A stretch of DNA of 64,000 nucleotides, taken from positions 1 to 64,000 of the forward strand of contig JAUNON010000002.1 in the NCBI GenBank assembly GCA_030537145.1. Direction: 5' to 3'. Each line of letters opens with the position of its first letter. Position 1 is the stretch's first letter. A model generated the notes under the pieces. The model saw only the letters and a list, made by a program, of their open reading frames with translations. It had not been told where the DNA came from and made no database searches. A program made the position numbers and the translations under genes. This stretch comes from Lachnospiraceae bacterium. Lineage in GTDB: Bacteria > Bacillota > Clostridia > Lachnospirales > Lachnospiraceae. This document shows positions 1 to 64,000 of the stretch, piece by piece.

Positions 1-60
1 TACTCCTCGGCAGGCGTTTTCTCCTTATGCCTTACGGCACCTGCTGTCTTCGGCAGTCAT
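1..60 (-). promoter_or_regulatory. L10-type (rplJ) mRNA leader, cut by window edge
   Basis: Read on the minus strand, this stretch contains GACAGCAGGTGCC, then a short GCC/GGC stem-loop, then GCCTGCCGAGG. That arrangement matches what I recall of the Firmicutes L10 leader, the site by which the L10(L12)4 complex represses rplJ-rplL. CAGCAGG/CCTGC(C) can form the outer stem. A strong promoter lies directly upstream (68-96). The inference is that rplJ, rplL and probably rpoBC begin just left of position 1 on the minus strand. The call rests on motif recall and context; no covariance search was possible. Confidence 0.72.
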
Positions 61-67
61 CTTTCAC

Positions 68-96
68 ACAATAGCATATCCGGCATCACTTGTCAA
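68..96 (-). promoter_or_regulatory. Promoter reading into the L10-type leader
   Basis: On the minus strand there is a perfect -35 TTGACA (91-96), a 17-base spacer and a -10 TATTGT (68-73). Transcription would start about at position 60, so the L10-type leader would be transcribed from its first bases. Confidence 0.75.
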
Positions 97-183
97 GATT
101 TTTTAAAGGGTTTCCGGCTGATTTTTAAAGGTTTTCAACACCATTACATTTTCACACTTAATACGGATGGGCTGACGTTTCTC

Positions 184-1059
184 TTAATTGCTGATTTTCT
201 CGTAGCAATGCGGCCTGCGGTCACGGAAAATGCCCCAGCTCATCCGCTTTTCTTCCACCTCATCCAGATCAAAGAGGGCCGTCAGAATCTCTTCCTTTTC
301 TCTCGAAGCGGAAGCCTTCAGTTCTCCCGTTTCATCAGCGATGAACGAAGATCCATAAAAGAGCAGCGATGAGTGCTGTCCTCCATTTGCCTCATCCGGT
401 GTCACCGTTTCCAGCCCGATGCGGTTTGCCGCCGCCAACGGCACCAGATTGCTCCCTGCATGCCCCTGCATACATCTGCGCCAATGAGGCATGCTGTCGC
501 AGTCCAGAATAGGTTCGCTTCCGATTGCAGTAGGATACAGAAGCATTTCCGCACCGCTAAGCGCCAGACATCTTGCAGTTTCCGGAAACCACTGATCCCA
601 GCAGATGCCCACCCCGACCTTTCCGTAGCGGGTATCCCACACGCAAAATCCGGTGTTGCCGGGTGTAAAATAAAATTTTTCCTGATAATAATGATCGTCT
701 GGTATATGGGTTTTGCGATATACCCCCATGATGCTTCCGTCCGCATCGATCATTGCGATGCTGTTATACAGACAGCATCCATCCTTTTCATAAAAGCTGA
801 TGGGAAGTACAACCCCCAGTTCCCCGGCCACCTGCCGAAAATGACGAACCGCATCATTTTCCAAAACAGGCTTTGCAAAAGCATAATACTCATATCTGCG
901 CTCCTGACAAAAATACTGCCGTTCAAAAAGTTCCGGAAGAAGAATGATATTCGCTCCCTGCCGGGCCGCTTTACGCACCATCGCATCCGCTTTCTCTATA
1001 TTTTCCTTTACGTTGGCGCTGCACTGCATCTGCACCGTCCCGATTGTCACTTCTCTCAT
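184..1059 (-). CDS. aguB: N-carbamoylputrescine amidase
   Basis: This 291-aa protein is a nitrilase-superfamily amidohydrolase. It hydrolyses N-carbamoylputrescine to putrescine, CO2 and ammonia, the last step from agmatine to putrescine. The catalytic triad is visible as Glu43 (LLPELFERQYF), Lys116 (YRKTHIPDDHYYQEKFYF) and Cys153 (GICWDQWFPE). The length is normal for AguB. GGAGAAG sits before the ATG. It is the last gene of the minus-strand polyamine operon, 26 bases after aguA, and pairing with agmatine deiminase makes the substrate assignment firm. Confidence 0.96.
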   Translation of the reverse strand: MREVTIGTVQMQCSANVKENIEKADAMVRKAARQGANIILLPELFERQYFCQERRYEYYAFAKPVLENDAVRHFRQVAGELGVVLPISFYEKDGCCLYNSIAMIDADGSIMGVYRKTHIPDDHYYQEKFYFTPGNTGFCVWDTRYGKVGVGICWDQWFPETARCLALSGAEMLLYPTAIGSEPILDCDSMPHWRRCMQGHAGSNLVPLAAANRIGLETVTPDEANGGQHSSLLFYGSSFIADETGELKASASREKEEILTALFDLDEVEEKRMSWGIFRDRRPHCYEKISN

Positions 1060-1085
1060 TTCTCTTCTCCGTTCATTTTGTTGTT

Positions 1086-2195
1086 TTATTTTGCTCCTGC
1101 AGGAATCTGTTGGGTAATACAGTGAATATTTCCGCCCCCCGCAATCACCGGACGGGCATATATCGGAACGATTTTTCGTTCCGGAAACAATCCGTCCAGG
1201 ATTGCAACCGCTTTTGTATCATTCTCATCTCCAAACTGCGGAACCAAAACGCCTCCGTTGGAAATATAAAAATTCACGTAGCTTGCAGCCAGGCGTTCAC
1301 CCGCGCTGCGGACATCCTCTCCCTCTTCAAACACAAAGCCTGCCAGTTCCTCTTGGGTAATGCATACCGGCTTTTTCGGAACCGGAAGCTTATGAACGAC
1401 AAGTTTTCTTCCTTTGGCGTCCTTTTCGTGTTCCAAAACTTCCAAAGACGCATTGCTTAACTCCCACTGGGGATCCTCTCTGTCATCCGTCCAGGCCAGA
1501 ACCACCTCTCCCGGACGGGTAAAGGCGCAGACATTATCCACGTGTTCGTTGGTTTCGTCCTGATAAATTCCCCTGGGCAGCCAGATCACTTTCTCCATGC
1601 CAAGGTATTTTTTCAGCGTGTCCTCGATCTCATCCTTACTTAGATCCGGATTCCTGCCTTTGCTCAAAAGACAGCTTTCCGTCACCAGCAAAGTTCCTTC
1701 TCCGTCCGAATGAATTGAACCGCCCTCCAGCACAAAATGCTGTGCATTATAGCGGTCCATTCCCAATTCCTTACAGATCCGGGATGCGGCAAGATTGTCT
1801 TTTTCCCAATGGGCATACAAGCCGTCATAGGTACCGCCCCAGGCGTTGAATTGCCAGTCTATGCCTCTGACTTTCCCTTCTTCATTCACCACGCAGGTGG
1901 GTCCCACATCCCTGGCCCATGCATCGTCCGTCTCTATTTCCAGCACCTCAATATCCGGATCCGCAGCAAAAATGTTTCGGACCTGTTCCGCATGGGCAAA
2001 ACCGGCCAGCATCCACACCTTTTCACTTTCCGCAATAGCTCTGGCGATCTCCGCAAAGGTCTGCTGCGCCTCCTTTGCCCCATGGGGCCAGGATCCGGGA
2101 CGCACCGGCCAGATCATCACACAGCCCCGGTGAGCTTCATATTCTCCGGGCATGTGATATCCATCCCGCCCGGGCCATGTCATTTTCTGTTCCAT
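1086..2195 (-). CDS. aguA: Agmatine deiminase
   Basis: This 369-aa guanidino-group-modifying enzyme (peptidylarginine deiminase-like fold) converts agmatine to N-carbamoylputrescine and ammonia. The catalytic cysteine is in the C-terminal GGGNIHC motif (about residue 359). The conserved EGGSIHSDGEGT and DETNEHVDN segments bind the guanidino group. The start lies 3 bases after the nspC stop, so the two are translationally coupled, with the GAGAGG of the nspC end serving as ribosome binding site. With speA upstream and aguB downstream it completes the arginine-to-putrescine route. Confidence 0.96.
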   Translation of the reverse strand: MEQKMTWPGRDGYHMPGEYEAHRGCVMIWPVRPGSWPHGAKEAQQTFAEIARAIAESEKVWMLAGFAHAEQVRNIFAADPDIEVLEIETDDAWARDVGPTCVVNEEGKVRGIDWQFNAWGGTYDGLYAHWEKDNLAASRICKELGMDRYNAQHFVLEGGSIHSDGEGTLLVTESCLLSKGRNPDLSKDEIEDTLKKYLGMEKVIWLPRGIYQDETNEHVDNVCAFTRPGEVVLAWTDDREDPQWELSNASLEVLEHEKDAKGRKLVVHKLPVPKKPVCITQEELAGFVFEEGEDVRSAGERLAASYVNFYISNGGVLVPQFGDENDTKAVAILDGLFPERKIVPIYARPVIAGGGNIHCITQQIPAGAK

Positions 2196-2198
2196 CCG

Positions 2199-3341
2199 TT
2201 ATGATAACCTCTCTTTAAAATCCTCATATCCGAATTGCCGGATTATCCTGCAGTTTCCCTGCTCATTCATAACCACAATGGCCGGAAGCCCGATTCCGTT
2301 AAACGTGTTGTTTTTTACCATGGAATAAATGGCCATATCCTGAAAATACAGCCTGTCCCCGACCTTTATTTCCCGGTCAAAGGAGTAATCCCCGATAATA
2401 TCCCCTGCCAGACAGGTACAGGAGGACAAGCGATAGGTATACTCCTTTTCTCCCGGCTTTCCGCTGTCCCGAAGAGGCGGCCGGTACGGCATTTCCAGCA
2501 CATCCGGCATATGGCAGGCGGCAGAGACATCTAAAATTAGCGTTTTTATCCCGTTCTCCACGACATCCATGACTTCCGTCACCAGATAACCCGCATTCAG
2601 CGCCACGGCCTCTCCCGGTTCCAGGTAAATTTCCAGACCGTAAGTTTCCTTCATATAACGGATGCACCGGACGAGACGCTCCACATCATAATCCTCTCTG
2701 GTGATATGATGCCCGCCTCCCATATTCAGCCATTTCATCCGTTTTAAGTATTTCCCGAATTTTTCTTCCACGGCCTGCAGCGTGGTTTCCAGATCATCCG
2801 CATTCTGCTCGCACAGCGTATGAAAATGCAGCCCTTCAACACCGTCAAGCGCCCGGGGATTTTTCTGAACTTCCCTGTCAAAATTCTGCGCCGTAATTCC
2901 CAACCGGGAGCCAGGCGTACAGGGATCATATAGCGCATGCTCTCCCTGAGTGGAGCACTCCGGATTGATTCTCAGCCCGATGCCTGTCCTTTTTCGGCAG
3001 TACTCCCCGTACTTTTCAAGCTGTGAAAAGGAATTGAATATCACGTGGTCGCAGATCTCTGCGATCTCCTCTATCTCGGATTTCCTGTAAGCGGGCGAAA
3101 AAATATGGTTTTCTTTTCCCATTTCCTCTTTTCCCAGCCGCGCCTCATAAAGTCCGCTGGCCGTCGTCCCCTTCAAATAGGTGCCAATCAGCGGATATTC
3201 GCAGAACATGGAAAACGCCTTTTGTGCCAGCAGTATTTTACAATCCGCCCGATCCTGGACATCTTTTAATATTTCCAGATTCCGTATCATTTTTTTCTCG
3301 TCCAGCACATAGGCCGGCGTGGGAATTTCATTTATTCTCAT
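2199..3341 (-). CDS. nspC: Carboxynorspermidine/carboxyspermidine decarboxylase
   Basis: This 380-aa protein is a fold-III PLP decarboxylase of the alanine racemase type. It removes the carboxyl group from carboxyspermidine (or carboxynorspermidine), giving spermidine (or norspermidine). The N-terminus PTPAYVLDEKKMIRNLEIL and the PLP lysine in LLAQKAFSMF (Lys41) are typical. LNMGGGHHITREDYD and the LEPGEAVALNAGYL segment hold the phosphate and active-site loops. It directly follows the dehydrogenase that makes its substrate (gap about 49 bases). Confidence 0.94.
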   Translation of the reverse strand: MRINEIPTPAYVLDEKKMIRNLEILKDVQDRADCKILLAQKAFSMFCEYPLIGTYLKGTTASGLYEARLGKEEMGKENHIFSPAYRKSEIEEIAEICDHVIFNSFSQLEKYGEYCRKRTGIGLRINPECSTQGEHALYDPCTPGSRLGITAQNFDREVQKNPRALDGVEGLHFHTLCEQNADDLETTLQAVEEKFGKYLKRMKWLNMGGGHHITREDYDVERLVRCIRYMKETYGLEIYLEPGEAVALNAGYLVTEVMDVVENGIKTLILDVSAACHMPDVLEMPYRPPLRDSGKPGEKEYTYRLSSCTCLAGDIIGDYSFDREIKVGDRLYFQDMAIYSMVKNNTFNGIGLPAIVVMNEQGNCRIIRQFGYEDFKERLS

Positions 3342-3390
3342 CTATCTTGAGCTCCTCAAAAGCTAACCTTTTCCCGGTAGAACTTTTTCC

Positions 3391-4650
3391 TTACTCCACC
3401 AAAACCGGATTTTCTTCCACCACCCAGGGCAGTCCCCAGCGGTTTAATGCCTCCATGTAAGGATCCGGATCAAATTCGTCCGTGGTAAATACGCCCGGCT
3501 TCTTCCAGAGGCCGGAAACCACCAGCATCGCTCCGATCATTGCCGGAACGCCTGTGGTATAAGAGATTGCCTGGGATTCCACCTCTCGGTAGCACTCCTG
3601 ATGATCGCATACATTATAAATGTAAAGGCTCTTTTCCTTTCCGTCCTTTATACCGGTAAAAATGCAGCCGATATTTGTCTTTCCAACGGTTCTGGGCCCC
3701 AGGGAAGCAGGATCGGGAAGCAGCGATTTTAAAAACTGAATCGGCACTATGGACTGTCCGTTAAATTCTATCGGGGTCGTGGAGAGCATTCCCACATTTT
3801 CCAGACATTTCATATGAGTCAGATAACTCTGACCAAATGTCATAAAGAAACGGATTCTCTTCACGCCCGGTATGTTCTTCGCCAGCGCCTCGATTTCTTC
3901 GTGGTGAAGCAGATACATATCCTTTTGTCCCACGCCCTCAAAGTTGTATTCCCTCTTGATGCTCATCGGAGGGATTTCCACCCATTTGCCGTTTTCCCAA
4001 TACGAGCCGGGCGCAGATACTTCCCTTAAATTGATTTCCGGATTGAAATTCGTGGCAAAAGGATAGCCATGATCTCCTCCGTTGCAGTCTAAAATATCAA
4101 TGGTATGAATTTCATCAAAATAATGCTTCTGCGCATAAGAGGCAAATACACTGGTAACGCCCGGATCGAATCCTGTTCCGAGAAGAGCGGTCAGCCCCGC
4201 TTTCTCGTAGCGCTCTTTATAGGCCCACTGCCAGGAATAGTCAAAATATGCGGAAAAGCCCAACCGTTTGCAGCGTTCCTCATAGATTCCGCGCCACTGC
4301 GGATCATTCGTATCCTCCGCCTCATAGTTGGCCGTATCAATATAGTGAACGCCCGCTGCCAGACAGGCATCCATAATGGTAAGATCCTGATAGGGAAGCG
4401 CCAGATTCAGCACCGCATCCGGCTGATAGGAGCGAATCAGCTCCGTCAGCTCTTCCACATGGTCCGCATCCACCCGTGCCGTGGTGATTTTCGTTTTTGT
4501 CACCGGCTGAAGTTTTTCTTTGAGCGCATCACACTTGGACAGCGTGCGGCTCGCAATCATAATCTCCTCAAAAACATCGCTATTCTGACAGCATTTGTGA
4601 ATGGCCACGGAAGCCACGCCTCCGCAACCGATAATCATCAATTTACTCAT
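3391..4650 (-). CDS. Carboxynorspermidine/carboxyspermidine dehydrogenase (saccharopine dehydrogenase family)
   Basis: This 419-aa protein reductively condenses putrescine (or diaminopropane) with aspartate semialdehyde to carboxyspermidine (or carboxynorspermidine). The N-terminal Rossmann motif is KLMIIGCGGVASVAIHKC. The body carries family landmarks such as GTGFDPGVTSVFASYAQKH and DCNGGDHGYPFATNFNPEINLREV. Its stop overlaps speE by four bases at 4647-4650, so the ATGA overlap couples their translation. The neighbouring nspC identifies the pathway. A role in lysine metabolism is unlikely in this context. Confidence 0.92.
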   Translation of the reverse strand: MSKLMIIGCGGVASVAIHKCCQNSDVFEEIMIASRTLSKCDALKEKLQPVTKTKITTARVDADHVEELTELIRSYQPDAVLNLALPYQDLTIMDACLAAGVHYIDTANYEAEDTNDPQWRGIYEERCKRLGFSAYFDYSWQWAYKERYEKAGLTALLGTGFDPGVTSVFASYAQKHYFDEIHTIDILDCNGGDHGYPFATNFNPEINLREVSAPGSYWENGKWVEIPPMSIKREYNFEGVGQKDMYLLHHEEIEALAKNIPGVKRIRFFMTFGQSYLTHMKCLENVGMLSTTPIEFNGQSIVPIQFLKSLLPDPASLGPRTVGKTNIGCIFTGIKDGKEKSLYIYNVCDHQECYREVESQAISYTTGVPAMIGAMLVVSGLWKKPGVFTTDEFDPDPYMEALNRWGLPWVVEENPVLVE

Positions 4651-5507
4651 TTTCTTTTTTCCTCCTCTTTCAATAAGTCCTCAATATATTTCGGCAGCAT
4701 GAATGCGCCCCGGTGAAGATGCGTTGTATAGTACCATGTCTTGATGCCTCTACGGTTCCATCTTTCCGGATCAAAATCCCTAAGCGGATGATATTTTTTG
4801 GAAGCGAAACCAAACATCCAGTATCCTGCGGGACAGGTCGGAATGCTCGCCTGATATACCCGGCTGATTGGGAAACTCTTATACACCTTCCGGTGCATGG
4901 CCCGAAACGCCGCCTCATCTTCGTCATAGAAAGGGCTGCCATGCTGATAAACCATAATTCCATCGTCTTTGAGCGCCCGATAGCACTTTCCGTAAAATTC
5001 TCTGGTAAACAGCCCCTCCGTATGGCCGAAGGGATCCGTGGAATCATTGATGATCAGATCATAGTAATCTTCATATTTCCGCAAAAAGCGCAGCCCGTCC
5101 GCATTGGTGATCCTCACTCTCGCATCATCAAATCCCTTTGCTGTTTCCGGGAAAAATTCCCGGCTGACCTTTACGAACAATTCGTCCGGCTCCACCACAT
5201 CGATGGTTTCGATTTCCGGATATTCAATGCAGGCCCTGGCCACGCCGCCGTCTCCGCCGCCGATGATCAGTACCCTTTTTACATTCGGATGGACTGCCAT
5301 GGGCACATGCACCACCATCTCATTATAAATAAACTCGTCAGCCTCTGAAAAAATGATCTCACCGTCCAAAACGATCATCTTTCCAAATTCCTTTGACTCG
5401 AAAACATCAATCCGCTGATATTCGCTGGTGGCGGAAAACAACTGCTTATCCACCCTGATGCTGGTCTTGACATTTTCCGTGTCCATCTGTGAAAACCAGA
5501 TATCCAT
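4647..5507 (-). CDS. speE: Spermidine synthase-like aminopropyltransferase
   Basis: This 286-aa protein has the polyamine aminopropyltransferase fold. It shows the nucleotide-binding GGGDGG (residues 83-88), an acidic VVEPDELF loop, the DSTDP motif (155-159) and the late IPTCPAGYWMFGFASKKYHP. The canonical DxTDPxGPAxxLF reads DSTDPFGHTEGLF here, so the usual Gly-Pro-Ala is Gly-His-Thr beside the active site. Normal substrates would be decarboxylated AdoMet and putrescine, but no AdoMet decarboxylase gene is in the window. The start is ATG, 10 bases downstream of the speA stop. Confidence 0.92.
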   Translation of the reverse strand: MDIWFSQMDTENVKTSIRVDKQLFSATSEYQRIDVFESKEFGKMIVLDGEIIFSEADEFIYNEMVVHVPMAVHPNVKRVLIIGGGDGGVARACIEYPEIETIDVVEPDELFVKVSREFFPETAKGFDDARVRITNADGLRFLRKYEDYYDLIINDSTDPFGHTEGLFTREFYGKCYRALKDDGIMVYQHGSPFYDEDEAAFRAMHRKVYKSFPISRVYQASIPTCPAGYWMFGFASKKYHPLRDFDPERWNRRGIKTWYYTTHLHRGAFMLPKYIEDLLKEEEKRK

Positions 5508-5517
5508 TTTCCCTCTC

Positions 5518-6966
5518 CTATACGATCACATTCAGATACTCTACCGCCGGATCCATCGTTCCCTGTACGGAACATTTCTTTTCCTTCGCAAACAAAATAT
5601 ATTCTATAATTTTTTTTGTAATCCGCTCTCCCGGTGTCAGGATCGGGATTCCCGGCGGATAACACATCACCAGCTCCGCACAGACTGCTCCGGCCGTTTC
5701 CCGGATTGGAAGCTGCTTCTTTTTTGCATAAAAGGCCTTCTGGGGTGTCATCACTTCCTCCGGCTGAATGAAATCACCGCAATAAAGACCATTCGGATCT
5801 TTTTCATAAACATGCCGGATATCCTCCAATGCGCCCACCAGCCGTTCAATGTCCTGCAGCCTATCTCCGATGGAAATGTAGGCCAATATGTTGCCGATAT
5901 CTCCAAATTCAATCTGGATATCGTACTCATCGCGCAGAAGATCATAGACTTCAATTCCCGTCAGGCCGATCCTCTGGGTATAAACAGAAAGCTTCGTCAC
6001 GTCATAATCAAACACGCTGTCCCCGTTGATCAGCTCTTTTCCATAAGCATAGTAGCCGCCGATACCGTTGATCTCACTTCTGGCATATTCCGCCATCTCG
6101 GTCACTTTTTTAAAGGACTCCTTTCCCCGAAGCGCCAGATTTCTTCTGGAAATATCCAGACTAGAAAGCAGCAGATAGGAAGCGCTGGTGGTCTGCGTGA
6201 GATTAATGATCTGCCGGACATATTCCGCATCCGTATCCGGCCCGCACAGCAGAATGGAACTTTGTGTCAGGCTTCCGCCGGATTTGTGCATAGACACCGC
6301 CGCCAGATCCGCGCCTGCGGCAATTCCAGAAACCGGAAGATTTTCTCCGAAATACAGGTGCGTACCATGGGCTTCGTCCACCAGCACCTTCATATTCCGC
6401 TCATGAGCCATCTCTGCAATTTTCCGGACATTGGAGCAGATACCATAATAGGTGGGATTATTGAGAAACACGGCCACCGCATCAGGATTTGCATCCATGA
6501 CCCTGCGCATTTCTTCCACTTCCACCCCCAGCGCAATCCCGATTTCCGGATTCAGCTTGACATTCACATAGACCGGAACCCCGCCGCAGAGCACCAGCGC
6601 ATTGATAACGCTTTTATGTACGTTTCTCGGCAGGATGATCTTGTCTCCGGCTTTACACACAGATAAAATCATACTCTGCACGGAACTTGTCGTGCCGTTT
6701 ACCATCAAAAAAGCGTGAGCTGCCCCAAAGGCTTCCGCTGTGAGTTCCTCCGCCCTGCGTATAACCGAAACCGGATGTCCCAGATTATCCAACGGCTTCA
6801 TGGAATTGACATCCAGTCCCACGCATTTTTCCCCCAGCAGGCTCATCAGTTCCGGATTTCCCCGTCCTCTTTTATGTCCCGGCACGTCAAAGGGCACCAC
6901 GCGCCTTGCCCTGAAACACTCCAACGCTTCATAGATCGGAGCCGACTTCTGTTCTTCCAAGTTCAC
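5518..6966 (-). CDS. speA: Arginine decarboxylase (Orn/Lys/Arg decarboxylase, fold I)
   Basis: This 482-aa protein is a short fold-I PLP decarboxylase of the Bacillus SpeA type. The N-terminal signature is FDVPGHKRGRGNPEL. The central VDEAHGTHLYF holds the PLP-binding Asp, and VSMHKSGGSLTQSS carries the PLP lysine (Lys228). Being first in an operon with aguA and aguB points to arginine (giving agmatine) rather than lysine or ornithine. The start codon is GTG, eight bases after GGAGG. The leader holds a terminator-like hairpin and a possible overlapping promoter (6988-7055). Confidence 0.93.
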   Translation of the reverse strand: MNLEEQKSAPIYEALECFRARRVVPFDVPGHKRGRGNPELMSLLGEKCVGLDVNSMKPLDNLGHPVSVIRRAEELTAEAFGAAHAFLMVNGTTSSVQSMILSVCKAGDKIILPRNVHKSVINALVLCGGVPVYVNVKLNPEIGIALGVEVEEMRRVMDANPDAVAVFLNNPTYYGICSNVRKIAEMAHERNMKVLVDEAHGTHLYFGENLPVSGIAAGADLAAVSMHKSGGSLTQSSILLCGPDTDAEYVRQIINLTQTTSASYLLLSSLDISRRNLALRGKESFKKVTEMAEYARSEINGIGGYYAYGKELINGDSVFDYDVTKLSVYTQRIGLTGIEVYDLLRDEYDIQIEFGDIGNILAYISIGDRLQDIERLVGALEDIRHVYEKDPNGLYCGDFIQPEEVMTPQKAFYAKKKQLPIRETAGAVCAELVMCYPPGIPILTPGERITKKIIEYILFAKEKKCSVQGTMDPAVEYLNVIV

Positions 6967-6987
6967 TTCACATTCCTCCGGATTTCA

Positions 6988-7055
6988 AATATAAAAAATG
7001 CCTTCGGCATCTCAACTCCCCTACCCCTCATTCTTGAGGGGAGAAGGCATTTTTT
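6988..7055 (-). promoter_or_regulatory. Terminator-like hairpin overlapping a possible speA promoter
   Basis: AAAAAATGCCTTC (from about 6993) and GAAGGCATTTTTT (to 7055) form a long symmetrical hairpin enclosing a CCCCTC/GAGGGG arm. On the minus strand it ends in T6 only about 30 bases before the speA start, so it could attenuate the operon. The 3' arm also contains TTGAGA (7010-7015), a 16-base spacer and TATATT (6988-6993), a possible promoter that would start transcription after the hairpin. A similar hairpin ends the cyclophilin gene (36811-36869). Confidence 0.6.
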
Positions 7056-7056
7056 G

Positions 7057-7185
7057 CGCCGGATGCAGATTGCGCAGCAATCAATTACCTTATGCATCCG
7101 TGCGCATCATTTGCCCGCAGGGCTTTTCTCTCATAGGAAAGTCGCATACCTTCACTCTTTAAGGCAAAAATTTGTTCCCTATGAG
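7057..7185 (+). repeat. Repeat family A/D, composite copy
   Basis: The first half (7057-7110) is the A unit: CCGGATGCA, then ATTGC-GCA-GCAAT, then TTACCTTATGCATCCG. GGATGC/GCATCC form an outer inverted repeat around the small ATTGC palindrome. The second half is the D hairpin, with CTCATAGGAA at about 7130 and TTCCCTATGAG to 7185. Other A copies are at 14881-14948 (reverse), 17270-17311, 36856-36876 (truncated) and 56592-56660; a diverged composite is at 38277-38385. No coding potential was seen. It looks like a small non-autonomous or REP-like element. Confidence 0.75.
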
Positions 7186-7186
7186 A

Positions 7187-7220
7187 TAAAAAAAGAGCAG
7201 GTGGACATTCCACTTGCTCT
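7187..7220 (-). terminator. Intrinsic terminator of the adaptor/transporter operon
   Basis: On the minus strand AGAGCA-GTGG and CCAC-TGCTCT form a strong hairpin followed by seven T. It ends transcription coming from the gene at 7519-8514, so speA needs its own promoter between here and 6967. Confidence 0.8.
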
Positions 7221-7518
7221 ACTGATGTCAGAAAATTGCTTTCCATAAATAATTCAGAGTATTATCTGCAAAATATCTGCTACTCTTATTGACCGTTTCA
7301 CAAGATGACTTGCCTTCGCAATGATTATAGATTAATCAACTTATAAAATTTGAGCTTCTAACTCAATCAATAATTTGCTCTGCAAAACATACTCTGTTTT
7401 ACTCACTGAAAACAGTATAGTCCCCAATATACTTTTTGTCAACAAAAGTCTGCTAAATTTCTGAACTTTACAGGCTGAATCGCTTACTTTAGCTGCCCCC
7501 GGCGCTTCGCAAAGATTT
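7221..7518. other. AT-rich intergenic stretch without a recognisable gene
   Basis: About 300 bases between the terminator at 7187-7220 and the end of the gene at 7519. It is richer in A and T than its surroundings. I see no plausible ORF with a ribosome binding site and no structured RNA that I recognise. Confidence 0.5.
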
Positions 7519-8514
7519 TCAAAACGGATTTCTGCCCAACAGAATTCCCGCAAAGGCTGCCGTCAGACTGCAGACTGCGGATTTCTGCAGATTCCATACC
7601 ATGCCAAGCTGCGCTTCCCCCAGCGGCGTGCTGAATATGCGCAGCAGATTTTGCGTCTGATTCTTCCTCCAGCTTTCCCAGAATGAAAAATCTGACCAGC
7701 GGGAAGGAACCATATCCGCAGGAATGCGGAACCGGCTTTTCACAAGCCAGGCAAGAACCGCCAGCACAGCGGCGGCTCCCAGAAAACGTAAGCCGTTTCC
7801 CTTCAAACCGCTCCCGGAACCGGAACCGTTTCTTCTATTAAATAACATTGCAAGAAAAGAAAACGCCAGAATAGCCGGCAGCAAAAGCAGCAGATCCTCC
7901 GTCACACAGACCAGAAGGTGAAGGGTGATGATTTCTCCCTCCAGGCCGTAGCGCATCAGAAACTGTTCTCCATCGCTTTGCGCATTTTTGCTTTCTCCCA
8001 ATTCCAAAGCCACCGCATTCAGCATGGCTGCATCTGTTTCTTTTACCGAGCGTATCATCATTTTCTTTGCGCTTTCAAAGGTCCCCTGCACCGTATAGGC
8101 ATCCTCTCCGCACCACAATATCTGTCCGTCCGCCCGGTCGGTCCCAAACAATTCCTGTGCGGTTTCTGTATCCACCAGGCAGCCGTTTTCCTGCCATGTC
8201 AGGGATGCCGCTTTGGAAGCCACCAGTTCCGCATTTCCTTCCAGCACCGTCAGCGCCACAATCCGGCTGTTTCCCGTTTCCCGGCAGGCCACCTCTTCCT
8301 TCGGTTCCTCCCCCCAAAAGCACAATTTTACCGGAGCTTCCCTTTCCGCCTCCCGGGCGCAGATCTCCTCCGCTTCCTTTTTATCCAGGGCATTTCCCGT
8401 CAAAAACGCATTTATAGTCCCTGATTCTTCCTTTGCCTTTCCGCAATATTGCACCGCCATAAAAAACAAAACGCCTGCTATCGTCAATTCAATGATTTTC
8501 CAGATATATTTCAT
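7519..8514 (-). CDS. MacB/FtsX-like membrane protein without ATPase
   Basis: This 331-aa protein has the layout of a MacB/FtsX permease: one N-terminal membrane helix (about residues 4-24), a ~170-residue outside domain, then about three further helices (about 195-225, 245-262, 305-322). Motifs in the outside part (ECF-free, LTVLEGNAELVASK, VDTETAQELFG) resemble MacB periplasmic core domains, but similarity is weak. The ATG at 8514 has GGGGAGGAG before it; an in-frame ATG at 8541 lacks one. It is last in the operon after the HlyD-type adaptor, its natural partner. No MacB-type ATPase is nearby. Confidence 0.65.
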   Translation of the reverse strand: MKYIWKIIELTIAGVLFFMAVQYCGKAKEESGTINAFLTGNALDKKEAEEICAREAEREAPVKLCFWGEEPKEEVACRETGNSRIVALTVLEGNAELVASKAASLTWQENGCLVDTETAQELFGTDRADGQILWCGEDAYTVQGTFESAKKMMIRSVKETDAAMLNAVALELGESKNAQSDGEQFLMRYGLEGEIITLHLLVCVTEDLLLLLPAILAFSFLAMLFNRRNGSGSGSGLKGNGLRFLGAAAVLAVLAWLVKSRFRIPADMVPSRWSDFSFWESWRKNQTQNLLRIFSTPLGEAQLGMVWNLQKSAVCSLTAAFAGILLGRNPF

Positions 8515-8536
8515 ACTCCTCCCCGAAGCCTTCCGC

Positions 8537-8645
8537 CTCACTTCCCCAGGCCGCCCCGCCCTTTGCGCCTGCCCTTCTTCAGGCTGCTTCGCCCTTTGTG
8601 CCTGCCCGGCTCCTCTTCCCCAGGCCGCTCCGTCTCTAGTGCCTA
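8537..8645. repeat. Degenerate tandem repeat in the adaptor/membrane-protein gap
   Basis: Three imperfect copies of a roughly 35-base GC-rich unit fill the gap. Each has an AGGC(C/T)GC core followed by a CCTTTG(C/T)GCCTGCCC-like half; the third copy has diverged. The composition is clearly more GC-rich than the flanks. The array separates the HlyD stop from the ribosome binding site of the next gene. Confidence 0.6.
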
Positions 8646-10667
8646 CCCCGACACTCTCACCCGGCTTCCGTCGTCTACTGCCTTATCAGAGCTTACGATG
8701 ATTTCCTGCTGGCTGCTGATCGCTCCCTCCGCCAAAGCTGCGTAGGACTCATTTTTTTCCAGGATGGTGACACTGACCTTTCTGGCCTTTTGCTCTGTTC
8801 CCATCACGGAATCCACCTGGTCAACCACCAGTACATAGGGCTGATTTTTTTCATCCAGATGAAGCGCAGACAGCGGGACGCAAACATTGTATATCTCTGA
8901 TTTCCGGACAAAATCCAGCGTGGCCGCCGCTCCGATTTCCATTGTATCTGCGGGAAGCTGCACCTTTACCTGGTAGACACTGCTGCTTCCCTCCTTTGCC
9001 GTTACGGAAGAAACCGCCAGATCCTCGTATTTTTCATTTTTGCCCGGACCGGTCAGCGTCACCGCATCCCCGGTTCCAATGTACTTTTCCTGTTCCTCTG
9101 TGATCTCACCCTGAAAGCTGCTGCCCCTGGAAAGATCCGCCAGCAGAATGGCTGTCGTATCCCCGGTTTTTTCTCCTGTCTGAATGCAGACCTTTGTTAC
9201 CAGCCCATCTGCAGGGGCATAAATTTTTCCCTGGGCCCGTTCCAGCTCCTCCAGCTTTTCCAGTGTAAGCTCCATCTGCTCATAAGTAATCTCATTCATC
9301 CGGTCTGAGCTGTTGGAAGCATTGGGAATTCCTGCTGCCGCTATACTGCGGCCGGAGGTCACTGCCGCCTCGTTAGCCGCCAGACAGGCATCCACATAAG
9401 CATCCTGTGCCGCCTTTACCTGATCAATCAGCGTCTGCTCTGTCTGGGCATTCGAAGCGCTGCTGGCCGAGAGGCGCTCCTGCTGATATTGCGCCAAAGC
9501 CTGCTCCGCCGCTTCCTTCTCCTCTTTTGCCGTCTCCACCTTTTTCCGCGCATTCTCCAGCGGGATCTTATAGCGATCCCGAACTGACTGCTCAATCCGG
9601 TTCAGCTCTTCCTGCGTAGGAGAAGCAGGCGTCTCTCCCTGTTCGCTTTCCTCTGTCTCCAAATCGGCTGTACCGGTACGGTCAATCCCATAAGAATCCG
9701 TATCGTCCGGCATATCCTCCAGCAGGATATCATCCTCTATTATCAGTCCTGGATCATCCTCCTGCAAAGAGGGATCCGAAGGCTCCTCATCGATATACCC
9801 CTGGGTTTCTGCGGGAAAGCTGTCTGCTGCTGTCCCGCTGCCATTCTCCCCCGCACCTTCCGGGGTGTCAAAAAACAGTGCTTCTCCAGGATCATTCTCT
9901 TCTATCAAAAAATTCCCGTCAGCATCATCCTCCAGGGGCAGTACATCCGCAGAGCCGGTGAGCACCGTCTCCGCCGCCGAAAGCCCGGCGCCGCCCGTCC
10001 CATTCATTGCGGCATTCAGCGCTATGTTCACTTCATTTTCAATTTTCCATTGTAGCTGCGTCAGCTCCTGCTGAGCCTGGATGTAAGCTTCTGCCTTTTC
10101 CTGGCAGGCCTCCTCCAGAGCCGTCTCCACAGAGCTGTCCTCATTGGATTGCCCGCTGTTCTCCCGAAATTCTCTCAGTCTTTTTTTCGCCTCTTCCAGA
10201 TTCCGCTTTGCCCTTGCCAGCACAGTGTTCGCCCTGCCGGTGGAGAGAGAATAATTTTCTGCAGCCTGAGCCTGTTCATTGGCCTTCTGCTGCCGGCTGA
10301 CTTCATTTTGACTTTTTGCATCCTTTACCGATAACTGCTGTTTTTCCATTTCCTGCTGTTGATTCAGGATTTTCTCCCTCAGCCAGTTTTGATCCAGGGT
10401 AAACAGCAGATCCCCCCGGGATACCCGCTGGCCCTCCGCAATCTCGACGGATGCCACTCTTAAATCCGCCTCTGTCGTCACGGCAATCTTCTGATTCTGC
10501 ACCACCTTTCCCGCAGCCTTTACCTCATGAGAAATCGCCATGTTCATCGGTTTATTCGTATGTACCACGGCAGTTCCCTCCTGATACGCTGCTCTGGATA
10601 AAATAGTAAAGCAAATCATCAGGGCAAAAAATACCCCTGTAATCTGCAGCAGCCTTCTCTTTTTCAA
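8643..10667 (-). CDS. HlyD-family membrane fusion (adaptor) protein with acidic insertion
   Basis: This roughly 674-aa protein links an inner transporter to export. It has one N-terminal membrane helix (LLQITGVFFALMICFTIL), a lipoyl/barrel half (KVVQNQKIAVTTEADLRVASVEIAEGQRVSRGDLLFTLD), two long coiled-coil arms (Gln/Glu/Ala-rich) and the closing barrel (GKIYAPADGLVTKVCIQTGEKTGDT). Between the arms lies an unusual Asp/Glu-rich stretch of about 130 residues. AAAGGAGG is placed ten bases before the TTG at 10667. An in-frame ATG at 10694 has no such site but is possible. It follows the permease by about 40 bases. Confidence 0.88.
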   Translation of the reverse strand: MKKRRLLQITGVFFALMICFTILSRAAYQEGTAVVHTNKPMNMAISHEVKAAGKVVQNQKIAVTTEADLRVASVEIAEGQRVSRGDLLFTLDQNWLREKILNQQQEMEKQQLSVKDAKSQNEVSRQQKANEQAQAAENYSLSTGRANTVLARAKRNLEEAKKRLREFRENSGQSNEDSSVETALEEACQEKAEAYIQAQQELTQLQWKIENEVNIALNAAMNGTGGAGLSAAETVLTGSADVLPLEDDADGNFLIEENDPGEALFFDTPEGAGENGSGTAADSFPAETQGYIDEEPSDPSLQEDDPGLIIEDDILLEDMPDDTDSYGIDRTGTADLETEESEQGETPASPTQEELNRIEQSVRDRYKIPLENARKKVETAKEEKEAAEQALAQYQQERLSASSASNAQTEQTLIDQVKAAQDAYVDACLAANEAAVTSGRSIAAAGIPNASNSSDRMNEITYEQMELTLEKLEELERAQGKIYAPADGLVTKVCIQTGEKTGDTTAILLADLSRGSSFQGEITEEQEKYIGTGDAVTLTGPGKNEKYEDLAVSSVTAKEGSSSVYQVKVQLPADTMEIGAAATLDFVRKSEIYNVCVPLSALHLDEKNQPYVLVVDQVDSVMGTEQKARKVSVTILEKNESYAALAEGAISSQQEIIVSSDKAVDDGSRVRVSG

Positions 10668-10708
10668 TCTATTCACTCCTCCTTTCCGCTTCATTCAAAC
10701 GGCAAGCG

Positions 10709-11557
10709 CTATTCCTTCAGAGCTGCCGCCGCAATCCCCTGTTCCAGATATTCCTGTCCGCTTAAAAACAGCAGCAGCGCAGGCAGCAGCATCAAAATGG
10801 CGGCAGCAAAGCCGGTGCCTGCCTCCTCCAGCCCAATCTCCGGCAAAAAAAGCGACAGAGGCCACAAGGCTTTCGTCTTGAGAAAGGTCATGGGCTGTTC
10901 GATCATATTCCAGGAATCCAGAAAATTCAGGATGACCGAGGACATGACCCCCGGCGCCCCCAGCGGAAGCCCTATCCGGAGAAAAATCTGAAAATTACCT
11001 GCGCCATCCATACGGGCAGCCTCCAGAATCGCCTCCGGAATCGCTTCGAAAAAACGATACATGATAAATACAGGGAAGGTAGAAAATACCGCTGGCAGAA
11101 TCACCGCTGCATGCGTATCCAGAAGCCCCAGGTCGTTTAATACCAGATATTCCGGAAACATCAGCACCTGAAAGGGCATCAGCATCAGCACAATATAGAG
11201 CATCAAAACCAGCCCCCTTCCCGGAAACTGAAACCTGGCCAGCCCCCAGGCTGCCGGGATGCCTACGATTACCTGTCCCGCCAGTACACACAGCGTAATT
11301 TTCAGGGAATTCCAGAACATGGCGAAAAATTGCGGAGAATCCATCAGGATCCCCACCAGAGACCGCAGGGAGGGCGCCCTTGGAAGCAAGGACCAGCCTG
11401 CCATACCATCGGCATTTCCCAGCACCGGAGACAGGTATTCCTCCAGCTCCCACTGAGAAGTAATCGCCCCTGTTACGGCAAAAAATATGGGAAATACAAC
11501 GATCAAAGCCAAAATCCCCAATACCGTGACCATTACGGCCCCGCCTATCTTTTTCAT
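10709..11557 (-). CDS. ABC sugar-type permease, MalG-like
   Basis: This 282-aa integral membrane protein has six predicted helices. The EAA loop reads EAARMDGAGNFQIFLRIGLPLGAPGV, the docking site for a MalK/MsmX-type ATPase. It resembles the CUT1 carbohydrate permeases. GGGGGAGG precedes the ATG. It pairs with the MalF-like permease 130 bases upstream and the binding protein before that. No ATPase gene is present in this cluster, so a shared ATPase elsewhere would have to power it. The substrate is unknown. Confidence 0.9.
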   Translation of the reverse strand: MKKIGGAVMVTVLGILALIVVFPIFFAVTGAITSQWELEEYLSPVLGNADGMAGWSLLPRAPSLRSLVGILMDSPQFFAMFWNSLKITLCVLAGQVIVGIPAAWGLARFQFPGRGLVLMLYIVLMLMPFQVLMFPEYLVLNDLGLLDTHAAVILPAVFSTFPVFIMYRFFEAIPEAILEAARMDGAGNFQIFLRIGLPLGAPGVMSSVILNFLDSWNMIEQPMTFLKTKALWPLSLFLPEIGLEEAGTGFAAAILMLLPALLLFLSGQEYLEQGIAAAALKE

Positions 11558-11687
11558 TGCCGCCTCCCCCTCAGGCTCTTAGCCCCATTTTTCATAACCC
11601 TATGCAGGTCCCCTTTTCTTAACTGCCGGTGCGCTTTCCCCGCTCCCAAAGCTCTGCCAGGGTCCATTCTGTTTTCCATCCTGCCTC

Positions 11688-12554
11688 CTACGCCTCCGTA
11701 TCCCAGGCCCGCTTCAGCAGCAAAATCATCACAAACACCACCGCCGAAGTCAGCACAGAAGCCGCCGATATTTTATCGAAGGACAATTCCCGGAACCAGT
11801 TGTTATATAAATGCTGTAAAAGGTACATGCTTTGATGGGGATAATCCCCCGCCACCAGCCAGGCCTCCCGAAACACCTTAAAGGAATTCAGAAAAGAAAG
11901 CACCGATATGGTATACAGCGAGGGCATCAGATTAGGAAGCGTGATTTTCGTAAAGCATTTCCACTCACCCGCTCCGTCCACTTTGGCCGCCTCATAAATC
12001 TCTGTGGAAATCCCGGCCAGACCTGCCATCCACAATACCATGTCATACCCCAGATTTTTCCATAAATAACTGATGACCAGCACCCAGAAGGCTGCATCTG
12101 AGGTCATCCAGGCCACTCGGGGCAGTCCCACATAGGCAAGCAGTCCATTGATCAGTCCATTGGAGTGAAACAATACCTTCCATACCAAAACAACAGAGGC
12201 CGCAGGAACCGCCATCGGAAGCAAAAAAGCGCTTTTCAGCAGACTTCGGCCAAACCGCAGCTTCTGCACCAGAACTGCCAAAGCAAGCGACAGCAAAATC
12301 AGCAGCGGCAGGCAGACTGCCGTAAATTTCAGCGTGTTGCCCACCGCCAGACGGAAGGCCGTATTTTCCAGTACACCCTTATAATTTTTTAATCCCACCC
12401 ACTGAGCCGTTACAGCGCTCTGAAAGGAACGCTCCACCACCTTCATCATCGGAAGGAGCGCAAAACAGATCACGCCCAGGAAATCCGGCAGGAGAAAAAT
12501 AACTCCTGCCAGTTCCTTCCTTCTTTTCCTTCTTCTTTTTTTACCGCTCCGCAT
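11688..12554 (-). CDS. ABC sugar-type permease, MalF-like
   Basis: This 288-aa membrane protein starts with a very basic MRSGKKRRRKRRKE segment, then six predicted helices. The EAA loop reads EAAKVDGAGEWKCFTKITLPNLMPSLY. It is a CUT1-type permease and forms the heterodimer with the MalG-like protein downstream. The start follows the binding-protein stop by about 24 bases; the ribosome binding site is weak, so coupling to the upstream gene is likely. Confidence 0.9.
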   Translation of the reverse strand: MRSGKKRRRKRRKELAGVIFLLPDFLGVICFALLPMMKVVERSFQSAVTAQWVGLKNYKGVLENTAFRLAVGNTLKFTAVCLPLLILLSLALAVLVQKLRFGRSLLKSAFLLPMAVPAASVVLVWKVLFHSNGLINGLLAYVGLPRVAWMTSDAAFWVLVISYLWKNLGYDMVLWMAGLAGISTEIYEAAKVDGAGEWKCFTKITLPNLMPSLYTISVLSFLNSFKVFREAWLVAGDYPHQSMYLLQHLYNNWFRELSFDKISAASVLTSAVVFVMILLLKRAWDTEA

Positions 12555-12578
12555 TTTCCATTCGTCTTTTTTCCAAAT

Positions 12579-14855
12579 TTATTCGGCCAGATACAGATTC
12601 ACGGTCTGCATAATCGAATTGACCGTCTCATCCACACTAAGCTCTCCATCCACGCACCGGTATACCTGTTCCAGCACCGCCTGCATAATGATCCGGTCGC
12701 TGTCCGCACGGACGTTCAGGCTCTGCACCATTGCATCCAGATCATTCAGCTCCTCCTCCGTCGGCCAGTAGTAAAATAGCTCGATGCTTTCACCCGTCTG
12801 GTTGTTTTCTGCATATGCGCTCATCTCTCCGTCCTCAAAAGCCGGAATATACAGCGTATCATGAAGGGCCTGCGCATTCACCGGGAAGCCGCTGTTCTGA
12901 TCAATCATCTGCCCCTCCTTCGCCAGCATATAATTCACAAAATCCACTGCCCTCCCGGTTTCCCTGGCCGTATTCAGGATACCTAAAATCATATGGGGTA
13001 CAAACACACCGGACTGCTGGCCATTCAGCAAAGCTATGCTGCAGTCACCTGTAACCTTATTTACCGAAGAAACACCCGAATACGCTCTGCCGCCGGACAG
13101 CTCGCCCACATAAGCCTGACATTTCCCGCCGGCCAAAGACAAATCCCCCATGCTTATATTATTCGAACCCTGCAAAGCCGCTTCCCACCCAACCAGGTAG
13201 TTCAATTCTTCCAGGCTTTCTGAGGAAGCAGATTCCATCCACGTATCATGAAATTCCTTCATATTGCGCACATATTCCGCCAGCTTTTCCTGATCAAAGG
13301 TTCCATCTTCCTTCCGCCAGCTTCCGGCGCACACCGGATATAAGAGGGCCGCCATAGCAGAGCCATTCCAGGAGTCCAGAACGTCCTGCTGCCCTGCCAG
13401 CTTTATCAGATCCTCCATGCCCTGCACGGAATCGATCCATTCTTTTTTCCCTACAATAACCGGAATGGAAAAGCATGCCGGGACAGCGAAGGTTCCTCCG
13501 TCCTGCCTATAGGTATATGCCACGTTCTCCAGAAGTCCGTCTGCCTCTCCCACGCCCTGCAAAATATCGGTCAGATCTATCAAAAGCCCTTTCTCCACAT
13601 AGGTTTCCACCGACATACCGTCCAAAAGCAAAATATCCGGCCCGCTGCCCGCCAAAATATCCGTGTTCAGTGTGCGCAGCGCATCCTCTGCCGTCACTCC
13701 CTCTCCGCCGCTCATTCCAATCTGATAATTCACATAGGTGTCCGGGTATTTCTTCTGAAACAGAGAAATGGCCTGGCGCACACCGTCATTTTCTTCCAGG
13801 GAATAGATAGTAAGCTCCCGTTCCGGAACACTGGAAATATCCGGATCATACTCATATTTCCGGATAAAGGGAGCTGCGTCTACACTGGATATCCCCAAAA
13901 CATAGAAGGTCTGATCCTGTACCGCTATTCCCTGCCATACATTCGTTGGATCCGACAAAGAATTCAGGCTGCCGTCCACCACCTGTTCCACCGTACTTCC
14001 ACCCGGCATATGGGTAAAGATCCCCTTCTTATTACAATAATACAGCCGCCCCTCTGCATCCGAACCGAAAACCACCGGATAACCGCCGCCTATGGTTTGT
14101 TCATAGGAGATTCCGTCCGCAAAGAAGGCCTCCTCCAGCGCCTCATCTCTGCCCAGCGGCTCTCTGCTTTCCAAATCATAAGGAAGCAGCTCCGAATTTT
14201 CCGTAAGAACCAGGATCTCATTCCCGCAGGGAGCCACCAGTTCTCCATTGCTGCAAAGCTCTGCTGCTATTTCTCCTGTATTCCGGTCCATCAAAACCGC
14301 AGAGCCCCCATAGGAAACTCCTGTCAGCGTCCCATTCTGGTGAAAGCTTAAAAACGCAGGCATATCCGCAGACATATTTCCCAAATCTGTCGTCGTCACA
14401 TTTCCCTGCTCATCGAAGGCAGCAAAGATAAATCGATAATCGTTAATCTCTGATGCTTCTGCCGCATCCATAATGATTCCGGCACCCCCGCCGTCTGCGG
14501 CCAGGGCTGCAGCCGAAAAATAGAGATCTGCATATTCCTCCGGGAATTCAGCCGCCAATTCCCAGGTAGCTCCTCCATCACTGCTGTCCCATAGCCCGGC
14601 TACCTTTTCCTCATAATTCTGTCCCAGAATACGAAGCTTTCCATCCACCGTGACGTTCATCGCCGCAGGATATACATTCTCCGGAAGCTCCACCTCTGTT
14701 TCCAGATAACGCCCCATGGCAGAACCGTTCAGCTCCTGCGGTTCCTCCGCCCATGCTGCTGCGGAAAGGTTTCCCAGCAGCATGCAAACCGCCATGCCTC
14801 CGGTCAAAGCTTTTTTCCAATCTCGTTTCCAATCCTTCTTACATTTTTCCTTCAT
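12579..14855 (-). CDS. Solute-binding protein with N-terminal BNR/beta-propeller-like region
   Basis: This 758-aa secreted protein is about twice the usual length of a sugar-binding protein. After a signal peptide (ALTGGMAVCMLLG, cleavage near AWAEE; no lipobox cysteine) come about 330 residues with a BNR-type Asp-box (SSDGGATWE) and repeated short beta-strand patterns. From about residue 365 the extracellular solute-binding domain follows (LTIYSLEENDGVRQAISLFQ, then GPDILLLDGMSVETYVEKGLLIDL). The start is the ATG with AGGAGG before it; an upstream in-frame ATG at 14969 would translate repeat A. The mature protein apparently lacks a lipid anchor. Confidence 0.88.
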   Translation of the reverse strand: MKEKCKKDWKRDWKKALTGGMAVCMLLGNLSAAAWAEEPQELNGSAMGRYLETEVELPENVYPAAMNVTVDGKLRILGQNYEEKVAGLWDSSDGGATWELAAEFPEEYADLYFSAAALAADGGGAGIIMDAAEASEINDYRFIFAAFDEQGNVTTTDLGNMSADMPAFLSFHQNGTLTGVSYGGSAVLMDRNTGEIAAELCSNGELVAPCGNEILVLTENSELLPYDLESREPLGRDEALEEAFFADGISYEQTIGGGYPVVFGSDAEGRLYYCNKKGIFTHMPGGSTVEQVVDGSLNSLSDPTNVWQGIAVQDQTFYVLGISSVDAAPFIRKYEYDPDISSVPERELTIYSLEENDGVRQAISLFQKKYPDTYVNYQIGMSGGEGVTAEDALRTLNTDILAGSGPDILLLDGMSVETYVEKGLLIDLTDILQGVGEADGLLENVAYTYRQDGGTFAVPACFSIPVIVGKKEWIDSVQGMEDLIKLAGQQDVLDSWNGSAMAALLYPVCAGSWRKEDGTFDQEKLAEYVRNMKEFHDTWMESASSESLEELNYLVGWEAALQGSNNISMGDLSLAGGKCQAYVGELSGGRAYSGVSSVNKVTGDCSIALLNGQQSGVFVPHMILGILNTARETGRAVDFVNYMLAKEGQMIDQNSGFPVNAQALHDTLYIPAFEDGEMSAYAENNQTGESIELFYYWPTEEELNDLDAMVQSLNVRADSDRIIMQAVLEQVYRCVDGELSVDETVNSIMQTVNLYLAE

Positions 14856-14880
14856 ATAAACCTCCTGTTCTCTGCCTAAC

Positions 14881-14948
14881 AGTACTTTGTGCGGTGATGC
14901 GCACGGATGCATAAGGGAATTGATTGCTGCGCAATCTGCATCCGGCAT
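14881..14948 (-). repeat. Repeat family A copy (reverse orientation)
   Basis: On the minus strand this reads CCGGATGCA, ATTGCGCAGCAAT, then CTTATGCATCCGTGCGCATC and CACCGCACAAAGT, the full A unit. It occupies the 5' flank of the binding-protein gene, about 26 bases before its ATG, and artificially lengthens that reading frame. Confidence 0.75.
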
Positions 14949-15204
14949 CTCTTTGTTACAGCATAGCATTCTTTTCTCTAAAAAAGCTCTAAATTGTCTC
15001 TAATTCATCTTTATCCTTTTACAAACCCAGGGCCAAAAGCCATCCCCACTTTTATAGATTATTTAGAGATTTCTATGATACAATAAAAACAAATCTTTTA
15101 CCGGTTTGGCGGAGAGCAGAATGCCTCTCTCCAAAAGAACATTTTCCCGAAATGCTATGCAGCTTTTATATTTTATATTATGGAAAACAGCGAGGTTTTT
15201 TGAA
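14949..15204. promoter_or_regulatory. Divergent promoter region of ABC cluster and two-component system
   Basis: This AT-rich stretch separates the leftward ABC cluster from the rightward response regulator. It contains TTTAGAGA...GATACAAT at about 15060-15085, a fair sigma-A-like signal for the regulator gene. No small gene is evident. Confidence 0.45.
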
Positions 15205-15903
15205 ATGCGGATACTACTGATTGAAGATGACCGGTCCCTTTGCCGGTCGCTGAGACTTTCCCTGGAACAGCAGGGATTTCAGGTAACGGTATGCAATGAT
15301 GGGGAGGAGGGCCTTTTCTACCTGATGGAAAATGCACACGATCTGGTTCTGCTTGACCGGATGCTTCCGGAAATGGATGGAATGGAGGTTCTTCGTCTGG
15401 CACGGGAGAAGGGCTGTACGGTTCCGATTATTTTTCTGACTGCCCTTGGCAGCCTGGATGACCGGGTACAGGGTCTGGATTGCGGAGCGGATGATTATAT
15501 CATAAAGCCTTTCGCCTTCCAGGAGCTGATGGCGCGGATCCGCTGCGTATGCCGGCGGCCCGGGCAGCTCAAGTCCTCAGAAACGCTCTCCTGGGGTGAC
15601 ATTGCTTATGAACCGGAAGAATATCTGCTGACCCGGGGAACAATGAGCTGTACCCTTTCCCGCCGGGAGGGAGAGCTGATGGCGCTGTTTTTGCAAAATC
15701 CCGGGCAGACGCTTCTGCGTACCACCATCCTGACACGGGTATGGGGGCCGGATGCCGAGGTGGAAAGCGGAAACCTGGATAATTACATTCATTTTCTGCG
15801 GCGCAGACTGCGCTCTCTGCAAAGCAGACTGGAGCTAAAAACTGCCAGAGGGATCGGATACCGTCTGACTGACCCGGATGCGGCTTCGCATATCGTTTCC
15901 TAA
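15205..15903 (+). CDS. OmpR/PhoB-type response regulator
   Basis: This 232-aa protein has a receiver domain (MRILLIEDDRSLCRSL; phospho-acceptor Asp in LLDRMLPEMDG; KPFAF lysine) and a C-terminal winged-helix DNA-binding domain (LSRREGELMALFLQNPGQTLLRTTIL...NYIHFLRRRL). The ATG at 15205, giving the standard N-terminus and preceded by GAGG, is preferred over the in-frame ATG at 15106. It is followed by its sensor kinase and is divergent from the ABC/HlyD cluster, which it probably controls. Confidence 0.93.
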   Translation: MRILLIEDDRSLCRSLRLSLEQQGFQVTVCNDGEEGLFYLMENAHDLVLLDRMLPEMDGMEVLRLAREKGCTVPIIFLTALGSLDDRVQGLDCGADDYIIKPFAFQELMARIRCVCRRPGQLKSSETLSWGDIAYEPEEYLLTRGTMSCTLSRREGELMALFLQNPGQTLLRTTILTRVWGPDAEVESGNLDNYIHFLRRRLRSLQSRLELKTARGIGYRLTDPDAASHIVS

Positions 15904-15975
15904 ATACCGGACGATATGCAGAAAAATACCTGCCGCATCCCGCAAATCGCCTGTTTTTACGCAAAGGAGGATTTT

Positions 15976-17265
15976 ATGTTTCAGCACTTCCAGCTTCGCC
16001 TGACCGCCCTGTGTACCCTGGTTACGGGCGTGATTCTGGTCATTTTATCCACTATCTGTCTGTACATTTCCGAAATGGGGATCCGAAACCAGGAAGGCAT
16101 TTCCTTCCAGACCAATTTAAACAACTTTTATCAGAATATCCAGATGCAGACCTCTTTGTCTCACCAGTGGCTCAGGCAAACCCAGCACAACTATCAGTTT
16201 CTGGTGCGGATTACAGACAACGGTTCTCCCCTCTTCTTTCAAAGCTTTTCCGCTGATGAGACCGCAGAAGCACTGCTGGATACTGCGGAAGCGCTCGCCT
16301 GCTCCCAGCACGGAATCGATGTAAAAGCCGTCTCGTCCAACCGGACATTGATGAAGCATGCCGAATACTCCATGCAGGCCGACGGGCAGAATTACTATGC
16401 TTCTGCGGCTCAGATTCCTGTTTCCGGAGGCGTGCTGGGCGTCATGATTCTTCATCCGCTTACCGTCATGTACAGCCGCATTTTAAAACAGCGTTTCATC
16501 TTTGCCCTGGCGGATCTGGCTGCCATGATACTGTTTTGTATTTTTTTCTGGTTTTTCATCGCCCGAATTATGCGGTCGCTGCAGGAAAACCGGAAAAAGC
16601 AGATGCAATTCGTTGCCTCTGCTTCCCATGAGCTGCGTTCACCGCTCACTGTGATCCTAAGCAATGTGGATGCAGTGAGACAAAAAAGCATGGCCGCAGA
16701 CGACCAGTTTCTGGATACGATTGAAACAGAAGGAAAAAGGATGTCCACACTGATCCATGATATGCTGCAGCTAGCCAATGCAGACAACCACAGTTGGAGT
16801 ATGCATCCCGCCAGTACAGAGCTGGATACTTTGATCCTGCAGACCTTCGAAACCTTTGAAGCTCTGGCCCGGCGCAAAGAGCTGCATTGGAAAATTTCCA
16901 TTCCCGATGAAGCCATTCCCCGCTGCCGCTGTGATGCGGAGCGGATTCAGCAGCTTCTGACGATCCTGATCGACAATGCCTTCAGCTACACTCCGGAAGG
17001 AGGGACCGTCCTCCTGTCTCTCAAAGCCTCCGGCTCTGCCGCCCGGATCACGGTTTCAGACAATGGCCCGGGAATCCCGGATGACCAAAAAAAGGCTGTT
17101 TTTCAGCGTTTCTACTGCATCGATCATTCCCGCAGTCAAAAAGGCCATTTCGGACTTGGCCTTTGCATCGCCCAGGAGATTGCAAAGCTGCACAAGGGTC
17201 AGCTTCTTCTTGCAGATACACCGGGCGGCGGGGCTTCCTTTACGCTGGTACTGCCTTTCGAATAA
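15976..17265 (+). CDS. Sensor histidine kinase
   Basis: This 429-aa protein has an N-terminal membrane helix, an outside sensor domain of about 150 residues, and a second helix (ALADLAAMILFCIFFWFFIA). The dimerisation domain carries the phospho-His (ASASHELRSPLTVILSNVD). The ATPase domain has the N box (DNAFSYTPEGG), G1 box (DNGPGIPDD) and G2 box (GHFGLGLCIA). AAAGGAGGA precedes the chosen ATG; the longer frame from 15916 has none. It pairs with the regulator 72 bases upstream. The ligand is unknown. Confidence 0.93.
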   Translation: MFQHFQLRLTALCTLVTGVILVILSTICLYISEMGIRNQEGISFQTNLNNFYQNIQMQTSLSHQWLRQTQHNYQFLVRITDNGSPLFFQSFSADETAEALLDTAEALACSQHGIDVKAVSSNRTLMKHAEYSMQADGQNYYASAAQIPVSGGVLGVMILHPLTVMYSRILKQRFIFALADLAAMILFCIFFWFFIARIMRSLQENRKKQMQFVASASHELRSPLTVILSNVDAVRQKSMAADDQFLDTIETEGKRMSTLIHDMLQLANADNHSWSMHPASTELDTLILQTFETFEALARRKELHWKISIPDEAIPRCRCDAERIQQLLTILIDNAFSYTPEGGTVLLSLKASGSAARITVSDNGPGIPDDQKKAVFQRFYCIDHSRSQKGHFGLGLCIAQEIAKLHKGQLLLADTPGGGASFTLVLPFE

Positions 17266-17269
17266 AATT

Positions 17270-17344
17270 ACCTTATGCATCCGTGCGCATACCGCACAAA
17301 GTGCTTTTTATGATGTAGGAAAGTGAGTTTCCTATATCATAAAA
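17270..17344 (+). repeat. Repeat family A (half copy) plus D hairpin
   Basis: TTACCTTATGCATCCGTGCG and ACCGCACAAAGTGC are the right half of unit A. It continues into the D hairpin ATGAT(G)TAGGAAA-gtgag-TTTCCTA(T)ATCAT. It lies at the border between the two-component system and the ribosomal block. Confidence 0.7.
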
Positions 17345-17345
17345 A

Positions 17346-17390
17346 ACAGGGAGCCGCTGCAATATCGAATTTGCAACGGCTCCCTGTTTT
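17346..17390. terminator. Bidirectional terminator between histidine kinase and rplA
   Basis: CAGGGAGCCG...TGCAA / TTGCA...CGGCTCCCTG forms a long GC-rich hairpin with A6 on the left and T4 on the right. It can end both the rightward kinase transcript and the leftward rplKA transcript, which is why rplJ needs its own promoter. Confidence 0.85.
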
Positions 17391-17401
17391 ATTCTACTGT
17401 T

Positions 17402-18094
17402 TTAAACAAGTTTTACAGGATTCAGCTTAACGCCCGGGCCCATGGTAGGAGCGATGGTTACGCTTCTCAGGTACTGACCCTTCAGAGCTGCGGGTTTCGC
17501 CTTATTTATAGCTTCAATAAGCGTCTGGAAGTTGTCCGTTAACTGTTCCTCTGTGAAGGAAGCTTTTCCTATTGGCACGTGGATAATGTTGGTCTTGTCC
17601 AATCGATACTCAATCTTACCGGCTTTGATATCATTGACAGCCTTCGTTACATCCATGGTAACGGTGCCTGCCTTGGGGTTGGGCATTAAGCCCTTCGGTC
17701 CAAGGATACGGCCCAGACGGCCAACAACGCCCATCATGTCCGGTGTAGCTACTACTACATCAAAATCCAGCCAGCCTTCATTCTGAATCTTCGGAACCAG
17801 TTCCTCTGCTCCTACATATTCAGCGCCTGCAGCCTTTGCCTCGTCAGCCTTTGCATTCTTTGCGAACACAAGCACACGAACCTTTTTACCGGTGCCGTGC
17901 GGCAGAACTACTGCACCGCGGATCTGCTGGTCGGCATGACGTCCATCGCATCCGGTTCTGATATGAACTTCGATTGTCTCATCAAATTTCGCTACCGCTG
18001 ATTTCTTAACCAGGCTGATAGCCTCATTTACATCATAGAGAGTTGCACGGTCGATCGCCTTTGCAGCTTCTACATATCTCTTACCTTTTTTCAT
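17402..18094 (-). CDS. rplA: 50S ribosomal protein L1
   Basis: This 230-aa protein is standard L1: [16 protein letters not shown], the central [15 protein letters not shown] signature and the C-terminal [18 protein letters not shown]1 forms the mobile stalk near the E site of the large subunit and often represses its own operon. It is preceded by a GTGGGAGGG...CCCGCGAATACCAC element (18111-18138) like the one before rplK. It is normally followed by rplJ; here a terminator and unrelated genes follow. Confidence 0.98.
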
Positions 18095-18110
18095 ATTAAA
18101 TAACCTCCTG

Positions 18111-18138
18111 GTGGTATTCGCGGGAATGACCCTCCCAC
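18111..18138 (-). promoter_or_regulatory. Probable L1-binding translational operator before rplA
   Basis: On the minus strand GTGGGAGGG-tcatt-CCCGCGAATACCAC folds into GTGG/CCAC and GGG/CCC steps around an asymmetric loop, directly before the GGAGGT of rplA. The same element precedes rplK (18621-18648). An L1 target that mimics its 23S rRNA site is known for L11 operons in other bacteria; assigning it here is inference. Confidence 0.6.
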
Positions 18139-18178
18139 TGATTGTTCACGTTTATCGGGTTTTCTCTAACAAAGTGCC

Positions 18179-18604
18179 CTATTCCTCTACAACGATACCC
18201 ATACTTCTTGCGGTACCTGCGATCATGCTCATAGCCGCTTCTACGCTTCCTGCGTTCAGATCCGGCATCTTCATCTCTGCAATCTCACGGATCTTATCCT
18301 TGGAAATAGTAGCAACCTTTGTCTTATTCGGAACGCCGGAACCTGATTTCAGGTTGCAGGCCTTCTTCAGCAGAACTGCTGCAGGCGGAGTCTTAGTGAT
18401 GAAGCTGAAGCTTCTGTCTGCATATACAGTAATAACAACCGGGATGATCAGATCACCCTTATCTGCTGTTCTTGCATTGAACTCTTTCGTAAACTGAACA
18501 ATATTTACGCCGTGCTGACCCAGAGCAGGACCTACAGGGGGAGCCGGTGTAGCCTTTCCAGCAGGAATCTGTAATTTAATATAGCCTGTTACTTTCTTTG
18601 CCAT
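18179..18604 (-). CDS. rplK: 50S ribosomal protein L11
   Basis: This 141-aa protein is standard L11: [35 protein letters not shown] at the N-terminus and the RNA-binding C-terminal domain ending [10 protein letters not shown]. It binds the GTPase-associated region of 23S rRNA. It has GGAGGT before the ATG and a probable L1 operator upstream, and is transcribed with rplA. Confidence 0.98.
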
Positions 18605-18620
18605 TTTAATGACCTCCTAT

Positions 18621-18648
18621 GTGGTATTGTCGGGGGTTTCCCTCCCAC
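18621..18648 (-). promoter_or_regulatory. Probable L1-binding translational operator before rplK
   Basis: On the minus strand GTGGGAGGG-aaa-CCCCCGACAATACCAC precedes GGAGGT by three bases. It has the same length and layout as the element before rplA, and the changes fall in the loop and pairing partners. Confidence 0.6.
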
Positions 18649-18684
18649 TCCTGCGGTTTTCCGCAGGCTTGTCTGTTTCATTGC

Positions 18685-19200
18685 TTACATTTTTCTGATT
18701 TCTGTGAAACTTATTTCTACCGGTGTTTCACGACCGAACAGCTCAACATTGATTGTAACACTCTGCTTGCTCTGGTTGATGGACTGGATTACGCCAACCG
18801 TATCTTTCCAGACGCCGGCCACCACGTTCACGGTATCGCCCTCCTGGAAATCCACTTCGATGTTTGCCGCCTGGATACCGAGATTGAACATCTCTGTCTC
18901 TGTCAGCGGAACCGGCTTGGATCCCGGTCCTACAAAACCGGTAACTCCTCTGGTATTTCGAACGACATACCAGGTATCATCATTCATAATCATATTAAGA
19001 AGTACATAACCCGGAAACATTTTCTTCTGGACCGTTTTCCTGACTCCGTTCTTCAGCTCCACCACATCCTGCAGCGGAACCCGGACTTCCAGGATCTGAT
19101 CCTCCAGATGTCTGTTTTCGATTGTCTTTTCAATGTTGGCTTTTACCTTGTTCTCATAACCGGAATAGGTATGAACCACATACCAGCATGCTTCTGCCAT
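18685..19200 (-). CDS. nusG: Transcription termination/antitermination factor NusG
   Basis: This 171-aa protein has the NGN domain (WYVVHTYSGYENKVKANIEK; VLLNMIMNDDTWYVVRNT) and the C-terminal KOW domain (FQEGDTVNVVAGVWKDTVGVIQSI). It binds RNA polymerase and couples it to other factors. It lies between secE and rplK, the standard order. Confidence 0.97.
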   Translation of the reverse strand: MAEACWYVVHTYSGYENKVKANIEKTIENRHLEDQILEVRVPLQDVVELKNGVRKTVQKKMFPGYVLLNMIMNDDTWYVVRNTRGVTGFVGPGSKPVPLTETEMFNLGIQAANIEVDFQEGDTVNVVAGVWKDTVGVIQSINQSKQSVTINVELFGRETPVEISFTEIRKM

Positions 19201-19223
19201 ACAATCACCTTTGTCCTTCTGAA

Positions 19224-19430
19224 CTAGAAACGAATGTTTACCAGGAAATCTACGCCGTGCTGGACGATAAAGTCCAGAAGCGCAATGATAATTCCGAGCA
19301 CGACAGATACAACTACAACTGCTGTTGTCTGCTTCACAAGGTCCTGTTTTGCCGGCCAGATGATTTTTCTGAATTCAGCCTTCAGGCCGTCAACCCAGCT
19401 TTTCTTGGGGGTCGATTCTGAATTTCCCAT
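19224..19430 (-). CDS. secE: Preprotein translocase subunit SecE
   Basis: This 68-aa protein has a short cytoplasmic head with KSWVDGLKAEFRKIIWPAKQDLVKQT and one membrane helix (AVVVVSVVLGIIIALLDFIVQ). It is a part of the SecYEG channel. Its size is typical for the short SecE of Firmicutes. It sits between rpmG and nusG in the usual order. Confidence 0.96.
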   Translation of the reverse strand: MGNSESTPKKSWVDGLKAEFRKIIWPAKQDLVKQTTAVVVVSVVLGIIIALLDFIVQHGVDFLVNIRF

Positions 19431-19461
19431 TACTCCTCACTTCCTTTGCCCGAAAAGACGA

Positions 19462-19611
19462 TTACTTGGTTTCTTTGTGTACGGTATGTCTCTTACAGAA
19501 GCGACAATACTTCTTGGTTTCCATTCTGTCAGGATGAGTTTTCTTATCCTTCGTCATGTTGTAGTTACGCTGTTTACATTCTGTACATGCCAATGTAATT
19601 CTAGTACGCAC
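19462..19611 (-). CDS. rpmG: 50S ribosomal protein L33
   Basis: A 49-codon gene on the minus strand, beginning with GTG after a GAGGTGG ribosome binding site. The product reads [18 protein letters not shown]...[18 protein letters not shown] and [13 protein letters not shown]. The Cys-x2-Cys and Cys-x2-Cys pairs show it is the zinc-binding form of L33. It is the first gene of the rpmG-secE-nusG-rplK-rplA operon. Confidence 0.96.
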
Positions 19612-19712
19612 AACTTCCACCTCGCTCTCCTTATTTAGTTTACGTGCTGCGGCCCGCTTATCTGCCGCATTTTTTAGGCATAAAAAAAAAACCTGCTTCC
19701 ATACGCCCGTAT

Positions 19713-19742
19713 ACTATAACACAGCAGGCGCATGAAAGTCAA
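19713..19742 (-). promoter_or_regulatory. Promoter of the rpmG-secE-nusG-rplKA operon
   Basis: On the minus strand a -35 TTGACT (19737-19742) and -10 TATAGT (19713-19718) are separated by 18 bases. The transcript would have a leader of about 95 bases before the GTG of rpmG. Confidence 0.75.
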
Positions 19743-19777
19743 GCTTTTCTTTCTAATCCGGCAAATTTCCGGTAAAA

Positions 19778-19943
19778 GGCTGTTGCAAAATCGAAAATCA
19801 AAAGGATCTGTATCCAGGGTGTTTGTATCACTGAGACAAATGTCCGATACATAGCGGACGAAGTCCGACATGGACGGACAGATGTCAGGAAGTGCTCACA
19901 AACACCGGATACAGAACTTTGCAAATGAGATTTTGCGGCAGCC
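19778..19943. repeat. Long palindromic repeat B, copy 1
   Basis: Outer arms GGCTGTTGCAAAAT and ATTTTGCGGCAGCC enclose inner arms CTGTATCCAGGGTGTTTGT and ACAAACACCGGATACAG. The centre has three GTCCG/CGGAC-type steps. The 107-base core (19808-19914) is almost identical to a second copy at 56449-56555. It abuts the 3' end of the aldehyde dehydrogenase gene and could act as its terminator. No ORF is seen. It is either a mobile palindromic element or a structured RNA. Confidence 0.8.
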
Positions 19944-19945
19944 CC

Positions 19946-21430
19946 TTATTCATTTTCGTACCAGCCCACGATCCCGGGATTCAGGTTGATATTAATCTGC
20001 TTCACCTCCTGGTATTCCTCCAGTCCGTGAACTCCCAGCTCCCGGCCGATGCCGCTCATTTTATAGCCGCCCCAGGGCGCTTCGTTAAAAGTAGGGTTAT
20101 AGCAGTTGATCCAGGTGATGCCGGCCCGGATTTCCTTGATTACCCGCATTGCCCGGGAAACATCGGAGGTAAATACTGCGCCTGCCAGGCCGTAGGGCGT
20201 ATCGTTGGCCATCGCCACTGCCTCTTCTTCGGTTTTGAAGGTCTGTACCGTCACCACCGGCCCGAAGATTTCTTCCTTTACAATCGTCATATCCGGCGTA
20301 CAGTTATCGAAAATAGTAGGACGGATAAAGAAGCCTTTGGCGCATTCACCCTCCGTATACCGTTCTCCGCCGCATACCAGGGTTGCCCCCTCTTCCTTTC
20401 CCTTTTCGATATAAGCCAGTACCTTGTTCATCTGGCTCTCTGATACGATTGCGCCCATGTCCGGATTATCCAGCGGATTGCCGATGGTCATGGCGTTGGC
20501 CTTCTTTGCCAGCCGCTTCACAAACTCGTCCTTGATGCTTTCCTCAATGATAATACGGCTTCCGGCAGAGCACACCTCGCCCTGATTAAAGAAGATACCG
20601 ATCATGGCCCACTCAACGGCGCCGTCCAGGTCTGCATCCGCAAAGATCACGTTGGGGGATTTTCCGCCCAGCTCCAGACCCACCTTTTTCACGTTGCCTG
20701 CCGCCTGGCGCATAATGCTCTGCCCCACGGCAGTACTGCCGGTGAAGGTTACCATATCCACATCCTTGCTTCCGGCCAGCTCATTGCCGATGGATTCCCC
20801 CGGTCCCATAACCAGGTTGGCAACGCCCTTGGGCAGCCCGCACTGCTCAAAAATCTCAAACAGCTTAATACAGGATAATACGCAGACCGTGGCAGGCTTA
20901 AAAACCACGCTGTTTCCTGCTGCCAGAGAGGGTGCCAGCTTCCAGGCTCCCATCAGCAGCGGATAATTCCAGGGGGTAATTTCTGCGCATACGCCCACCG
21001 GCTCATGCACCGTATAGCTGTGCATCTGGCCGAAGTTGGCATTTACATCGTAGCAGCCGCCGTGGGGCGCCTTAATCAGGCTGGCATAATAGCGGAAGCA
21101 GTGCACCGCATCGTCCACATCTCCTTCCGCCTCCCGCAGCGGTTTTCCCATATCCATAGCATCCAGTCTGGCCAGCTCTTCCTTTTCCGCATCCATAGCG
21201 TCTGCAATCTTCAGGATCAGATCGCCTCTGGCCTGGGAATCCATATCCCTCCATTCTCTTGTTACGTAGAATGATTTCTTTGCCGCAGCAATGGCTTTTC
21301 TCGCATCCTCCACCGAAGCCTGGCAAATCTCCGCCAGCACCTCTCCGGTAGCCGGATTCATGGATACAAAGGTCTTTCCCTCACTGCCTTCTATCCATTC
21401 CCCGTCAATATACAATTTTTTTCTCTCCAT
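19946..21430 (-). CDS. NAD-dependent aldehyde dehydrogenase (probable 4-aminobutanal dehydrogenase)
   Basis: This 494-aa protein belongs to the betaine/gamma-aminobutyraldehyde dehydrogenase group. Visible motifs are TPWNYPLLMGAWKLAPSLAAG, the FTGSTAVGQ cofactor loop, the general base in LELGGKSPNV and the catalytic Cys in NQGEVCSAGSR. AAGGAGGGT before the ATG at 21430 sets the start. Given the putrescine aminotransferase and GABA enzymes nearby, it likely oxidises 4-aminobutanal to GABA. Betaine aldehyde or another amino aldehyde remains possible. Confidence 0.9.
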   Translation of the reverse strand: MERKKLYIDGEWIEGSEGKTFVSMNPATGEVLAEICQASVEDARKAIAAAKKSFYVTREWRDMDSQARGDLILKIADAMDAEKEELARLDAMDMGKPLREAEGDVDDAVHCFRYYASLIKAPHGGCYDVNANFGQMHSYTVHEPVGVCAEITPWNYPLLMGAWKLAPSLAAGNSVVFKPATVCVLSCIKLFEIFEQCGLPKGVANLVMGPGESIGNELAGSKDVDMVTFTGSTAVGQSIMRQAAGNVKKVGLELGGKSPNVIFADADLDGAVEWAMIGIFFNQGEVCSAGSRIIIEESIKDEFVKRLAKKANAMTIGNPLDNPDMGAIVSESQMNKVLAYIEKGKEEGATLVCGGERYTEGECAKGFFIRPTIFDNCTPDMTIVKEEIFGPVVTVQTFKTEEEAVAMANDTPYGLAGAVFTSDVSRAMRVIKEIRAGITWINCYNPTFNEAPWGGYKMSGIGRELGVHGLEEYQEVKQININLNPGIVGWYENE

Positions 21431-21446
21431 AAGTCGTACCCTCCTT

Positions 21447-22064
21447 CTATTTTTCATTCACATAAAATTTTTTCTTTACCGCATCTGATAAAAACTGTGC
21501 GGTGCCATCTACTCCAAACAGACTACTGTCGATCATAATATCCTTATGACGCTTATCATCCGGCAGATAACCGGCATACTGCATATGATAGGAAGCCCGG
21601 GCCTCATCCACCGATTTTATCATTTTGCGGGCCTCCGCCTCGTCCATCTCCAAATCCTCAATGCAGTGGCGCAGCCGTGCTTCATAGGACGCATAGATAT
21701 AAATATGAATGCTGTTCTCCATCTCGCCAAGGACAAAATCCGAGCAGCGACCTACAATAATACAGTTATCCTTTTCTGCCAGAAACTGAATAATATTCTT
21801 CTGTGCCTCAAAAATCTTATCCTGGGTATGATTGGTGCCCTTGCCCAGGGGAAACATCATTCTGGAAAAAGGATTTACCGCCTGCTTTATTGCCCGCTCT
21901 TCCTCCTGATTCACCACGGATACCGGAAGCTGCAGCTTTTTCGCCGCCTGATCCACAATATCTCTGTCATAATACTCAATGCCAAGAATCTGGCTCATCT
22001 TCCTGGCAATCGGCCGCCCAAGGCTGCCGAACTGTCTCGTAATCGTAACTACAAATTTCTCCAT
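21447..22064 (-). CDS. Cytidylate kinase-like family protein
   Basis: This 205-aa protein begins MEKFVVTITRQFGSLGRPIARKMSQILGIEYYDRDIVDQA, the pattern of the cytidylate kinase-like P-loop family common in Firmicutes. The P-loop is degenerate compared with true Cmk (QFGSLG in place of GxxGxGKS). AGGAGG lies eight bases before the ATG; a TTG six bases upstream is less well spaced. Its leader contains the shared RNA-like element at 22157-22218. The gene overlaps the extended frame of the aldehyde dehydrogenase. Its function is unknown. Confidence 0.82.
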   Translation of the reverse strand: MEKFVVTITRQFGSLGRPIARKMSQILGIEYYDRDIVDQAAKKLQLPVSVVNQEEERAIKQAVNPFSRMMFPLGKGTNHTQDKIFEAQKNIIQFLAEKDNCIIVGRCSDFVLGEMENSIHIYIYASYEARLRHCIEDLEMDEAEARKMIKSVDEARASYHMQYAGYLPDDKRHKDIMIDSSLFGVDGTAQFLSDAVKKKFYVNEK

Positions 22065-22156
22065 TAACAAACCCTCCTCGTCTGCTGTTATAATAGGAAC
22101 GCTCCCGTCCGCTGATCCATTCTGCTTACCTGCTTCCTCATACCTGTTGTCGTCTC

Positions 22157-22218
22157 ATAAGCATAGCCGGAATGGACTGCCTCCAGCCCTTCCGCCTCTG
22201 CTTTGAGCCTGGACTTAT
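22157..22218 (-). ncRNA. Structured leader element, copy 3 (cytidylate kinase-like gene)
   Basis: On the minus strand ATAAGTCC starts a stem closed by GCTTAT. Inside are the invariant CAGGCTCAAAGCAGAG and a second stem CGGAA...TTCCG with CTG/CAG inside. Two other copies (36147-36225, 60955-61014) share the layout with compensating changes. It begins about 8-10 bases after a -10 box, so it should be transcribed as the first part of the mRNA. After the second stem the sequence no longer matches the other two copies. Confidence 0.6.
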
Positions 22219-22225
22219 ACAGTAA

Positions 22226-22255
22226 AGTATAACACAGCGGAATTTAGAGCAGCAA
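22226..22255 (-). promoter_or_regulatory. Promoter of cytidylate kinase-like gene
   Basis: On the minus strand a -35 TTGCTG (22250-22255) and -10 TATACT (22226-22231) with an 18-base spacer sit immediately before the shared leader element. Confidence 0.65.
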
Positions 22256-23602
22256 GCCCGCTATGACGAAACACACGATAGAAAGCATGCTGGCGATGAT
22301 CACGTATGGAATCTGAGTCAGGGCATGCTCCATGTTGTCTACACCTGCTGCCTGAGAAGCCAGAAGGGTGGCATCCGCATAAAAGCAGGCGTGGCTTCCG
22401 AAGGTTCCGCCGGAAATGATAGCCGCCATAATCAGAACCGGATTGGCTCCCAGCGCCGCTCCCAGCGGGAATACAATGGGCGTAATGATGGAACTCATAC
22501 CCCAATCAGAGCCGGTGGTAAAAGCCAGCACTGCACCCAATACAAATACCATGGCCGGGAAAATAGAGGCAAACAGGAAGGGCTCCGCAATCTCGATGAT
22601 ATATTCGGTCATTCCCATCTGACCGGAAATATCCTTCAGCACAAAGGTGACCAGCAGCATGGTCAGGGTGGGGAGCATATCCCCAAAGCCCCGGATCATA
22701 CTGTTCAGGAATTCCTCCACCGATAAGATTTTTCGGGGAACGTAGAGGAAAAAGCTGATCAGCAGTGCAAGGATCACTGCCACCAAAATATCGCCGGTGC
22801 CTACGGCAACCGCCACCAGCACGCCCATCGGAATCAGAAAGTTCCAGATATTTCCGTCATCCTCTGCCTCGGGATCCTCGTGATTGTATTTTTTGCTGGC
22901 ATCTGAGTAAACCTTCCCGGTCTGCTCCACTCTTTGATAAGCCTTTTTCATGGGACCGATTTTCGGAAACCAGCCCATTACAAACAAAAATACGATAATT
23001 AATGTAATAATCGGATAAAACAGAAACGGAATCGCCTTTACATAGGCACCCAATGCGGAAGAAGCTCCCAGCGCCTTTACGCTGTCCTGCTCAAAAAACA
23101 GGCTGGCATAGAAAACAGCCCACGTAGAAAAAGGCAGCAATACGCACACAGGCGCCCCCGTGGAATCCAGCAGGTATGCCAGGCTCTCCCGGGGAAGCTT
23201 CTGCTTATCGCTGATTTTTTTCATGCAGACTCCGATCGATAATACATTCAAATAATCATCCACGAAAATCAGAATTCCCATGATAAACGTGGTTAGAAGT
23301 GTTTTTCTCTGATTGTTGCAAAGCTTGGAAATATATTTTGAAAAACCGAAGCTTCCCTTCGAATCCGTCAGCAGACTGATCAGTCCGCCAAACAGCAGGC
23401 ATACCAGCATCACCCACACATTGTCCGCCAGCATATTCTGCAGGGATTCACTCCACCCGGTAAGAAAACCCTTTCCGTAAAGAAACATGGCAGCCACCAT
23501 GGAACCGGCGATCATACATTCCACACACCGGCGTGTGACCACCGCTCCTACGATGATGAGCAGCGTAATAAGAATAGCAACAAGACTTAAATTCAGGTTC
23601 AT
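22244..23602 (-). CDS. NhaC-type Na+/H+ antiporter family transporter
   Basis: This 452-aa protein has about eleven to twelve predicted membrane helices. Family landmarks include ILIFVDDYLNVLSIGVCMK, DSTGAPVCVLLPFSTWAVFY and GSDWGMSSIITPIVFPLG. The ATG at 23602 has GGAAGGGG before it. The longer frame from 23671 would add a non-hydrophobic tail. Members exchange organic solutes or H+ for Na+. Lying between the aminotransferase and aldehyde dehydrogenase of putrescine breakdown, it may move putrescine, GABA or a related compound; this is inference only. Confidence 0.85.
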   Translation of the reverse strand: MNLNLSLVAILITLLIIVGAVVTRRCVECMIAGSMVAAMFLYGKGFLTGWSESLQNMLADNVWVMLVCLLFGGLISLLTDSKGSFGFSKYISKLCNNQRKTLLTTFIMGILIFVDDYLNVLSIGVCMKKISDKQKLPRESLAYLLDSTGAPVCVLLPFSTWAVFYASLFFEQDSVKALGASSALGAYVKAIPFLFYPIITLIIVFLFVMGWFPKIGPMKKAYQRVEQTGKVYSDASKKYNHEDPEAEDDGNIWNFLIPMGVLVAVAVGTGDILVAVILALLISFFLYVPRKILSVEEFLNSMIRGFGDMLPTLTMLLVTFVLKDISGQMGMTEYIIEIAEPFLFASIFPAMVFVLGAVLAFTTGSDWGMSSIITPIVFPLGAALGANPVLIMAAIISGGTFGSHACFYADATLLASQAAGVDNMEHALTQIPYVIIASMLSIVCFVIAGLLL

Positions 23603-23686
23603 GTATCTAGCCCCTTCCTTTGTTAAAATAGAAAAGGGCATACTCCTTTCGAATATGCCCTTTTGCATCAAAAACTTTATTCAATT

Positions 23687-25054
23687 TTACAGCATCTTTG
23701 CCTTTGTATCCGCCAGCGCCTCATCCATACGGCTGATAACATCCGCTATATCCTGTTCAGAGATCACGGCTGTCGGCTCAAAACGGATGGTCTTTGCATT
23801 TACCAGCGTTCCTGCCGTCATAACGCCTCTCGCAAACAGCCCCTTGGAGGTCTCATAGCCCAGCTCACAGCTCTGGAATTCCACTGCCAGCATCAGGCCG
23901 GTTCCCCGTACCTCCATGATGATTTCCGGATATTTCTCTGCCAGCTTCTGCAGACCGCTCTTCAGCACTTCTCCCTTTGCTTTGCAGACACCCGGGATAT
24001 CATTCTCCAGCATATATTTGATCGTTGCAATCGCCGCCGCGCAGCACAGCGGGTTGCCGCCGAAGGTGGGAGATCCCAGCAGCCACGGGTTATCAATCAA
24101 ATCCTGCGTCCACATCTTCGGGGAGCAGATAATTCCGGTGATCGGAAGGATACCGCCGCCAAACGCCTTACCGAAGGTCATGATATCCGGTGTAACACCC
24201 TCTGCCTCACATCTCCACATCGTACCGGTACGTCCCATACCGGTCTGAATCTCATCGAAAATCAGGGCAACGCCTGTCTCATCGCAGATCTGGCGCACCT
24301 CCTTTAAATATCCTTCCGGAGGAACGATTACGCCTGCCTCACCCTGGATCGGCTCAAGGATCACGGCTGCCACCTTCTCGCCAACTGCCTGCAGGTTCTG
24401 GATGGCTTTGCGCACATCCTCCGCAATCCCGTACTGTACATGCTGTACCTGCTGCACCATGGGAGCATAGGGAACACGGTAGGTTCCTTTTCCGCCCATG
24501 GAAATTGCGCCCATGGACTTTCCGTGGAATGCGCCTACGGTGGAAATATACCATCTTCCGCCGGTGGCGATTCTCGCCAGCTTCAGCGCCATCTCCACTG
24601 CTTCAGCGCCGCCGTTGGTAAAGAAGCACTGCTGCAGGTCTCCCGGGGTAATATCTGCCATGGCTTTTGCCAGATATCCTCTCAACGGATCCAGCAGTTC
24701 CTGGGAGTGCAGCGCCTGATGCTCAAGCTGCGCCTTTACCACATCCATAATTTCCGGATTTCTGTGCCCGCAGGTATAAATACCAAACCCGCCCAGGCAG
24801 TCGATAAATTTCTCATCATTCAGCCCGTAACAGTAGGCTCCCTCATCGTACCATTCCAGAACCGCTCCGCTTTCAGAGTCAGAAGAAACAGATTTTCTGT
24901 ATTTCAGCCAGCCCGGGCTTACATAGTTATCAAAATAATTCAGGGTATCACTGACCATCTGCTTTTTTTCTTCCGGCGTGATGTCCTTCGTATCTCTCTT
25001 AATCAAACCAATGACCTTGTCCAAATCTGCGATTACCTGCTGTTTCTCTGCCAT
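23687..25054 (-). CDS. patA: Putrescine aminotransferase (class III)
   Basis: This 455-aa PLP enzyme transfers an amino group from putrescine to 2-oxoglutarate, giving 4-aminobutanal, which cyclises to 1-pyrroline. The N-terminal DTLNYFDNYVSPGWLKYRKSV and LEWYDEGAYCYGLNDEKFIDCLGGFG are characteristic of the YgjG group. LIFDEIQTGMGRTG binds the cofactor and FGKAFGGGILP carries the PLP lysine. AGAGGT before the ATG at 25054 fixes the start. Ornithine aminotransferase is an alternative within the family, but the operon neighbours favour putrescine. Confidence 0.9.
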   Translation of the reverse strand: MAEKQQVIADLDKVIGLIKRDTKDITPEEKKQMVSDTLNYFDNYVSPGWLKYRKSVSSDSESGAVLEWYDEGAYCYGLNDEKFIDCLGGFGIYTCGHRNPEIMDVVKAQLEHQALHSQELLDPLRGYLAKAMADITPGDLQQCFFTNGGAEAVEMALKLARIATGGRWYISTVGAFHGKSMGAISMGGKGTYRVPYAPMVQQVQHVQYGIAEDVRKAIQNLQAVGEKVAAVILEPIQGEAGVIVPPEGYLKEVRQICDETGVALIFDEIQTGMGRTGTMWRCEAEGVTPDIMTFGKAFGGGILPITGIICSPKMWTQDLIDNPWLLGSPTFGGNPLCCAAAIATIKYMLENDIPGVCKAKGEVLKSGLQKLAEKYPEIIMEVRGTGLMLAVEFQSCELGYETSKGLFARGVMTAGTLVNAKTIRFEPTAVISEQDIADVISRMDEALADTKAKML

Positions 25055-25276
25055 ATAATCTACCTCTCTTTTCTCATTCCGCACCGGACCGGAAAACATA
25101 CCATTTTCTGAACAAAAAAAGACATATGAAATCTGCTTCATACGCCCTCGTATCTGTCCGCTGCCTGTTCATTTGTTGATCTTATTTTAGCATCCGGTAC
25201 GCAATATCAAAATACTTTCTTTTCCGTATCTTTTTGCATTTTTCGCTCTTTTCAGAGCACCTTATACTCTCTTTTC

Positions 25277-25305
25277 TTGATTTTATACTCAAAATAGAGT
25301 ATGAT
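25277..25305 (+). promoter_or_regulatory. Promoter and palindromic operator of the LuxR-type gene
   Basis: A -35 TTGATT (25277-25282) and -10 TATGAT (25300-25305) have a 17-base spacer. The palindrome ATACTC-aaaata-GAGTAT (25285-25302) lies across the spacer and -10 box. A further ATACTC half-site is at 25264-25269, 21 bases upstream. Occupation of the palindrome would block RNA polymerase. Confidence 0.65.
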
Positions 25306-25339
25306 AGTAGCATCGATCAAACAGAAAGGAACGCATTTT

Positions 25340-26089
25340 ATGGAACGTAACGACATTATGATGCTGAACAATCTCGTCTACCGGCTGTATGATTCCGGTA
25401 ATTTCCTGCTGATCCGGAAAAGGCTGTTAAGTCAGCTGCAGCTCCTGATCCCATTTTCCTACGGGAGCATTCTGCTGTCCGATCTGGATCCCATCCGTCC
25501 CGGCCTTACCGACCCCGTCTGCATCCCGGAGGAATTTCTCTCCGTAGAGGAAAAATACATGAAGATCGCCGCAAAGGATCATACCCAGTGGACTATGGAG
25601 TCCGGATATGCCATCGTCATCTGCGAAAGCAAGCTGCTGCCGGATCACAAGCGTCTGAACACCCCCGTCTATCAGGAATGCTACAGCAAATATCAGATTT
25701 ATGACACTCTGCAGGCCAACATCACCTATAATAATACCTTTTTGGGTGTACTGACCCTGTACCGTACCCGGCAGGACGGCGCCTTTACCGATGATGACAT
25801 CGCCTATCTGCGGATGATCGGCTATCATCTGAACCGGCTCTTTTACCAGATCATGCTTCCCCAGGACGGCAGCAGCGCCGCAGAAACCCGGATGGAGCTT
25901 CTGCAGGAGCAGTATTCCCTCACCGGAAGAGAACGGGAGATCCTCTCCCTGCTGCTGGAGGGCCGGCCCGAAGCAGAGCTTTGCGCAAAGCTGGGCATTA
26001 CTGCCGCAACACTGAAAAAACATATCCAGCATATCTACCGCAAGCTGGGCATCTCCACCCGATGGGAGCTGCTGCGGTTCAAGAGCTGA
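25340..26089 (+). CDS. LuxR-type (HTH) transcription regulator with GAF-like sensor
   Basis: This 249-aa protein ends in a LuxR/GerE helix-turn-helix (LTGREREILSLLLEGRPEAELCAKLGITAATLKKHIQHIYRKLGI). The N-terminal 170 residues look like a GAF-type sensing domain (ILLSDLDP...LQANITYNNTFLGVLTLYRTRQDGAFTDDDIAYLRMI). AAAGGA precedes the ATG at 25340. It stands between the divergent putrescine aminotransferase gene and the GABA genes, so it is a good candidate regulator of that region. The ligand is unknown. Confidence 0.87.
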   Translation: MERNDIMMLNNLVYRLYDSGNFLLIRKRLLSQLQLLIPFSYGSILLSDLDPIRPGLTDPVCIPEEFLSVEEKYMKIAAKDHTQWTMESGYAIVICESKLLPDHKRLNTPVYQECYSKYQIYDTLQANITYNNTFLGVLTLYRTRQDGAFTDDDIAYLRMIGYHLNRLFYQIMLPQDGSSAAETRMELLQEQYSLTGREREILSLLLEGRPEAELCAKLGITAATLKKHIQHIYRKLGISTRWELLRFKS

Positions 26090-26099
26090 AGCCTTCCAT

Positions 26100-27218
26100 T
26101 TAATATAGCTCCTGATAGATTTTATAAATACGGCTGCGGTCAAACGCCGCAAAATTATTCGCCAAAAGGCGCTGCTGATTTGCCAGTACGGAATCCGTAA
26201 ATTCCTCCAGATCCTGTCTTGTCACTCCGTATTCATGAAGGGCTTTTTTGGGGATCAGCACATTCAGCAGCTTCTCCAGCTCTTCGTATACATCCGGCAC
26301 CGCACATTCCAGAATATCTGCAAGATACTGATTCAAAACTGCGATCTCTCCGTCCCGGCGAAGCTCCATATAATTTTTCATTACACCGGTAAACATTGCG
26401 TAATTGCTCTCCCCGTGGGCCACATGGTATTTCGCTCCCAAAGGATAGCTTAACGCATGAACCGCCGCACAGCCTGCGTTTCCAAAAGCAATTCCCGCAT
26501 AATTGGATGCCAGGAGAAATTCCTTCAGCAGCGGCTTTCTGGCCTCCGGTCCCTTATCACGGATCTGCTTGTAGCCGTTTAAGATCATGCGAATCGCCTG
26601 ATAGCCAAACATTCTGGTATAGCTGTTTCCCTTGGGGGAAAGACTGGATTCAATGGCATGAATCAGTGCGTCAATGGAGCTGGTGGCAAATACGCTCATG
26701 GGCAGATCCAGCAAAAGCTCCGGCACCAGCACCGCCGCATCCGCATACAGCCCGTCATGGGCCAGCCCCTTCTTTGTCCCCCGTCCCAGGAGCGCCAAAA
26801 TCGAAATATTTGTCACCTCGGAACCGGTGCCGCAGGTGGTGGGGACCAGAATCAGCTCCTTTTCCTTTTCCACCGGAATTTTCCCGTCAAACAGATCCAA
26901 AATCGGAAGCGGCTGCTTTAATGCATATAATTTTGCCAGATCTAAAATGCTTCCTCCGCCAATGGCCACGATCCGCTTTACCCCCGCAGGGATATCCCCT
27001 GCGATCGCCTCCGCCATTTCATCGGAGGGCTCCCCTTTTCCGTAATCCTCCCGGAAAAGCACTGCGCACTCCAGATTCATCTTTGCGAAAATCTGCTGGT
27101 AAAGCCGTTTATTCGTCAAAACCAGATCTCCCGCCCCAAGGCGGAAGGCTACGGCAAATTCCGCCGCTGTATCATACTGGTAAATCACAGGTTTTATCTT
27201 TAACTGCTGCAATTTCAT
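26100..27218 (-). CDS. 4hbD: 4-hydroxybutyrate dehydrogenase (iron-type alcohol dehydrogenase)
   Basis: This 372-aa protein closely follows the C. kluyveri 4-hydroxybutyrate dehydrogenase as I recall it: QYDTAAEFAVAF, YGKGEPSDEM, VAIGGGSILDLAK, LVPTTCGTGSEVTNIS, SSIDALIHAIESSLSP and NYAGIAFGNAGCAAVHALSYPLG. Metal ligands are the Asp in the GLYADAAVL region and the histidines in HALSYP/HVAHGE. It reduces succinate semialdehyde to 4-hydroxybutyrate with NADH. It overlaps the gabT stop by one base, so the two are translated together. Confidence 0.93.
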   Translation of the reverse strand: MKLQQLKIKPVIYQYDTAAEFAVAFRLGAGDLVLTNKRLYQQIFAKMNLECAVLFREDYGKGEPSDEMAEAIAGDIPAGVKRIVAIGGGSILDLAKLYALKQPLPILDLFDGKIPVEKEKELILVPTTCGTGSEVTNISILALLGRGTKKGLAHDGLYADAAVLVPELLLDLPMSVFATSSIDALIHAIESSLSPKGNSYTRMFGYQAIRMILNGYKQIRDKGPEARKPLLKEFLLASNYAGIAFGNAGCAAVHALSYPLGAKYHVAHGESNYAMFTGVMKNYMELRRDGEIAVLNQYLADILECAVPDVYEELEKLLNVLIPKKALHEYGVTRQDLEEFTDSVLANQQRLLANNFAAFDRSRIYKIYQELY

Positions 27219-28576
27219 CACTCCCCCATACATTTTATCAGGGCCTTCTCCATAATTTCAAGTCCCGCTTTCAACTGCCCGTCCGTAATCACCAGAGGAG
27301 CCAGGAAACGGATCACATTCCCGTAAGTACCAGCGCTCTCGATCATCAGGCCGTTCTGAGCACATTCCCGGATCAGATCAGCCGTCAGCTTCGGAGCCGG
27401 TTCTTTCGTATCCTGGTCTTTTACCAGCTCCAGGCCGATCATTCCTCCCAGCCCCCGCACATCGCCGATGACCGGATACTTTTTCTGCCACTCCCTGTAG
27501 CGTTCTGTCACCATTTTTCCGATTTCCAGAGAGCGGTCCGCCAGACGGTCCCGCTCCATGATTTCAATGGTTTTCAATGCGGCGGCGCAGGCCAGGGCGT
27601 TTCCGCAGAAAGTACCCCCAATCGTTCCCTTCGCGGGAGCCTCCATAATCTCCTCTCTTGCCACAATGGCGGAAAGAGGAACTCCGGCTGCGATGGATTT
27701 TGCCGTAGACAGAATATCCGGCTGCACACCTGCCTCCTTCCAGTATTCTGACGCAAACATACGTCCCGTGCGGCAGAAGCCGGACTGAACCTCATCTGCA
27801 ATCAGCAGAATGCCGTTCTCATCGCAGATCTGCCTTACCGCCTTTACCCACGGAATGGGAGCCGGAATGAAACCGCCCTCTCCCTGCAGCGGCTCTACCA
27901 CAATTGCGGCGATGGTATCCGCCGGAGCGCACTGTTCAAATACATCACGAATGGACTGAATATAATAGTCACAGGCCTTCTCCTGAGGCATCCCGGCCGG
28001 ATTCCGGTAATAATAAGGGAACTGAGCGCGGTAAATTCCGTCCGGGAAGGGGCCCATGCCCACCGCATACGCTTTCTTGGAGGTCATGGACATGGTCAGC
28101 AGCGTACGCCCGTGAAATGCACCGGAAAACACAATGATGTTGCTTCTCCGGGTATAGGCTTTGGCGATCTTGACCGCATTCTCATCCGCCTCCGCACCGC
28201 TGTTTGCGAAAAACGCCTTCTTTTTCGTTCCCTTCACGGGAGCGATATCTGCCAGCTTCTCGGCCAGAGCCACATAGCCCTCATGGGTGACGATATTAAA
28301 CATGCCATGAAAATATTTATCTGCCTGCTCCTTTACGGCTTCGATCACTTCCGGATGGGAAAAGCCGATATTCAGCACACCCACTCCGCCGATCCAGTCC
28401 AGAAATTTATTTCCGTCCACATCCTCGATCATAGCGCCTTCTCCCCTTTGGATCACCACCGGATAAGCACATCCAATGGCTGACGGCGTTGCATTTTTTC
28501 TTCTTTCGATTATTTCCCTGGCCTTGGGGCCGGGAACCGTTTCTGTAATAATCTTTGGCAATTCTGTTCTTAACAT
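27218..28576 (-). CDS. gabT: 4-aminobutyrate (GABA) aminotransferase
   Basis: This 452-aa class III PLP aminotransferase has GPKAREIIERRKNATPSAIG, typical of GabT. FANSGAEADENAVKIAK binds the phosphate, IADEVQSGFCRTGR the cofactor ring, and TAKSIAAGVPLS carries the PLP lysine. It converts GABA and 2-oxoglutarate to succinate semialdehyde and glutamate; the semialdehyde is then used by the next gene. AAAGGAT lies before the ATG at 28576, behind a hairpin at 28584-28612. Confidence 0.93.
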   Translation of the reverse strand: MLRTELPKIITETVPGPKAREIIERRKNATPSAIGCAYPVVIQRGEGAMIEDVDGNKFLDWIGGVGVLNIGFSHPEVIEAVKEQADKYFHGMFNIVTHEGYVALAEKLADIAPVKGTKKKAFFANSGAEADENAVKIAKAYTRRSNIIVFSGAFHGRTLLTMSMTSKKAYAVGMGPFPDGIYRAQFPYYYRNPAGMPQEKACDYYIQSIRDVFEQCAPADTIAAIVVEPLQGEGGFIPAPIPWVKAVRQICDENGILLIADEVQSGFCRTGRMFASEYWKEAGVQPDILSTAKSIAAGVPLSAIVAREEIMEAPAKGTIGGTFCGNALACAAALKTIEIMERDRLADRSLEIGKMVTERYREWQKKYPVIGDVRGLGGMIGLELVKDQDTKEPAPKLTADLIRECAQNGLMIESAGTYGNVIRFLAPLVITDGQLKAGLEIMEKALIKCMGE

Positions 28577-28583
28577 AATCCTT

Positions 28584-28612
28584 TGGTAGCTGCTGTGTAT
28601 CTCCACAGCTAC
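28584..28612 (-). promoter_or_regulatory. Hairpin immediately before the gabT ribosome binding site
   Basis: On the minus strand GGTAGCTGTG and CAC(AG)CAGCTACC pair into a 9-10-bp stem with a short loop, ending right at the AAAGGAT of gabT. There is no T run, so a terminator is unlikely. It could control translation or mRNA stability. Confidence 0.5.
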
Positions 28613-28817
28613 CTCCTCTCCTTCCATCTTTTTGCATTTTCCGCCTGCATTTCAGATCCTCTGAGATACTCCTCCTGCAGGCCGTCCTGCCCGGTATCCG
28701 TCGGCCGCAGCGTGGAACTCCTGCTCACGGCTGATCTAACGGATTTTCATAACCAGAAGTATGCCACCGGCGAAGCAGGATTCCAATATTCCGTCCGCAC
28801 AAGAATCTTTCCGGAAA

Positions 28818-28834
28818 ATGTGCTATTAGCACAT
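28818..28834. promoter_or_regulatory. 17-bp perfect palindrome in gabT-pucR region
   Basis: ATGTGCTATTAGCACAT is a perfect inverted repeat around a single central base. It is placed about 94 bases before the pucR -35 box and upstream of gabT, a plausible operator for the PucR-type or LuxR-type protein. This role is inference. The rest of 28613-28985 holds promoters but no gene. Confidence 0.5.
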
Positions 28835-28927
28835 CTAGTTCCCGATTAACCCTTGTTTTATACGCGGAAACCCGGGATAAAAGGTGTCCCTGGCACACTT
28901 TTTTTATTCCTTTTGCCCGCTTTTTTA

Positions 28928-28956
28928 TTGTATTTCCGGCAAGTCTCCGGTATAAT
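28928..28956 (+). promoter_or_regulatory. Promoter of pucR-type regulator
   Basis: A -35 TTGTAT (28928-28933) and -10 TATAAT (28951-28956) with a 17-base spacer lie 30 bases before the start codon of the regulator gene. Confidence 0.7.
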
Positions 28957-28985
28957 TGGGAAAAAAAGAAGAAAGGAACTTTGTC

Positions 28986-30209
28986 ATGTCCATTCTTTTG
29001 AGAGAGGTTTATGAAGAAACGAAAACGAAATACGGACTGCAGTTGATTGCCGGAGAGGGCGGATTGTCCGCAATTATGAACTGGGTCTATATTTCCGAAT
29101 CGGTGGTGGGACCGGGATATCTTAGCGGCGGCGAGCTTATCATTACTACCGGCGTGCTGTGCCGGGAATCTCCGGAATGGCTGTATCATTTTATCGAGGC
29201 CATGATTGAAGAGCATACCTGCGGCATGATTCTGAATCTGGGACGGTATCTGTGGCCGGCCCATATCACGGCGGAAATCCTGGAGCTGTGCAGCCGCAGC
29301 AATTATCCGCTCTTTACCATGCCCTGGGAAACCCAGATTACCCATGTGACCAGAGATTATTACAACCGGATTTTCCATGACAGCCAAAGGGAAGAAGCCC
29401 TCTCTGCCGCATTTCTCAATCTGGTGCACGGCCGGACAGACAAAGCGGCCTCTCTCTCTTTGCTGGAGGAGTACGGCCTGCCCGCCCAGACGGCCTGCTG
29501 TGCGGTTTATGTAAGCTATTCCCTGGCGGCAGAAGAAGAGCAGGAGCAGCGCCGGACAGAGGCCCGTCTCCGGCTGGCCCTGTCCCATCAGATTCAGACG
29601 CAGGGGATTCCTGCTTATCTGTGCAGCGCCGCAGAATACTTTCTGATTGTCCTTCCTCTTTCAGACAAAACCGCCCGGGATCTGCCATGGGCTCCCCGGC
29701 TTCATGCCTTTACCGACATGCTGGCAAAGCTTTTGAGCGAACGTTTTCCCTCTGCCGCAATAGCCGCAGGCTGCGGAACCATCCAGCCTTCCCTGGACGG
29801 CCTGCCCAAAAGCTTCTTTCATGCCCGTTCTGCCGCTGCCTTTGCCGCTGCCGGGACCGGCACAGGCGGAAGGCCCGGCGCCTCCTTCGATGAGCTTGGT
29901 TTTTACCGAATCCTGCTGTCCGTATCCGACCGGGATATTCTGCGCTCCTATGCGGATTCCCTGCTGGAACCGGCAGAAATCTACGAAAAAAAACACCAGG
30001 GCAGCTATCTGGCTACCCTGGAAGAATATCTGCTGTGCGGCGGCTCCATTCAGGCGATTGCACAGCACCTGTACTGCCACCGCAATACAATCAACAAACG
30101 GGTCCGCATCCTGCGGGAAGAGCTTTCCTATGATCTGGATGATCCCCGCACCCGCTTTGAACTAAGTACCGCTTTTGCCATCCGCAGCTTTCTGCGGCTG
30201 TTTCCTTAA
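28986..30209 (+). CDS. PucR-type transcription regulator
   Basis: This 407-aa protein has an N-terminal PucR-type domain (SILLREVYEETKTKYGLQLIAGEGGLSAIMNWVYISES; FTMPWETQITHVTRDYYNRI) and the C-terminal PucR helix-turn-helix (TLEEYLLCGGSIQAIAQHLYCHRNTINKRVRIL). AAAGGA precedes the ATG at 28986. Family members control purine, GABA or polyamine catabolism; it is divergent from gabT-4hbD and probably regulates that operon. Its effector is unknown. Confidence 0.9.
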   Translation: MSILLREVYEETKTKYGLQLIAGEGGLSAIMNWVYISESVVGPGYLSGGELIITTGVLCRESPEWLYHFIEAMIEEHTCGMILNLGRYLWPAHITAEILELCSRSNYPLFTMPWETQITHVTRDYYNRIFHDSQREEALSAAFLNLVHGRTDKAASLSLLEEYGLPAQTACCAVYVSYSLAAEEEQEQRRTEARLRLALSHQIQTQGIPAYLCSAAEYFLIVLPLSDKTARDLPWAPRLHAFTDMLAKLLSERFPSAAIAAGCGTIQPSLDGLPKSFFHARSAAAFAAAGTGTGGRPGASFDELGFYRILLSVSDRDILRSYADSLLEPAEIYEKKHQGSYLATLEEYLLCGGSIQAIAQHLYCHRNTINKRVRILREELSYDLDDPRTRFELSTAFAIRSFLRLFP

Positions 30210-30269
30210 AATAGAATCCGCAGCCGCCCGCTCCAAAGCTGCGGCCGCCCGCTGTTAGCCCCTGGCCGC

Positions 30270-31469
30270 TCACCGTTTTTTTTCAATAAGTCCCAGGCGC
30301 CGCTTCTTCATGAAATGATTCAAAATTCCGCCTGCGATTATCAGAAAGGCTGCGATCATCAATACCTTTTTGGCAGCCTCCTGGGGTATCTGCCCCTTCT
30401 CCCCGATGGTTTCCGAATAGAAATTCAGCGTATACGCAATTTCCACCGGATCGCCCATGGCGATAGTATCTGCAATGACCGGCATGGCCTCATCCATTAC
30501 CGTGATCGGGATCTCAAAGGTGGAATTCCCCCCGTCCTCGGTGAGGTTGTAATAGACCTGTCCTCCAATGATCATGTAGTCGTAATAGGCACTGCTCCAT
30601 AACAGCCTTGCGTAGGCCCTTCCGTCCCGCACGATCATCAGTGTAGGCGAGCTTACGCTTGCTCTGCCGCTTCCGCCGGACATATTCACCTCGATGGAAT
30701 ATTCCCCGTCCGCCCGGGAAACCTCCACCGGCTCCGGCGCTTCCTGCCCGGTATTCTGCAGAGGCTCTTCTTCTGCCTCCGCATCGCTTCCTTCCACCTG
30801 ATAAGCCAGAATTGCTTTTTCGATCAATTCATAGTCCGGCAGCCTGATCTGTACTGCCCCTTCCGGAAGAGAGGATGCATCAAAAACAAGCTTTCTGTCA
30901 TACCACTGCTGCTTCTTTTTACTGAAGGCGGCGCAGTCGATTTCCTGATCCAGCGCCTCCACCGGTACAGTAAAAATACTTTTTCCGTCAGTTTCCTGAC
31001 AGCCGATCAGATTTTCTTTCTCCTCCCGGTCTGCCTCCAGCGCCGTTCCCATATAAACATATTGGTAGCTTAAGCTGGAAATCGTAATCTCAGCGGACAT
31101 TTCCTCCCCATCCACCAAAAGCTGCGCCTGGGTAATCTTAAAAAACGGAGAAGTCGATTCCACCTGTATCTCATACGTTCCGTCTGCAATATCCCTGGGA
31201 TAGACCGGAAGCATTCCATAGCGTCCCACTGCGTTCTCCCGCACCTGCTTCTTTGCCTCCTGCAGACGCAAAGCGTAAGGAGACGCTTCTGTTTCCGCTT
31301 CCCCATCCTGCTGCTGCTTCTCCTGGGAGGTACTGTTTTTTATTACCACCGGCGCCGCCGCTGCCTCCCGGCAGCTAAGTATCCCCAGCAGACAGGCCAG
31401 GCCCAGATATTTTCTAATTCCCCGGACTTTTCCATTCCTATCCCATTTCCGATCGATATTTTTTTTCAT
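30270..31469 (-). CDS. Membrane-anchored protein with two NEAT-like domains
   Basis: This 399-aa surface protein has a signal peptide (YLGLACLLGILSC), two beta-rich repeats that start DGTYEIQVES (about residue 85) and DGEYSIEVNM (about residue 255), and a C-terminal membrane helix with a basic tail (KKRRLGLIEKKR). The second repeat, with SSPTLMIVRDGRAYARLLWSSAYYDYMIIGGQVYY, resembles NEAT heme-binding domains. It follows cbiK by 16 bases in an operon with an ABC exporter. A role in tetrapyrrole or metal handling is inferred; the domain match is by eye. Confidence 0.62.
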   Translation of the reverse strand: MKKNIDRKWDRNGKVRGIRKYLGLACLLGILSCREAAAAPVVIKNSTSQEKQQQDGEAETEASPYALRLQEAKKQVRENAVGRYGMLPVYPRDIADGTYEIQVESTSPFFKITQAQLLVDGEEMSAEITISSLSYQYVYMGTALEADREEKENLIGCQETDGKSIFTVPVEALDQEIDCAAFSKKKQQWYDRKLVFDASSLPEGAVQIRLPDYELIEKAILAYQVEGSDAEAEEEPLQNTGQEAPEPVEVSRADGEYSIEVNMSGGSGRASVSSPTLMIVRDGRAYARLLWSSAYYDYMIIGGQVYYNLTEDGGNSTFEIPITVMDEAMPVIADTIAMGDPVEIAYTLNFYSETIGEKGQIPQEAAKKVLMIAAFLIIAGGILNHFMKKRRLGLIEKKR

Positions 31470-31485
31470 ATAGAAATCCTTTTCC

Positions 31486-32271
31486 CTAAAGCTGTTTTGC
31501 CTCCAGCGCATGATTGACATAAATTTGCCGGACGCTGGGATATTCTCCCATTCCCCGGACGATGCACACGGTTTCCAGTCCTTCATTTTCCAGTTGGCAT
31601 TTCCAGGAATCCGAATCCTCTCCTGCCATATCATGAAGCGCATGGTCTCCTGCCACCACCAGCAGGGGAGTAAGATAAACCTTATCCGGCTTTCTTTCCC
31701 GTACCCTCTGCAGCACTGCCCCAAAGCCCGGCTCATACTCTACCGTACCCACGCAGAAATGTCCAAATCCATCCTTCTGAAAGCACTCCTCCAGTCCCTC
31801 ATAAACAGGAAACATGGCATGGGGGCTGCCGTGGCCCATCAATGCCAGCATTTCAGAAGCCTTTATCTCTTGGAAAATCTCCTCGACCACCTGCGCCAGG
31901 ACCTGCAGATCCTTTTCCTCCGCCAGCAGCGGCGCTCCCAGCCTCATTTTATCAAACCGGCTCCGGTAAGAGAGGATCGTCTCCCTTGTTTCCTCGTATT
32001 CTATACCGGGCATCATATGCGTAGGCTGGATTAGTACATCCGTAATTCCATCCTGCAGCATCCGATCCATGGCTTCCCTTACATTATCATAAAAAAGGCC
32101 CTGGGTCTCCCGCAGCTTCCTCCGAATTCTTTCACTGGTCCATGCCCGGTAAAATTTTCTTTCAGGAAAAGTCCTCCTCAGATCCTCTTCAATCGCCTCA
32201 ATCGTTCGTTTCCTGGTTTCTTCATAAGAGGTTCCAAAACTAACCACCAGCAAAGCTTTCTTTTTCTCCAT
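31486..32271 (-). CDS. cbiK: Sirohydrochlorin cobaltochelatase-like protein (CbiK family)
   Basis: This 261-aa class II chelatase begins KKALLVVSFGTSYEETRKRTIEAIEEDLRR. The metal-binding His candidates are in QPTHMMPGIEYEE, LMGHGSPHAMFP and VVAGDHALHDMAGE. CbiK normally inserts cobalt into sirohydrochlorin for anaerobic B12 synthesis, but no other cobalamin gene is present here. Association with a NEAT-like protein and ABC exporter suggests iron or heme-related chemistry instead; this is inference. AGGAGAG precedes the ATG at 32271. Confidence 0.86.
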   Translation of the reverse strand: MEKKKALLVVSFGTSYEETRKRTIEAIEEDLRRTFPERKFYRAWTSERIRRKLRETQGLFYDNVREAMDRMLQDGITDVLIQPTHMMPGIEYEETRETILSYRSRFDKMRLGAPLLAEEKDLQVLAQVVEEIFQEIKASEMLALMGHGSPHAMFPVYEGLEECFQKDGFGHFCVGTVEYEPGFGAVLQRVRERKPDKVYLTPLLVVAGDHALHDMAGEDSDSWKCQLENEGLETVCIVRGMGEYPSVRQIYVNHALEAKQL

Positions 32272-32291
32272 TTTTTTCTCTCCTGTTCCTG

Positions 32292-33023
32292 CTATAGATT
32301 TTTCTTCCGGTAGATGAACAGCACAGAAAGCAGTCCAAATACCAGCAAATAGGAAAACAACACTGCAAACCCCAGCATTCCCGGCTGCTCCCCGTTGGCT
32401 ATGCTCCGTACCATGCCGCTTGTCTGAGACAGGGGCAGAAGGGAAATTACCTGCCGGAAGCCGGCCGGCATCTGATCTGTGGAAAAAAAGGTATTGCACA
32501 GAAAAGACATGGGTGTAATGATATACGACGTAAACCGGGGTGCATCGGAATAGCTTTTTGCCAGAAACGACAGCACCAGGGCAATCGTGGAAAAAACCGT
32601 TCCGTTTAAAAATAAAATAAACAGCGACAGCCCGTTAAAGGTCAGCCCTGTCCGGATGGGTGATGTCAGCAGCAGAATAACACCGCCCGCATACATGCCC
32701 CGAAGGCTTCCCCCGATCACCTGCCCCAGAATAAACTGCCAGAGAGGTGTTGGAGACACCATCACCTGATCCAGCGCTTTTTCGTACAGCCTCTGTACGC
32801 TCATATTCTGAGCGATGGCGCTAAAGCTTCCGGTCATGGTCGCCATAGATACAATGCCGGGGATCAGAAAATGCAGATAAGGCTCCCCATGGGAGGTGGT
32901 CTGAATCCCCATACCAAAAATAACCAGGTACATTAACGGCGAGATCATGGCGGCTACTGTAATTTTATAAAAATCCCGGCGGAATTCCACCCATTTTTCC
33001 CATAAAACAGTAATAATTCCCAT
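32292..33023 (-). CDS. ABC-2 type exporter permease
   Basis: This 243-aa protein has about six predicted membrane helices and the ABC-2 family pattern (FYKITVAAMISPLMYLVIFGMG; SFSAIAQNMSVQRLYEKALDQVMVSP; CNTFFSTDQMPAGFRQVISLLPLSQ). It should form the membrane channel with the ATPase encoded 79 bases upstream. GAGGAGG precedes the ATG at 33023. The substrate is unknown; a metallo-tetrapyrrole or a peptide are possibilities. Confidence 0.88.
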   Translation of the reverse strand: MGIITVLWEKWVEFRRDFYKITVAAMISPLMYLVIFGMGIQTTSHGEPYLHFLIPGIVSMATMTGSFSAIAQNMSVQRLYEKALDQVMVSPTPLWQFILGQVIGGSLRGMYAGGVILLLTSPIRTGLTFNGLSLFILFLNGTVFSTIALVLSFLAKSYSDAPRFTSYIITPMSFLCNTFFSTDQMPAGFRQVISLLPLSQTSGMVRSIANGEQPGMLGFAVLFSYLLVFGLLSVLFIYRKKNL

Positions 33024-33102
33024 GCTTCCTCCTCTTTTTTCTTCACGCTCCATCTTTTCCGACAGCACGCTTACGGGCACGCAGCAGACGGGAGCATCCT
33101 CC

Positions 33103-33939
33103 TTACATTAATTTTCTGCCTGCACATTCCACAAACACATCCTCCAGCGTGGTTGCACGAAGGGATGCCTGGCTGCCTGCTGCGGACAGATATTGGATCG
33201 CCTCTTCCCGTTTCTGAAAATAATGGCTTGCCAGACTATCCTCTGATGTTTCGTCCACTGCAAAAGCCCCCAGCTCCGCAATCAGATTCGCCGGGGTATC
33301 CAGCTTCTGAAGCTTTCCCCGGTTGACCAGCGCCACCCGGTCGCAAAGGGCCTGGGCCTCTTCCATATAATGGGTAGTCAGAATAATGGTCATTTTTTCC
33401 CCATTCAGTTTTTTCAGCAAATTCCACATCTGCCTTCTGGAAAGGGCATCCATCCCCGCCGTAGGTTCATCCAAAAGTAAAATCTCCGGTTCGATCAAAA
33501 GCGCCCTGCAGATCATCAGCTTCCGCTTCATGCCTCCGGACAAATGGCGGACTGTGCGTTTCCGGTATTCCAGCAGACCCGCAAAATCCAGAAGCTCCTC
33601 GGTTTTCTGCCGGATCACCTTCCGAGGCAGATAATACAGCCTTCCCTGATACTCCATCACCTCCTCCATGGTCATATCCTGGCGCATGGAATATTCCTGG
33701 GTGATGATACTTAGCTTCCGCTTTTGCTCCGAAGCCTTCCGGTCCAGCCTCCTTCCGTCCACCAGGATCTCTCCCTCCGTGGGCAGAAGCACGGTGGATA
33801 TCATACTGATGGTGGTGGTTTTTCCCGCCCCATTCGGTCCCAGAAGCCCGAAAAACTCACCGGTCTCCACCGTCAGGTTCAGATGGTCTACCGCTGTAAA
33901 ATTGTCAAACCTTTTTGTCAGATTTTTCAGTTCTATCAT
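33103..33939 (-). CDS. ABC exporter ATP-binding protein
   Basis: This 278-aa ATPase has Walker A GPNGAGKTT, signature LSGGMKRKLMICRALL, Walker B EILLLDEPTAGMD and the switch His in TTHYMEE. The C-terminal extension after about residue 215 is typical of the multidrug (DrrA/CcmA-like) subgroup. It drives the ABC-2 permease encoded next. Together with cbiK and the NEAT-like gene it forms one minus-strand operon. Confidence 0.92.
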   Translation of the reverse strand: MIELKNLTKRFDNFTAVDHLNLTVETGEFFGLLGPNGAGKTTTISMISTVLLPTEGEILVDGRRLDRKASEQKRKLSIITQEYSMRQDMTMEEVMEYQGRLYYLPRKVIRQKTEELLDFAGLLEYRKRTVRHLSGGMKRKLMICRALLIEPEILLLDEPTAGMDALSRRQMWNLLKKLNGEKMTIILTTHYMEEAQALCDRVALVNRGKLQKLDTPANLIAELGAFAVDETSEDSLASHYFQKREEAIQYLSAAGSQASLRATTLEDVFVECAGRKLM

Positions 33940-34013
33940 CTTTTATTCTTTTTCCTTCATTTTTCATCAAACAAAGATGTGCTTTGCACCGCACAAATCC
34001 GGCAGCGCAGTAT

Positions 34014-34955
34014 TTATGGCTTCAGTGTACAGCTCATCTCGTGCCACTGCTCTCCGCCCCAGGCTGAGGCTGATATCCCATGGTCCAAAAATCCCATTTT
34101 CTCATACATCCCCACCTTTGATTCCAAACAGGTAAGGATGAGCTTCTTTCTGCCCTTTTCCCGTTCTCTGGTCTGATACCGGGACATCAGCGCTCTGGCA
34201 AGCCCCATTCCCCGGTACTCAGGCAGCACATCCAGTCCCAGGACCATGATATTCTTTCCGTCCGGCTCGTACAGACCTGCATTCACAAAAAATTCATCAC
34301 GGAGCGTATCCTCATTGGTAGACAGCCCATTCAGAAAGCCGGCAAGCTTTCCTGTTCTGCGGTCTGACGCCGCAAGAAACAGCTCCGGCGCCGTTTCCAC
34401 TCTCTGATGCATCATAGCCGGAGTACAGGCCTCATTCGGCGGAAAGCAGACCGACTCAATCCGGGCTGCCTGATCTGCCTCCTCCGGCCGGATATTCCGA
34501 AACTCAAACCGCTCCTCCAATGCGGGCGGCTCCCATTTTTCCAATTCCTTTTTCAGATATTCATATCTCAGACGCTTCTCTTCTTTCTCAAAATGAACCT
34601 GCCGAAGCTGCTCCGGATTGTCCTTATAATCCAGCACTTCCTCTCCGAACTGTTCACTGGTCAGATCAAAAACACAATCTCCCACCGCATTATAACAGTG
34701 ATAATTTCCGCCTGGTCTTAGGATTCCATATACCTTTCCGCCGAAAATATCCTGCGCCAGAAAGGCCGTAACAGAGCATTGGCCCAGCGTCTTATTTTCC
34801 GGTGTCCAATTTTGGCGCATTCTGGGCGCACAGGTATCCGCACACCAGATCCCGGACAGAGCCTCATAAAGATCCCTGGGCGTATGAATGCCTTGGTATT
34901 TTTCATTGACGGCAGGCACATCTGCGTGCTCCCACCCGTAAAAACAATACTTCAT
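34014..34955 (-). CDS. YunG-like domain fused to GNAT acetyltransferase
   Basis: This 313-aa protein has two parts. Residues 1 to about 135 (QNWTPENKTLGQCSVTAFLAQDIFGGKVYGI; GNYHCYNAVGDCVFDLTSEQFG) resemble YunG-type proteins with a conserved Cys and His. Residues about 150-310 form a GNAT domain, with the acetyl-CoA loop in VLPEYRGMGLARALM. AAAGGAT precedes the ATG at 34955. A Cys/His N-terminal domain with an acetyltransferase suggests a small-molecule or peptide modifier. The substrate is unknown. Confidence 0.8.
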   Translation of the reverse strand: MKYCFYGWEHADVPAVNEKYQGIHTPRDLYEALSGIWCADTCAPRMRQNWTPENKTLGQCSVTAFLAQDIFGGKVYGILRPGGNYHCYNAVGDCVFDLTSEQFGEEVLDYKDNPEQLRQVHFEKEEKRLRYEYLKKELEKWEPPALEERFEFRNIRPEEADQAARIESVCFPPNEACTPAMMHQRVETAPELFLAASDRRTGKLAGFLNGLSTNEDTLRDEFFVNAGLYEPDGKNIMVLGLDVLPEYRGMGLARALMSRYQTREREKGRKKLILTCLESKVGMYEKMGFLDHGISASAWGGEQWHEMSCTLKP

Positions 34956-35068
34956 TCCAAATCCTTTCCATTCCGTTTCTGTGTACGTCCTCAAAATCGC
35001 CGGCCTCTATACGAGTGCGCCGGCCCAATCCCTCCGCACCATCCGGCTGCATATACCTCTGACCTACA

Positions 35069-35305
35069 CTAATAAATCTTTGTAATCTCCTCCGTGATTC
35101 CATACCGGCGCCGGAACTCCTCCAACTCAGCCTCTCCTCTGATCAGCATCACTTCCTCAAAGCTTCCCGTAGCCATATCCCAAAATCCGGCCACCTGCTC
35201 TCCCGTACAGATGCTGCACCGGAGCACTGGCCGCTGTTTCGCCTTATCGTATTTCTCTTCTCTCTTTTCCTGAGCCCTTTTTCCGGCCCTCCTGAAAAAA
35301 ACCAT
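35069..35305 (-). CDS. Small conserved-looking protein, function unknown
   Basis: This 78-aa protein carries a basic N-terminus (FFRRAGKRAQEKREEKYDKAK), a core RCSICTGEQVAGFWDMATGSFEEVMLIRGEAELEEF and an acidic end. The CSICTGE pair of cysteines might bind a metal or be a redox site. AGAAGGAT before the ATG at 35305 supports the start over the ATG at 35338. It sits between the HD-domain gene and the YunG-GNAT gene on the same strand. I do not recognise its family. Confidence 0.7.
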   Translation of the reverse strand: MVFFRRAGKRAQEKREEKYDKAKQRPVLRCSICTGEQVAGFWDMATGSFEEVMLIRGEAELEEFRRRYGITEEITKIY

Positions 35306-35350
35306 GTACGATCCTTCTTCCGCTGTATTCTTTTTCACCCGACAGCCAGC

Positions 35351-35944
35351 TTATTCCCGATAATTCTCCATCGCCTCCGCAATCGCCGCTTCACAGGAAC
35401 GCATAGCCAGAATCGTTTTCTCAAAAAGGTCATTCAGATCCCAGCCCAGCCTTTCTGCCCCTGCGGTGATGACCTCCCGTGAGCAGCCGGCCGCAAATCG
35501 TTTGTCCTTGAATTTTTTCTTCAGACTCTTCACCTCCATATCCATCACACTCTTTGACGGGCGCATAAGAGCGGCGGACCAGATCAATCCGGTCAACTCA
35601 TCTGCGGCAAATAATACCTTTTCCATTTCCTCCTTCGGCTCCACATCACAGCAGATTCCGTAACCATGAGAACAAATGGAATAGATCATCTCCTCTGATA
35701 CACCGCCCTCTCTGAGCAGCTCCGGTGCCTTAACACAGTGCTCCTGGGGGTAAAGCTCAAAATCAATATCATGCAGCAGACCTGTAATCCCCCAATATTC
35801 TTCTTCCTCTCCGTATCCCAGCTCCTTTGCATACCACCGCATCACGCCCTCCACCGTCAGCGCATGCTGAATATGAAAAGCCTCCTTGTTATATTTCTTC
35901 AGAAGCTCATATGCCTGTTCTCTTGAAATGCTGCTTTCTCTCAT
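35351..35944 (-). CDS. HD-domain protein (probable phosphohydrolase)
   Basis: This 197-aa protein shows the HD signature: His in NKEAFHIQHALTVEGVM, the His-Asp pair in GITGLLHDIDFELYPQEHC, a further His in ICSHGYGICCDVEP and Asp in LFAADELTGLIWS. Such proteins hydrolyse phosphate esters or nucleotides; the exact substrate is unknown. AGAGGA spaced seven bases before the ATG at 35944 favours this start over one nine bases upstream. Confidence 0.85.
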   Translation of the reverse strand: MRESSISREQAYELLKKYNKEAFHIQHALTVEGVMRWYAKELGYGEEEEYWGITGLLHDIDFELYPQEHCVKAPELLREGGVSEEMIYSICSHGYGICCDVEPKEEMEKVLFAADELTGLIWSAALMRPSKSVMDMEVKSLKKKFKDKRFAAGCSREVITAGAERLGWDLNDLFEKTILAMRSCEAAIAEAMENYRE

Positions 35945-36100
35945 TTTCTTCATCCTCTCTGTTCCATTCCAGTATTTACTCTTTTTCACATTATAAAACC
36001 AGCTTTTCTTAAATACGATTCCTAATCTATCACGAAACACCGCTTTTTTCAATATCCATGCGCCATGGCGGAAACGGATAAACCATTTTCTTCAGGGTAC

Positions 36101-36129
36101 TTGCCCTGCCTGGCGAATCAGGATATAAT
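36101..36129 (+). promoter_or_regulatory. Promoter of the cyclophilin gene
   Basis: A -35 TTGCCC (36101-36106) and a perfect -10 TATAAT (36124-36129) are 17 bases apart. Transcription should begin around 36137, so the structured leader at 36147 is in the RNA. Confidence 0.78.
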
Positions 36130-36146
36130 ACAGACAAGTTTACTAT

Positions 36147-36225
36147 ATAGGTCCAGGCTCAAAGCAGAGACGGATGGGCTGCAGGATTGCAAAAGCATGG
36201 AATGCGGAGCAATCCGCGGACTTAT
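36147..36225 (+). ncRNA. Structured leader element, copy 1 (cyclophilin gene)
   Basis: ATAGGTCC (36147-36154) pairs with GGACTTAT (36218-36225) as outer stem. The conserved CAGGCTCAAAGCAGAGA follows. The second stem uses CGGAT/ATCCG with GCTGCA/TGC..AGC inside and is longer than in the other copies. Copies 2 and 3 lie at 60955-61014 and 22157-22218. Downstream, a GCCTGC-aaa-GCAGGC hairpin (36238-36252) and ATGAAAGTTTA precede the ribosome binding site, exactly as at purF. I do not recognise it as a known riboswitch class. Confidence 0.62.
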
Positions 36226-36283
36226 ATTTGTAGTGGCGCCTGCAAAGCAGGCATGAAAGTTTAAAAAGAAAGGAATTACTATT

Positions 36284-36805
36284 ATGGCACAAAATCCTGT
36301 TGTTACGATTACTATGGAAAACGGCGATATTATAAAAGCAGAGCTGTATCCGGAAATCGCACCCATCTCTGTCAACAACTTTATCAGTCTGATTCAGAAA
36401 GGGTTTTACGATGGACTGATTTTTCACCGTGTAATTAACGGCTTCATGATTCAGGGCGGATGCCCGGAGGGCACCGGCATGGGAGGCCCCGGCTACTGCA
36501 TCAAAGGCGAATTTGCCCGCAACGGCGTTGTCAATGAGTTAAAGCATACCCCCGGCGTTCTTTCCATGGCCCGGGCCATGAATCCCAACTCTGCCGGCTC
36601 CCAGTTCTTCATCATGCACAAGGCGGCCCCCCATCTGGACGGACAGTACGCCGCTTTCGGCAAAGTAACGGAAGGCATGGATGTGGTTAATAAAATTGCC
36701 GAGACAGATACGGATTACAACAACCGTCCCATGGAAGATCAGGTCATCCGCTCCATGACGGTAGAAACCTTCGGAACAGACTATCCGGAACCGGAAAAAA
36801 TGTAG
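36284..36805 (+). CDS. Peptidyl-prolyl cis-trans isomerase, cyclophilin type
   Basis: This 173-aa protein is a cytoplasmic cyclophilin without signal peptide. The catalytic region is visible in FHRVINGFMIQGGCPEGTGMGGPGY, with AMNPNSAGSQFFIM and the late HLDGQYAAFGKVTEGMDVVNKI. It speeds proline isomerisation during protein folding. AAAGGA precedes the ATG. It has its own promoter, a long leader with the shared RNA element, and a hairpin terminator after it. Confidence 0.96.
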   Translation: MAQNPVVTITMENGDIIKAELYPEIAPISVNNFISLIQKGFYDGLIFHRVINGFMIQGGCPEGTGMGGPGYCIKGEFARNGVVNELKHTPGVLSMARAMNPNSAGSQFFIMHKAAPHLDGQYAAFGKVTEGMDVVNKIAETDTDYNNRPMEDQVIRSMTVETFGTDYPEPEKM

Positions 36806-36810
36806 TAAAA

Positions 36811-36876
36811 AAATGCCTTCTCCCCTCAATCTTGAAGGAAGAAGGCATTTTTTTACGCCGGATGCAGATTGCGCAG
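36811..36876 (+). terminator. Cyclophilin terminator followed by truncated repeat A
   Basis: AAAAAAATGCCTTC and GAAGGCATTTTTTT form a bidirectional hairpin with T7, closely similar to the one before speA. It continues directly into CCGGATGCAGATTGCGCAG (36856-36876), the left half of repeat A, as at 7050. Hairpin and repeat A thus travel as one unit at two loci. Confidence 0.8.
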
Positions 36877-36946
36877 ATTATTTTTTCCAGCGGCTCTTCA
36901 AATAATACCTGATAACGGTTTTGTATCCTCACGATTTTTGTATTTC

Positions 36947-37216
36947 TTATTTCCCGATCTGGCGAAGCACTTCCCTTCCTCGTTCCAGGTCCTCCTTGTT
37001 CACACGAATCACATACATGAAATCCATATCCGGATTTTCCCGGAAGGAAGCGATTCTTTTCTTAGTATCCCGGTCGAAGAAGGGCCCGGGGTTCTTCCGA
37101 TCCAGTACCTTTACATCACAGTCAATATGATTAGCTCCCAAAGCCGGCCTTATACCTAACAGGTCTTTCAAATCAAAGGTAGAAAATAATTCCCGTTTTC
37201 CAAAAAAATGCAGCAT
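36947..37216 (-). CDS. Hypothetical protein, 89 aa
   Basis: This small, soluble, mixed-charge protein reads MLHFFGKRELFSTFDLKDLLGIRPALGANHIDCDVK at its start. GAGGAGA lies before the ATG at 37216. It follows the GNAT gene by about 42 bases on the same strand. I recognise no family; the pattern with GANHIDCDVK and MYVIRVNKEDLERG suggests a compact alpha/beta fold. Confidence 0.7.
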   Translation of the reverse strand: MLHFFGKRELFSTFDLKDLLGIRPALGANHIDCDVKVLDRKNPGPFFDRDTKKRIASFRENPDMDFMYVIRVNKEDLERGREVLRQIGK

Positions 37217-37258
37217 AAAATTCTCCTCTTTTACGATTGTCTCCGGATACTTTTCCAT

Positions 37259-38242
37259 TCAGGCGGACCTGTTTTTCCGCCATAGTTCTATTTCCTGTTC
37301 CGTTTCTCCCAATTTTTCCTTTTGGAAGCCCAATTTTCGGGTCAACGCCCTGGAGGGCGCATTCTCCTTATGAATCAAAGCATACAGCACGGAGCAGTCC
37401 AGCGTTTTAAATCCGTATTCCAGAATTTTCCGGCACGCCTCCCATGCGTATCCCTTCCTCTGATAATCCTTTCCAATCAAATACCCCAGTTCAATTCTGC
37501 CTTGGGGAGAAAGCTCATCTGTCACAGGGTTCAGGCCGCAGCGGCCAATGACCGTCTCCGTTTCCCGTTCCAGCACCGTCCACAGGCCGTATCCAAAATA
37601 ATTATACGCACAGCCAATATAGGACAGGAACTTTGCTTTTTCCTCCTCATAATCTCCCGACATGCCTTCCACGCAGCAGCGGCTCTCATTCTCCCTGGAA
37701 ATCCGGTACAGCGCCGGAAAATCCTCCTCACAGCTTTCCCGGATTACCAGCCGCTCCGTCTCTGCAATCACTGCTGTCAATCCGTGAAACCGGCGCAGTG
37801 CATTTGCAAAGAATGTGGTATCCAGCTCTTCAAAAGAATTCACCACGTATTCCACCCCCGGGAAATACCGCAAATCATCCTCCTCCTGATAGCCGACACA
37901 GCAGATCCCGGCTGCCTTCGCCTGCTGGGCCAACCTATAGCTGTCCGTAACGATCATCTGCTCCGCATCCGTAGGATTCTCTGCCGGACTATCCTTATTC
38001 TCTTCCGCCATTTTCTCCAGGTCAAAATACTCCCATAGCCATCCGGTGTCAGCGAATTTCCTTATCATTCTCTCCACGCCGGGCAAGTGCATAAACTGTT
38101 TTTCCGTAAGGTATCTCATGCAAAATAAAATTTCAAACACTTTTCCCTTCCCCGCCTCATTCGCCAGAAGCCCTTTTTCTGCAAGAAGCCGTCTATTCTT
38201 ATTTTCTCCGTCAGACCCTTTCACAACAAAAATGCGTTTCAC
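37259..38242 (-). CDS. GNAT acetyltransferase with N-terminal HAD-like remnant
   Basis: This 327-aa protein carries a C-terminal GNAT domain (ERLVIRESCEEDFPALYRI; ELGYLIGKDYQRKGYAWEACRKIL; NAPSRALTRKLGF), like ribosomal-protein or antibiotic acetyltransferases. Residues about 90-155 (IVTDSYRLAQQAKAAGICCVGYQEEDDLRYFPGVEYVVNSFEEL) look like part of a HAD phosphatase fold without its N-terminal DxD. The start is GTG with GAGGG before it; the first 40 residues are uncertain. The substrate is unknown. Confidence 0.78.
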   Translation of the reverse strand: MKRIFVVKGSDGENKNRRLLAEKGLLANEAGKGKVFEILFCMRYLTEKQFMHLPGVERMIRKFADTGWLWEYFDLEKMAEENKDSPAENPTDAEQMIVTDSYRLAQQAKAAGICCVGYQEEDDLRYFPGVEYVVNSFEELDTTFFANALRRFHGLTAVIAETERLVIRESCEEDFPALYRISRENESRCCVEGMSGDYEEEKAKFLSYIGCAYNYFGYGLWTVLERETETVIGRCGLNPVTDELSPQGRIELGYLIGKDYQRKGYAWEACRKILEYGFKTLDCSVLYALIHKENAPSRALTRKLGFQKEKLGETEQEIELWRKNRSA

Positions 38243-38276
38243 ACATTCCCTCGTTCCAGAAATCCGGCAGCACAGC

Positions 38277-38385
38277 TTTTGTTCTGCGCCGATGTGCGGC
38301 TGCGAAGCAGCTCTCCTCTGCGCATCGTTTGCCCGCAGGGCTTTCTTTCATAGGAAGGCCGCATACCCCTCCTATGAGAGAAAAA
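38277..38385 (+). repeat. Diverged copy of the A/D composite repeat
   Basis: GTTTGCCCGCAGGGCTTTC and CATAGGAAGG...CTCCTATGAG match the right part of the composite at 7107-7185. The left part has changed. It lies at the 3' border of the rpmJ-rplQ operon. Confidence 0.6.
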
Positions 38386-38446
38386 AGCAACAGGACTGCT
38401 GTAAAGTGTTTGCTCAGCTCAGCGACACTCTACAACAGTCCTGGGT
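38386..38446 (-). terminator. Terminator of the rpmJ-rplQ operon
   Basis: On the minus strand AGGACTG(T)TGTAGAGTGT and ACACTTTACA(G)CAGTCCT pair into a long stem, followed by TTGCTTTTTTC. It lies just after the rplQ stop. Confidence 0.82.
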
Positions 38447-38464
38447 CATTTACGCATTTTCAGA

Positions 38465-39001
38465 TTAAACCAGCTCCAAAACTACTTCCATAGCTCCGTC
38501 ACCGCGGCGCTGCCCGATCTTTACAATACGGGTGTAGCCGCCGTTACGATCTGCGTACTTCGGTGCGATCTCTTCAAAAAGCTTCTTCGGAAGATCGATC
38601 TGCTTTGTGTTTCTCTTTCTTCCTGCTGCCTCTGTAGGAACCTCTTTCACCGGATATAAAACCTTCAGCATCTGACGTCTTGCATGAAGTCTGCTGGGCA
38701 TATCCTTTTTGATTTCCTTCTGCACCTCATCGTATACGGTAACTTTCTTTCCGTCTACTACTTCCTTTACTCTCTTGCCGTCTTTATCCTTGCGGGCTAC
38801 CTTTGCAGTAACAGTAACCGTGGTAAAGTTGTCCTTCTCTCTTACAGCCATTGCGATCAGGCCTTCTGCAATCTTGCGTACTTCCTTTGCCTTTGCTTCG
38901 GTGGTAACGATTCTGCCTCTGTAAATCAGAGCTGTTACCTGGTTTCTGAGCAGAGCCTTTCTCTGGTCTGCTGTTCTGCTAAGTTTTCTATAACCTGACA
39001 T
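38465..39001 (-). CDS. rplQ: 50S ribosomal protein L17 (long form)
   Basis: This 178-aa L17 has the standard start [26 protein letters not shown] and ends [22 protein letters not shown]. Compared with the roughly 120-aa bacterial norm it has an internal lysine-rich insertion of about 50 residues (around [19 protein letters not shown]). This long form is typical of Lachnospiraceae. It is the last gene of the operon. Confidence 0.97.
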
Positions 39002-39180
39002 TTCTTTCTTCCTCCATTCCGGAACATCCGGGCATACTCTTCGGGCTTACTGCCGGGATGCTGTCTTAGTCCATCGTGTACATGCGGATGCCTGTTTTCA
39101 TCCGGCTCCGCTCATATCTTCGTCCGGATCTGTCGCTGTCCGGCATCGCTCCGGACCTATCTGCGATGCCGTCCACAGTC

Positions 39181-40140
39181 TTACTCCTCGCTGGGATTCA
39201 ACTGTAAACCAAGCTCTTTCAGTTTTGCCAGTACCTCTTCCAGAGACTTGCGGCCCAGGTTGCGGACCTTCATCATATCCTCCGGTGTTTTGCTGCAAAG
39301 CTCTTCCACGGTATTGATACCGGCTCTCTTCAGACAATTATAGGAACGAACGGATAACTCCAGTTCATCGATGTTCATCTCCATCACTTTTTCCTTTTCA
39401 TTGTCCTCCTGTACGCTCATTACCTCTACGGATTTGGCATTTTCAGACAAATCCACGAACAGGCTCAGATGTGCGCTCAGCACCTTCGCAGCCAGGCTGA
39501 CTGCCTCATCGGGAGCCAACGTACCGTTGGTGTAAACATCCAGCGTAAGCTTATCGTAATCAGTCACCTGACCGACACGGGTATTCTGCACCGTCATGTT
39601 CACACGCTCCACCGGCGTATAAATCGCATCTACTGCGATCACACCGATCGGCATATCATCCTTTTTACCCTTGTCAGCGCTCACATAGCCTCTGCCCTTC
39701 GTGATGGTCAGCTCCATGTAAAGCTTGCTGTCGGCACCGCCGTTCAAAGTAGCAATCACCTGATCCGGGTTCATGATCTCGATATCCTGGTCTACCTGAA
39801 TGTCAGCGGCCGTTACAACGCCTTCGCCTTCAAACTCAATGTACGCAGTCTTAGGCTCATTTGTCTCACTGGAATTCTTGATCGCCAGCGATTTAATGTT
39901 CATAATAATCTCAGTGACGTCCTCTTTCACTCCGGGGATCGAACTGAATTCATGCAGTACGCCATCGATCTTTACCTGACTCACAGCCGCACCCGGCAGA
40001 GAAGAAAGCATAATTCTTCTCAGAGAATTGCCCAGCGTAGTGCCGTAGCCGCGTTCCAAAGGCTCAACGACAAATCTTCCGTATTTCTTATCCTCTGACA
40101 TCTCAGCAATTTCAATTTTGGGTTTGTTGAAATCGAACAA
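39181..40140 (-). CDS. rpoA: RNA polymerase alpha subunit
   Basis: This 319-aa protein has the N-terminal assembly domain ([29 protein letters not shown]) and the C-terminal domain ([44 protein letters not shown]) which contacts UP elements and activators. An acidic linker joins them. It lies between rpsD and rplQ in the standard order. Confidence 0.98.
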
Positions 40141-40196
40141 TCTTAGCCCCTCCTTTTGGGTAATCTTATTTTTGAGGGTGACGAATAAAAAATTTA

Positions 40197-40790
40197 TTAT
40201 TTCGAATACAGCTCGACGATAAGCACTTCGTTTACCGGAACGTCAATTACGTCTCTGGTAGGAAGCTCTTTTACAGTACCCTTCAATGCTTCAGCATCAA
40301 ACTCAAGCCATTCCGGAACCAGTCTCCCGCCGGTCACCTCCAGAATATCCTTATATCTCTGAGAGCCTTTGCACTTTTCTTTGATCTCGATGGTATCACC
40401 GGCCTTTACCAGATAGGACGGAATATTTACCTGCTTGCCGTTTACCAGAACATGCTTGTGGTCAACGATCTGACGGGCTTCTTTTCTGGTTCTTGCCAGT
40501 CCCATACGGAATACTACGTTATCCAGTCTGCTCTCCAGAAGGATCATCAGATTCGGACCGGTCATGCCCGGCATTTTATCTGCCTTCTTGTAGTAATTAC
40601 GGAAGGGCTTCTCCAGAACGCCGTAGATAAATTTTGCTTTCTGCTTTTCTCTCAACTGCAGACCGTACTCGCTTACCTTCCGGTTTGCACGCTTTAACTC
40701 TCTGTTCGATTTTTTATCAATTCCTAAATATACGGGGTCAAGACCAAGTGACCTACATCTTTTAAGTACAGGAACTCTATTAACTGCCAT
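40197..40790 (-). CDS. rpsD: 30S ribosomal protein S4
   Basis: This 197-aa protein is S4, with the S4 RNA-binding domain ([48 protein letters not shown]). It nucleates 16S rRNA folding and in many bacteria represses its own operon. The zinc-free N-terminus ([19 protein letters not shown]) indicates the C-minus type. Confidence 0.97.
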
Positions 40791-40814
40791 TTCCTATAGC
40801 ACCTCCTAATTCGA

Positions 40815-41210
40815 TTAGACTCTTCTGCGTTTGGGTGGACGGCAACCATTGTGCGGTACCGGGGTTACGTCTCTGATGCTGACTACTTCCAGTCCTGCAG
40901 CCTGAAGCGCACGGATAGCCGCTTCTCTTCCTGAACCCGGTCCCTTTACAAATACATCAACCGTCTTTAAACCATGAACCAAAGCTGCCTTTGTAGCAGT
41001 TTCTGCAGCCATCTGCGCTGCATAAGGAGTAGATTTCCTTGAACCTCTAAAGCCAAGACCGCCGGCACTTGCCCATGATAATGCGTTACCCTGAGCATCT
41101 GTCAATGTAACAATCGTATTGTTAAAAGATGACTGAATATGTGCCTGTCCCCGTTCAACGTTTTTCTTGACACGTTTTTTGGTCACTTTCTTCGTAACTT
41201 TCTTTGCCAT
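40815..41210 (-). CDS. rpsK: 30S ribosomal protein S11
   Basis: This 131-aa protein is S11: basic N-terminus, [46 protein letters not shown] and the ending [18 protein letters not shown]. It forms part of the 30S platform. It has 24 bases to rpsD. Confidence 0.98.
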
Positions 41211-41263
41211 TTTAAACTAACCTACTTTCTCGATTTTCTTCATTTACAAGTTGTTATCAGCTA

Positions 41264-41635
41264 TTATTTCTTCTTATTTGCCACAGTTCTCTTCGGTCCC
41301 TTACGGGTTCTTGCGTTGGTCTTTGTTTTCTGACCGCGAACCGGAAGGCCCTTTCTGTGACGGATACCTCTGTAGCATCCGATTTCCTGAAGTCTCTTGA
41401 TGTTCATAGCGATATCACGACGAAGATCACCCTCTACCAGGATGCCCATCTCATCGATGACGCCACGGATCTTGTCCACTTCTTCATCTGTCAAATCTCT
41501 GACACGTGTATCAGGATTTACATTCGCTGCTTCCAGAATCTTGTCTGAGCTTGCTCTACCGATACCGTAGATGTAAGTCAAACCGATCTCTACGCGTTTT
41601 TCTCTTGGTAAGTCTACACCAGCAATACGAGCCAT
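41264..41635 (-). CDS. rpsM: 30S ribosomal protein S13
   Basis: This 123-aa protein is S13: [34 protein letters not shown] and the [23 protein letters not shown] tail that contacts tRNA. GGAGG before the ATG at 41635 fixes the start; an upstream in-frame start at 41743 would include leader hairpins. A 453-base gap separates it from rpmJ. Confidence 0.98.
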
Positions 41636-42088
41636 GTAATTTTCCTCCATTTTTCTTTGGGCATATCCCTTAAAATATACCCGTTTATTGTCTCTAATTG
41701 GGGTGTACATAGACACCCAGCCGCAAAACTGCAGCCTTTCCAACCCATTAAGCTATGAGCCCCGCAGTAGGACTCTTGCAAAGCATGCTTCTTCTGCGTC
41801 TATAGCGGATCCGGCGCAGAACCGTGTACTGCTAATCCTGTGTTGGTATTAAAAGCAATATCGCAACGAAATAATCCTCACTGTCCTGCCACTGATTACA
41901 AGCTTTCAATCTCAAGAAAACGATACTTTCGCAGGAAACTGCGTCCGGTAGGTTTCCATCTTAATCTATCTCAAATAATCTATGTCTTTTCAGCTAACCT
42001 TTATTTCATCGTATATTGAATACAGCATACTGTACGGCAAATTCATCCGTCCAGCTTTTCATGCTGTCGCCGCTAACTTTGATTTTGA
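41636..42088 (-). promoter_or_regulatory. Long rpmJ-rpsM spacer with consecutive hairpins
   Basis: On the minus strand the last 110 bases before rpsM carry three hairpins: a GGCTGCA...TGCGGCT arm (about 41715-41735), GGGTGT-CTATGT-ACACCC (41701-41718) and GGGTATAT...ATATGCCC (41660-41683). The spacer is much longer than the ~100 bases or fewer usual here. It may hold a ribosomal-protein feedback site (S4 is the known regulator of this operon in several bacteria) or a second promoter. No ORF was found. Confidence 0.5.
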
Positions 42089-42202
42089 TCAACCCTGTCT
42101 CTGTTTGTGCTTCGGGTTTTCACAGATAATTCTGATACTACCCTTTCTTTTAATAACCTTGCACTTTTCACAGATGGGTTTCACTGATGATCTAACCTTC
42201 AT
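42089..42202 (-). CDS. rpmJ: 50S ribosomal protein L36
   Basis: A 37-aa protein, [21 protein letters not shown] followed by a Cys/His end ([12 protein letters not shown]). The Cys-x2-Cys...Cys-x4-His set shows the zinc-binding form. AAAGGAGG precedes the ATG at 42202. It is first in its operon here, with infA absent upstream. Confidence 0.97.
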
Positions 42203-42286
42203 GGTTAATCCTCCTTTCACCTTTGTTTCTGTATTTTGGGCACACAAATAGACATACTGTCCCCTGCTCACAAAAGTACAGATGCT

Positions 42287-42315
42287 ATTATAATACGGAG
42301 TTTTCAAAAATGCAA
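42287..42315 (-). promoter_or_regulatory. Promoter of the rpmJ-rplQ operon
   Basis: On the minus strand a -35 TTGCAT (42310-42315) and a perfect -10 TATAAT (42287-42292) are 17 bases apart. It shows that this operon starts at rpmJ. Confidence 0.82.
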
Positions 42316-42337
42316 GTGATTTTTTCCATGTTTTTCG

Positions 42338-42480
42338 TAACAGTTCAGCCTTCAGCTAAACTGTTACGGAAACCAGCCCATTTAAAGTTCGCCTTCGGCG
42401 AAGGGGCTGGTTTCTTTTCAACCGCCGCTTGTTCTTACGGGCTTTGCAGCCAGTGCAAAGCCCTGGGCTGAACTGTTTAC
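42338..42480. repeat. Palindromic repeat C, copy 1
   Basis: GTAACAGTTCAGCC/ AAACTGTTAC at the left, a GAAACCAGCCC...GGGCTGGTTTC hairpin in the middle, and GGGCTTTGCAGCCAGTGCAAAGCCC followed by GGGCTGAACTGTT at the right. The right third recurs reversed at 52863-52915. A shorter CAGTTCAGCC...GCTGAACTGTTAC hairpin is at 51482-51513. Between 42203 and 42602 nothing else codes. Confidence 0.7.
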
Positions 42481-42503
42481 TGTTTTTCAAAGCAAAAGAA
42501 TGA

Positions 42504-42532
42504 TTGTCAAAAATCTGCCGTTATACTATACT
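42504..42532 (+). promoter_or_regulatory. Promoter of the aldose epimerase gene
   Basis: A -35 TTGTCA (42504-42509) and -10 TATACT (42527-42532) with a 17-base spacer. The leader of about 65 bases ends with CGGAGG before the ATG at 42603. Confidence 0.72.
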
Positions 42533-42602
42533 TAACCTGTAACCGGCATTCTGGCAGAATTTGTTGTTTCATTATATATAGAAAGTATACGGAGGACCCA
42601 CA

Positions 42603-43484
42603 ATGGAATATGTATTAGAAAATGAATGTTTAAGGCTGACCGTTTCTTCCCACGGTGCGGAACCGATCAGCGTAATTGTAAAAAAAACCGGGGAGGAATG
42701 CCTTTGGGGCGGTGATCCGGCAGTCTGGGGGCGGCATGCTCCGATTCTGTTCCCCTATACCGGCAAGCTGCCCGGCGGAGTGCTGACTGTGGACGGAAAG
42801 TCCTATCCGGGCGGACAGCACGGCTTTGCCCGGGACATGGAGCACACATTGGCGGAGCATACGGAAGAAAGGCTGATTCTGGAGCTGCATTCCACGGAAG
42901 AGACTCTGGCAAAATTCCCCTTCCCATTCCTGCTTCGTTCCACGTTTACTCTGGAAGGAAATACGGTTCATCATATGCTGACCGTAGAAAATTCCGGCAA
43001 GGAGAAGCTGCAGTTTGGAATCGGCTACCACCCGGCTTTTGTCTGCCCCTTTGATTCCAACCACGATACGGAGGATTATGAATTCCGCTTTGATCAGACG
43101 GAAAGCCCTCTGGTGATCGATGCCCGTCCCAACGGGCTTCTCAGCGGACAGTCCTACTATCTGGGCAGCAACCTGGACCGGATTCCCCTGACAGACCGCC
43201 TGTTTGAAAATGACAGCTACTGTATGGTGAACTTAAAAAGCAGCACGCTTGGAATCTACGAAAAGGATTCCAACCGCAGCGTGGTCTGCAGGATTCAGGG
43301 CTATCCCTATACCCTGATCTGGAGCCAGCGCACAGAAAAAATCCGCTTTGTCTGCATTGAGCCCTGGCACAGCCTGACCGGTGCGGAGGGAGGCTCCAGC
43401 GAATGGAGCCATCGTCCGGCCGCTGCCATTCTTGCGCCGGGCGAAGCTTTTTCCACCACGCTTTCTACCGCTTTCAACCGGTAG
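42603..43484 (+). CDS. Aldose 1-epimerase family protein (LacX-like)
   Basis: This 293-aa galactose mutarotase-like protein has the beta-sandwich pattern with substrate-site residues in WGRHAPILFPYTGKL, GQHGFARDMEH, FGIGYHPAFVCPF and LCIEPWHSLT-type CIEPWHS. Such LacX-like members interconvert sugar anomers; the actual sugar is unknown. It is a cytoplasmic protein. It is transcribed from its own promoter and followed, 47 bases on, by an ABC transporter operon of a different type. Confidence 0.88.
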   Translation: MEYVLENECLRLTVSSHGAEPISVIVKKTGEECLWGGDPAVWGRHAPILFPYTGKLPGGVLTVDGKSYPGGQHGFARDMEHTLAEHTEERLILELHSTEETLAKFPFPFLLRSTFTLEGNTVHHMLTVENSGKEKLQFGIGYHPAFVCPFDSNHDTEDYEFRFDQTESPLVIDARPNGLLSGQSYYLGSNLDRIPLTDRLFENDSYCMVNLKSSTLGIYEKDSNRSVVCRIQGYPYTLIWSQRTEKIRFVCIEPWHSLTGAEGGSSEWSHRPAAAILAPGEAFSTTLSTAFNR

Positions 43485-43531
43485 TCACGCTGCTTACCCG
43501 CACACAATTATTTTTATAGAAAGGAAAATGA

Positions 43532-44542
43532 ATGATGAAAAAATCCCTGATCTTATCTTTTCTCCTGACGGCTGCCGCCGCCATGGGCTGTATCTCTCCT
43601 GTCATGGCAGAGGAAACGCCAAAGGAAGCTTCCTCCGTCAGAATCACGGCGCTCAAGGGCCCCACTGCCCTGGGAATGCTGGAGCTGATGGACGAAGCCG
43701 ATTCCGGCGCTTTCACCGATGCTTCCTATGAATTTACCATAGCCGCTTCGGCGGACGAGGTTACTCCGCAGCTTGTGCAGGGAAATACGGATATCGCAGC
43801 AGTGCCGGCCAACCTTGCCTCCGTACTTTACAACAATACCGGGGGCGGCGTGGAGGTGCTGGCCATTAACACGCTGGGCGTTCTTTATATTGTAGAAAAC
43901 GGAGAAACCATTTCTTCCGTGGAGGATCTAAAGGGCAAGACCATTTATGCCAGCGGAAAAGGCGCCACCCCGGAATATGCCCTTAACTATATTTTGGCCG
44001 GAAACGGAATAGATGCCGCCGCAGATGTGACCATCGAATGGAAAAGTGAGCATACAGAATGCCTGTCTGCCCTGCTGGCCGCAGAAAACGGAATCGCCAT
44101 GCTTCCCCAGCCCTTTGTCACCACCGCTCAGATGAAAACGGAAGGCATCCGCACAGCCCTGGATCTTACAGAGGAATGGGAAAGGCTGCAGAAAGACAGC
44201 GACCATCCTTCCGCTCTGCTTACCGGCGTTGTGGTTGTCCGCCGGGAATTTGCGGAAACAAACCCGGAAGCGGTATCCGATTTTCTGGACCGCTATAAGG
44301 CATCTGTTACCTTCGTAAACGATCACACAGAGGAGGCTGCCCAGCTGGCGGAGAAATACGATATCGTGACCGCCCAAGCGGCTGCCCAGGCCCTGCCCGC
44401 CTGCAACATAACCTTTATTGAGGGAACCGAAATGCAGGAGAAGCTGTCCGGCTATCTGTCCGTATTGCTGGAGCAGAATCCGAAATCCATCGGCGGCGCA
44501 CTGCCGGAATCGGATTTCTACTATAACCGTTTCATCGAATAA
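43532..44542 (+). CDS. NitT/TauT-type ABC transporter substrate-binding protein
   Basis: This 336-aa secreted protein has a signal peptide (LILSFLLTAAAAMGCISPVMAEE; the MGC could instead be a lipobox) and the binding-protein type II fold: LKGPTALGMLELMDEADSGAF, QGNTDIAAVPANLASVLYNN, VEDLKGKTIYASGKG. This group imports sulfonates, nitrate, pyrimidine precursors or similar small anions. The permease and ATPase genes follow. AAGGA precedes the tandem ATGATG; the first ATG is used. The substrate is unknown. Confidence 0.88.
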   Translation: MMKKSLILSFLLTAAAAMGCISPVMAEETPKEASSVRITALKGPTALGMLELMDEADSGAFTDASYEFTIAASADEVTPQLVQGNTDIAAVPANLASVLYNNTGGGVEVLAINTLGVLYIVENGETISSVEDLKGKTIYASGKGATPEYALNYILAGNGIDAAADVTIEWKSEHTECLSALLAAENGIAMLPQPFVTTAQMKTEGIRTALDLTEEWERLQKDSDHPSALLTGVVVVRREFAETNPEAVSDFLDRYKASVTFVNDHTEEAAQLAEKYDIVTAQAAAQALPACNITFIEGTEMQEKLSGYLSVLLEQNPKSIGGALPESDFYYNRFIE

Positions 44543-44555
44543 ACAGGGTCAGCGC

Positions 44556-45314
44556 ATGAAAAACCGAAAGAATTCACCAAAAATTCGTCTTTGGGCCGTA
44601 TGCTTCTGGCTAACGGTCTGGCAGCTTGGAAGCATGGCGCTAAACCAGAAGCTCCTTCTGGTTTCCCCGCTTCAGGTACTGATTCGTCTCAGCCGGTTGG
44701 CGCCGACGGCCGCTTTCTGGAGCACCGTGTCCTTTTCCTTCCTGCGCATCGCAGCCGGATTTTTTTCTGCGGCATTTCTGGGCAGCCTTCTGGCAGCTCT
44801 TTCTGCCCGGTTCTGCCGGGTCATGGAGCTGCTGGCGCCCCTGATGCTTGCCATAAAGTCCGTACCGGTGGCCTCTTTCATCATTCTGGCGCTTCTGTGG
44901 TGCCCGTCCAGAAATTTATCCGTTCTGATTTCTTTTTTGATGGTTCTGCCGGTGATCTATACCAATGTTCTGGAGGGCATTGGCGCCAGTGACCGGCAGC
45001 TTCTGGAGATGGCCCAGGTATTTGCCGCCGCCCCCCGGCAGATCATCCTCTCTATTTATCTGCCCCAGATATTCCCCTATTTTCGGGCCGCCTGCGGCAC
45101 TGCCCTGGGACTGTGCTGGAAATCAGGCATTGCCGCAGAGGTGATCGGGCTTCCCACCGGCTCCATCGGAGAACGGCTGCAGCAGGCTAAGGTTTATCTG
45201 GATACGCCGGATCTGTTTGCGTGGACTCTGGTGGTTGTGCTGCTTTCCCTGTCATTCGGAAGGCTGTTTCTGTTTCTGCTGGATCAGCTTGCCCTTCGGC
45301 TGGAGCTGGTCTAG
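44556..45314 (+). CDS. NitT/TauT-type ABC transporter permease
   Basis: This 252-aa membrane protein has about six helices. The EAA-like loop reads EGIGASDRQLLEMAQVFAAAPRQIILSIYLPQIFPYF, and MLAIKSVPVASFIILALLW is typical of TauC/SsuC permeases. The ATG at 44556, 13 bases after the binding-protein stop, has only a weak ribosome binding site, indicating coupling. A longer frame from 44418 overlaps the preceding gene and is not credible. Confidence 0.9.
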   Translation: MKNRKNSPKIRLWAVCFWLTVWQLGSMALNQKLLLVSPLQVLIRLSRLAPTAAFWSTVSFSFLRIAAGFFSAAFLGSLLAALSARFCRVMELLAPLMLAIKSVPVASFIILALLWCPSRNLSVLISFLMVLPVIYTNVLEGIGASDRQLLEMAQVFAAAPRQIILSIYLPQIFPYFRAACGTALGLCWKSGIAAEVIGLPTGSIGERLQQAKVYLDTPDLFAWTLVVVLLSLSFGRLFLFLLDQLALRLELV

Positions 45315-45437
45315 CGCTGCCGCAGTACCTCTGACGGACAAGCCCGCCGCCAAAAACCTCTGCCCCTCTCTCCGGGAATCGGGAAGCAGAAAAACGGCAG
45401 CCGAAAGTTTATGTTTCTATGTAGGAAGGAGCCGGCC

Positions 45438-46067
45438 ATGACCGATATCCAAATCTCGCATCTGTATAAAGATTATCCCGATAAGCCTGTATTGACAGAC
45501 TTTTCTGCAAGAATCCCCCAGGGGAAAACCACCTGCCTGATGGGGCCCTCCGGAATAGGAAAAACCACGCTTCTTCGTATTCTTATGGGACTGGAAGCAC
45601 CGGACAGCGGAACGATCACCGGCCTGCCCGCACCTTTTTCTGCCCGGCGCAGCCTGCGCCGCAGAAATACCGGACAGCCGCACCCGCATATGAGTGCCGT
45701 GTTCCAGGAGGACCGCCTCTGCGGCAGCCTGAATCCGATCAGCAACATCCGCCTGGCAAACCCTACCCTGTCCCCGGAACAGGTGAAAGCGGAAATGGAA
45801 GCCATCGGCCTTACGGGCTGTTTTCACCAGCCGGTAAGGGAGCTTTCCGGCGGTATGCGCCGCAGAACAGCGATTTTACGGGCGCTGCTGGCGGAATACG
45901 ATATTCTATTTCTGGACGAACCCTTCCGGGGGCTGGATGCCGGCACCCATCTTCTGACCTTGAATTATACGAAAGAGCGCTGCAAAGGCCGCACGGTTTT
46001 GCTTGTCACCCACGATCCCCGGGAAGCGGAAAAAATGGAGGCAGAGCAGGTTCTCCTGTTGGAGTAA
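45438..46067 (+). CDS. NitT/TauT-type ABC transporter ATP-binding protein
   Basis: This 209-aa ATPase has Walker A GPSGIGKTTLL, signature LSGGMRRRTAILRALL, Walker B DILFLDEPF and the switch His in LLVTHDPREAEKME. It is shorter than the 240-260 aa usual for this subfamily and lacks a C-terminal extension. GGAAGGAG precedes the ATG at 45438. It powers the permease encoded 123 bases upstream. Confidence 0.9.
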   Translation: MTDIQISHLYKDYPDKPVLTDFSARIPQGKTTCLMGPSGIGKTTLLRILMGLEAPDSGTITGLPAPFSARRSLRRRNTGQPHPHMSAVFQEDRLCGSLNPISNIRLANPTLSPEQVKAEMEAIGLTGCFHQPVRELSGGMRRRTAILRALLAEYDILFLDEPFRGLDAGTHLLTLNYTKERCKGRTVLLVTHDPREAEKMEAEQVLLLE

Positions 46068-46129
46068 ACACTGTCTCTGCCCCCATTTCACGGGATTTTG
46101 ATTATTGCGAAAGCGCTCCGTCCGCCTCC

Positions 46130-47683
46130 TTACGCCAAAGTCGCCCTTAACAATTCCTTCGTATATTCCGACTCTGGATCGGAAAACAATTCCTCCGTTT
46201 CCTTCTGCTCTACGATCTGTCCTTCCTTCATCACCATCACCCGGTCACACATCTGATAGATCACGTTCAGATCATGCGAAATAAATAAGATGGAAAGCTG
46301 CAGTTCCTCCTGAAGCTGCAGAATCAGCTCCATAATCTGCTTCTGTATGGTCACATCCAGCGCAGACACCGGCTCATCTGCAATCAGAAACTTTGATCCC
46401 TGAATCAGCGCAGTCCCAATGCTGACCCGCTGCCGCTGTCCCCCGGAAAGCTCTCCGGGATAACGGTCAATCTGTTCCCTGGTCAGTCCCACCTTCCCGG
46501 CCATTTCCAGCACCCGCCGCTTCCGCTCTGCCTTCGGTATCTTTTGCATCCGCAAAGGCTCCTCCAGGATCCAGGAAACCTTTTTCCCCGGATTCAGCGA
46601 AGAATAGGGATCCTGAAACACCATCTGCGGACGCTCTGTATGGTGAACGACCGTACCAGAATCTGTTTCCACAAACCCCAGAAGCACCTTGGACAACGTA
46701 GATTTTCCGCATCCGCTCTCTCCCACAAGACCCAGGATCTCATTCTCCCGCACCTGGAAGGTGATGTCCCTCAGGACCTCCTTCCCTTTTTTCCCCTCAT
46801 GGTAAGAGGCGCTGATATGCTCCGCCTCCAGCACATTTCCGGCCGGAAGCTTCCTGGCTTTTGTTTGCCAGTCCGCCCTCTGCGCCCGGCGAAGGGATAA
46901 CCGGCGGTTGGGGATCGCCCCGATCAGCCGCTTTGTATAAGCCTCCTGCGGATTTTCCAACACCTGTGAGACCGGGCCGCTTTCTACGATCTCTCCCCGG
47001 TTCATCACAGCCACCCGGCCGCAAAGATAACGAACGACACCCAGATCATGGGAAATAAACAGAATCGCCGTACGGCGGGTCCTGTTAATCCTCTTAAGAA
47101 GCTTTAAGATCTGAACCTGTATGGTCACATCCAGCGCCGTAGTGGGCTCGTCTGCGATCAGCAGCGCCGGATCCGTTACCAGCGCTGCCGCAATCATTGC
47201 CCGCTGGCGCATTCCCCCGGAAAGCTGATGGGGATATTTCCCGTAAAGGGACTCCGGCTCCGGCAGCTCCACCTCCCGCATCAGCTCCAGCACCTTTTCC
47301 CGGCGCTGCCCCGGCGTATCCTTTGTATGAAGCTTTAAGCCCTCCTCCAACTGTTCTCCGATGGTCAGCACCGGATTCAGGGAAGTCATGGGCTCCTGAA
47401 AGATCATGCCGATCTCTTTTCCGCGGATCTGCCGCATTTCCGCCTGCGTACTTTGCAGGAGATTTTTTCCCCTGTACAGAATCTCACCGGAAGAGACAGC
47501 CGCATGATCCTTCAAAAGGCGCAGCACCGACAGGGCCGTCTGGGTTTTTCCTGATCCGGACTCTCCCACAATGCCCAAAATTTCCCCTTCCTTTATAGAA
47601 AAGGACACTCCCGACGCCACCCTTGTGGGAGGCTGCGTATCACAAAATTCGATATTCAGATTTCGCACCGTAAGTAGCTCCAT
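46130..47683 (-). CDS. Fused double ATPase of peptide/nickel-type ABC importer
   Basis: This 517-aa protein joins the two ATPases usually encoded separately (DppD and DppF). The first half has Walker [13 protein letters not shown], signature [15 protein letters not shown] and Walker [14 protein letters not shown]. The second half has [30 protein letters not shown] and [12 protein letters not shown]. It drives the DppB/DppC-like channel encoded just upstream. Fusion, as in GsiA/YejF, is a known variant. Confidence 0.94.
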
Positions 47684-47700
47684 GATATTTTCCCGCCTTT

Positions 47701-48522
47701 CTATGCGTCAGCCCCAGGGGCTTTGCCCTTCCCCAGGATTCCGTCACTCAGGAAGGAAAAACCAAGCGCCAGCAAAATTACCGCCAGTCCCGGAAAAACC
47801 GCGCACCAGGGTGCGGACATCAGATATGCCTGCGTTTCTGACAGCATCCGTCCCAGCGATGCGTCCGGCGGCTGTACGCCGATCCCCAGATAGCTCATGC
47901 CCGCCTCAGCCAGCACTGCGTTGTTAAAACCGATGGCCGCCATGGATAAAATAGAGGGGAGTACATTCGGAAGGATGTGGATAAACATGATCCGCAGATG
48001 GGAATCCCCCATCAAACGTGCGCTCTTTACATAATCCATTTCCTTCTGGCTCAGGAAATTGCTGCGGGTAATCCGGGCAAAGCTGGGAATAAATACAATG
48101 CCCAGCGCCAGAATCACGTTATACTTGCCGGGCCCCAGAGCACTGATAAACACCAGCGCCAGCAATATGCTGGGAAAGGATACGATGGCATCATTGACCC
48201 GCATCAGGATCTCATCCAGCCATCCGCCGAAATATCCGGTAAACGCCCCGGTCAGAACCCCTGCCGTTCCTCCTAGCAGTATGGAAAGAGCCGCTACAAA
48301 AAAGGTGGTTCCGGTCCCTTTCATCACCCGGCTGAAAATGTCACGGCCGAAGTGATCGCAGCCAAACAGGTGTGCCAGCGACGGAGCCGCATACTTCGCT
48401 GCGCCATCCATGGCATCCGGGTCATAGGGCGTATAAAAAACGCCGATCAGAAGAAAGGCCAGCATAAACGCCGTAATCGCCATGCCCAATATAAAATTCA
48501 GGTTTTTCTTTCCTGTGCGCAT
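47701..48522 (-). CDS. Peptide/nickel-type ABC permease, DppC-like
   Basis: This 273-aa membrane protein has the DppC layout: an N-terminal helix, a domain with [37 protein letters not shown], and the loop [33 protein letters not shown] that docks the ATPase. It is 17 bases from the fused ATPase gene. It forms a channel with the DppB-like protein. Confidence 0.94.
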
Positions 48523-48552
48523 TCCCCTGCTCCTTTCCCCAACAAAGAGATC

Positions 48553-49494
48553 TTATTTCAGACGTATCCTGGGATCGATCCTGCTGTAAAGCAGATCCAC
48601 AATGAAATTAATCAAAATCACAAGCGCTGCCACCAGCACAATGATTCCCTGCACCACCGGATAATCCCGGTTGGAAATGGATGTAATCAACAGGCTTCCC
48701 ATTCCCGGAATGGTAAACACCTGTTCAATAATCATACTATTGGCAATAATATCCGCAATCGTCATGCCCCAGAAGGTCAGCACCGGGATCAGCGCATTTT
48801 TCAGCACATGACGGAACATGACCCGCCTGCCTGTGTTTCCCCTGGAATAGGCGGTCCGCACATAATCCAGCTTCATCTGAGAAACGACGGAGCTTCTCAG
48901 CATTTTCACGCACATAGCGCATCTTGGAAGCGCAATAGCAATGGAGGGGGCGATCAGATAACCCAAAAATCCCCAGAAGCTGTCGGATACGGATACATAG
49001 GCTCCCGGAGTAAACCACTTCAGCAGAAGCCCGAAAATATAGGTGATCAGAATCCCCAGAAAAAATCCCGGAACGGACATCATGATCTGATTCAGCGTCA
49101 TAATCAGGCTGTCCAGCCACTTTCCTTCCTGCTGCGCAGCAAGGATGCCCACCGGTATGGAAATCACCAGGATCAGCCCAAAGGAAAGAAGGGTCAGCGC
49201 AACGGTAATCGGCAGCTTGTCCCTTAGCATCTCCCGCACCGGCATGGAGTAGCTGTAGGACTCTCCCATGCCGCCTGCCGCAAAGCTTCTCAGCCAGGTT
49301 CCATACCGCACCAAAACCGGCTTATCCAGCCCCATTTCTTTCCGCAGAGCCGCTGTCTGCTCTGCCGTGGCTTCTGTTCCCAGCCTGGAAACAGCCGCAT
49401 CACCCGGGATTACAGAAAAGGCCAGGAAGGACAGAAAAGAGACAATCAACAATGTAATAATGAGAGTTCCTAGTTTTTTCGCTATATACTTCAT
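48553..49494 (-). CDS. Peptide/nickel-type ABC permease, DppB-like
   Basis: This 313-aa membrane protein begins YIAKKLGTLIITLLIVSFLSFLAFSVIPGD and has the ATPase-docking loop QMKLDYVRTAYSRGNTGRRVMFRHVLKNALIPVLTFWG. It pairs with the DppC-like protein. GGAGAAGGA lies before the ATG at 49494. The import substrate could be peptide, nickel or other; the binding protein does not settle it. Confidence 0.94.
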   Translation of the reverse strand: MKYIAKKLGTLIITLLIVSFLSFLAFSVIPGDAAVSRLGTEATAEQTAALRKEMGLDKPVLVRYGTWLRSFAAGGMGESYSYSMPVREMLRDKLPITVALTLLSFGLILVISIPVGILAAQQEGKWLDSLIMTLNQIMMSVPGFFLGILITYIFGLLLKWFTPGAYVSVSDSFWGFLGYLIAPSIAIALPRCAMCVKMLRSSVVSQMKLDYVRTAYSRGNTGRRVMFRHVLKNALIPVLTFWGMTIADIIANSMIIEQVFTIPGMGSLLITSISNRDYPVVQGIIVLVAALVILINFIVDLLYSRIDPRIRLK

Positions 49495-49559
49495 ATTTTT
49501 CTGTCCTTCTCCTTTCCCTTTCAAAAATATTCCCGGCTGTCCGGGCTGTTTTTCCTTTC

Positions 49560-51374
49560 TTATTCGGTCCGGTAAATCTTAGCCATATCCTGCACATACA
49601 GAGGATAGAAAGTATATCCGCCGTAGCTCTTGCGCAGCACCACGTCGCTGGCCATGTCCTGAATGTAAACATTAGCCGCATCCTCGCACAGCAGCGTCTC
49701 CATCTTCTGATACAGCTCCACCTGCTCTGCGTCATCAGTACTTTCTCTTACCTGCCGGTACAGCTTGTCATATTCTTCATTCTTATAATTAATGAAGTTC
49801 TTATCCGCATCGGAAACAAACCGCTCCAGCAAAGCACTTGCGCTCAGATACGATGCATCTACGCCCACCACGGTAGACTGGTATTCTCTGCCCGCATACA
49901 CGTCCGACAGCCAGCTGTCCCACTCGATCAACTGGATCTCCGCCTGCACGCCAATCTGCTTTAGCTGCTCCACTATCACCTGCGCTGCATCAATGTGCTG
50001 CTGGTAATTGTTGGGAACCGTTATTGTCAGAGAGAAACCGTCCGGATATCCTGCCTCTGTCAGAAGCTCCCGAGCCTTTTCCAGATCCTGCTCATACCGT
50101 TCTGCCAGCTCCGGCATATAGTATTTTTCAAACGCCGGGAACATACTGCTTCCGATGATCGTTCCCTTGCCGTCTGCGGTGAGATCCAGGATCTCCTGGC
50201 GGTTTACCGCATAGCAAAGCGCCTGGCGCACCCGCACATCATTCAGCGGTTCTGCCGCATTGTTCAGATACAATGCCTGAACCAGGTTCATTCCGCCCTC
50301 ATAAACAGCCAGATCCTCGTCATCCTGGAGCTGCGCAAGCTGAGTGGAATTCACTCTGGGGTACAGATCCAAAGATCCGCCCTTCAGTCCGGTAACGATG
50401 GCATTGGTGTCACCCACAACCTTGAAGGTTACCTGATCCAAATAAGCCTGGTTTTCCGTATCCCAGTAATCAGCAAATTTTTCCATCACAATATTCTCCT
50501 GGGGAGAACGGGATACATACCGGAAGGGACCGGTGCCCACCGGATTTTTGTCCAGATCCTGGCAGTGCTTTGGAACCACCGCTACCGTCAGATAAGCCAG
50601 GAATTCCGTATCCGCCTCCTTCAGATAAATTTCTGCTGTGGTCTCATCCGGCGTCTCCACCTTTTCCACATTAGAAAACGCTGCTACCAACGGAGTCCCG
50701 TCCCCATTGATACCAGCGCAGCGTTCGATTGAATATTTTACATCTTCAGCGGTCACCTCTGTCCCGTCATGGAACAGAACATTCTGACGAAGCTGGAAGG
50801 TATACACCTTTCCGTCCTCCGATATGGTATGGCTTTCGGCCACCGCATCCCGGTAATTTCCCTGCTCATCAGGCTTTACCAGGCCTTCATAGATGTTGAA
50901 TAGGACTTCTTTCGTTCCTGCCGCTACTGCAATATGTGGGTCAAGACTATCCTCCAGATCCTGAGGAATTCCTACTACAATGGAACCGCCCATCAGCGGT
51001 TCGCCATCTGTTGTCTGAGCCGTGGTTTCTGCCTCCTCTGATACGGTCTCCGTACCCGCTGTCTCAGCTTCTGCATCAGCGGCTTCGCTCTGCGTTTCCG
51101 CCTCTGTATCATCCGACTTCGCTGCTGGCTCTGCCTTTGCATCAGCGGTTTCGGCCTGCGTTTCCGCTTCCGTACCGTCCGCCTTCACTGCAGACTCTGC
51201 TTCCGTATCGGCTGGCTCGGACGCTGTTTCCGCCTCCGTCACCACGACTGTTTCCTGAGAACTGCTGTCTTTTTGAGATTCTGCACTCCCATCCTTGTTA
51301 CCACGGCATCCGCCGAGTGCAACAGTAAAGGTTACCAGCAAAAGTAACACAAAATAGTTTCTTACTTTTTTCAT
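49560..51374 (-). CDS. Peptide-type ABC transporter solute-binding lipoprotein
   Basis: This 604-aa family 5 binding protein has a lipoprotein signal (LLLLVTFTVALGGC). A 110-residue Glu/Ala/Thr-rich linker follows (TEAETQAETADAKAEPAAK-type units repeated imperfectly). From about residue 130 the binding domain shows GSIVVGIPQDLEDSLDPHIA, FQLRQNVLFHDGTEVTAEDVKYSIER and NNAAEPLNDVRVRQALCYAVNRQEIL. GGAGA precedes the ATG at 51374. It is first in the minus-strand operon. The ligand is probably a peptide. Confidence 0.92.
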   Translation of the reverse strand: MKKVRNYFVLLLLVTFTVALGGCRGNKDGSAESQKDSSSQETVVVTEAETASEPADTEAESAVKADGTEAETQAETADAKAEPAAKSDDTEAETQSEAADAEAETAGTETVSEEAETTAQTTDGEPLMGGSIVVGIPQDLEDSLDPHIAVAAGTKEVLFNIYEGLVKPDEQGNYRDAVAESHTISEDGKVYTFQLRQNVLFHDGTEVTAEDVKYSIERCAGINGDGTPLVAAFSNVEKVETPDETTAEIYLKEADTEFLAYLTVAVVPKHCQDLDKNPVGTGPFRYVSRSPQENIVMEKFADYWDTENQAYLDQVTFKVVGDTNAIVTGLKGGSLDLYPRVNSTQLAQLQDDEDLAVYEGGMNLVQALYLNNAAEPLNDVRVRQALCYAVNRQEILDLTADGKGTIIGSSMFPAFEKYYMPELAERYEQDLEKARELLTEAGYPDGFSLTITVPNNYQQHIDAAQVIVEQLKQIGVQAEIQLIEWDSWLSDVYAGREYQSTVVGVDASYLSASALLERFVSDADKNFINYKNEEYDKLYRQVRESTDDAEQVELYQKMETLLCEDAANVYIQDMASDVVLRKSYGGYTFYPLYVQDMAKIYRTE

Positions 51375-51481
51375 GATATCTCCTTTTACAAACAAGTTCT
51401 CTCATTATATAATTGTCAAAAACATTGTAGCCTCTGGGGATTGAAATTGCAAGTATCTTTTCAGATACTTTTGTTTTCTCT

Positions 51482-51513
51482 GTAACAGTTCAGCCTTCCG
51501 CTGAACTGTTACT
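51482..51513. repeat. Short hairpin related to repeat C
   Basis: GTAACAGTTCAGC and GCTGAACTGTTAC form a perfect inverted repeat around a short loop. The arms match those of repeat C at 42338. It lies between the divergent binding-protein gene and the small membrane-protein gene. Confidence 0.6.
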
Positions 51514-51578
51514 TTTCTCTTTTCATTTTCTGCCGCATCTGCTACAATAAAGCCAACTGAACGAAAAGGAGCCTCCCT

Positions 51579-51836
51579 ATGAAAAAAATAAAGCGAATTT
51601 TAGCCTGGGCCGGCATCGTTTTGCTGCTGGGCATGTATCTTATCACCTTTCTTCTGGGCATACTTGGAAATGAAGCTACGAAGGACATGCTTCTGGCATC
51701 CATTGCCTGTACGATCGTTCTTCCAGTCCTTCTCTACGCCATGCTCCTCCTGGCCCGGCTGTTGAGCGGCTCCGGCCGCAAGCCCTCCGACTCCGAAACA
51801 CAGGATACCGAAGATGCTTCCCATACAGGAGCATAA
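51579..51836 (+). CDS. Small two-helix membrane protein
   Basis: This 85-aa protein has two predicted membrane helices (ILAWAGIVLLLGMYLITFLLGILG and IACTIVLPVLLYAMLLLARLLS), a short basic N-terminus and an acidic tail. AAAAGGAG lies before the ATG. It is alone on the plus strand here. I know of no function for this pattern. Confidence 0.75.
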   Translation: MKKIKRILAWAGIVLLLGMYLITFLLGILGNEATKDMLLASIACTIVLPVLLYAMLLLARLLSGSGRKPSDSETQDTEDASHTGA

Positions 51837-51955
51837 GTGTGCTTTTCGCACTCCTCGTTCCAAGATCCCGGCAGCACAGCTCTCCCGCAGGGATGCATCC
51901 CCGTCCGCTCAAGCGGCAAATCGTATGCGTCCATCCCCTTCCGGACTGCTGTCCT

Positions 51956-52810
51956 TTATTCCGGGTCATAACGATATACAATATAACCTCCTGCCTCCCC
52001 GAAGGCTTCACAGCCTGCCTCTTTCAGGTAATCATGGCAGGCATATTCCGCCGGGATCACCAGATACCGGGTCCGGGTCTGGTGCATGGCTCTCTGAAAT
52101 TGCTTGATCGGCACTTCTTCTGCGGAATTAATCACATCCAGGATTCTTTTTTTCCTTTTGTACGTTTTGCTGTTTTCCGGATTTCCTACCGTCTGGCTCC
52201 CATTGTAATACAGCCGGGTCTCCCTGTCGATGCTCAGCCGGATGGAAGCGTCATACTGCCTCACATAAACCTCCAGATCGAAGGTAAAAACCGCCTTCGG
52301 CTCCCCCTCTCCCTTATAATCCTCATGAATAAGCGCACAGGCCTGCACCACCTCGTCCGGCACCTTATAAATATTAGACGGAGGCTGCAGATGATCCAGC
52401 ACAGTCTCATTGACGGAAGCCGTTGTGCCGATCAGCACCAGAAGTACCGCCGCCGCACACAGCTTCAGCCACCGCCTGCCGCATTTTGAAATCAGCAGGG
52501 TCATATCATAGGCTACCGCTATTGTCACAGGGAGCACCCAGAAAAAACGGTAATATACCGTACTTTCAATCCATCTTGGAACCAGGTAACGAACCAGAAG
52601 GGGGTTGTACACCGTCAGCCCCAGCACGATCGTGTAATACCAGAACACCCTGGCTTCCTTCTGTTTTTTGTCCACTGCCGTCCAGATCAGCCCCGCCGCA
52701 AAATAGACGAAAAACGGCATCCCGGCTCCCCAGTACACTTTCAGCGTTTCCCATGCATAGCGAAGCCCTGTCTCTGCTATCGATACACCAGCCATAGTCT
52801 CTCCTATCAT
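51956..52810 (-). pseudogene. Downstream part of a split DUF6077-like membrane protein
   Basis: This 284-aa frame has membrane helices (MPFFVYFAAGLIWTAV; FWYYTIVLGLTVYN; FFWVLPVTIAVAYDMTLLI) and a soluble C-terminal domain (PEYACHDYLKEAGCEAF-like end). The upstream gene on the same strand looks like the first half of the same protein. The 116-base gap holds a copy of repeat C, and the frame is lost there. An in-frame ATG with AGGAGA (52792) might still allow translation. I call it probably broken; the DUF6077 match is by eye. Confidence 0.6.
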
Positions 52811-52862
52811 AACCAGATCCGCACGGCAATGTGCAGACCTGTCAAATAATCAGTGATTTTTT

Positions 52863-52915
52863 GGTAACAGTTCGGCCCAGGGCTTTGCACTGGCTGCAAA
52901 GCCCGTAAGAACAAA
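52863..52915 (-). repeat. Palindromic repeat C, copy 2, inside the split gene
   Basis: On the minus strand TTGTTCTTACGGGCTTTGCA, GCCAGTGCAAAGCCCTGGGC and GAACTGTTAC match the right part of copy 1 (about 42428-42478) nearly base for base in opposite orientation. It lies between the two halves of the membrane-protein gene. Confidence 0.78.
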
Positions 52916-52926
52916 TATTTCACGGC

Positions 52927-53997
52927 CTATCCTGTGATTGCCAGAGAAAGCTTCCCGATTTTTGCCAGATAATATGCGGCAAACCAGCAGCCAATCGGCA
53001 GAAGGCAAATAACATAGGGCACTGCCAGCCGAAGCCGCCGCCGCAGGAGGATCAGCGGAACTACCGCCGCACTGCATCCAAATGCAGCGATCACGGCAGT
53101 TCCGGAAAAGCAGACTGCAGCCAGGTTACACAGGAACAGATAAACCCAGATAATTTTATCTCCGTCATCCCGATAGAGCCGCAAAGCACAGTAAAGAATC
53201 ATGGGCAATACCAGATTCGCTAAAATTGCTTTTCCTTCATAAAGCCTTGTAAAGAGAAAGGTTCCCGGCTGATAGATCGTATCACAGAACAGATTGATCA
53301 CACAGAGAAATACCACCAGAAGATCCGGCCATTTCCGGCTTTTCCCCGGAAAAAGACAGCGTCCGATCTGATAATAGATCAGATTCGCCACAAAAGCATT
53401 GGCCACCGCCATCACGGTCTTAGCCTGTATGATAACCGGAATACCCACAAGCCTGGACACAAATGCATTGTGAAGAGGAAAACAGGAAAATACATACCGG
53501 ATCATAAACCTTCCCAGCGCCGCCCCGGTATAGGGCGAATATTTCTGCAGCGTATCGGTATAAACGGCTGTATTGGCAATTCCCACGTAATAGGCCGCAT
53601 CCGCACTCGTATCATAATAAACGGCCACCGCATAGCACTGGAACAAAACCGCCGCTGCCAAAAGCAGCAGCATCCAGGAATGATCTGCCAGTACCCTCGG
53701 GGCCTCCTTTATCCTGCGCAGCCATTCCTTTCCTCCCAGGATAACTGCAGCCAGAATAACCACCGACATCAGAACGGCCATAACCATCGTCAGAAAGCCC
53801 AGCGACCGGTACGTAAAGATCATAGGCAGCGCAACCAGCTCAAATAAAGCAAAATAGGCAAAATATCCTACGATCACCGCCAGAGAAAGTGTAAATGTTT
53901 CCTTCCTGGAAGCCTTCAGCAGAAGTGTTCCCAGCGACAAAAAAGCCAGGAAATGCAGCAAAAATACGGCTGCCATCCTTATCAATTCCAATATCAT
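52927..53997 (-). pseudogene. Upstream part of a split DUF6077-like membrane protein
   Basis: This 356-aa frame has about nine predicted helices (MAAVFLLHFLAFLSLGTLLL, YFAYFALFELVALPMIF, SWMLLLLAAAVLFQCYAVAV and others) and the pattern DTSADAAYYVGIANTAVYTDTLQKYSPYTG also seen in polytopic surface-polysaccharide-type proteins. It ends abruptly (KIGKLSLAITG) 12 bases before repeat C. The first half alone may be expressed as a truncated protein. ATG at 53997. Confidence 0.6.
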
Positions 53998-54283
53998 AAA
54001 TCGTTTCCTGCTCCTTCCGCAAGCTGCATAACTATTCGGAATAGTTATCTGTCATTCATACAAAATCTATACCTGCTTTGTAATCACCAATGACCAAAAT
54101 CTAACCTTATTCTACCGGAAGAGACCGCATTTGTCCACCCTTTCGGCACTGTTCCGGCGCCGCTGTGTAAAATTAAGAAAAATATTCTTATTTTTTCAGG
54201 GAATTTTGCGGACATTTTTTTAAATATACGGTATGATAGAAAAGTACTGAAACGAACGCAATACGAAAGGGAGAAGGGATAAT

Positions 54284-55438
54284 ATGATAAGAAAAAAACT
54301 GAAAAATGCGATTCTGATTCTGACCAGTGTATGTATGCTCTCCGGAGCCGGCACGGTATGGGCCGACACTCCGGATGATATCTGGGAATATACCGTAACG
54401 ACCCAGGAGGACAGCAGCCTGGCCTGTGATTTTAAAGAAGTGGAGGTTCTGCTTCCCGCAAGCTGGACCGGAAAATGCGGCATGAAGGTTTCTGATGATT
54501 ACGTCACCTTTTATCATCTGGCCTCCAGACGGGCCCACCTGGACGATAACGGTTCAGAAGGCGGACGGCTGTTTACCCTGTGCTACAGTCAGGATTACTC
54601 CTTTCTAAACAACGAACCCAACTATTCCATCATCGGCAGCGGAGCAGAAGGGATTTATTACATGACCTTCCCTACGGATGTACAAGGCTATCCCGATGAG
54701 GGCGATATCTGGAGTGAATGGCAGACCGTCTGCGAGGACCTGGATTGGGTGAAGGAGCATATTACTATGACGCATCCCGGAGAGGGCATCGTTACCTCCG
54801 ATAATATCTCCGCTTCTGTCAGCGGCCTTACCTCCGGCGGCTACATCCTGCCGGAAAGCTCCTCCCGTCAGCTTTCTTCCTCCGAGCTGCAGGGGATGAC
54901 CGTGGACCAGCTTCAGATGGCCATCAATGAAATCTATGCAAGACACCACCGGAAATTTGTTACTCCCAGCATCCAGGCCTACTTTGACAGCCAGTCCTGG
55001 TACAGCGGCACCGTCGAGGCAGCTCAGTTCGATGCCTCCTCCATGAGCGAAACCGAGTGGGCGAATATCAACCTGATGCTTCAGTGCATGAACACTGCCG
55101 CTTCCGGAACCGGAAACGGCGCTGCGGCGGCTTCCGGCTCCGATCATACAGGGGATCCCGATGCGGTAACGATTATCGGCCAGGCCTCCGGATCCACCGA
55201 TATCCAGATCACCGACACGCCCAATGTTCCCATCGTGGAGAGTTCCACCGATGGTTCTACCGTACTTTACGCCAACGCAGGAGTGAATGTCCGGGCACAG
55301 GCACAATCCGGGAGTGAGATCGTAGCCGTTGTTCTGGAAGGCGTAGGCGTAGCTGTTACTGGAGAGACGATCAATGGATGGGTTCCCGTAAACTGCAATG
55401 GCATCACCGGTTACATCTATCAGGATTATCTGGAATAA
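54284..55438 (+). CDS. Secreted protein with YARHG and SH3 domains
   Basis: This 384-aa protein has a signal peptide (ILTSVCMLSGAGTVWA), a roughly 150-residue globular part, a YARHG-type domain (LQMAINEIYARHHRKFVTPSIQAYFDSQSWYSG) at about 205-240, a Ser/Gly linker and a C-terminal bacterial SH3 domain (VLYANAGVNVRAQAQSGSEIVAVVLEGVGVAVTG). Such proteins act at the cell wall. GGGAGAAGGG precedes the ATG. The zinc-finger protein follows about 125 bases downstream. Confidence 0.85.
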   Translation: MIRKKLKNAILILTSVCMLSGAGTVWADTPDDIWEYTVTTQEDSSLACDFKEVEVLLPASWTGKCGMKVSDDYVTFYHLASRRAHLDDNGSEGGRLFTLCYSQDYSFLNNEPNYSIIGSGAEGIYYMTFPTDVQGYPDEGDIWSEWQTVCEDLDWVKEHITMTHPGEGIVTSDNISASVSGLTSGGYILPESSSRQLSSSELQGMTVDQLQMAINEIYARHHRKFVTPSIQAYFDSQSWYSGTVEAAQFDASSMSETEWANINLMLQCMNTAASGTGNGAAAASGSDHTGDPDAVTIIGQASGSTDIQITDTPNVPIVESSTDGSTVLYANAGVNVRAQAQSGSEIVAVVLEGVGVAVTGETINGWVPVNCNGITGYIYQDYLE

Positions 55439-55562
55439 AAAATGCAGCCTCCCGAAAATCGTTGCCTGCCAGGCAACACGCCTGCGGATAAATCGTGTAA
55501 AATATGCTTATCAACAAACAACAAAGCATATTACCGAAACGGATTTAAGGAGGATAACAGAT

Positions 55563-56378
55563 ATGAAAAAAAGATATTGGGCAATTCTTACAGCAGCATT
55601 ATTAGTGAGTACCGCAACAACCTGCAGCGCAAAAGAGACTCCCGCCGAGGCAGAATCCTATTTTGCCAGCGTACTGTATGATGTGGCACAGGCGGAAAAA
55701 AATTCCGGTCAGGCTTATATTACCTCCGATTCTCAGAGCAATCTGCTGAAATCTCAGGATGCATGGATGGTCACCATCGATGAGCAGAACGTTACCTTTG
55801 AGACCCCGGAAACAACCTATGTTCTGGATGCAGACTTTGCGGACAGTACATTAAGCTTTGCCAAAGCAATCTCTTATAAATATGCCTTCGATCAGTTTGT
55901 GGCGGAAGAAATCCGTATCTCCGTAAACCGCAGTGATCTTGGAAATTTTACGGTAACGGACAGCAATTTTGACGATTATGCAGATACATTAGAGGAAATG
56001 GGATATTCCATATACGGAGATGATGCGGAAGAATTTATCGATGTCCTGGCAGAAAAACTGGGAACAAGCCGCAGCTCTGTCTCCTCCGGAGGCTTTCAGA
56101 ACGACAGCTTCAATATTTCCGTTCCCTCCGGAAGCTTCCAGAACGACAGCTTCAATATCTCTGTTCCCTCCGGAAGCTTCCAGAATGATCCCGATGTCTC
56201 CGACAGCAGTTCCTATTCCGGCAGCTATACCGATGATTACTGTGAAGCATGCCATAATACGGGACTCTGTGAGAACTGCCACGGTGCAGGCTATGTGCGC
56301 AATCCCTATGATCTCACAAAAGAAATGGACTGCCTCTCCTGTCAGGACGGAAAATGCCCGGTCTGCGGAGGAAGGTAA
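55563..56378 (+). CDS. Secreted protein with tandem repeats and DnaJ-like zinc finger
   Basis: This 271-aa protein has a signal peptide (AILTAALLVSTATTCSA), a globular region of about 150 residues, tandem 14-residue units FQNDSFNISVPSGS (two full copies and a shortened third) and a C-terminal Cys motif CEACHNTGLCENCHGAGY...CLSCQDGKCPVCGG like the zinc-binding modules of DnaJ. Repeats lie at about 56091-56190. AAGGAGG before the ATG at 55563 sets the start; the frame from 55398 overlaps the previous gene. The function is unknown. Confidence 0.83.
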   Translation: MKKRYWAILTAALLVSTATTCSAKETPAEAESYFASVLYDVAQAEKNSGQAYITSDSQSNLLKSQDAWMVTIDEQNVTFETPETTYVLDADFADSTLSFAKAISYKYAFDQFVAEEIRISVNRSDLGNFTVTDSNFDDYADTLEEMGYSIYGDDAEEFIDVLAEKLGTSRSSVSSGGFQNDSFNISVPSGSFQNDSFNISVPSGSFQNDPDVSDSSSYSGSYTDDYCEACHNTGLCENCHGAGYVRNPYDLTKEMDCLSCQDGKCPVCGGR

Positions 56379-56388
56379 TGATCCTCAC

Positions 56389-56587
56389 CCAAAGGGCTTT
56401 TTGTGATATAGGAAAGTGAGAACTTTCTTATATTATCATAAAAAGGAGCTGTATCCAGGGTGTTTGTATCACTGAGACAAATGTCCGAAGCATGGCGGAC
56501 GAAGTCCGACATGGGCGGACAGATGTCAGGAAGTGCTCACAAACACCGGATACAGCTCTTTGCTAATGAGATTTTGCGACAGCTCCT
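56389..56587 (+). repeat. D hairpin and long palindromic repeat B, copy 2
   Basis: GATATAGGAAAGT and ACTTTCTTATAT (56404-56441) form a D-type hairpin like the one at 17310. Repeat B follows: GGAGCTGTATCCAGGG (from 56445) and GGATACAGCTC, outer ends GGAGCTG/CAGCTCC. The 107-base core (56449-56555) is nearly the same as at 19808-19914. Repeat A (56592-56660) comes next, and the cluster ends at the purA stop. Confidence 0.78.
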
Positions 56588-56591
56588 TTTT

Positions 56592-56660
56592 GCACCGGAT
56601 GCAGATTGCGCAGCAATAAATTACCTTATGTATCCGTGCGCATCACCGCACGAAGGGCTT
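56592..56660 (+). repeat. Repeat family A, copy near purA
   Basis: CACCGGATGCAGATTGCGCA, GCAATAAATTACC and TTATGTATCCGTGCGCATC, then ACCGCACGAAGGGC form the whole A unit, with one change in each arm relative to 7057. It ends in T6 within a few bases of the purA stop. Confidence 0.72.
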
Positions 56661-56662
56661 TT

Positions 56663-57952
56663 TTATTTTAGATTCGATTCTCTGTAAATAATATCCTCTC
56701 TTCCCGGTCCGTTGGAAACCATGGTGATGGGATATCCGATATGCGCTTCTACGAACTCCACATACTTCCGGCAGTTTTCCGGCAGCTCCTCATACTTTCG
56801 GATGCCGCGGATGTCGCACTTCCATCCGGGAAGCTTTTCATACACCGGTTTTGCCTTATTCAGCTCTGCTGTGGTGGGGAAGTCTGTCGTTACCTTTCCG
56901 TCAATCTCATACCCTACGCATACCGGGATCACATCCAGATATCCCAATGCATCCAGCACAGTAAAGGCCACGTCTGTGGTTCCCTGCAGGCGGCAGCCGT
57001 ATTTCGTGGCTACGCAGTCAAACCAGCCCATACGTCTGGGACGTCCGGTGGTAGCGCCGTATTCTCCGCCGTCACCGCCGCGTTTTCTCAGCTCGTCCGC
57101 TTCCTCCCCGAAAATCTCACTGACAAAATCTCCGGCTCCCACGGAGCTGGAATAGGCCTTGCTGACCGTAACGATTTTTTTGATCTCATAGGGCGGAATA
57201 CCTGCACCAATAGCGCCGTAGGCAGCCAGGGTCGAAGAAGAGGTTACCATAGGATAAATTCCATGATCCGGATCCTTCAGGGTGCCGAGCTGGCCTTCCA
57301 GTAAAATCGTCTTTCCGTCTTTGATCGCCTGCTGCAGATATGCGGATACATCGCATACATAGGGGGCAATCATTTCCTTATAGGTATGCAGCTCCTCCAG
57401 CAGCTCCTCCGGCTTCAGCAGCGGCTTATGATACAAGTGCTCCAGCAGCACATTCTTTGTTTCACAGATACGCACCACCTTTTCCTTCAGAAGCTCCTCA
57501 TCGAAAAGCTCGCTGACCTGAAAACCGATTTTTGCGTATTTATCTGAATAAAACGGTGCAATTCCGGATTTGGTAGAACCAAAGGATTTGCCGGCCAGCC
57601 GCTCTTCCTCATACTGGTCAAACAGGATGTGATAGGACATTACCATCTGCGCCCGGTTCGACACCAGAATCTTCGGTGCGGGAACCCCCCGGTCCACAAT
57701 GCTCTGAATCTCCTTGCAAAGCACCGGAATATTCAGTGCGACACCGTTGCCGATCACACTGGTGGTATGCTGATAAAAAATACCAGAAGGCAGGGTATGC
57801 AGTGCGAATTTTCCATAATTGTTTACAATCGTATGGCCTGCATTGGCACCGCCCTGGAAACGCACGATAATGTCAGCTTTTTCCGCCAGCATATCCGTGA
57901 TTTTTCCTTTTCCTTCGTCTCCCCAGTTTGCTCCTACTACTGCTTCTACCAT
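56663..57952 (-). CDS. purA: Adenylosuccinate synthetase
   Basis: This 429-aa enzyme joins IMP and aspartate with GTP to adenylosuccinate. Visible motifs: GANWGDEGKGKITDML (P-loop), GGANAGHTIV, the conserved TGRPRRMGWFD and the C-terminal NGPGREDII. The length is usual. It is the last of purF-purB-purA, with 12 bases after purB. Confidence 0.98.
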   Translation of the reverse strand: MVEAVVGANWGDEGKGKITDMLAEKADIIVRFQGGANAGHTIVNNYGKFALHTLPSGIFYQHTTSVIGNGVALNIPVLCKEIQSIVDRGVPAPKILVSNRAQMVMSYHILFDQYEEERLAGKSFGSTKSGIAPFYSDKYAKIGFQVSELFDEELLKEKVVRICETKNVLLEHLYHKPLLKPEELLEELHTYKEMIAPYVCDVSAYLQQAIKDGKTILLEGQLGTLKDPDHGIYPMVTSSSTLAAYGAIGAGIPPYEIKKIVTVSKAYSSSVGAGDFVSEIFGEEADELRKRGGDGGEYGATTGRPRRMGWFDCVATKYGCRLQGTTDVAFTVLDALGYLDVIPVCVGYEIDGKVTTDFPTTAELNKAKPVYEKLPGWKCDIRGIRKYEELPENCRKYVEFVEAHIGYPITMVSNGPGREDIIYRESNLK

Positions 57953-57964
57953 AATCTTTTCCTC

Positions 57965-59398
57965 CTATACATTGATCTCCGCCTTCACGCCAAGCAATTC
58001 CTTATTGCGTTCCAGCACAGGATTTACCACATCCTTCAGGAAATGATCCACCTGGACAGCAGCCCGTCCCGTATATCTGGACGGTTCCATCGTACTCTCC
58101 AGCTCCTCCAGCGTCAGGTTGAAGGAAGGATCCCCGGCAATCAGCTCCAGCAGGTTATTGTCTTTTCCTTCTTCCTTTACATTCCGTCCCGCCTCCATGG
58201 ACAGGGTACGGATCTTCTCATGCAGCTCCTGACGGTCGCCGCCCGCCTTTACCGCATCCATCATAATATTCTCCGTTGCCATAAACGGCAGTTCAGAGCG
58301 CAGGCGCTTCTCGATTACCTTCGGATAAACCTTCAGGCCGTCGGTCACATTCAGGCACAGATCCAGAATGCCGTCAGTAGCCAAAAAGCCCTCTGCGATC
58401 GAAAGACGCTTGTTGGCCGAATCATCCAGCGTCCGCTCAAACCACTGTACTGCGGACGTAACCGCCGGATTCAGGGCATCGATCATCACATAACGGGCAA
58501 GCGAAGCAATTCGCTCACTGCGCATGGGATTCCGCTTATAGGCCATGGCAGAGGATCCGATCTGCGTCTTTTCAAAGGGCTCCTCCACCTCCTTCAAATG
58601 CTGCAGCAGGCGGATGTCATTGGACATCTTATGGGCGCTGGCGGCGATGCCCGCCAGAATATTGCAGACCCTGGTGTCCACCTTTCTGGAATAAGTCTGC
58701 CCGGACACCGGATAACACTCCTGAAAGCCCATCTTCTTCGCAATCATGGGATCAATCTGATCAATTTTTGCCTGATCCCCATCAAACAGTTCCAGAAAGC
58801 TGGCCTGGGTTCCCGTGGTTCCCTTTGAGCCCAGAAGCTTCAAGGTAGAAAGCACATACTCCAGATCCTCCAGATCCATCATAAATTCCTGGCACCAGAG
58901 AGTCGCTCTCTTTCCTACCGTAGTGGGCTGGGCCGGCTGGAAATGGGTAAACGCCAGCGTAGGAAGCTCCTTATATCTTTCAGCAAAATCCGCAAGCTGC
59001 GCAATCACATTCACCAGCTTTTTCTTAATCAGCTTCAAGCCCTCCGCCATAATAATAATGTCCGTATTATCTCCCACATAGCAAGAGGTAGCGCCCAGAT
59101 GAATGATGGGTTTCGCCTTCGGGCACTGCAGCCCATAGGCATATACATGGGACATCACATCGTGACGGACCACTTTTTCCCGCTCCTTTGCCACTTCGTA
59201 GTTGATATCATCCTGATGAGCCTTCAGCTCTTCGATCTGTTCATCCGTGATGTCCAGTCCCAGCTCTTTCTCGGTCTCCGCCAGTGCGATCCAAAGCTTC
59301 CTCCAGGTACGGAACTTCATATCCGGGGAAAAAATGTACTGCATCTCCTTACTGGCATACCGCTCTGACAGGGGACTCTGGTATCTGTCTGTACTCAT
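57965..59398 (-). CDS. purB: Adenylosuccinate lyase
   Basis: This 477-aa enzyme of the fumarase/aspartase family releases fumarate from adenylosuccinate and SAICAR. The signature SSAMAYKRNPMRSERI carries the catalytic Ser loop. TSCYVGDNTDI and FTHFQPAQPTTVGKRATLW are other family marks. The start ATG follows purF by about 46 bases. Confidence 0.97.
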   Translation of the reverse strand: MSTDRYQSPLSERYASKEMQYIFSPDMKFRTWRKLWIALAETEKELGLDITDEQIEELKAHQDDINYEVAKEREKVVRHDVMSHVYAYGLQCPKAKPIIHLGATSCYVGDNTDIIIMAEGLKLIKKKLVNVIAQLADFAERYKELPTLAFTHFQPAQPTTVGKRATLWCQEFMMDLEDLEYVLSTLKLLGSKGTTGTQASFLELFDGDQAKIDQIDPMIAKKMGFQECYPVSGQTYSRKVDTRVCNILAGIAASAHKMSNDIRLLQHLKEVEEPFEKTQIGSSAMAYKRNPMRSERIASLARYVMIDALNPAVTSAVQWFERTLDDSANKRLSIAEGFLATDGILDLCLNVTDGLKVYPKVIEKRLRSELPFMATENIMMDAVKAGGDRQELHEKIRTLSMEAGRNVKEEGKDNNLLELIAGDPSFNLTLEELESTMEPSRYTGRAAVQVDHFLKDVVNPVLERNKELLGVKAEINV

Positions 59399-59444
59399 AT
59401 TCCGCTTCTCCTTATCTATTTTTCAGCCCTACACACCGCAACTG

Positions 59445-60902
59445 TTATTTATCATATTCTCCGCGTATATCTTCCTGCGGGGGCTCGACGGGGTATTTTC
59501 CGGTGAAGCACCCCTTACATATGGGCAAGCCGTCCACCATCTGCTCCAGGCGTTCTATTTTCAGATAGCCCAGGCTGTCGGCACCGATAACCTTCCGTAT
59601 ATCCTCCGTACTTCTGTTATATGCAATTAACTGCTCCCGCTCCGGAATGTCTGTTCCGAAATAGCAGGGCCATAAAAACGGCGGCGAGCTGACCCGCATA
59701 TGCACCTCCTTCGCACCGGCCTCCCGCAGCATCCGCACGATACGGTCGCTGGTAGTGCCACGCACGATAGAGTCGTCGATCATAATAATCCTTTTCCCGG
59801 CCACTGCATCCTTCAGCACATTCAGCTTCACCTGAACACTGGATTCCCTGCTGCTCTGCTTAGGCTTGATGAAGGTACGGCCCACATAGCCGTTTTTCAC
59901 AAAGGCGGTTCCGTATGGGATGCCTGATTCCAGGGAATATCCCAAAGCCGCCACATTTCCGGACTCCGGAACGCCCACCACCATATCTGCGTCCACCGGA
60001 GAATCCATAGCCAGATAACGCCCCGCCAGAATACGGGAATTGTATACGCCGACCCCATCCATATGACTGTCCGGTCGGCCAAAATAAATATATTCAAAAA
60101 TGCATCTTGCCGGCAATTCCTTCTCCCCCGGCTTCAGGCACTGGCTCCGGTCGGATACAATGCCGTTTTTCGGTGTGATGGTCACGATCTCGCCCGGCTC
60201 TACATCCCGAATGAATTCTGCACCGATGGTATCCAGCGCACAGGATTCCGAAGCAAGGATATAGGCGTTGTCCCGTTTTCCGATACAAAGAGGCTTAAAT
60301 CCAAAGGGATCTCTGGCCCCGATCAGCTTTCTCGGAGACATTACGATCAGAGAATAGGCTCCCTTGATCTTCTTCATCGCCGCAGCCACCGCCTCCTCTA
60401 CGGAACGGGTATGCACTCTCGCCCTGGCAATATGGTACGCAATCACCTCGGAATCAATCGTGGTCTGGAAAATAGCACCGTCACGAGCCAGCTCCCGGCG
60501 CAGCTCCGGCGCATTCAAAAGATTTCCATTGTGTGCCAGACCCAGAGTCCCCTTAATATAATTCAAAACCAGAGGCTGCGCATTTTCAATCGTACTGCCG
60601 CCGGCGGTGGAATACCGCACGTGTCCCACACCGATATCGCCTTTCAGCGAGGAAAGTCCCTCTGCAGAAAACACCTCATTTACAAGACCCATTCCCTTGG
60701 TGCTAAGCACCTTTCCCTTGGGCCCCTGCGTATCGCTGACCGCAATTCCGCAGCTCTCCTGCCCCCGGTGCTGCAGCGCCAGAAGGCCATAATAAATGGA
60801 AGAAGCCACATCTTCTCCGGAAAAATCATAGATTCCAAAGACACCGCACTCTTCCCTTAATTTGTCCGAAACATCTTCCTGCACGTGTATTCTCTCGTTC
60901 AT
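59445..60902 (-). CDS. purF: Amidophosphoribosyltransferase
   Basis: This 485-aa enzyme starts purine synthesis from PRPP and glutamine. After an 18-residue prosequence the catalytic N-terminal Cys is in ECGVFGIYDF. GHVRYSTAGGSTIENAQP lies in the glutaminase and IIMIDDSIVRGTTSDRIV is the PRPP site. Cys in CIFEYIYFGRPDS and CKGCFTGKYP belong to the likely 4Fe-4S cluster type. GAAAGG precedes the ATG, behind the leader element. Confidence 0.97.
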   Translation of the reverse strand: MNERIHVQEDVSDKLREECGVFGIYDFSGEDVASSIYYGLLALQHRGQESCGIAVSDTQGPKGKVLSTKGMGLVNEVFSAEGLSSLKGDIGVGHVRYSTAGGSTIENAQPLVLNYIKGTLGLAHNGNLLNAPELRRELARDGAIFQTTIDSEVIAYHIARARVHTRSVEEAVAAAMKKIKGAYSLIVMSPRKLIGARDPFGFKPLCIGKRDNAYILASESCALDTIGAEFIRDVEPGEIVTITPKNGIVSDRSQCLKPGEKELPARCIFEYIYFGRPDSHMDGVGVYNSRILAGRYLAMDSPVDADMVVGVPESGNVAALGYSLESGIPYGTAFVKNGYVGRTFIKPKQSSRESSVQVKLNVLKDAVAGKRIIMIDDSIVRGTTSDRIVRMLREAGAKEVHMRVSSPPFLWPCYFGTDIPEREQLIAYNRSTEDIRKVIGADSLGYLKIERLEQMVDGLPICKGCFTGKYPVEPPQEDIRGEYDK

Positions 60903-60927
60903 GTATAAAACCTTTCTAAACTTTCAT

Positions 60928-60942
60928 GCCTGCTTTGCAGGC
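60928..60942 (-). promoter_or_regulatory. Hairpin between leader element and purF
   Basis: GCCTGC-aaa-GCAGGC, followed on the minus strand by ATGAAAGTTTAGAAAGG. The same hairpin and ATGAAAGTTTA tail follow the leader element at 36238-36262. ATG-AAA-GTT-stop would be a three-codon reading frame in both; no ribosome binding site is seen for it. Confidence 0.5.
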
Positions 60943-60954
60943 ACCGTCAAAAAC

Positions 60955-61014
60955 ATAAGTCTACGGAATGGTCTGCCAACAGTCCATCCGTCTCTGCTTT
61001 GAAACTGGACCTAT
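60955..61014 (-). ncRNA. Structured leader element, copy 2 (purF)
   Basis: On the minus strand ATAGGTC (to 61014) pairs with GACTTAT (60955-60961). The CAGTTTCAAAGCAGAGA segment follows, then stem CGGATGG / CCATTCCG with CTG/CAG inside. Compared with copy 3, the second stem keeps pairing while its bases differ (CGGAT with ATTCCG versus CGGAA with TTCCG). A GATACT -10-like box lies about 20 bases upstream. A gene-control RNA for purF-purB-purA is possible; the sequence does not match the guanine, PRPP or ZTP classes I know. Confidence 0.62.
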
Positions 61015-61161
61015 ACAGTAAAATATTTGTAGTATCTGTTCAGACCCGCCTGAGCTGTGCCTTTCCAGCTCTATTTTATTCATGCTTCCGTATACACGGA
61101 CATTCCTTTCCGGAACATCTGCACGTGAAGATTATAGCCCATAACATTCCAGAAAGCAAGA

Positions 61162-61953
61162 CTAACATTTTGAGCTGCGGCGGTAGCTTTCCTTCAAAAT
61201 CTCCACCACTTCCGCCAGGTCCTCCGGCTTTTCCCGGCGCTTCATCTTTTCCGAAGCCGCCTCACACACCCTGGAATTGTATTCCTGTATCCGGGAGGTC
61301 AGATAAGAATCCGCCCCCAGCTCCCGCAGCTTTTTCTTATATGCTTCCTTGGGCAGGTACATGGGAAGCGCACTGACATACTTCCGCAGCATCTCCTTCG
61401 TGCGCACCTGCCTCCAGGCTTTGAAAAAGCAGTCTGCCGCCTCCTCAAACCGGAACATCCTGGCATAGGCGCAGCCCAGATTGTTCCAGATCTCCGCATA
61501 AAACTGAGCGCCCAGATTTCCCGGTCCCCTGCGCTGCAGAATCTGATAATATTCATTCATCGCATTGGTATACATCCCGCATTTCACCAGATAATCTGCT
61601 TTCAGCTTCTGTCTGGAATCCTCCGGCTGTATCTCCAGACGATTCAGCTTTTCCCTTACCTCCCGCAGCTTTTCCGGGGACAGATACCCGATCTCCCGGA
61701 AAATAGGGAGAATGAAATATCCGATACCCTCTTTTTTATCCAATTGCTCATACAACTGGCGGTACAGCTTTCTTAACCCCAGCTCATCCCGAATCCAATC
61801 ACAAAGCGCCTCATTTACGATCGTTTCATCAATCAGACAAATATTTTCATACAGATAAAAACACAGCTCCTCCATCGAATAGATGGCGGTGCTGATGTTT
61901 TCGATATAATAGGGTTTTTGCGCCCGCTTTACCTGGCACAGATCAAGACTCAT
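61162..61953 (-). CDS. Unknown protein of the DUF5717/DUF5716 locus
   Basis: This 263-aa helical protein looks like a TPR-type scaffold in its second half (YLVKCGMYTNAMNEYYQIL; AEIWNNLGCAYARMFRFEEAADCFFKAW). GGGGGAAG before the ATG at 61953 sets the start. It overlaps the end of its upstream neighbour's transcript region by 20 bases or more in the longer frame, and follows it closely. It is the last of three genes that seem to travel together in Lachnospiraceae. The role is unknown. Confidence 0.75.
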   Translation of the reverse strand: MSLDLCQVKRAQKPYYIENISTAIYSMEELCFYLYENICLIDETIVNEALCDWIRDELGLRKLYRQLYEQLDKKEGIGYFILPIFREIGYLSPEKLREVREKLNRLEIQPEDSRQKLKADYLVKCGMYTNAMNEYYQILQRRGPGNLGAQFYAEIWNNLGCAYARMFRFEEAADCFFKAWRQVRTKEMLRKYVSALPMYLPKEAYKKKLRELGADSYLTSRIQEYNSRVCEAASEKMKRREKPEDLAEVVEILKESYRRSSKC

Positions 61954-61973
61954 CCTGCTTCCCCCTTCTTCTA

Positions 61974-63134
61974 TTAAAAGAATATTTCCCGCTTCCAAAT
62001 TTTCCCTGACGGCCTGTAAAATCCGCCGAAGCCCAGATCCTCCACCTCCACCACACAGCGGACCGCAGATATAAAATAAACGGTCAGCCGCAGCCTGGTG
62101 GCCCGGTTGGGACGCTCCGGAAAATCCGTCAGCCGCAGGATGTGAGACACTTCCTGCCCCCCGGTCATAGGCTTTGTAAGAATCGTAATACTCTTTTCTT
62201 CATCCGGAATAAATTCGCAGACATGATGGGCTTCATACCAGTTCACCCCGGCCGTCACCAAAGGATAATACATCTCTTTCCCCCGGATCCGCATAAAGAT
62301 CCCCAGATTCTCATAGATAATATCCTTTCCCATAAACAGCATATCCGGTGCCGTTAAAACTCCGGTACGCTCCATGGCCGCATAACAGGCCCCTTTGGTA
62401 AACAAATTTTTCCCCTGAAACGCATGGCGGTGATAACACAGGTATTGAAAGGAACGGACTGCCCAGGATTGGTCAAAATAATCGCCCATCAGGTAGCTGG
62501 TCACAACATTTCTGCGCTCAAACACCTTTTTCAGCAGTTCAAAAAACAGGCGGTCCCGCTCCTTATTCCATTCCTCCTGCGTGCGGTCCTCCCGCATGGC
62601 TTCCCTTACCGGCTGGCTGCCTGCCTCCTCCACTGTTACCAGCGCAGGCTTTGTAGATTTATCAATATGCAGCACATATCCGGTCATAACCTCATCCTGA
62701 TATTCCAGCAGAGCCACATCTCCGTTCCATAATTCCTTCTTCTGGTTAATCGTATAATAATAGAAGCTGGATTTATAATCCTGGAGAAAGATGTTCTTCC
62801 GCTGGATTCCCAACAGCCCCAGCGCCTCCGGGATACGCTCATCCAAAGGCTCCGTAAGCTGGGATACGCAGACCATAATCCGTATGTCCTGTATCTGACC
62901 CACGCCGGATACCAGCTCCAGAACGCTTCCCAAAAAGGCTGTCAGCGCATCCAGCGGCTTTTCCCTGTCGCAGGCTGCCGCCCAGGCCTCATCCGGCATC
63001 TCAACAGGAAAATTCTCATCCCCGCCGGGGCTGGCCGTTACCGGCTCCTTCATTGTATTATTATAGTAGGTAAGCTGCGCATATTTTTCACACAACTGCA
63101 AACCCAGGAGCAAGTCATTTCTTTCCTGAATCAT
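61974..63134 (-). CDS. DUF5716-type protein
   Basis: This 386-aa soluble protein starts MIQERNDLLLGLQLCEKYAQLTYYNN and has an actin/Hsp70-like feel (LLGIQRKNIFLQDYKSSFYYYTINQKKELWNGDVALLEYQ; FTKGACYAAMERTG), with a beta-sandwich-like C-terminus. I identify DUF5716 from memory of its Lachnospiraceae neighbourhood. Its start follows the DUF5717-like stop by about 15 bases. The biochemical role is unknown. Confidence 0.75.
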   Translation of the reverse strand: MIQERNDLLLGLQLCEKYAQLTYYNNTMKEPVTASPGGDENFPVEMPDEAWAAACDREKPLDALTAFLGSVLELVSGVGQIQDIRIMVCVSQLTEPLDERIPEALGLLGIQRKNIFLQDYKSSFYYYTINQKKELWNGDVALLEYQDEVMTGYVLHIDKSTKPALVTVEEAGSQPVREAMREDRTQEEWNKERDRLFFELLKKVFERRNVVTSYLMGDYFDQSWAVRSFQYLCYHRHAFQGKNLFTKGACYAAMERTGVLTAPDMLFMGKDIIYENLGIFMRIRGKEMYYPLVTAGVNWYEAHHVCEFIPDEEKSITILTKPMTGGQEVSHILRLTDFPERPNRATRLRLTVYFISAVRCVVEVEDLGFGGFYRPSGKIWKREIFF

Positions 63135-63149
63135 TCATATCACGCTTTC

Positions 63150-64000
63150 TTAGATCAGTGTAAAAATTTCTTTTGTCAGATAATCCAGTTGTCCGTAGGA
63201 TTCCAATGCCTCCGTCAGCTTCCCGGTATCCTGCTCCTCCTGTGCACGGCAGATGCGGTTCAGAAGATCGTAACGGGAACCGTTCTCCTCCGCCGCCCGT
63301 GCAGTAAGGATTCTTTTATCAGAGGTTTTCACCACCTGCTCCTCCCGCAGTTCCTGGGTATAGCATTCCAGCTCTTCCCCGTAAAACAGAATAAATTCCT
63401 TCACATAAATACCCTCAAAGCAGTTTTTCATAGGCTCCTGCAGGTATTCCTCCTGCTGTCCGCGGATCCGGTAATACAGCATCACCGTATCCTCCGGACT
63501 GGCCACATATTCCAGAAAAACCTTATCCTCAAGCTGATAGGGCCGCCGCAGCTTCAGCGGAAATGCCTGATAGAAGGCAAACCGCATCCCCCGGCCATTG
63601 TACTCCAAAAGCAGCTCTGAAACCATCCGCTCCTGCTCCGGAGTCAGGCTTACCATCCGTGAATAGTGTTCCAGCAGCGCCAAAAGACATACATCCTCCA
63701 GCTCCGCTCCATTCTGGTAATTTTTCTCAATATAAGTAAAGATCAGATCATTCACCGGCAGATCCTTCACAAAATACTCGTAAGCCTTCAGGATAATATA
63801 AGCCCGGCAGATCTTTTTCCTTCCCAATTTCCGATGATAGGAGGCAAAAATCTGTTCCGTCCCGGAGCTTCCTGTCCTGGTAAACAGCAGCAGGCTTAAG
63901 ATCTTCTCCTCCAGAACCATGGTGTCCAGCTCAAACTGGCGTCCCGTATTCCACAGCCGCTTCATATCTTCAATCGGGCCGTCATAATACATCAGCAGAT
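63150..64000 (-). CDS. C-terminal part of a DUF5717-like protein, cut by the right edge
   Basis: The frame is open to the window end; the first in-frame ATG is at 63992 but two more sense codons (both CTG) precede it, so the gene very likely starts outside. The visible 280 residues are mainly helical with many aromatic residues (ICRAYIILKAYEYFVKDLPVNDLIFTYIEKNYQNG). Full members are over 1000 aa as I recall. It begins the three-gene locus. Confidence 0.72.
   Translation of the reverse strand, partial: LLMYYDGPIEDMKRLWNTGRQFELDTMVLEEKILSLLLFTRTGSSGTEQIFASYHRKLGRKKICRAYIILKAYEYFVKDLPVNDLIFTYIEKNYQNGAELEDVCLLALLEHYSRMVSLTPEQERMVSELLLEYNGRGMRFAFYQAFPLKLRRPYQLEDKVFLEYVASPEDTVMLYYRIRGQQEEYLQEPMKNCFEGIYVKEFILFYGEELECYTQELREEQVVKTSDKRILTARAAEENGSRYDLLNRICRAQEEQDTGKLTEALESYGQLDYLTKEIFTLI

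Follow-up and report, generated by a model that had tools for sequence, protein, structure and literature searches.

Sugar importers whose ATPase is encoded away from the importer are well described in the Bacillota, and the orphan ATPases MsmX of Bacillus subtilis and MsmK of Streptococcus pneumoniae have been shown to energise several importers (PMC7658222). These CUT1 importers combine a CUT1-fold binding protein with MalF and MalG permeases bearing EAA loops, and their operons have no ATPase gene, an orphan UgpC/MalK-class ATPase being encoded elsewhere (PMC7658222). The MacAB-type pumps YknXYZ (PMC4887032) and Spr0693-0694-0695 (PMC5768738) of Gram-positive bacteria pair an HlyD/MacA-type adaptor with a membrane protein whose extracellular fold is that of MacB. 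MacB-fold proteins operate by mechanotransmission: the major coupling helix of MacB sits between TM2 and TM3 and passes movements of the NBD on to the membrane domain (PMC5985334). In BceAB-type modules, a membrane protein of the FtsX/MacB superfamily is encoded with a two-component system. That protein, BceB, has its own ATPase, BceA.

The window, a 64,000-nucleotide stretch of a contig from a Lachnospiraceae bacterium, contains five minus-strand genes that span positions 14855 down to 7519 and encode, in order, a binding protein (SBP), MalF- and MalG-like permeases, an HlyD adaptor and a MacB-like protein. The response regulator and sensor kinase genes (15205-15903 and 15916-17265) point away from this operon. 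The features are as follows.

12579..14855, minus strand: binding protein, a two-domain SBP of 758 aa, with signal peptide, N-terminal all-beta domain and CUT1-type fold
13821..14717, minus strand: N-terminal all-beta domain of the SBP (about residues 47-345), with the BNR-type motif SSDGGATW; probable beta-propeller
11688..12554, minus strand: MalF-like permease, EAA loop intact (EIYEAAKVDGAGEWKCFTKITLP), Pfam BPD_transp_1
10709..11557, minus strand: MalG-like permease, EAA loop intact (EAILEAARMDGAGNFQIFLRIGLP), clustering with all other MalGs of the system
8643..10694, minus strand: HlyD/MacA-type adaptor of 683 aa, with one N-terminal TM helix, lipoyl halves, hairpin and barrel
7519..8541, minus strand: MacB/YknZ-fold membrane protein of 340 aa, FtsX coupling-helix region absent, TM3-TM4 outer loop enlarged
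14975..15003, plus strand: three CTCTAA half-sites with an 11-bp period (14976, 14987, 14998), a probable response-regulator box at the operon promoter
15061..15083, plus strand: half-site in inverted orientation (TTTAGAGA) next to a promoter-like TATGAT, before the regulator gene
15205..15903, plus strand: response regulator, OmpR/PhoB-type; the ORF opens at 15106 and translation probably starts at ATGCGG (15205)
15916..17265, plus strand: sensor histidine kinase with two TM helices and an extracellular domain

From the SBP to the MacB-like gene, the intergenic gaps are 24, 130, 14 and 101 bp, and the operon lies well within its contig, away from the ends. The SBP start at 14855 is correct, with AGGAGG just 5′ of it; the mechanically called ORF (to 14969) overshoots by 38 codons, having its start in an intergenic repeat found many times across the genome. 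The regulator coordinates are those after removal of a 33-codon ORF overrun. Pfam assigned SBP_bac_1 to the C-terminal part of the SBP and HlyD_3 to the adaptor, while the extracellular domain of the kinase matched no known family. The layout agrees with the preliminary description of a single leftward operon facing a two-component system: all five genes are on the minus strand in the order given there, and the regulator and kinase genes diverge from them.

By every feature testable on sequence, the operon is a member of the type I importers, and its mode of action would be that of a CUT1 importer with a borrowed ATPase. It shares with the MsmX- and MsmK-energised importers the CUT1-fold SBP, the EAA-loop permeases and an operon without an ATPase gene, and differs from them in the added HlyD adaptor, MacB-fold protein and propeller-like SBP domain. 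To our knowledge, none of these three additions occurs in a described CUT1 importer. The adaptor beside a protein of MacB extracellular fold is common to this operon, YknXYZ and Spr0693-0694-0695, but here there is no MacB-type ATPase and no FtsX coupling-helix region, the enlarged outer loop carries a P..WSDF.FW motif, and MalF and MalG adjoin. The two-component system recalls BceAB-type modules, although BceB is larger than the MacB-like protein of the window, and a type I importer and HlyD adaptor are present here instead. A literature search, with most subscription journals outside its coverage, returned no description of an importer combined with HlyD and MacB-like proteins. The earlier claim of an undescribed composition therefore holds within the literature searched, and the combination of an importer with motorless pump parts appears to be new to it.

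Both permeases match BPD_transp_1 and keep the EAA loops that bind the ATPase, giving the permease pair expected of a type I importer. No ABC ATPase gene was found inside the operon or among its neighbours in the window. UgpC-class matches were nevertheless obtained in all 39 genomes bearing the system, above the cut-off in 37; the two below it are incomplete assemblies, one of them that of the window (G000) and the other G001. The best UgpC-class copy was an orphan of ~370 aa with no MalF or MalG nearby in 10/10 genomes inspected. In the window's genome, a UgpC/MalK (MsmX-type) ATPase gene, at a locus separate from the operon, is interrupted by an assembly gap equivalent to about 62 residues; one part lies at an end of contig C9 and the other at an end of contig C74. 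The two fragments are identical to an intact same-genus gene at 151/157 (96%) and 135/153 (88%) positions, and the C9 fragment has the same upstream neighbours as that gene. A UgpC/MalK-class ATPase is thus available in trans, and an orphan copy in the same genome, as expected for a client of a multitask MsmX-type ATPase, is present.

Linkage of such an ATPase to the operon was rare. It was absent from 112 of 117 distinct MalG loci, and in the other five it was found in the operon (four loci) or behind the kinase gene (L140). The in-operon ATPases, of 368-374 aa, belong to two Lachnospiraceae loci (L067 and L068, scoring 432 and 447 bits with the UgpC model, whose cut-off is 432) and to two distant ones (L227 and L228). 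Loss of a nearby ATPase during assembly was rejected as an explanation, since the operon is internal to its contig and those 112 loci also lack a linked UgpC-class gene. The genome also has PotA- and Fbp-type ATPases, on contigs C33 and C24, but these adjoin permeases of their own and were set aside as motors.

These data suggest that the whole gene set probably runs on one importer-type ATPase, encoded elsewhere and shared with other transporters. A single importer-class ATPase is the economical reading, because the arrangement matches that of MsmX and MsmK, and the orphan UgpC-class protein would then be the one serving the operon. UgpC-class ATPases are common in such genomes, so that the presence of one is a necessary but weak support for a shared motor. 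The preliminary description had stated that neither the import-type nor the export-type module has its ATPase. This is true of the operon and its neighbours, but two missing ATPases are not indicated: the EAA loops are kept and an orphan UgpC/MsmX-type gene exists, and the MacB-like protein lacks the coupling region.

The MacB-like protein alone gave no Pfam match, although MacB_PCD was matched by 30 of 38 members of its family. Its structure, predicted from an alignment with 37 relatives, had a mean pLDDT of 90.6, and the best solved matches were MacB, the Streptococcus MacB-like protein Spr0695, the YknZ extracellular domain (Z 13.0, rmsd 3.0, 158 residues) and LolE. The MacB extracellular fold between TM1 and TM2, characteristic of MacAB / YknXYZ type VII pumps, is therefore present. 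The FtsX C-terminal domain of those pumps, with its coupling helix between TM2 and TM3, is not: FtsX (PF02687) was found in 0/38 family members by Pfam, and the coupling motif EIG..KAIG in 0/116 MacB-like proteins of the system. As a positive control, genuine MacB proteins encoded beside the operon in Blautia carry this motif, their TM2-TM3 region reading SVTERTSEIGLKKAIGARKK, and one scores 71.8 bits for PF02687. In the window model the TM2-TM3 loop is ~8 residues long and mainly Gly/Ser, and several relatives have neither TM2 nor TM3, so that in these proteins of two TM helices the extracellular domain runs directly into the WSDF motif. The strongest conservation was observed in the outer loop after TM3, at P..WSDF.FW.

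The second feature of a type VII pump, a cognate MacB-type ATPase domain or subunit, is also missing from the operon; none was found within the operon in any of the 117 loci. The set is by these features not a MacAB pump, and a MacB-type exporter was rejected for want of the defining coupling region. We infer that the MacB-like protein is uncoupled from any MacB-type motor; having no region for binding such an ATPase, it probably needs none. The distant forms from L227 and L228 have a longer TM2-TM3 loop, and as the loss was judged by tests on sequence, a diverged coupling helix could still contact some ATPase.

The adaptor has the character expected for a MacAB / YknXYZ pump. Its family profile found RND and MacA adaptors as the best solved relatives, and its hairpin is long, with an acidic insert. 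The classical task of HlyD adaptors is to bridge two membranes. Their role in bacteria without an outer membrane is an open question (PMC5985334).

Analysis of the SBP showed two distinct parts. Residues 343-758 resemble sugar-binding proteins in structure comparison (CbpC, 7x0o, Z 27.2) and supply the CUT1 sugar-binding fold of a type I importer. In the predicted model, residues 47-352 fold into an all-beta domain with ~24 strands and a BNR-like motif, probably a beta-propeller. The BNR/propeller-like fusion previously proposed is plausible on this strand count, while the BNR family of Pfam was touched by just 2/36 family members. The distant binding proteins of L227 and L228 are without the extra N-terminal domain. 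The observation that the protein lacks a lipid anchor is true of the window SBP, which has no lipobox Cys, but not of most relatives: a lipobox was found in at least 80 of 104 binding proteins of the system, a lower bound, as the regular expression overlooked clear lipoboxes in L072, L073, L113, L135 and L162. In some Blautia and in the lineage of the window, the lipobox is replaced by an ordinary signal peptide, and loss of the anchor is lineage-specific. Several loci of the system encode two binding proteins of this family.

The gene set was conserved well beyond the window. A search with the MacB-like protein found it in 35 of 299 genomes of the family, and the neighbourhoods around the matches (up to 20 kb) had the same gene order nearly everywhere. 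In a blind sample, named genomes were scanned with the MalG alignment alone and the best 80 loci were taken; wherever enough downstream sequence was available, HlyD adjoined MalG in every locus, and a recognisable MacB-like gene was present in all but L152, where a 382-aa ORF without family assignment follows HlyD. Across the 117 loci, 106 had HlyD and MacB-like genes by profile. The other 11 comprise seven at contig edges, the two divergent loci L227 and L228, L164 (a 452-aa ORF with the WSDF motif) and L152. Carriers include Blautia, Murimonas, Lactonifactor, Coprococcus catus and Hespellia among the Lachnospiraceae, Angelakisella and Neglectibacter among the Oscillospiraceae, and Clostridium celatum, C. 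cuniculi and C. saudiense. Blautia caecimuris, Lactonifactor longoviformis and Murimonas intestini are carriers that can be cultured. A phylum-wide profile search (398 genomes) matched mostly generic MacB proteins, through the MacB_PCD stretch, and among the matches followed up further systems were found only in G673 (full) and in G500 and G641 (divergent). The MalGs of the system form one clade against five other MalGs (support 100/98), a small and long-branched outgroup, with L227 and L228 as the deepest branch within the clade.

Gene order and the MalG tree indicate that the five genes are one conserved unit, inherited together. The earlier view that import-type and export-type parts are encoded together is thereby confirmed in the stronger form of a conserved unit, and the five-gene order sought in other genomes is present there. 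The genes lie together nearly everywhere rather than mostly apart, and with a linked UgpC-class ATPase in 5/117 loci, no such gene is consistently found one gene away.

Regulatory sequences were compared across the divergent regions between regulator and operon in 58 loci. Strong enrichment was seen for direct repeats of 11-bp period, with 360 occurrences against 34 expected in shuffles; the commonest unit was TCTCTAA, and its double site was present in 27 of the 58 regions, against 0.06 expected. The boxes in front of the operon are of a type that OmpR-type regulators bind. Exact CTCTAA-N5-CTCTAA has two matches in the 3.1-Mb assembly of the window's genome, overlapping and both within 14976-15003. 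In G142 and G133 the sites are imperfect and no exact box was found, and the single match in G152 and two of three in G250 fall elsewhere. Most loci for which upstream sequence was available have the two-component system next to the operon. In G136 and G195 the regulator and kinase genes lie at the far end of the operon, and exact boxes occur both before the regulator and before the SBP, 9 kb apart. From these paired boxes, the best evidence on this point, we infer that the two-component system controls both the regulator and the operon units; the inverted half-site before the regulator gene makes autoregulation probable.

We propose, with confidence that is evenly balanced, a CUT1-type (type I) importer regulated by a two-component system, in which the MacA-type adaptor and MacB-fold protein are non-motor extracytoplasmic parts. 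The regulator would activate both its own genes and the operon. A ligand, probably saccharide-like, would be captured by the binding protein, which would dock on MalF-MalG, and uptake would be driven by the shared ATPase. The adaptor and MacB-like protein may serve the importer as an extracytoplasmic collar around or beside MalF-MalG, with the MacB-like protein as seat and HlyD as sleeve. Such a collar might hold the binding protein, which has no lipid anchor in the window's lineage, or guide substrate through the wall zone, and the enlarged outer loop with P..WSDF.FW would be a likely partner contact. Somewhat more tentatively, the parts may build one transenvelope machine of a novel type: the importer's only motor would also drive a MacA tube and a MacB-fold seat that has no motor itself, or these two would dock on it. 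Export-built pump parts would then serve import, or ligand delivery and sensing, across the Gram-positive wall zone. Co-inheritance of the genes is no proof of one physical complex, and the adaptor could serve the MacB-like protein alone.

The strongest rival to this importer is a sensing role, in which the five proteins would detect a ligand and inform the kinase, as BceAB does for BceS, rather than transport in bulk. We consider it unlikely, if deserving of attention. The position of the two-component system beside most operons and a box dedicated to the operon are consistent with it, as are the several loci with two such binding proteins and locus L261 of G179, where a second binding protein of the SBP family has the same kind of regulator-kinase pair and box and the other four genes are absent. 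However, the EAA loops are kept, some relatives have the ATPase in the operon, and some operons (L055, L139 and L145, for example) have no two-component system nearby; a nutrient importer with its own two-component system would, moreover, look identical. For exchange, the other role suggested in the preliminary description, nothing specific was found. The exporter types of the adaptor and MacB fold, together with genuine MacAB sets with ATPase beside the operon in several Blautia loci, would instead point to an operon that holds two separate pumps, one a CUT1 importer and the other a MacAB-type exporter, both powered by borrowed ATPases encoded elsewhere. This is the less probable of the two rivals, since the MacB-like protein has neither FtsX domain nor coupling-helix motif, some members are without TM2-TM3, and no locus has an in-operon MacB-type ATPase. 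The motif is kept by the adjoining Blautia MacB and is therefore detectable where present.

More doubtful again is a reversal of mechanotransmission, by which the ATP-driven MalF-MalG cycle would move the MacB-like protein and HlyD for work outside the membrane, such as release, pumping or remodelling in the wall zone. The sole motor contact left is that on MalF-MalG, and the conserved outer loop would be well suited to make the contact, but the mechanism is without precedent and the mechanical link purely hypothetical. A chance neighbourhood of unrelated transport genes was rejected and has next to no likelihood in our estimation; each part singly comes from a common family, yet the gene order is conserved across several families of Clostridia and the regulation is shared.

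The proposed importer would thus place, in many gut Clostridia, an importer core with an adaptor and a MacB-fold partner apparently cut off from any motor. Going by gene names, one would take these operons for an efflux pump and an incomplete sugar transporter, a point of caution for annotation. If the parts form one complex, the extracytoplasmic apparatus of MacA and MacB would be reusable without its ATPase, and the operon would offer a direct system for testing the role of the adaptor in Gram-positive envelopes.

Two loci in relatives carry only some of the system's genes, and two others carry an additional gene:

L037 (G152:C11) 6786-11085, operon remnant with MalG, HlyD and the MacB-like gene only
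L261 (G179:C4) 6754-11398, family binding protein with a divergent response regulator-sensor kinase pair and the box (CTCTAA repeat)
L067 9187-9822, second small lipoprotein between binding protein and HlyD
L068 2484-2999, second small lipoprotein between binding protein and HlyD

The binding protein, MalF and the two-component system were absent from the L037 locus, which has a pyruvate-formate-lyase-like gene as its upstream neighbour. At L261, the system's MalF, MalG, HlyD and MacB-like genes were all absent; the genes that come next encode a further large membrane protein, together with a permease pair distinct from the system's. The second small lipoprotein belongs to the ATPase-bearing operon variant. 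Short MacB-like proteins of about 280-330 aa, with two predicted TM helices rather than four, were found at seven loci (L117, L121, L123, L134, L143, L158 and L061), in operons that were otherwise complete.

A MacAB set with its ATPase adjoins the hybrid operon at the Blautia-type loci L107, L109, L120, L127 and L154, and in part only at L111. The MacB of these adjoining sets, read at loci other than L154, kept the coupling motif (the TM2-TM3 signature EIG..KAIG).

In the window's genome (G000), the UgpC/MsmX-type orphan ATPase is broken into two fragments, each at the end of a different contig, and a stretch of about 62 residues between the fragments is absent:

G000:C9 end, 71655-72114, one fragment
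G000:C74 end, 12373-12834, other fragment

The operon itself is bracketed by two mutually inverted copies of a 43-bp intergenic repeat, with a third copy elsewhere in the window:

7061-7103, minus strand, copy 1, operon flank
14901-14943, plus strand, copy 2, operon flank
56597-56639, minus strand, copy 3, away from operon

The repeat can form a hairpin, and translated similarity suggests that it occurs at about 45 places in the genome. We regard it as a REP-like element.
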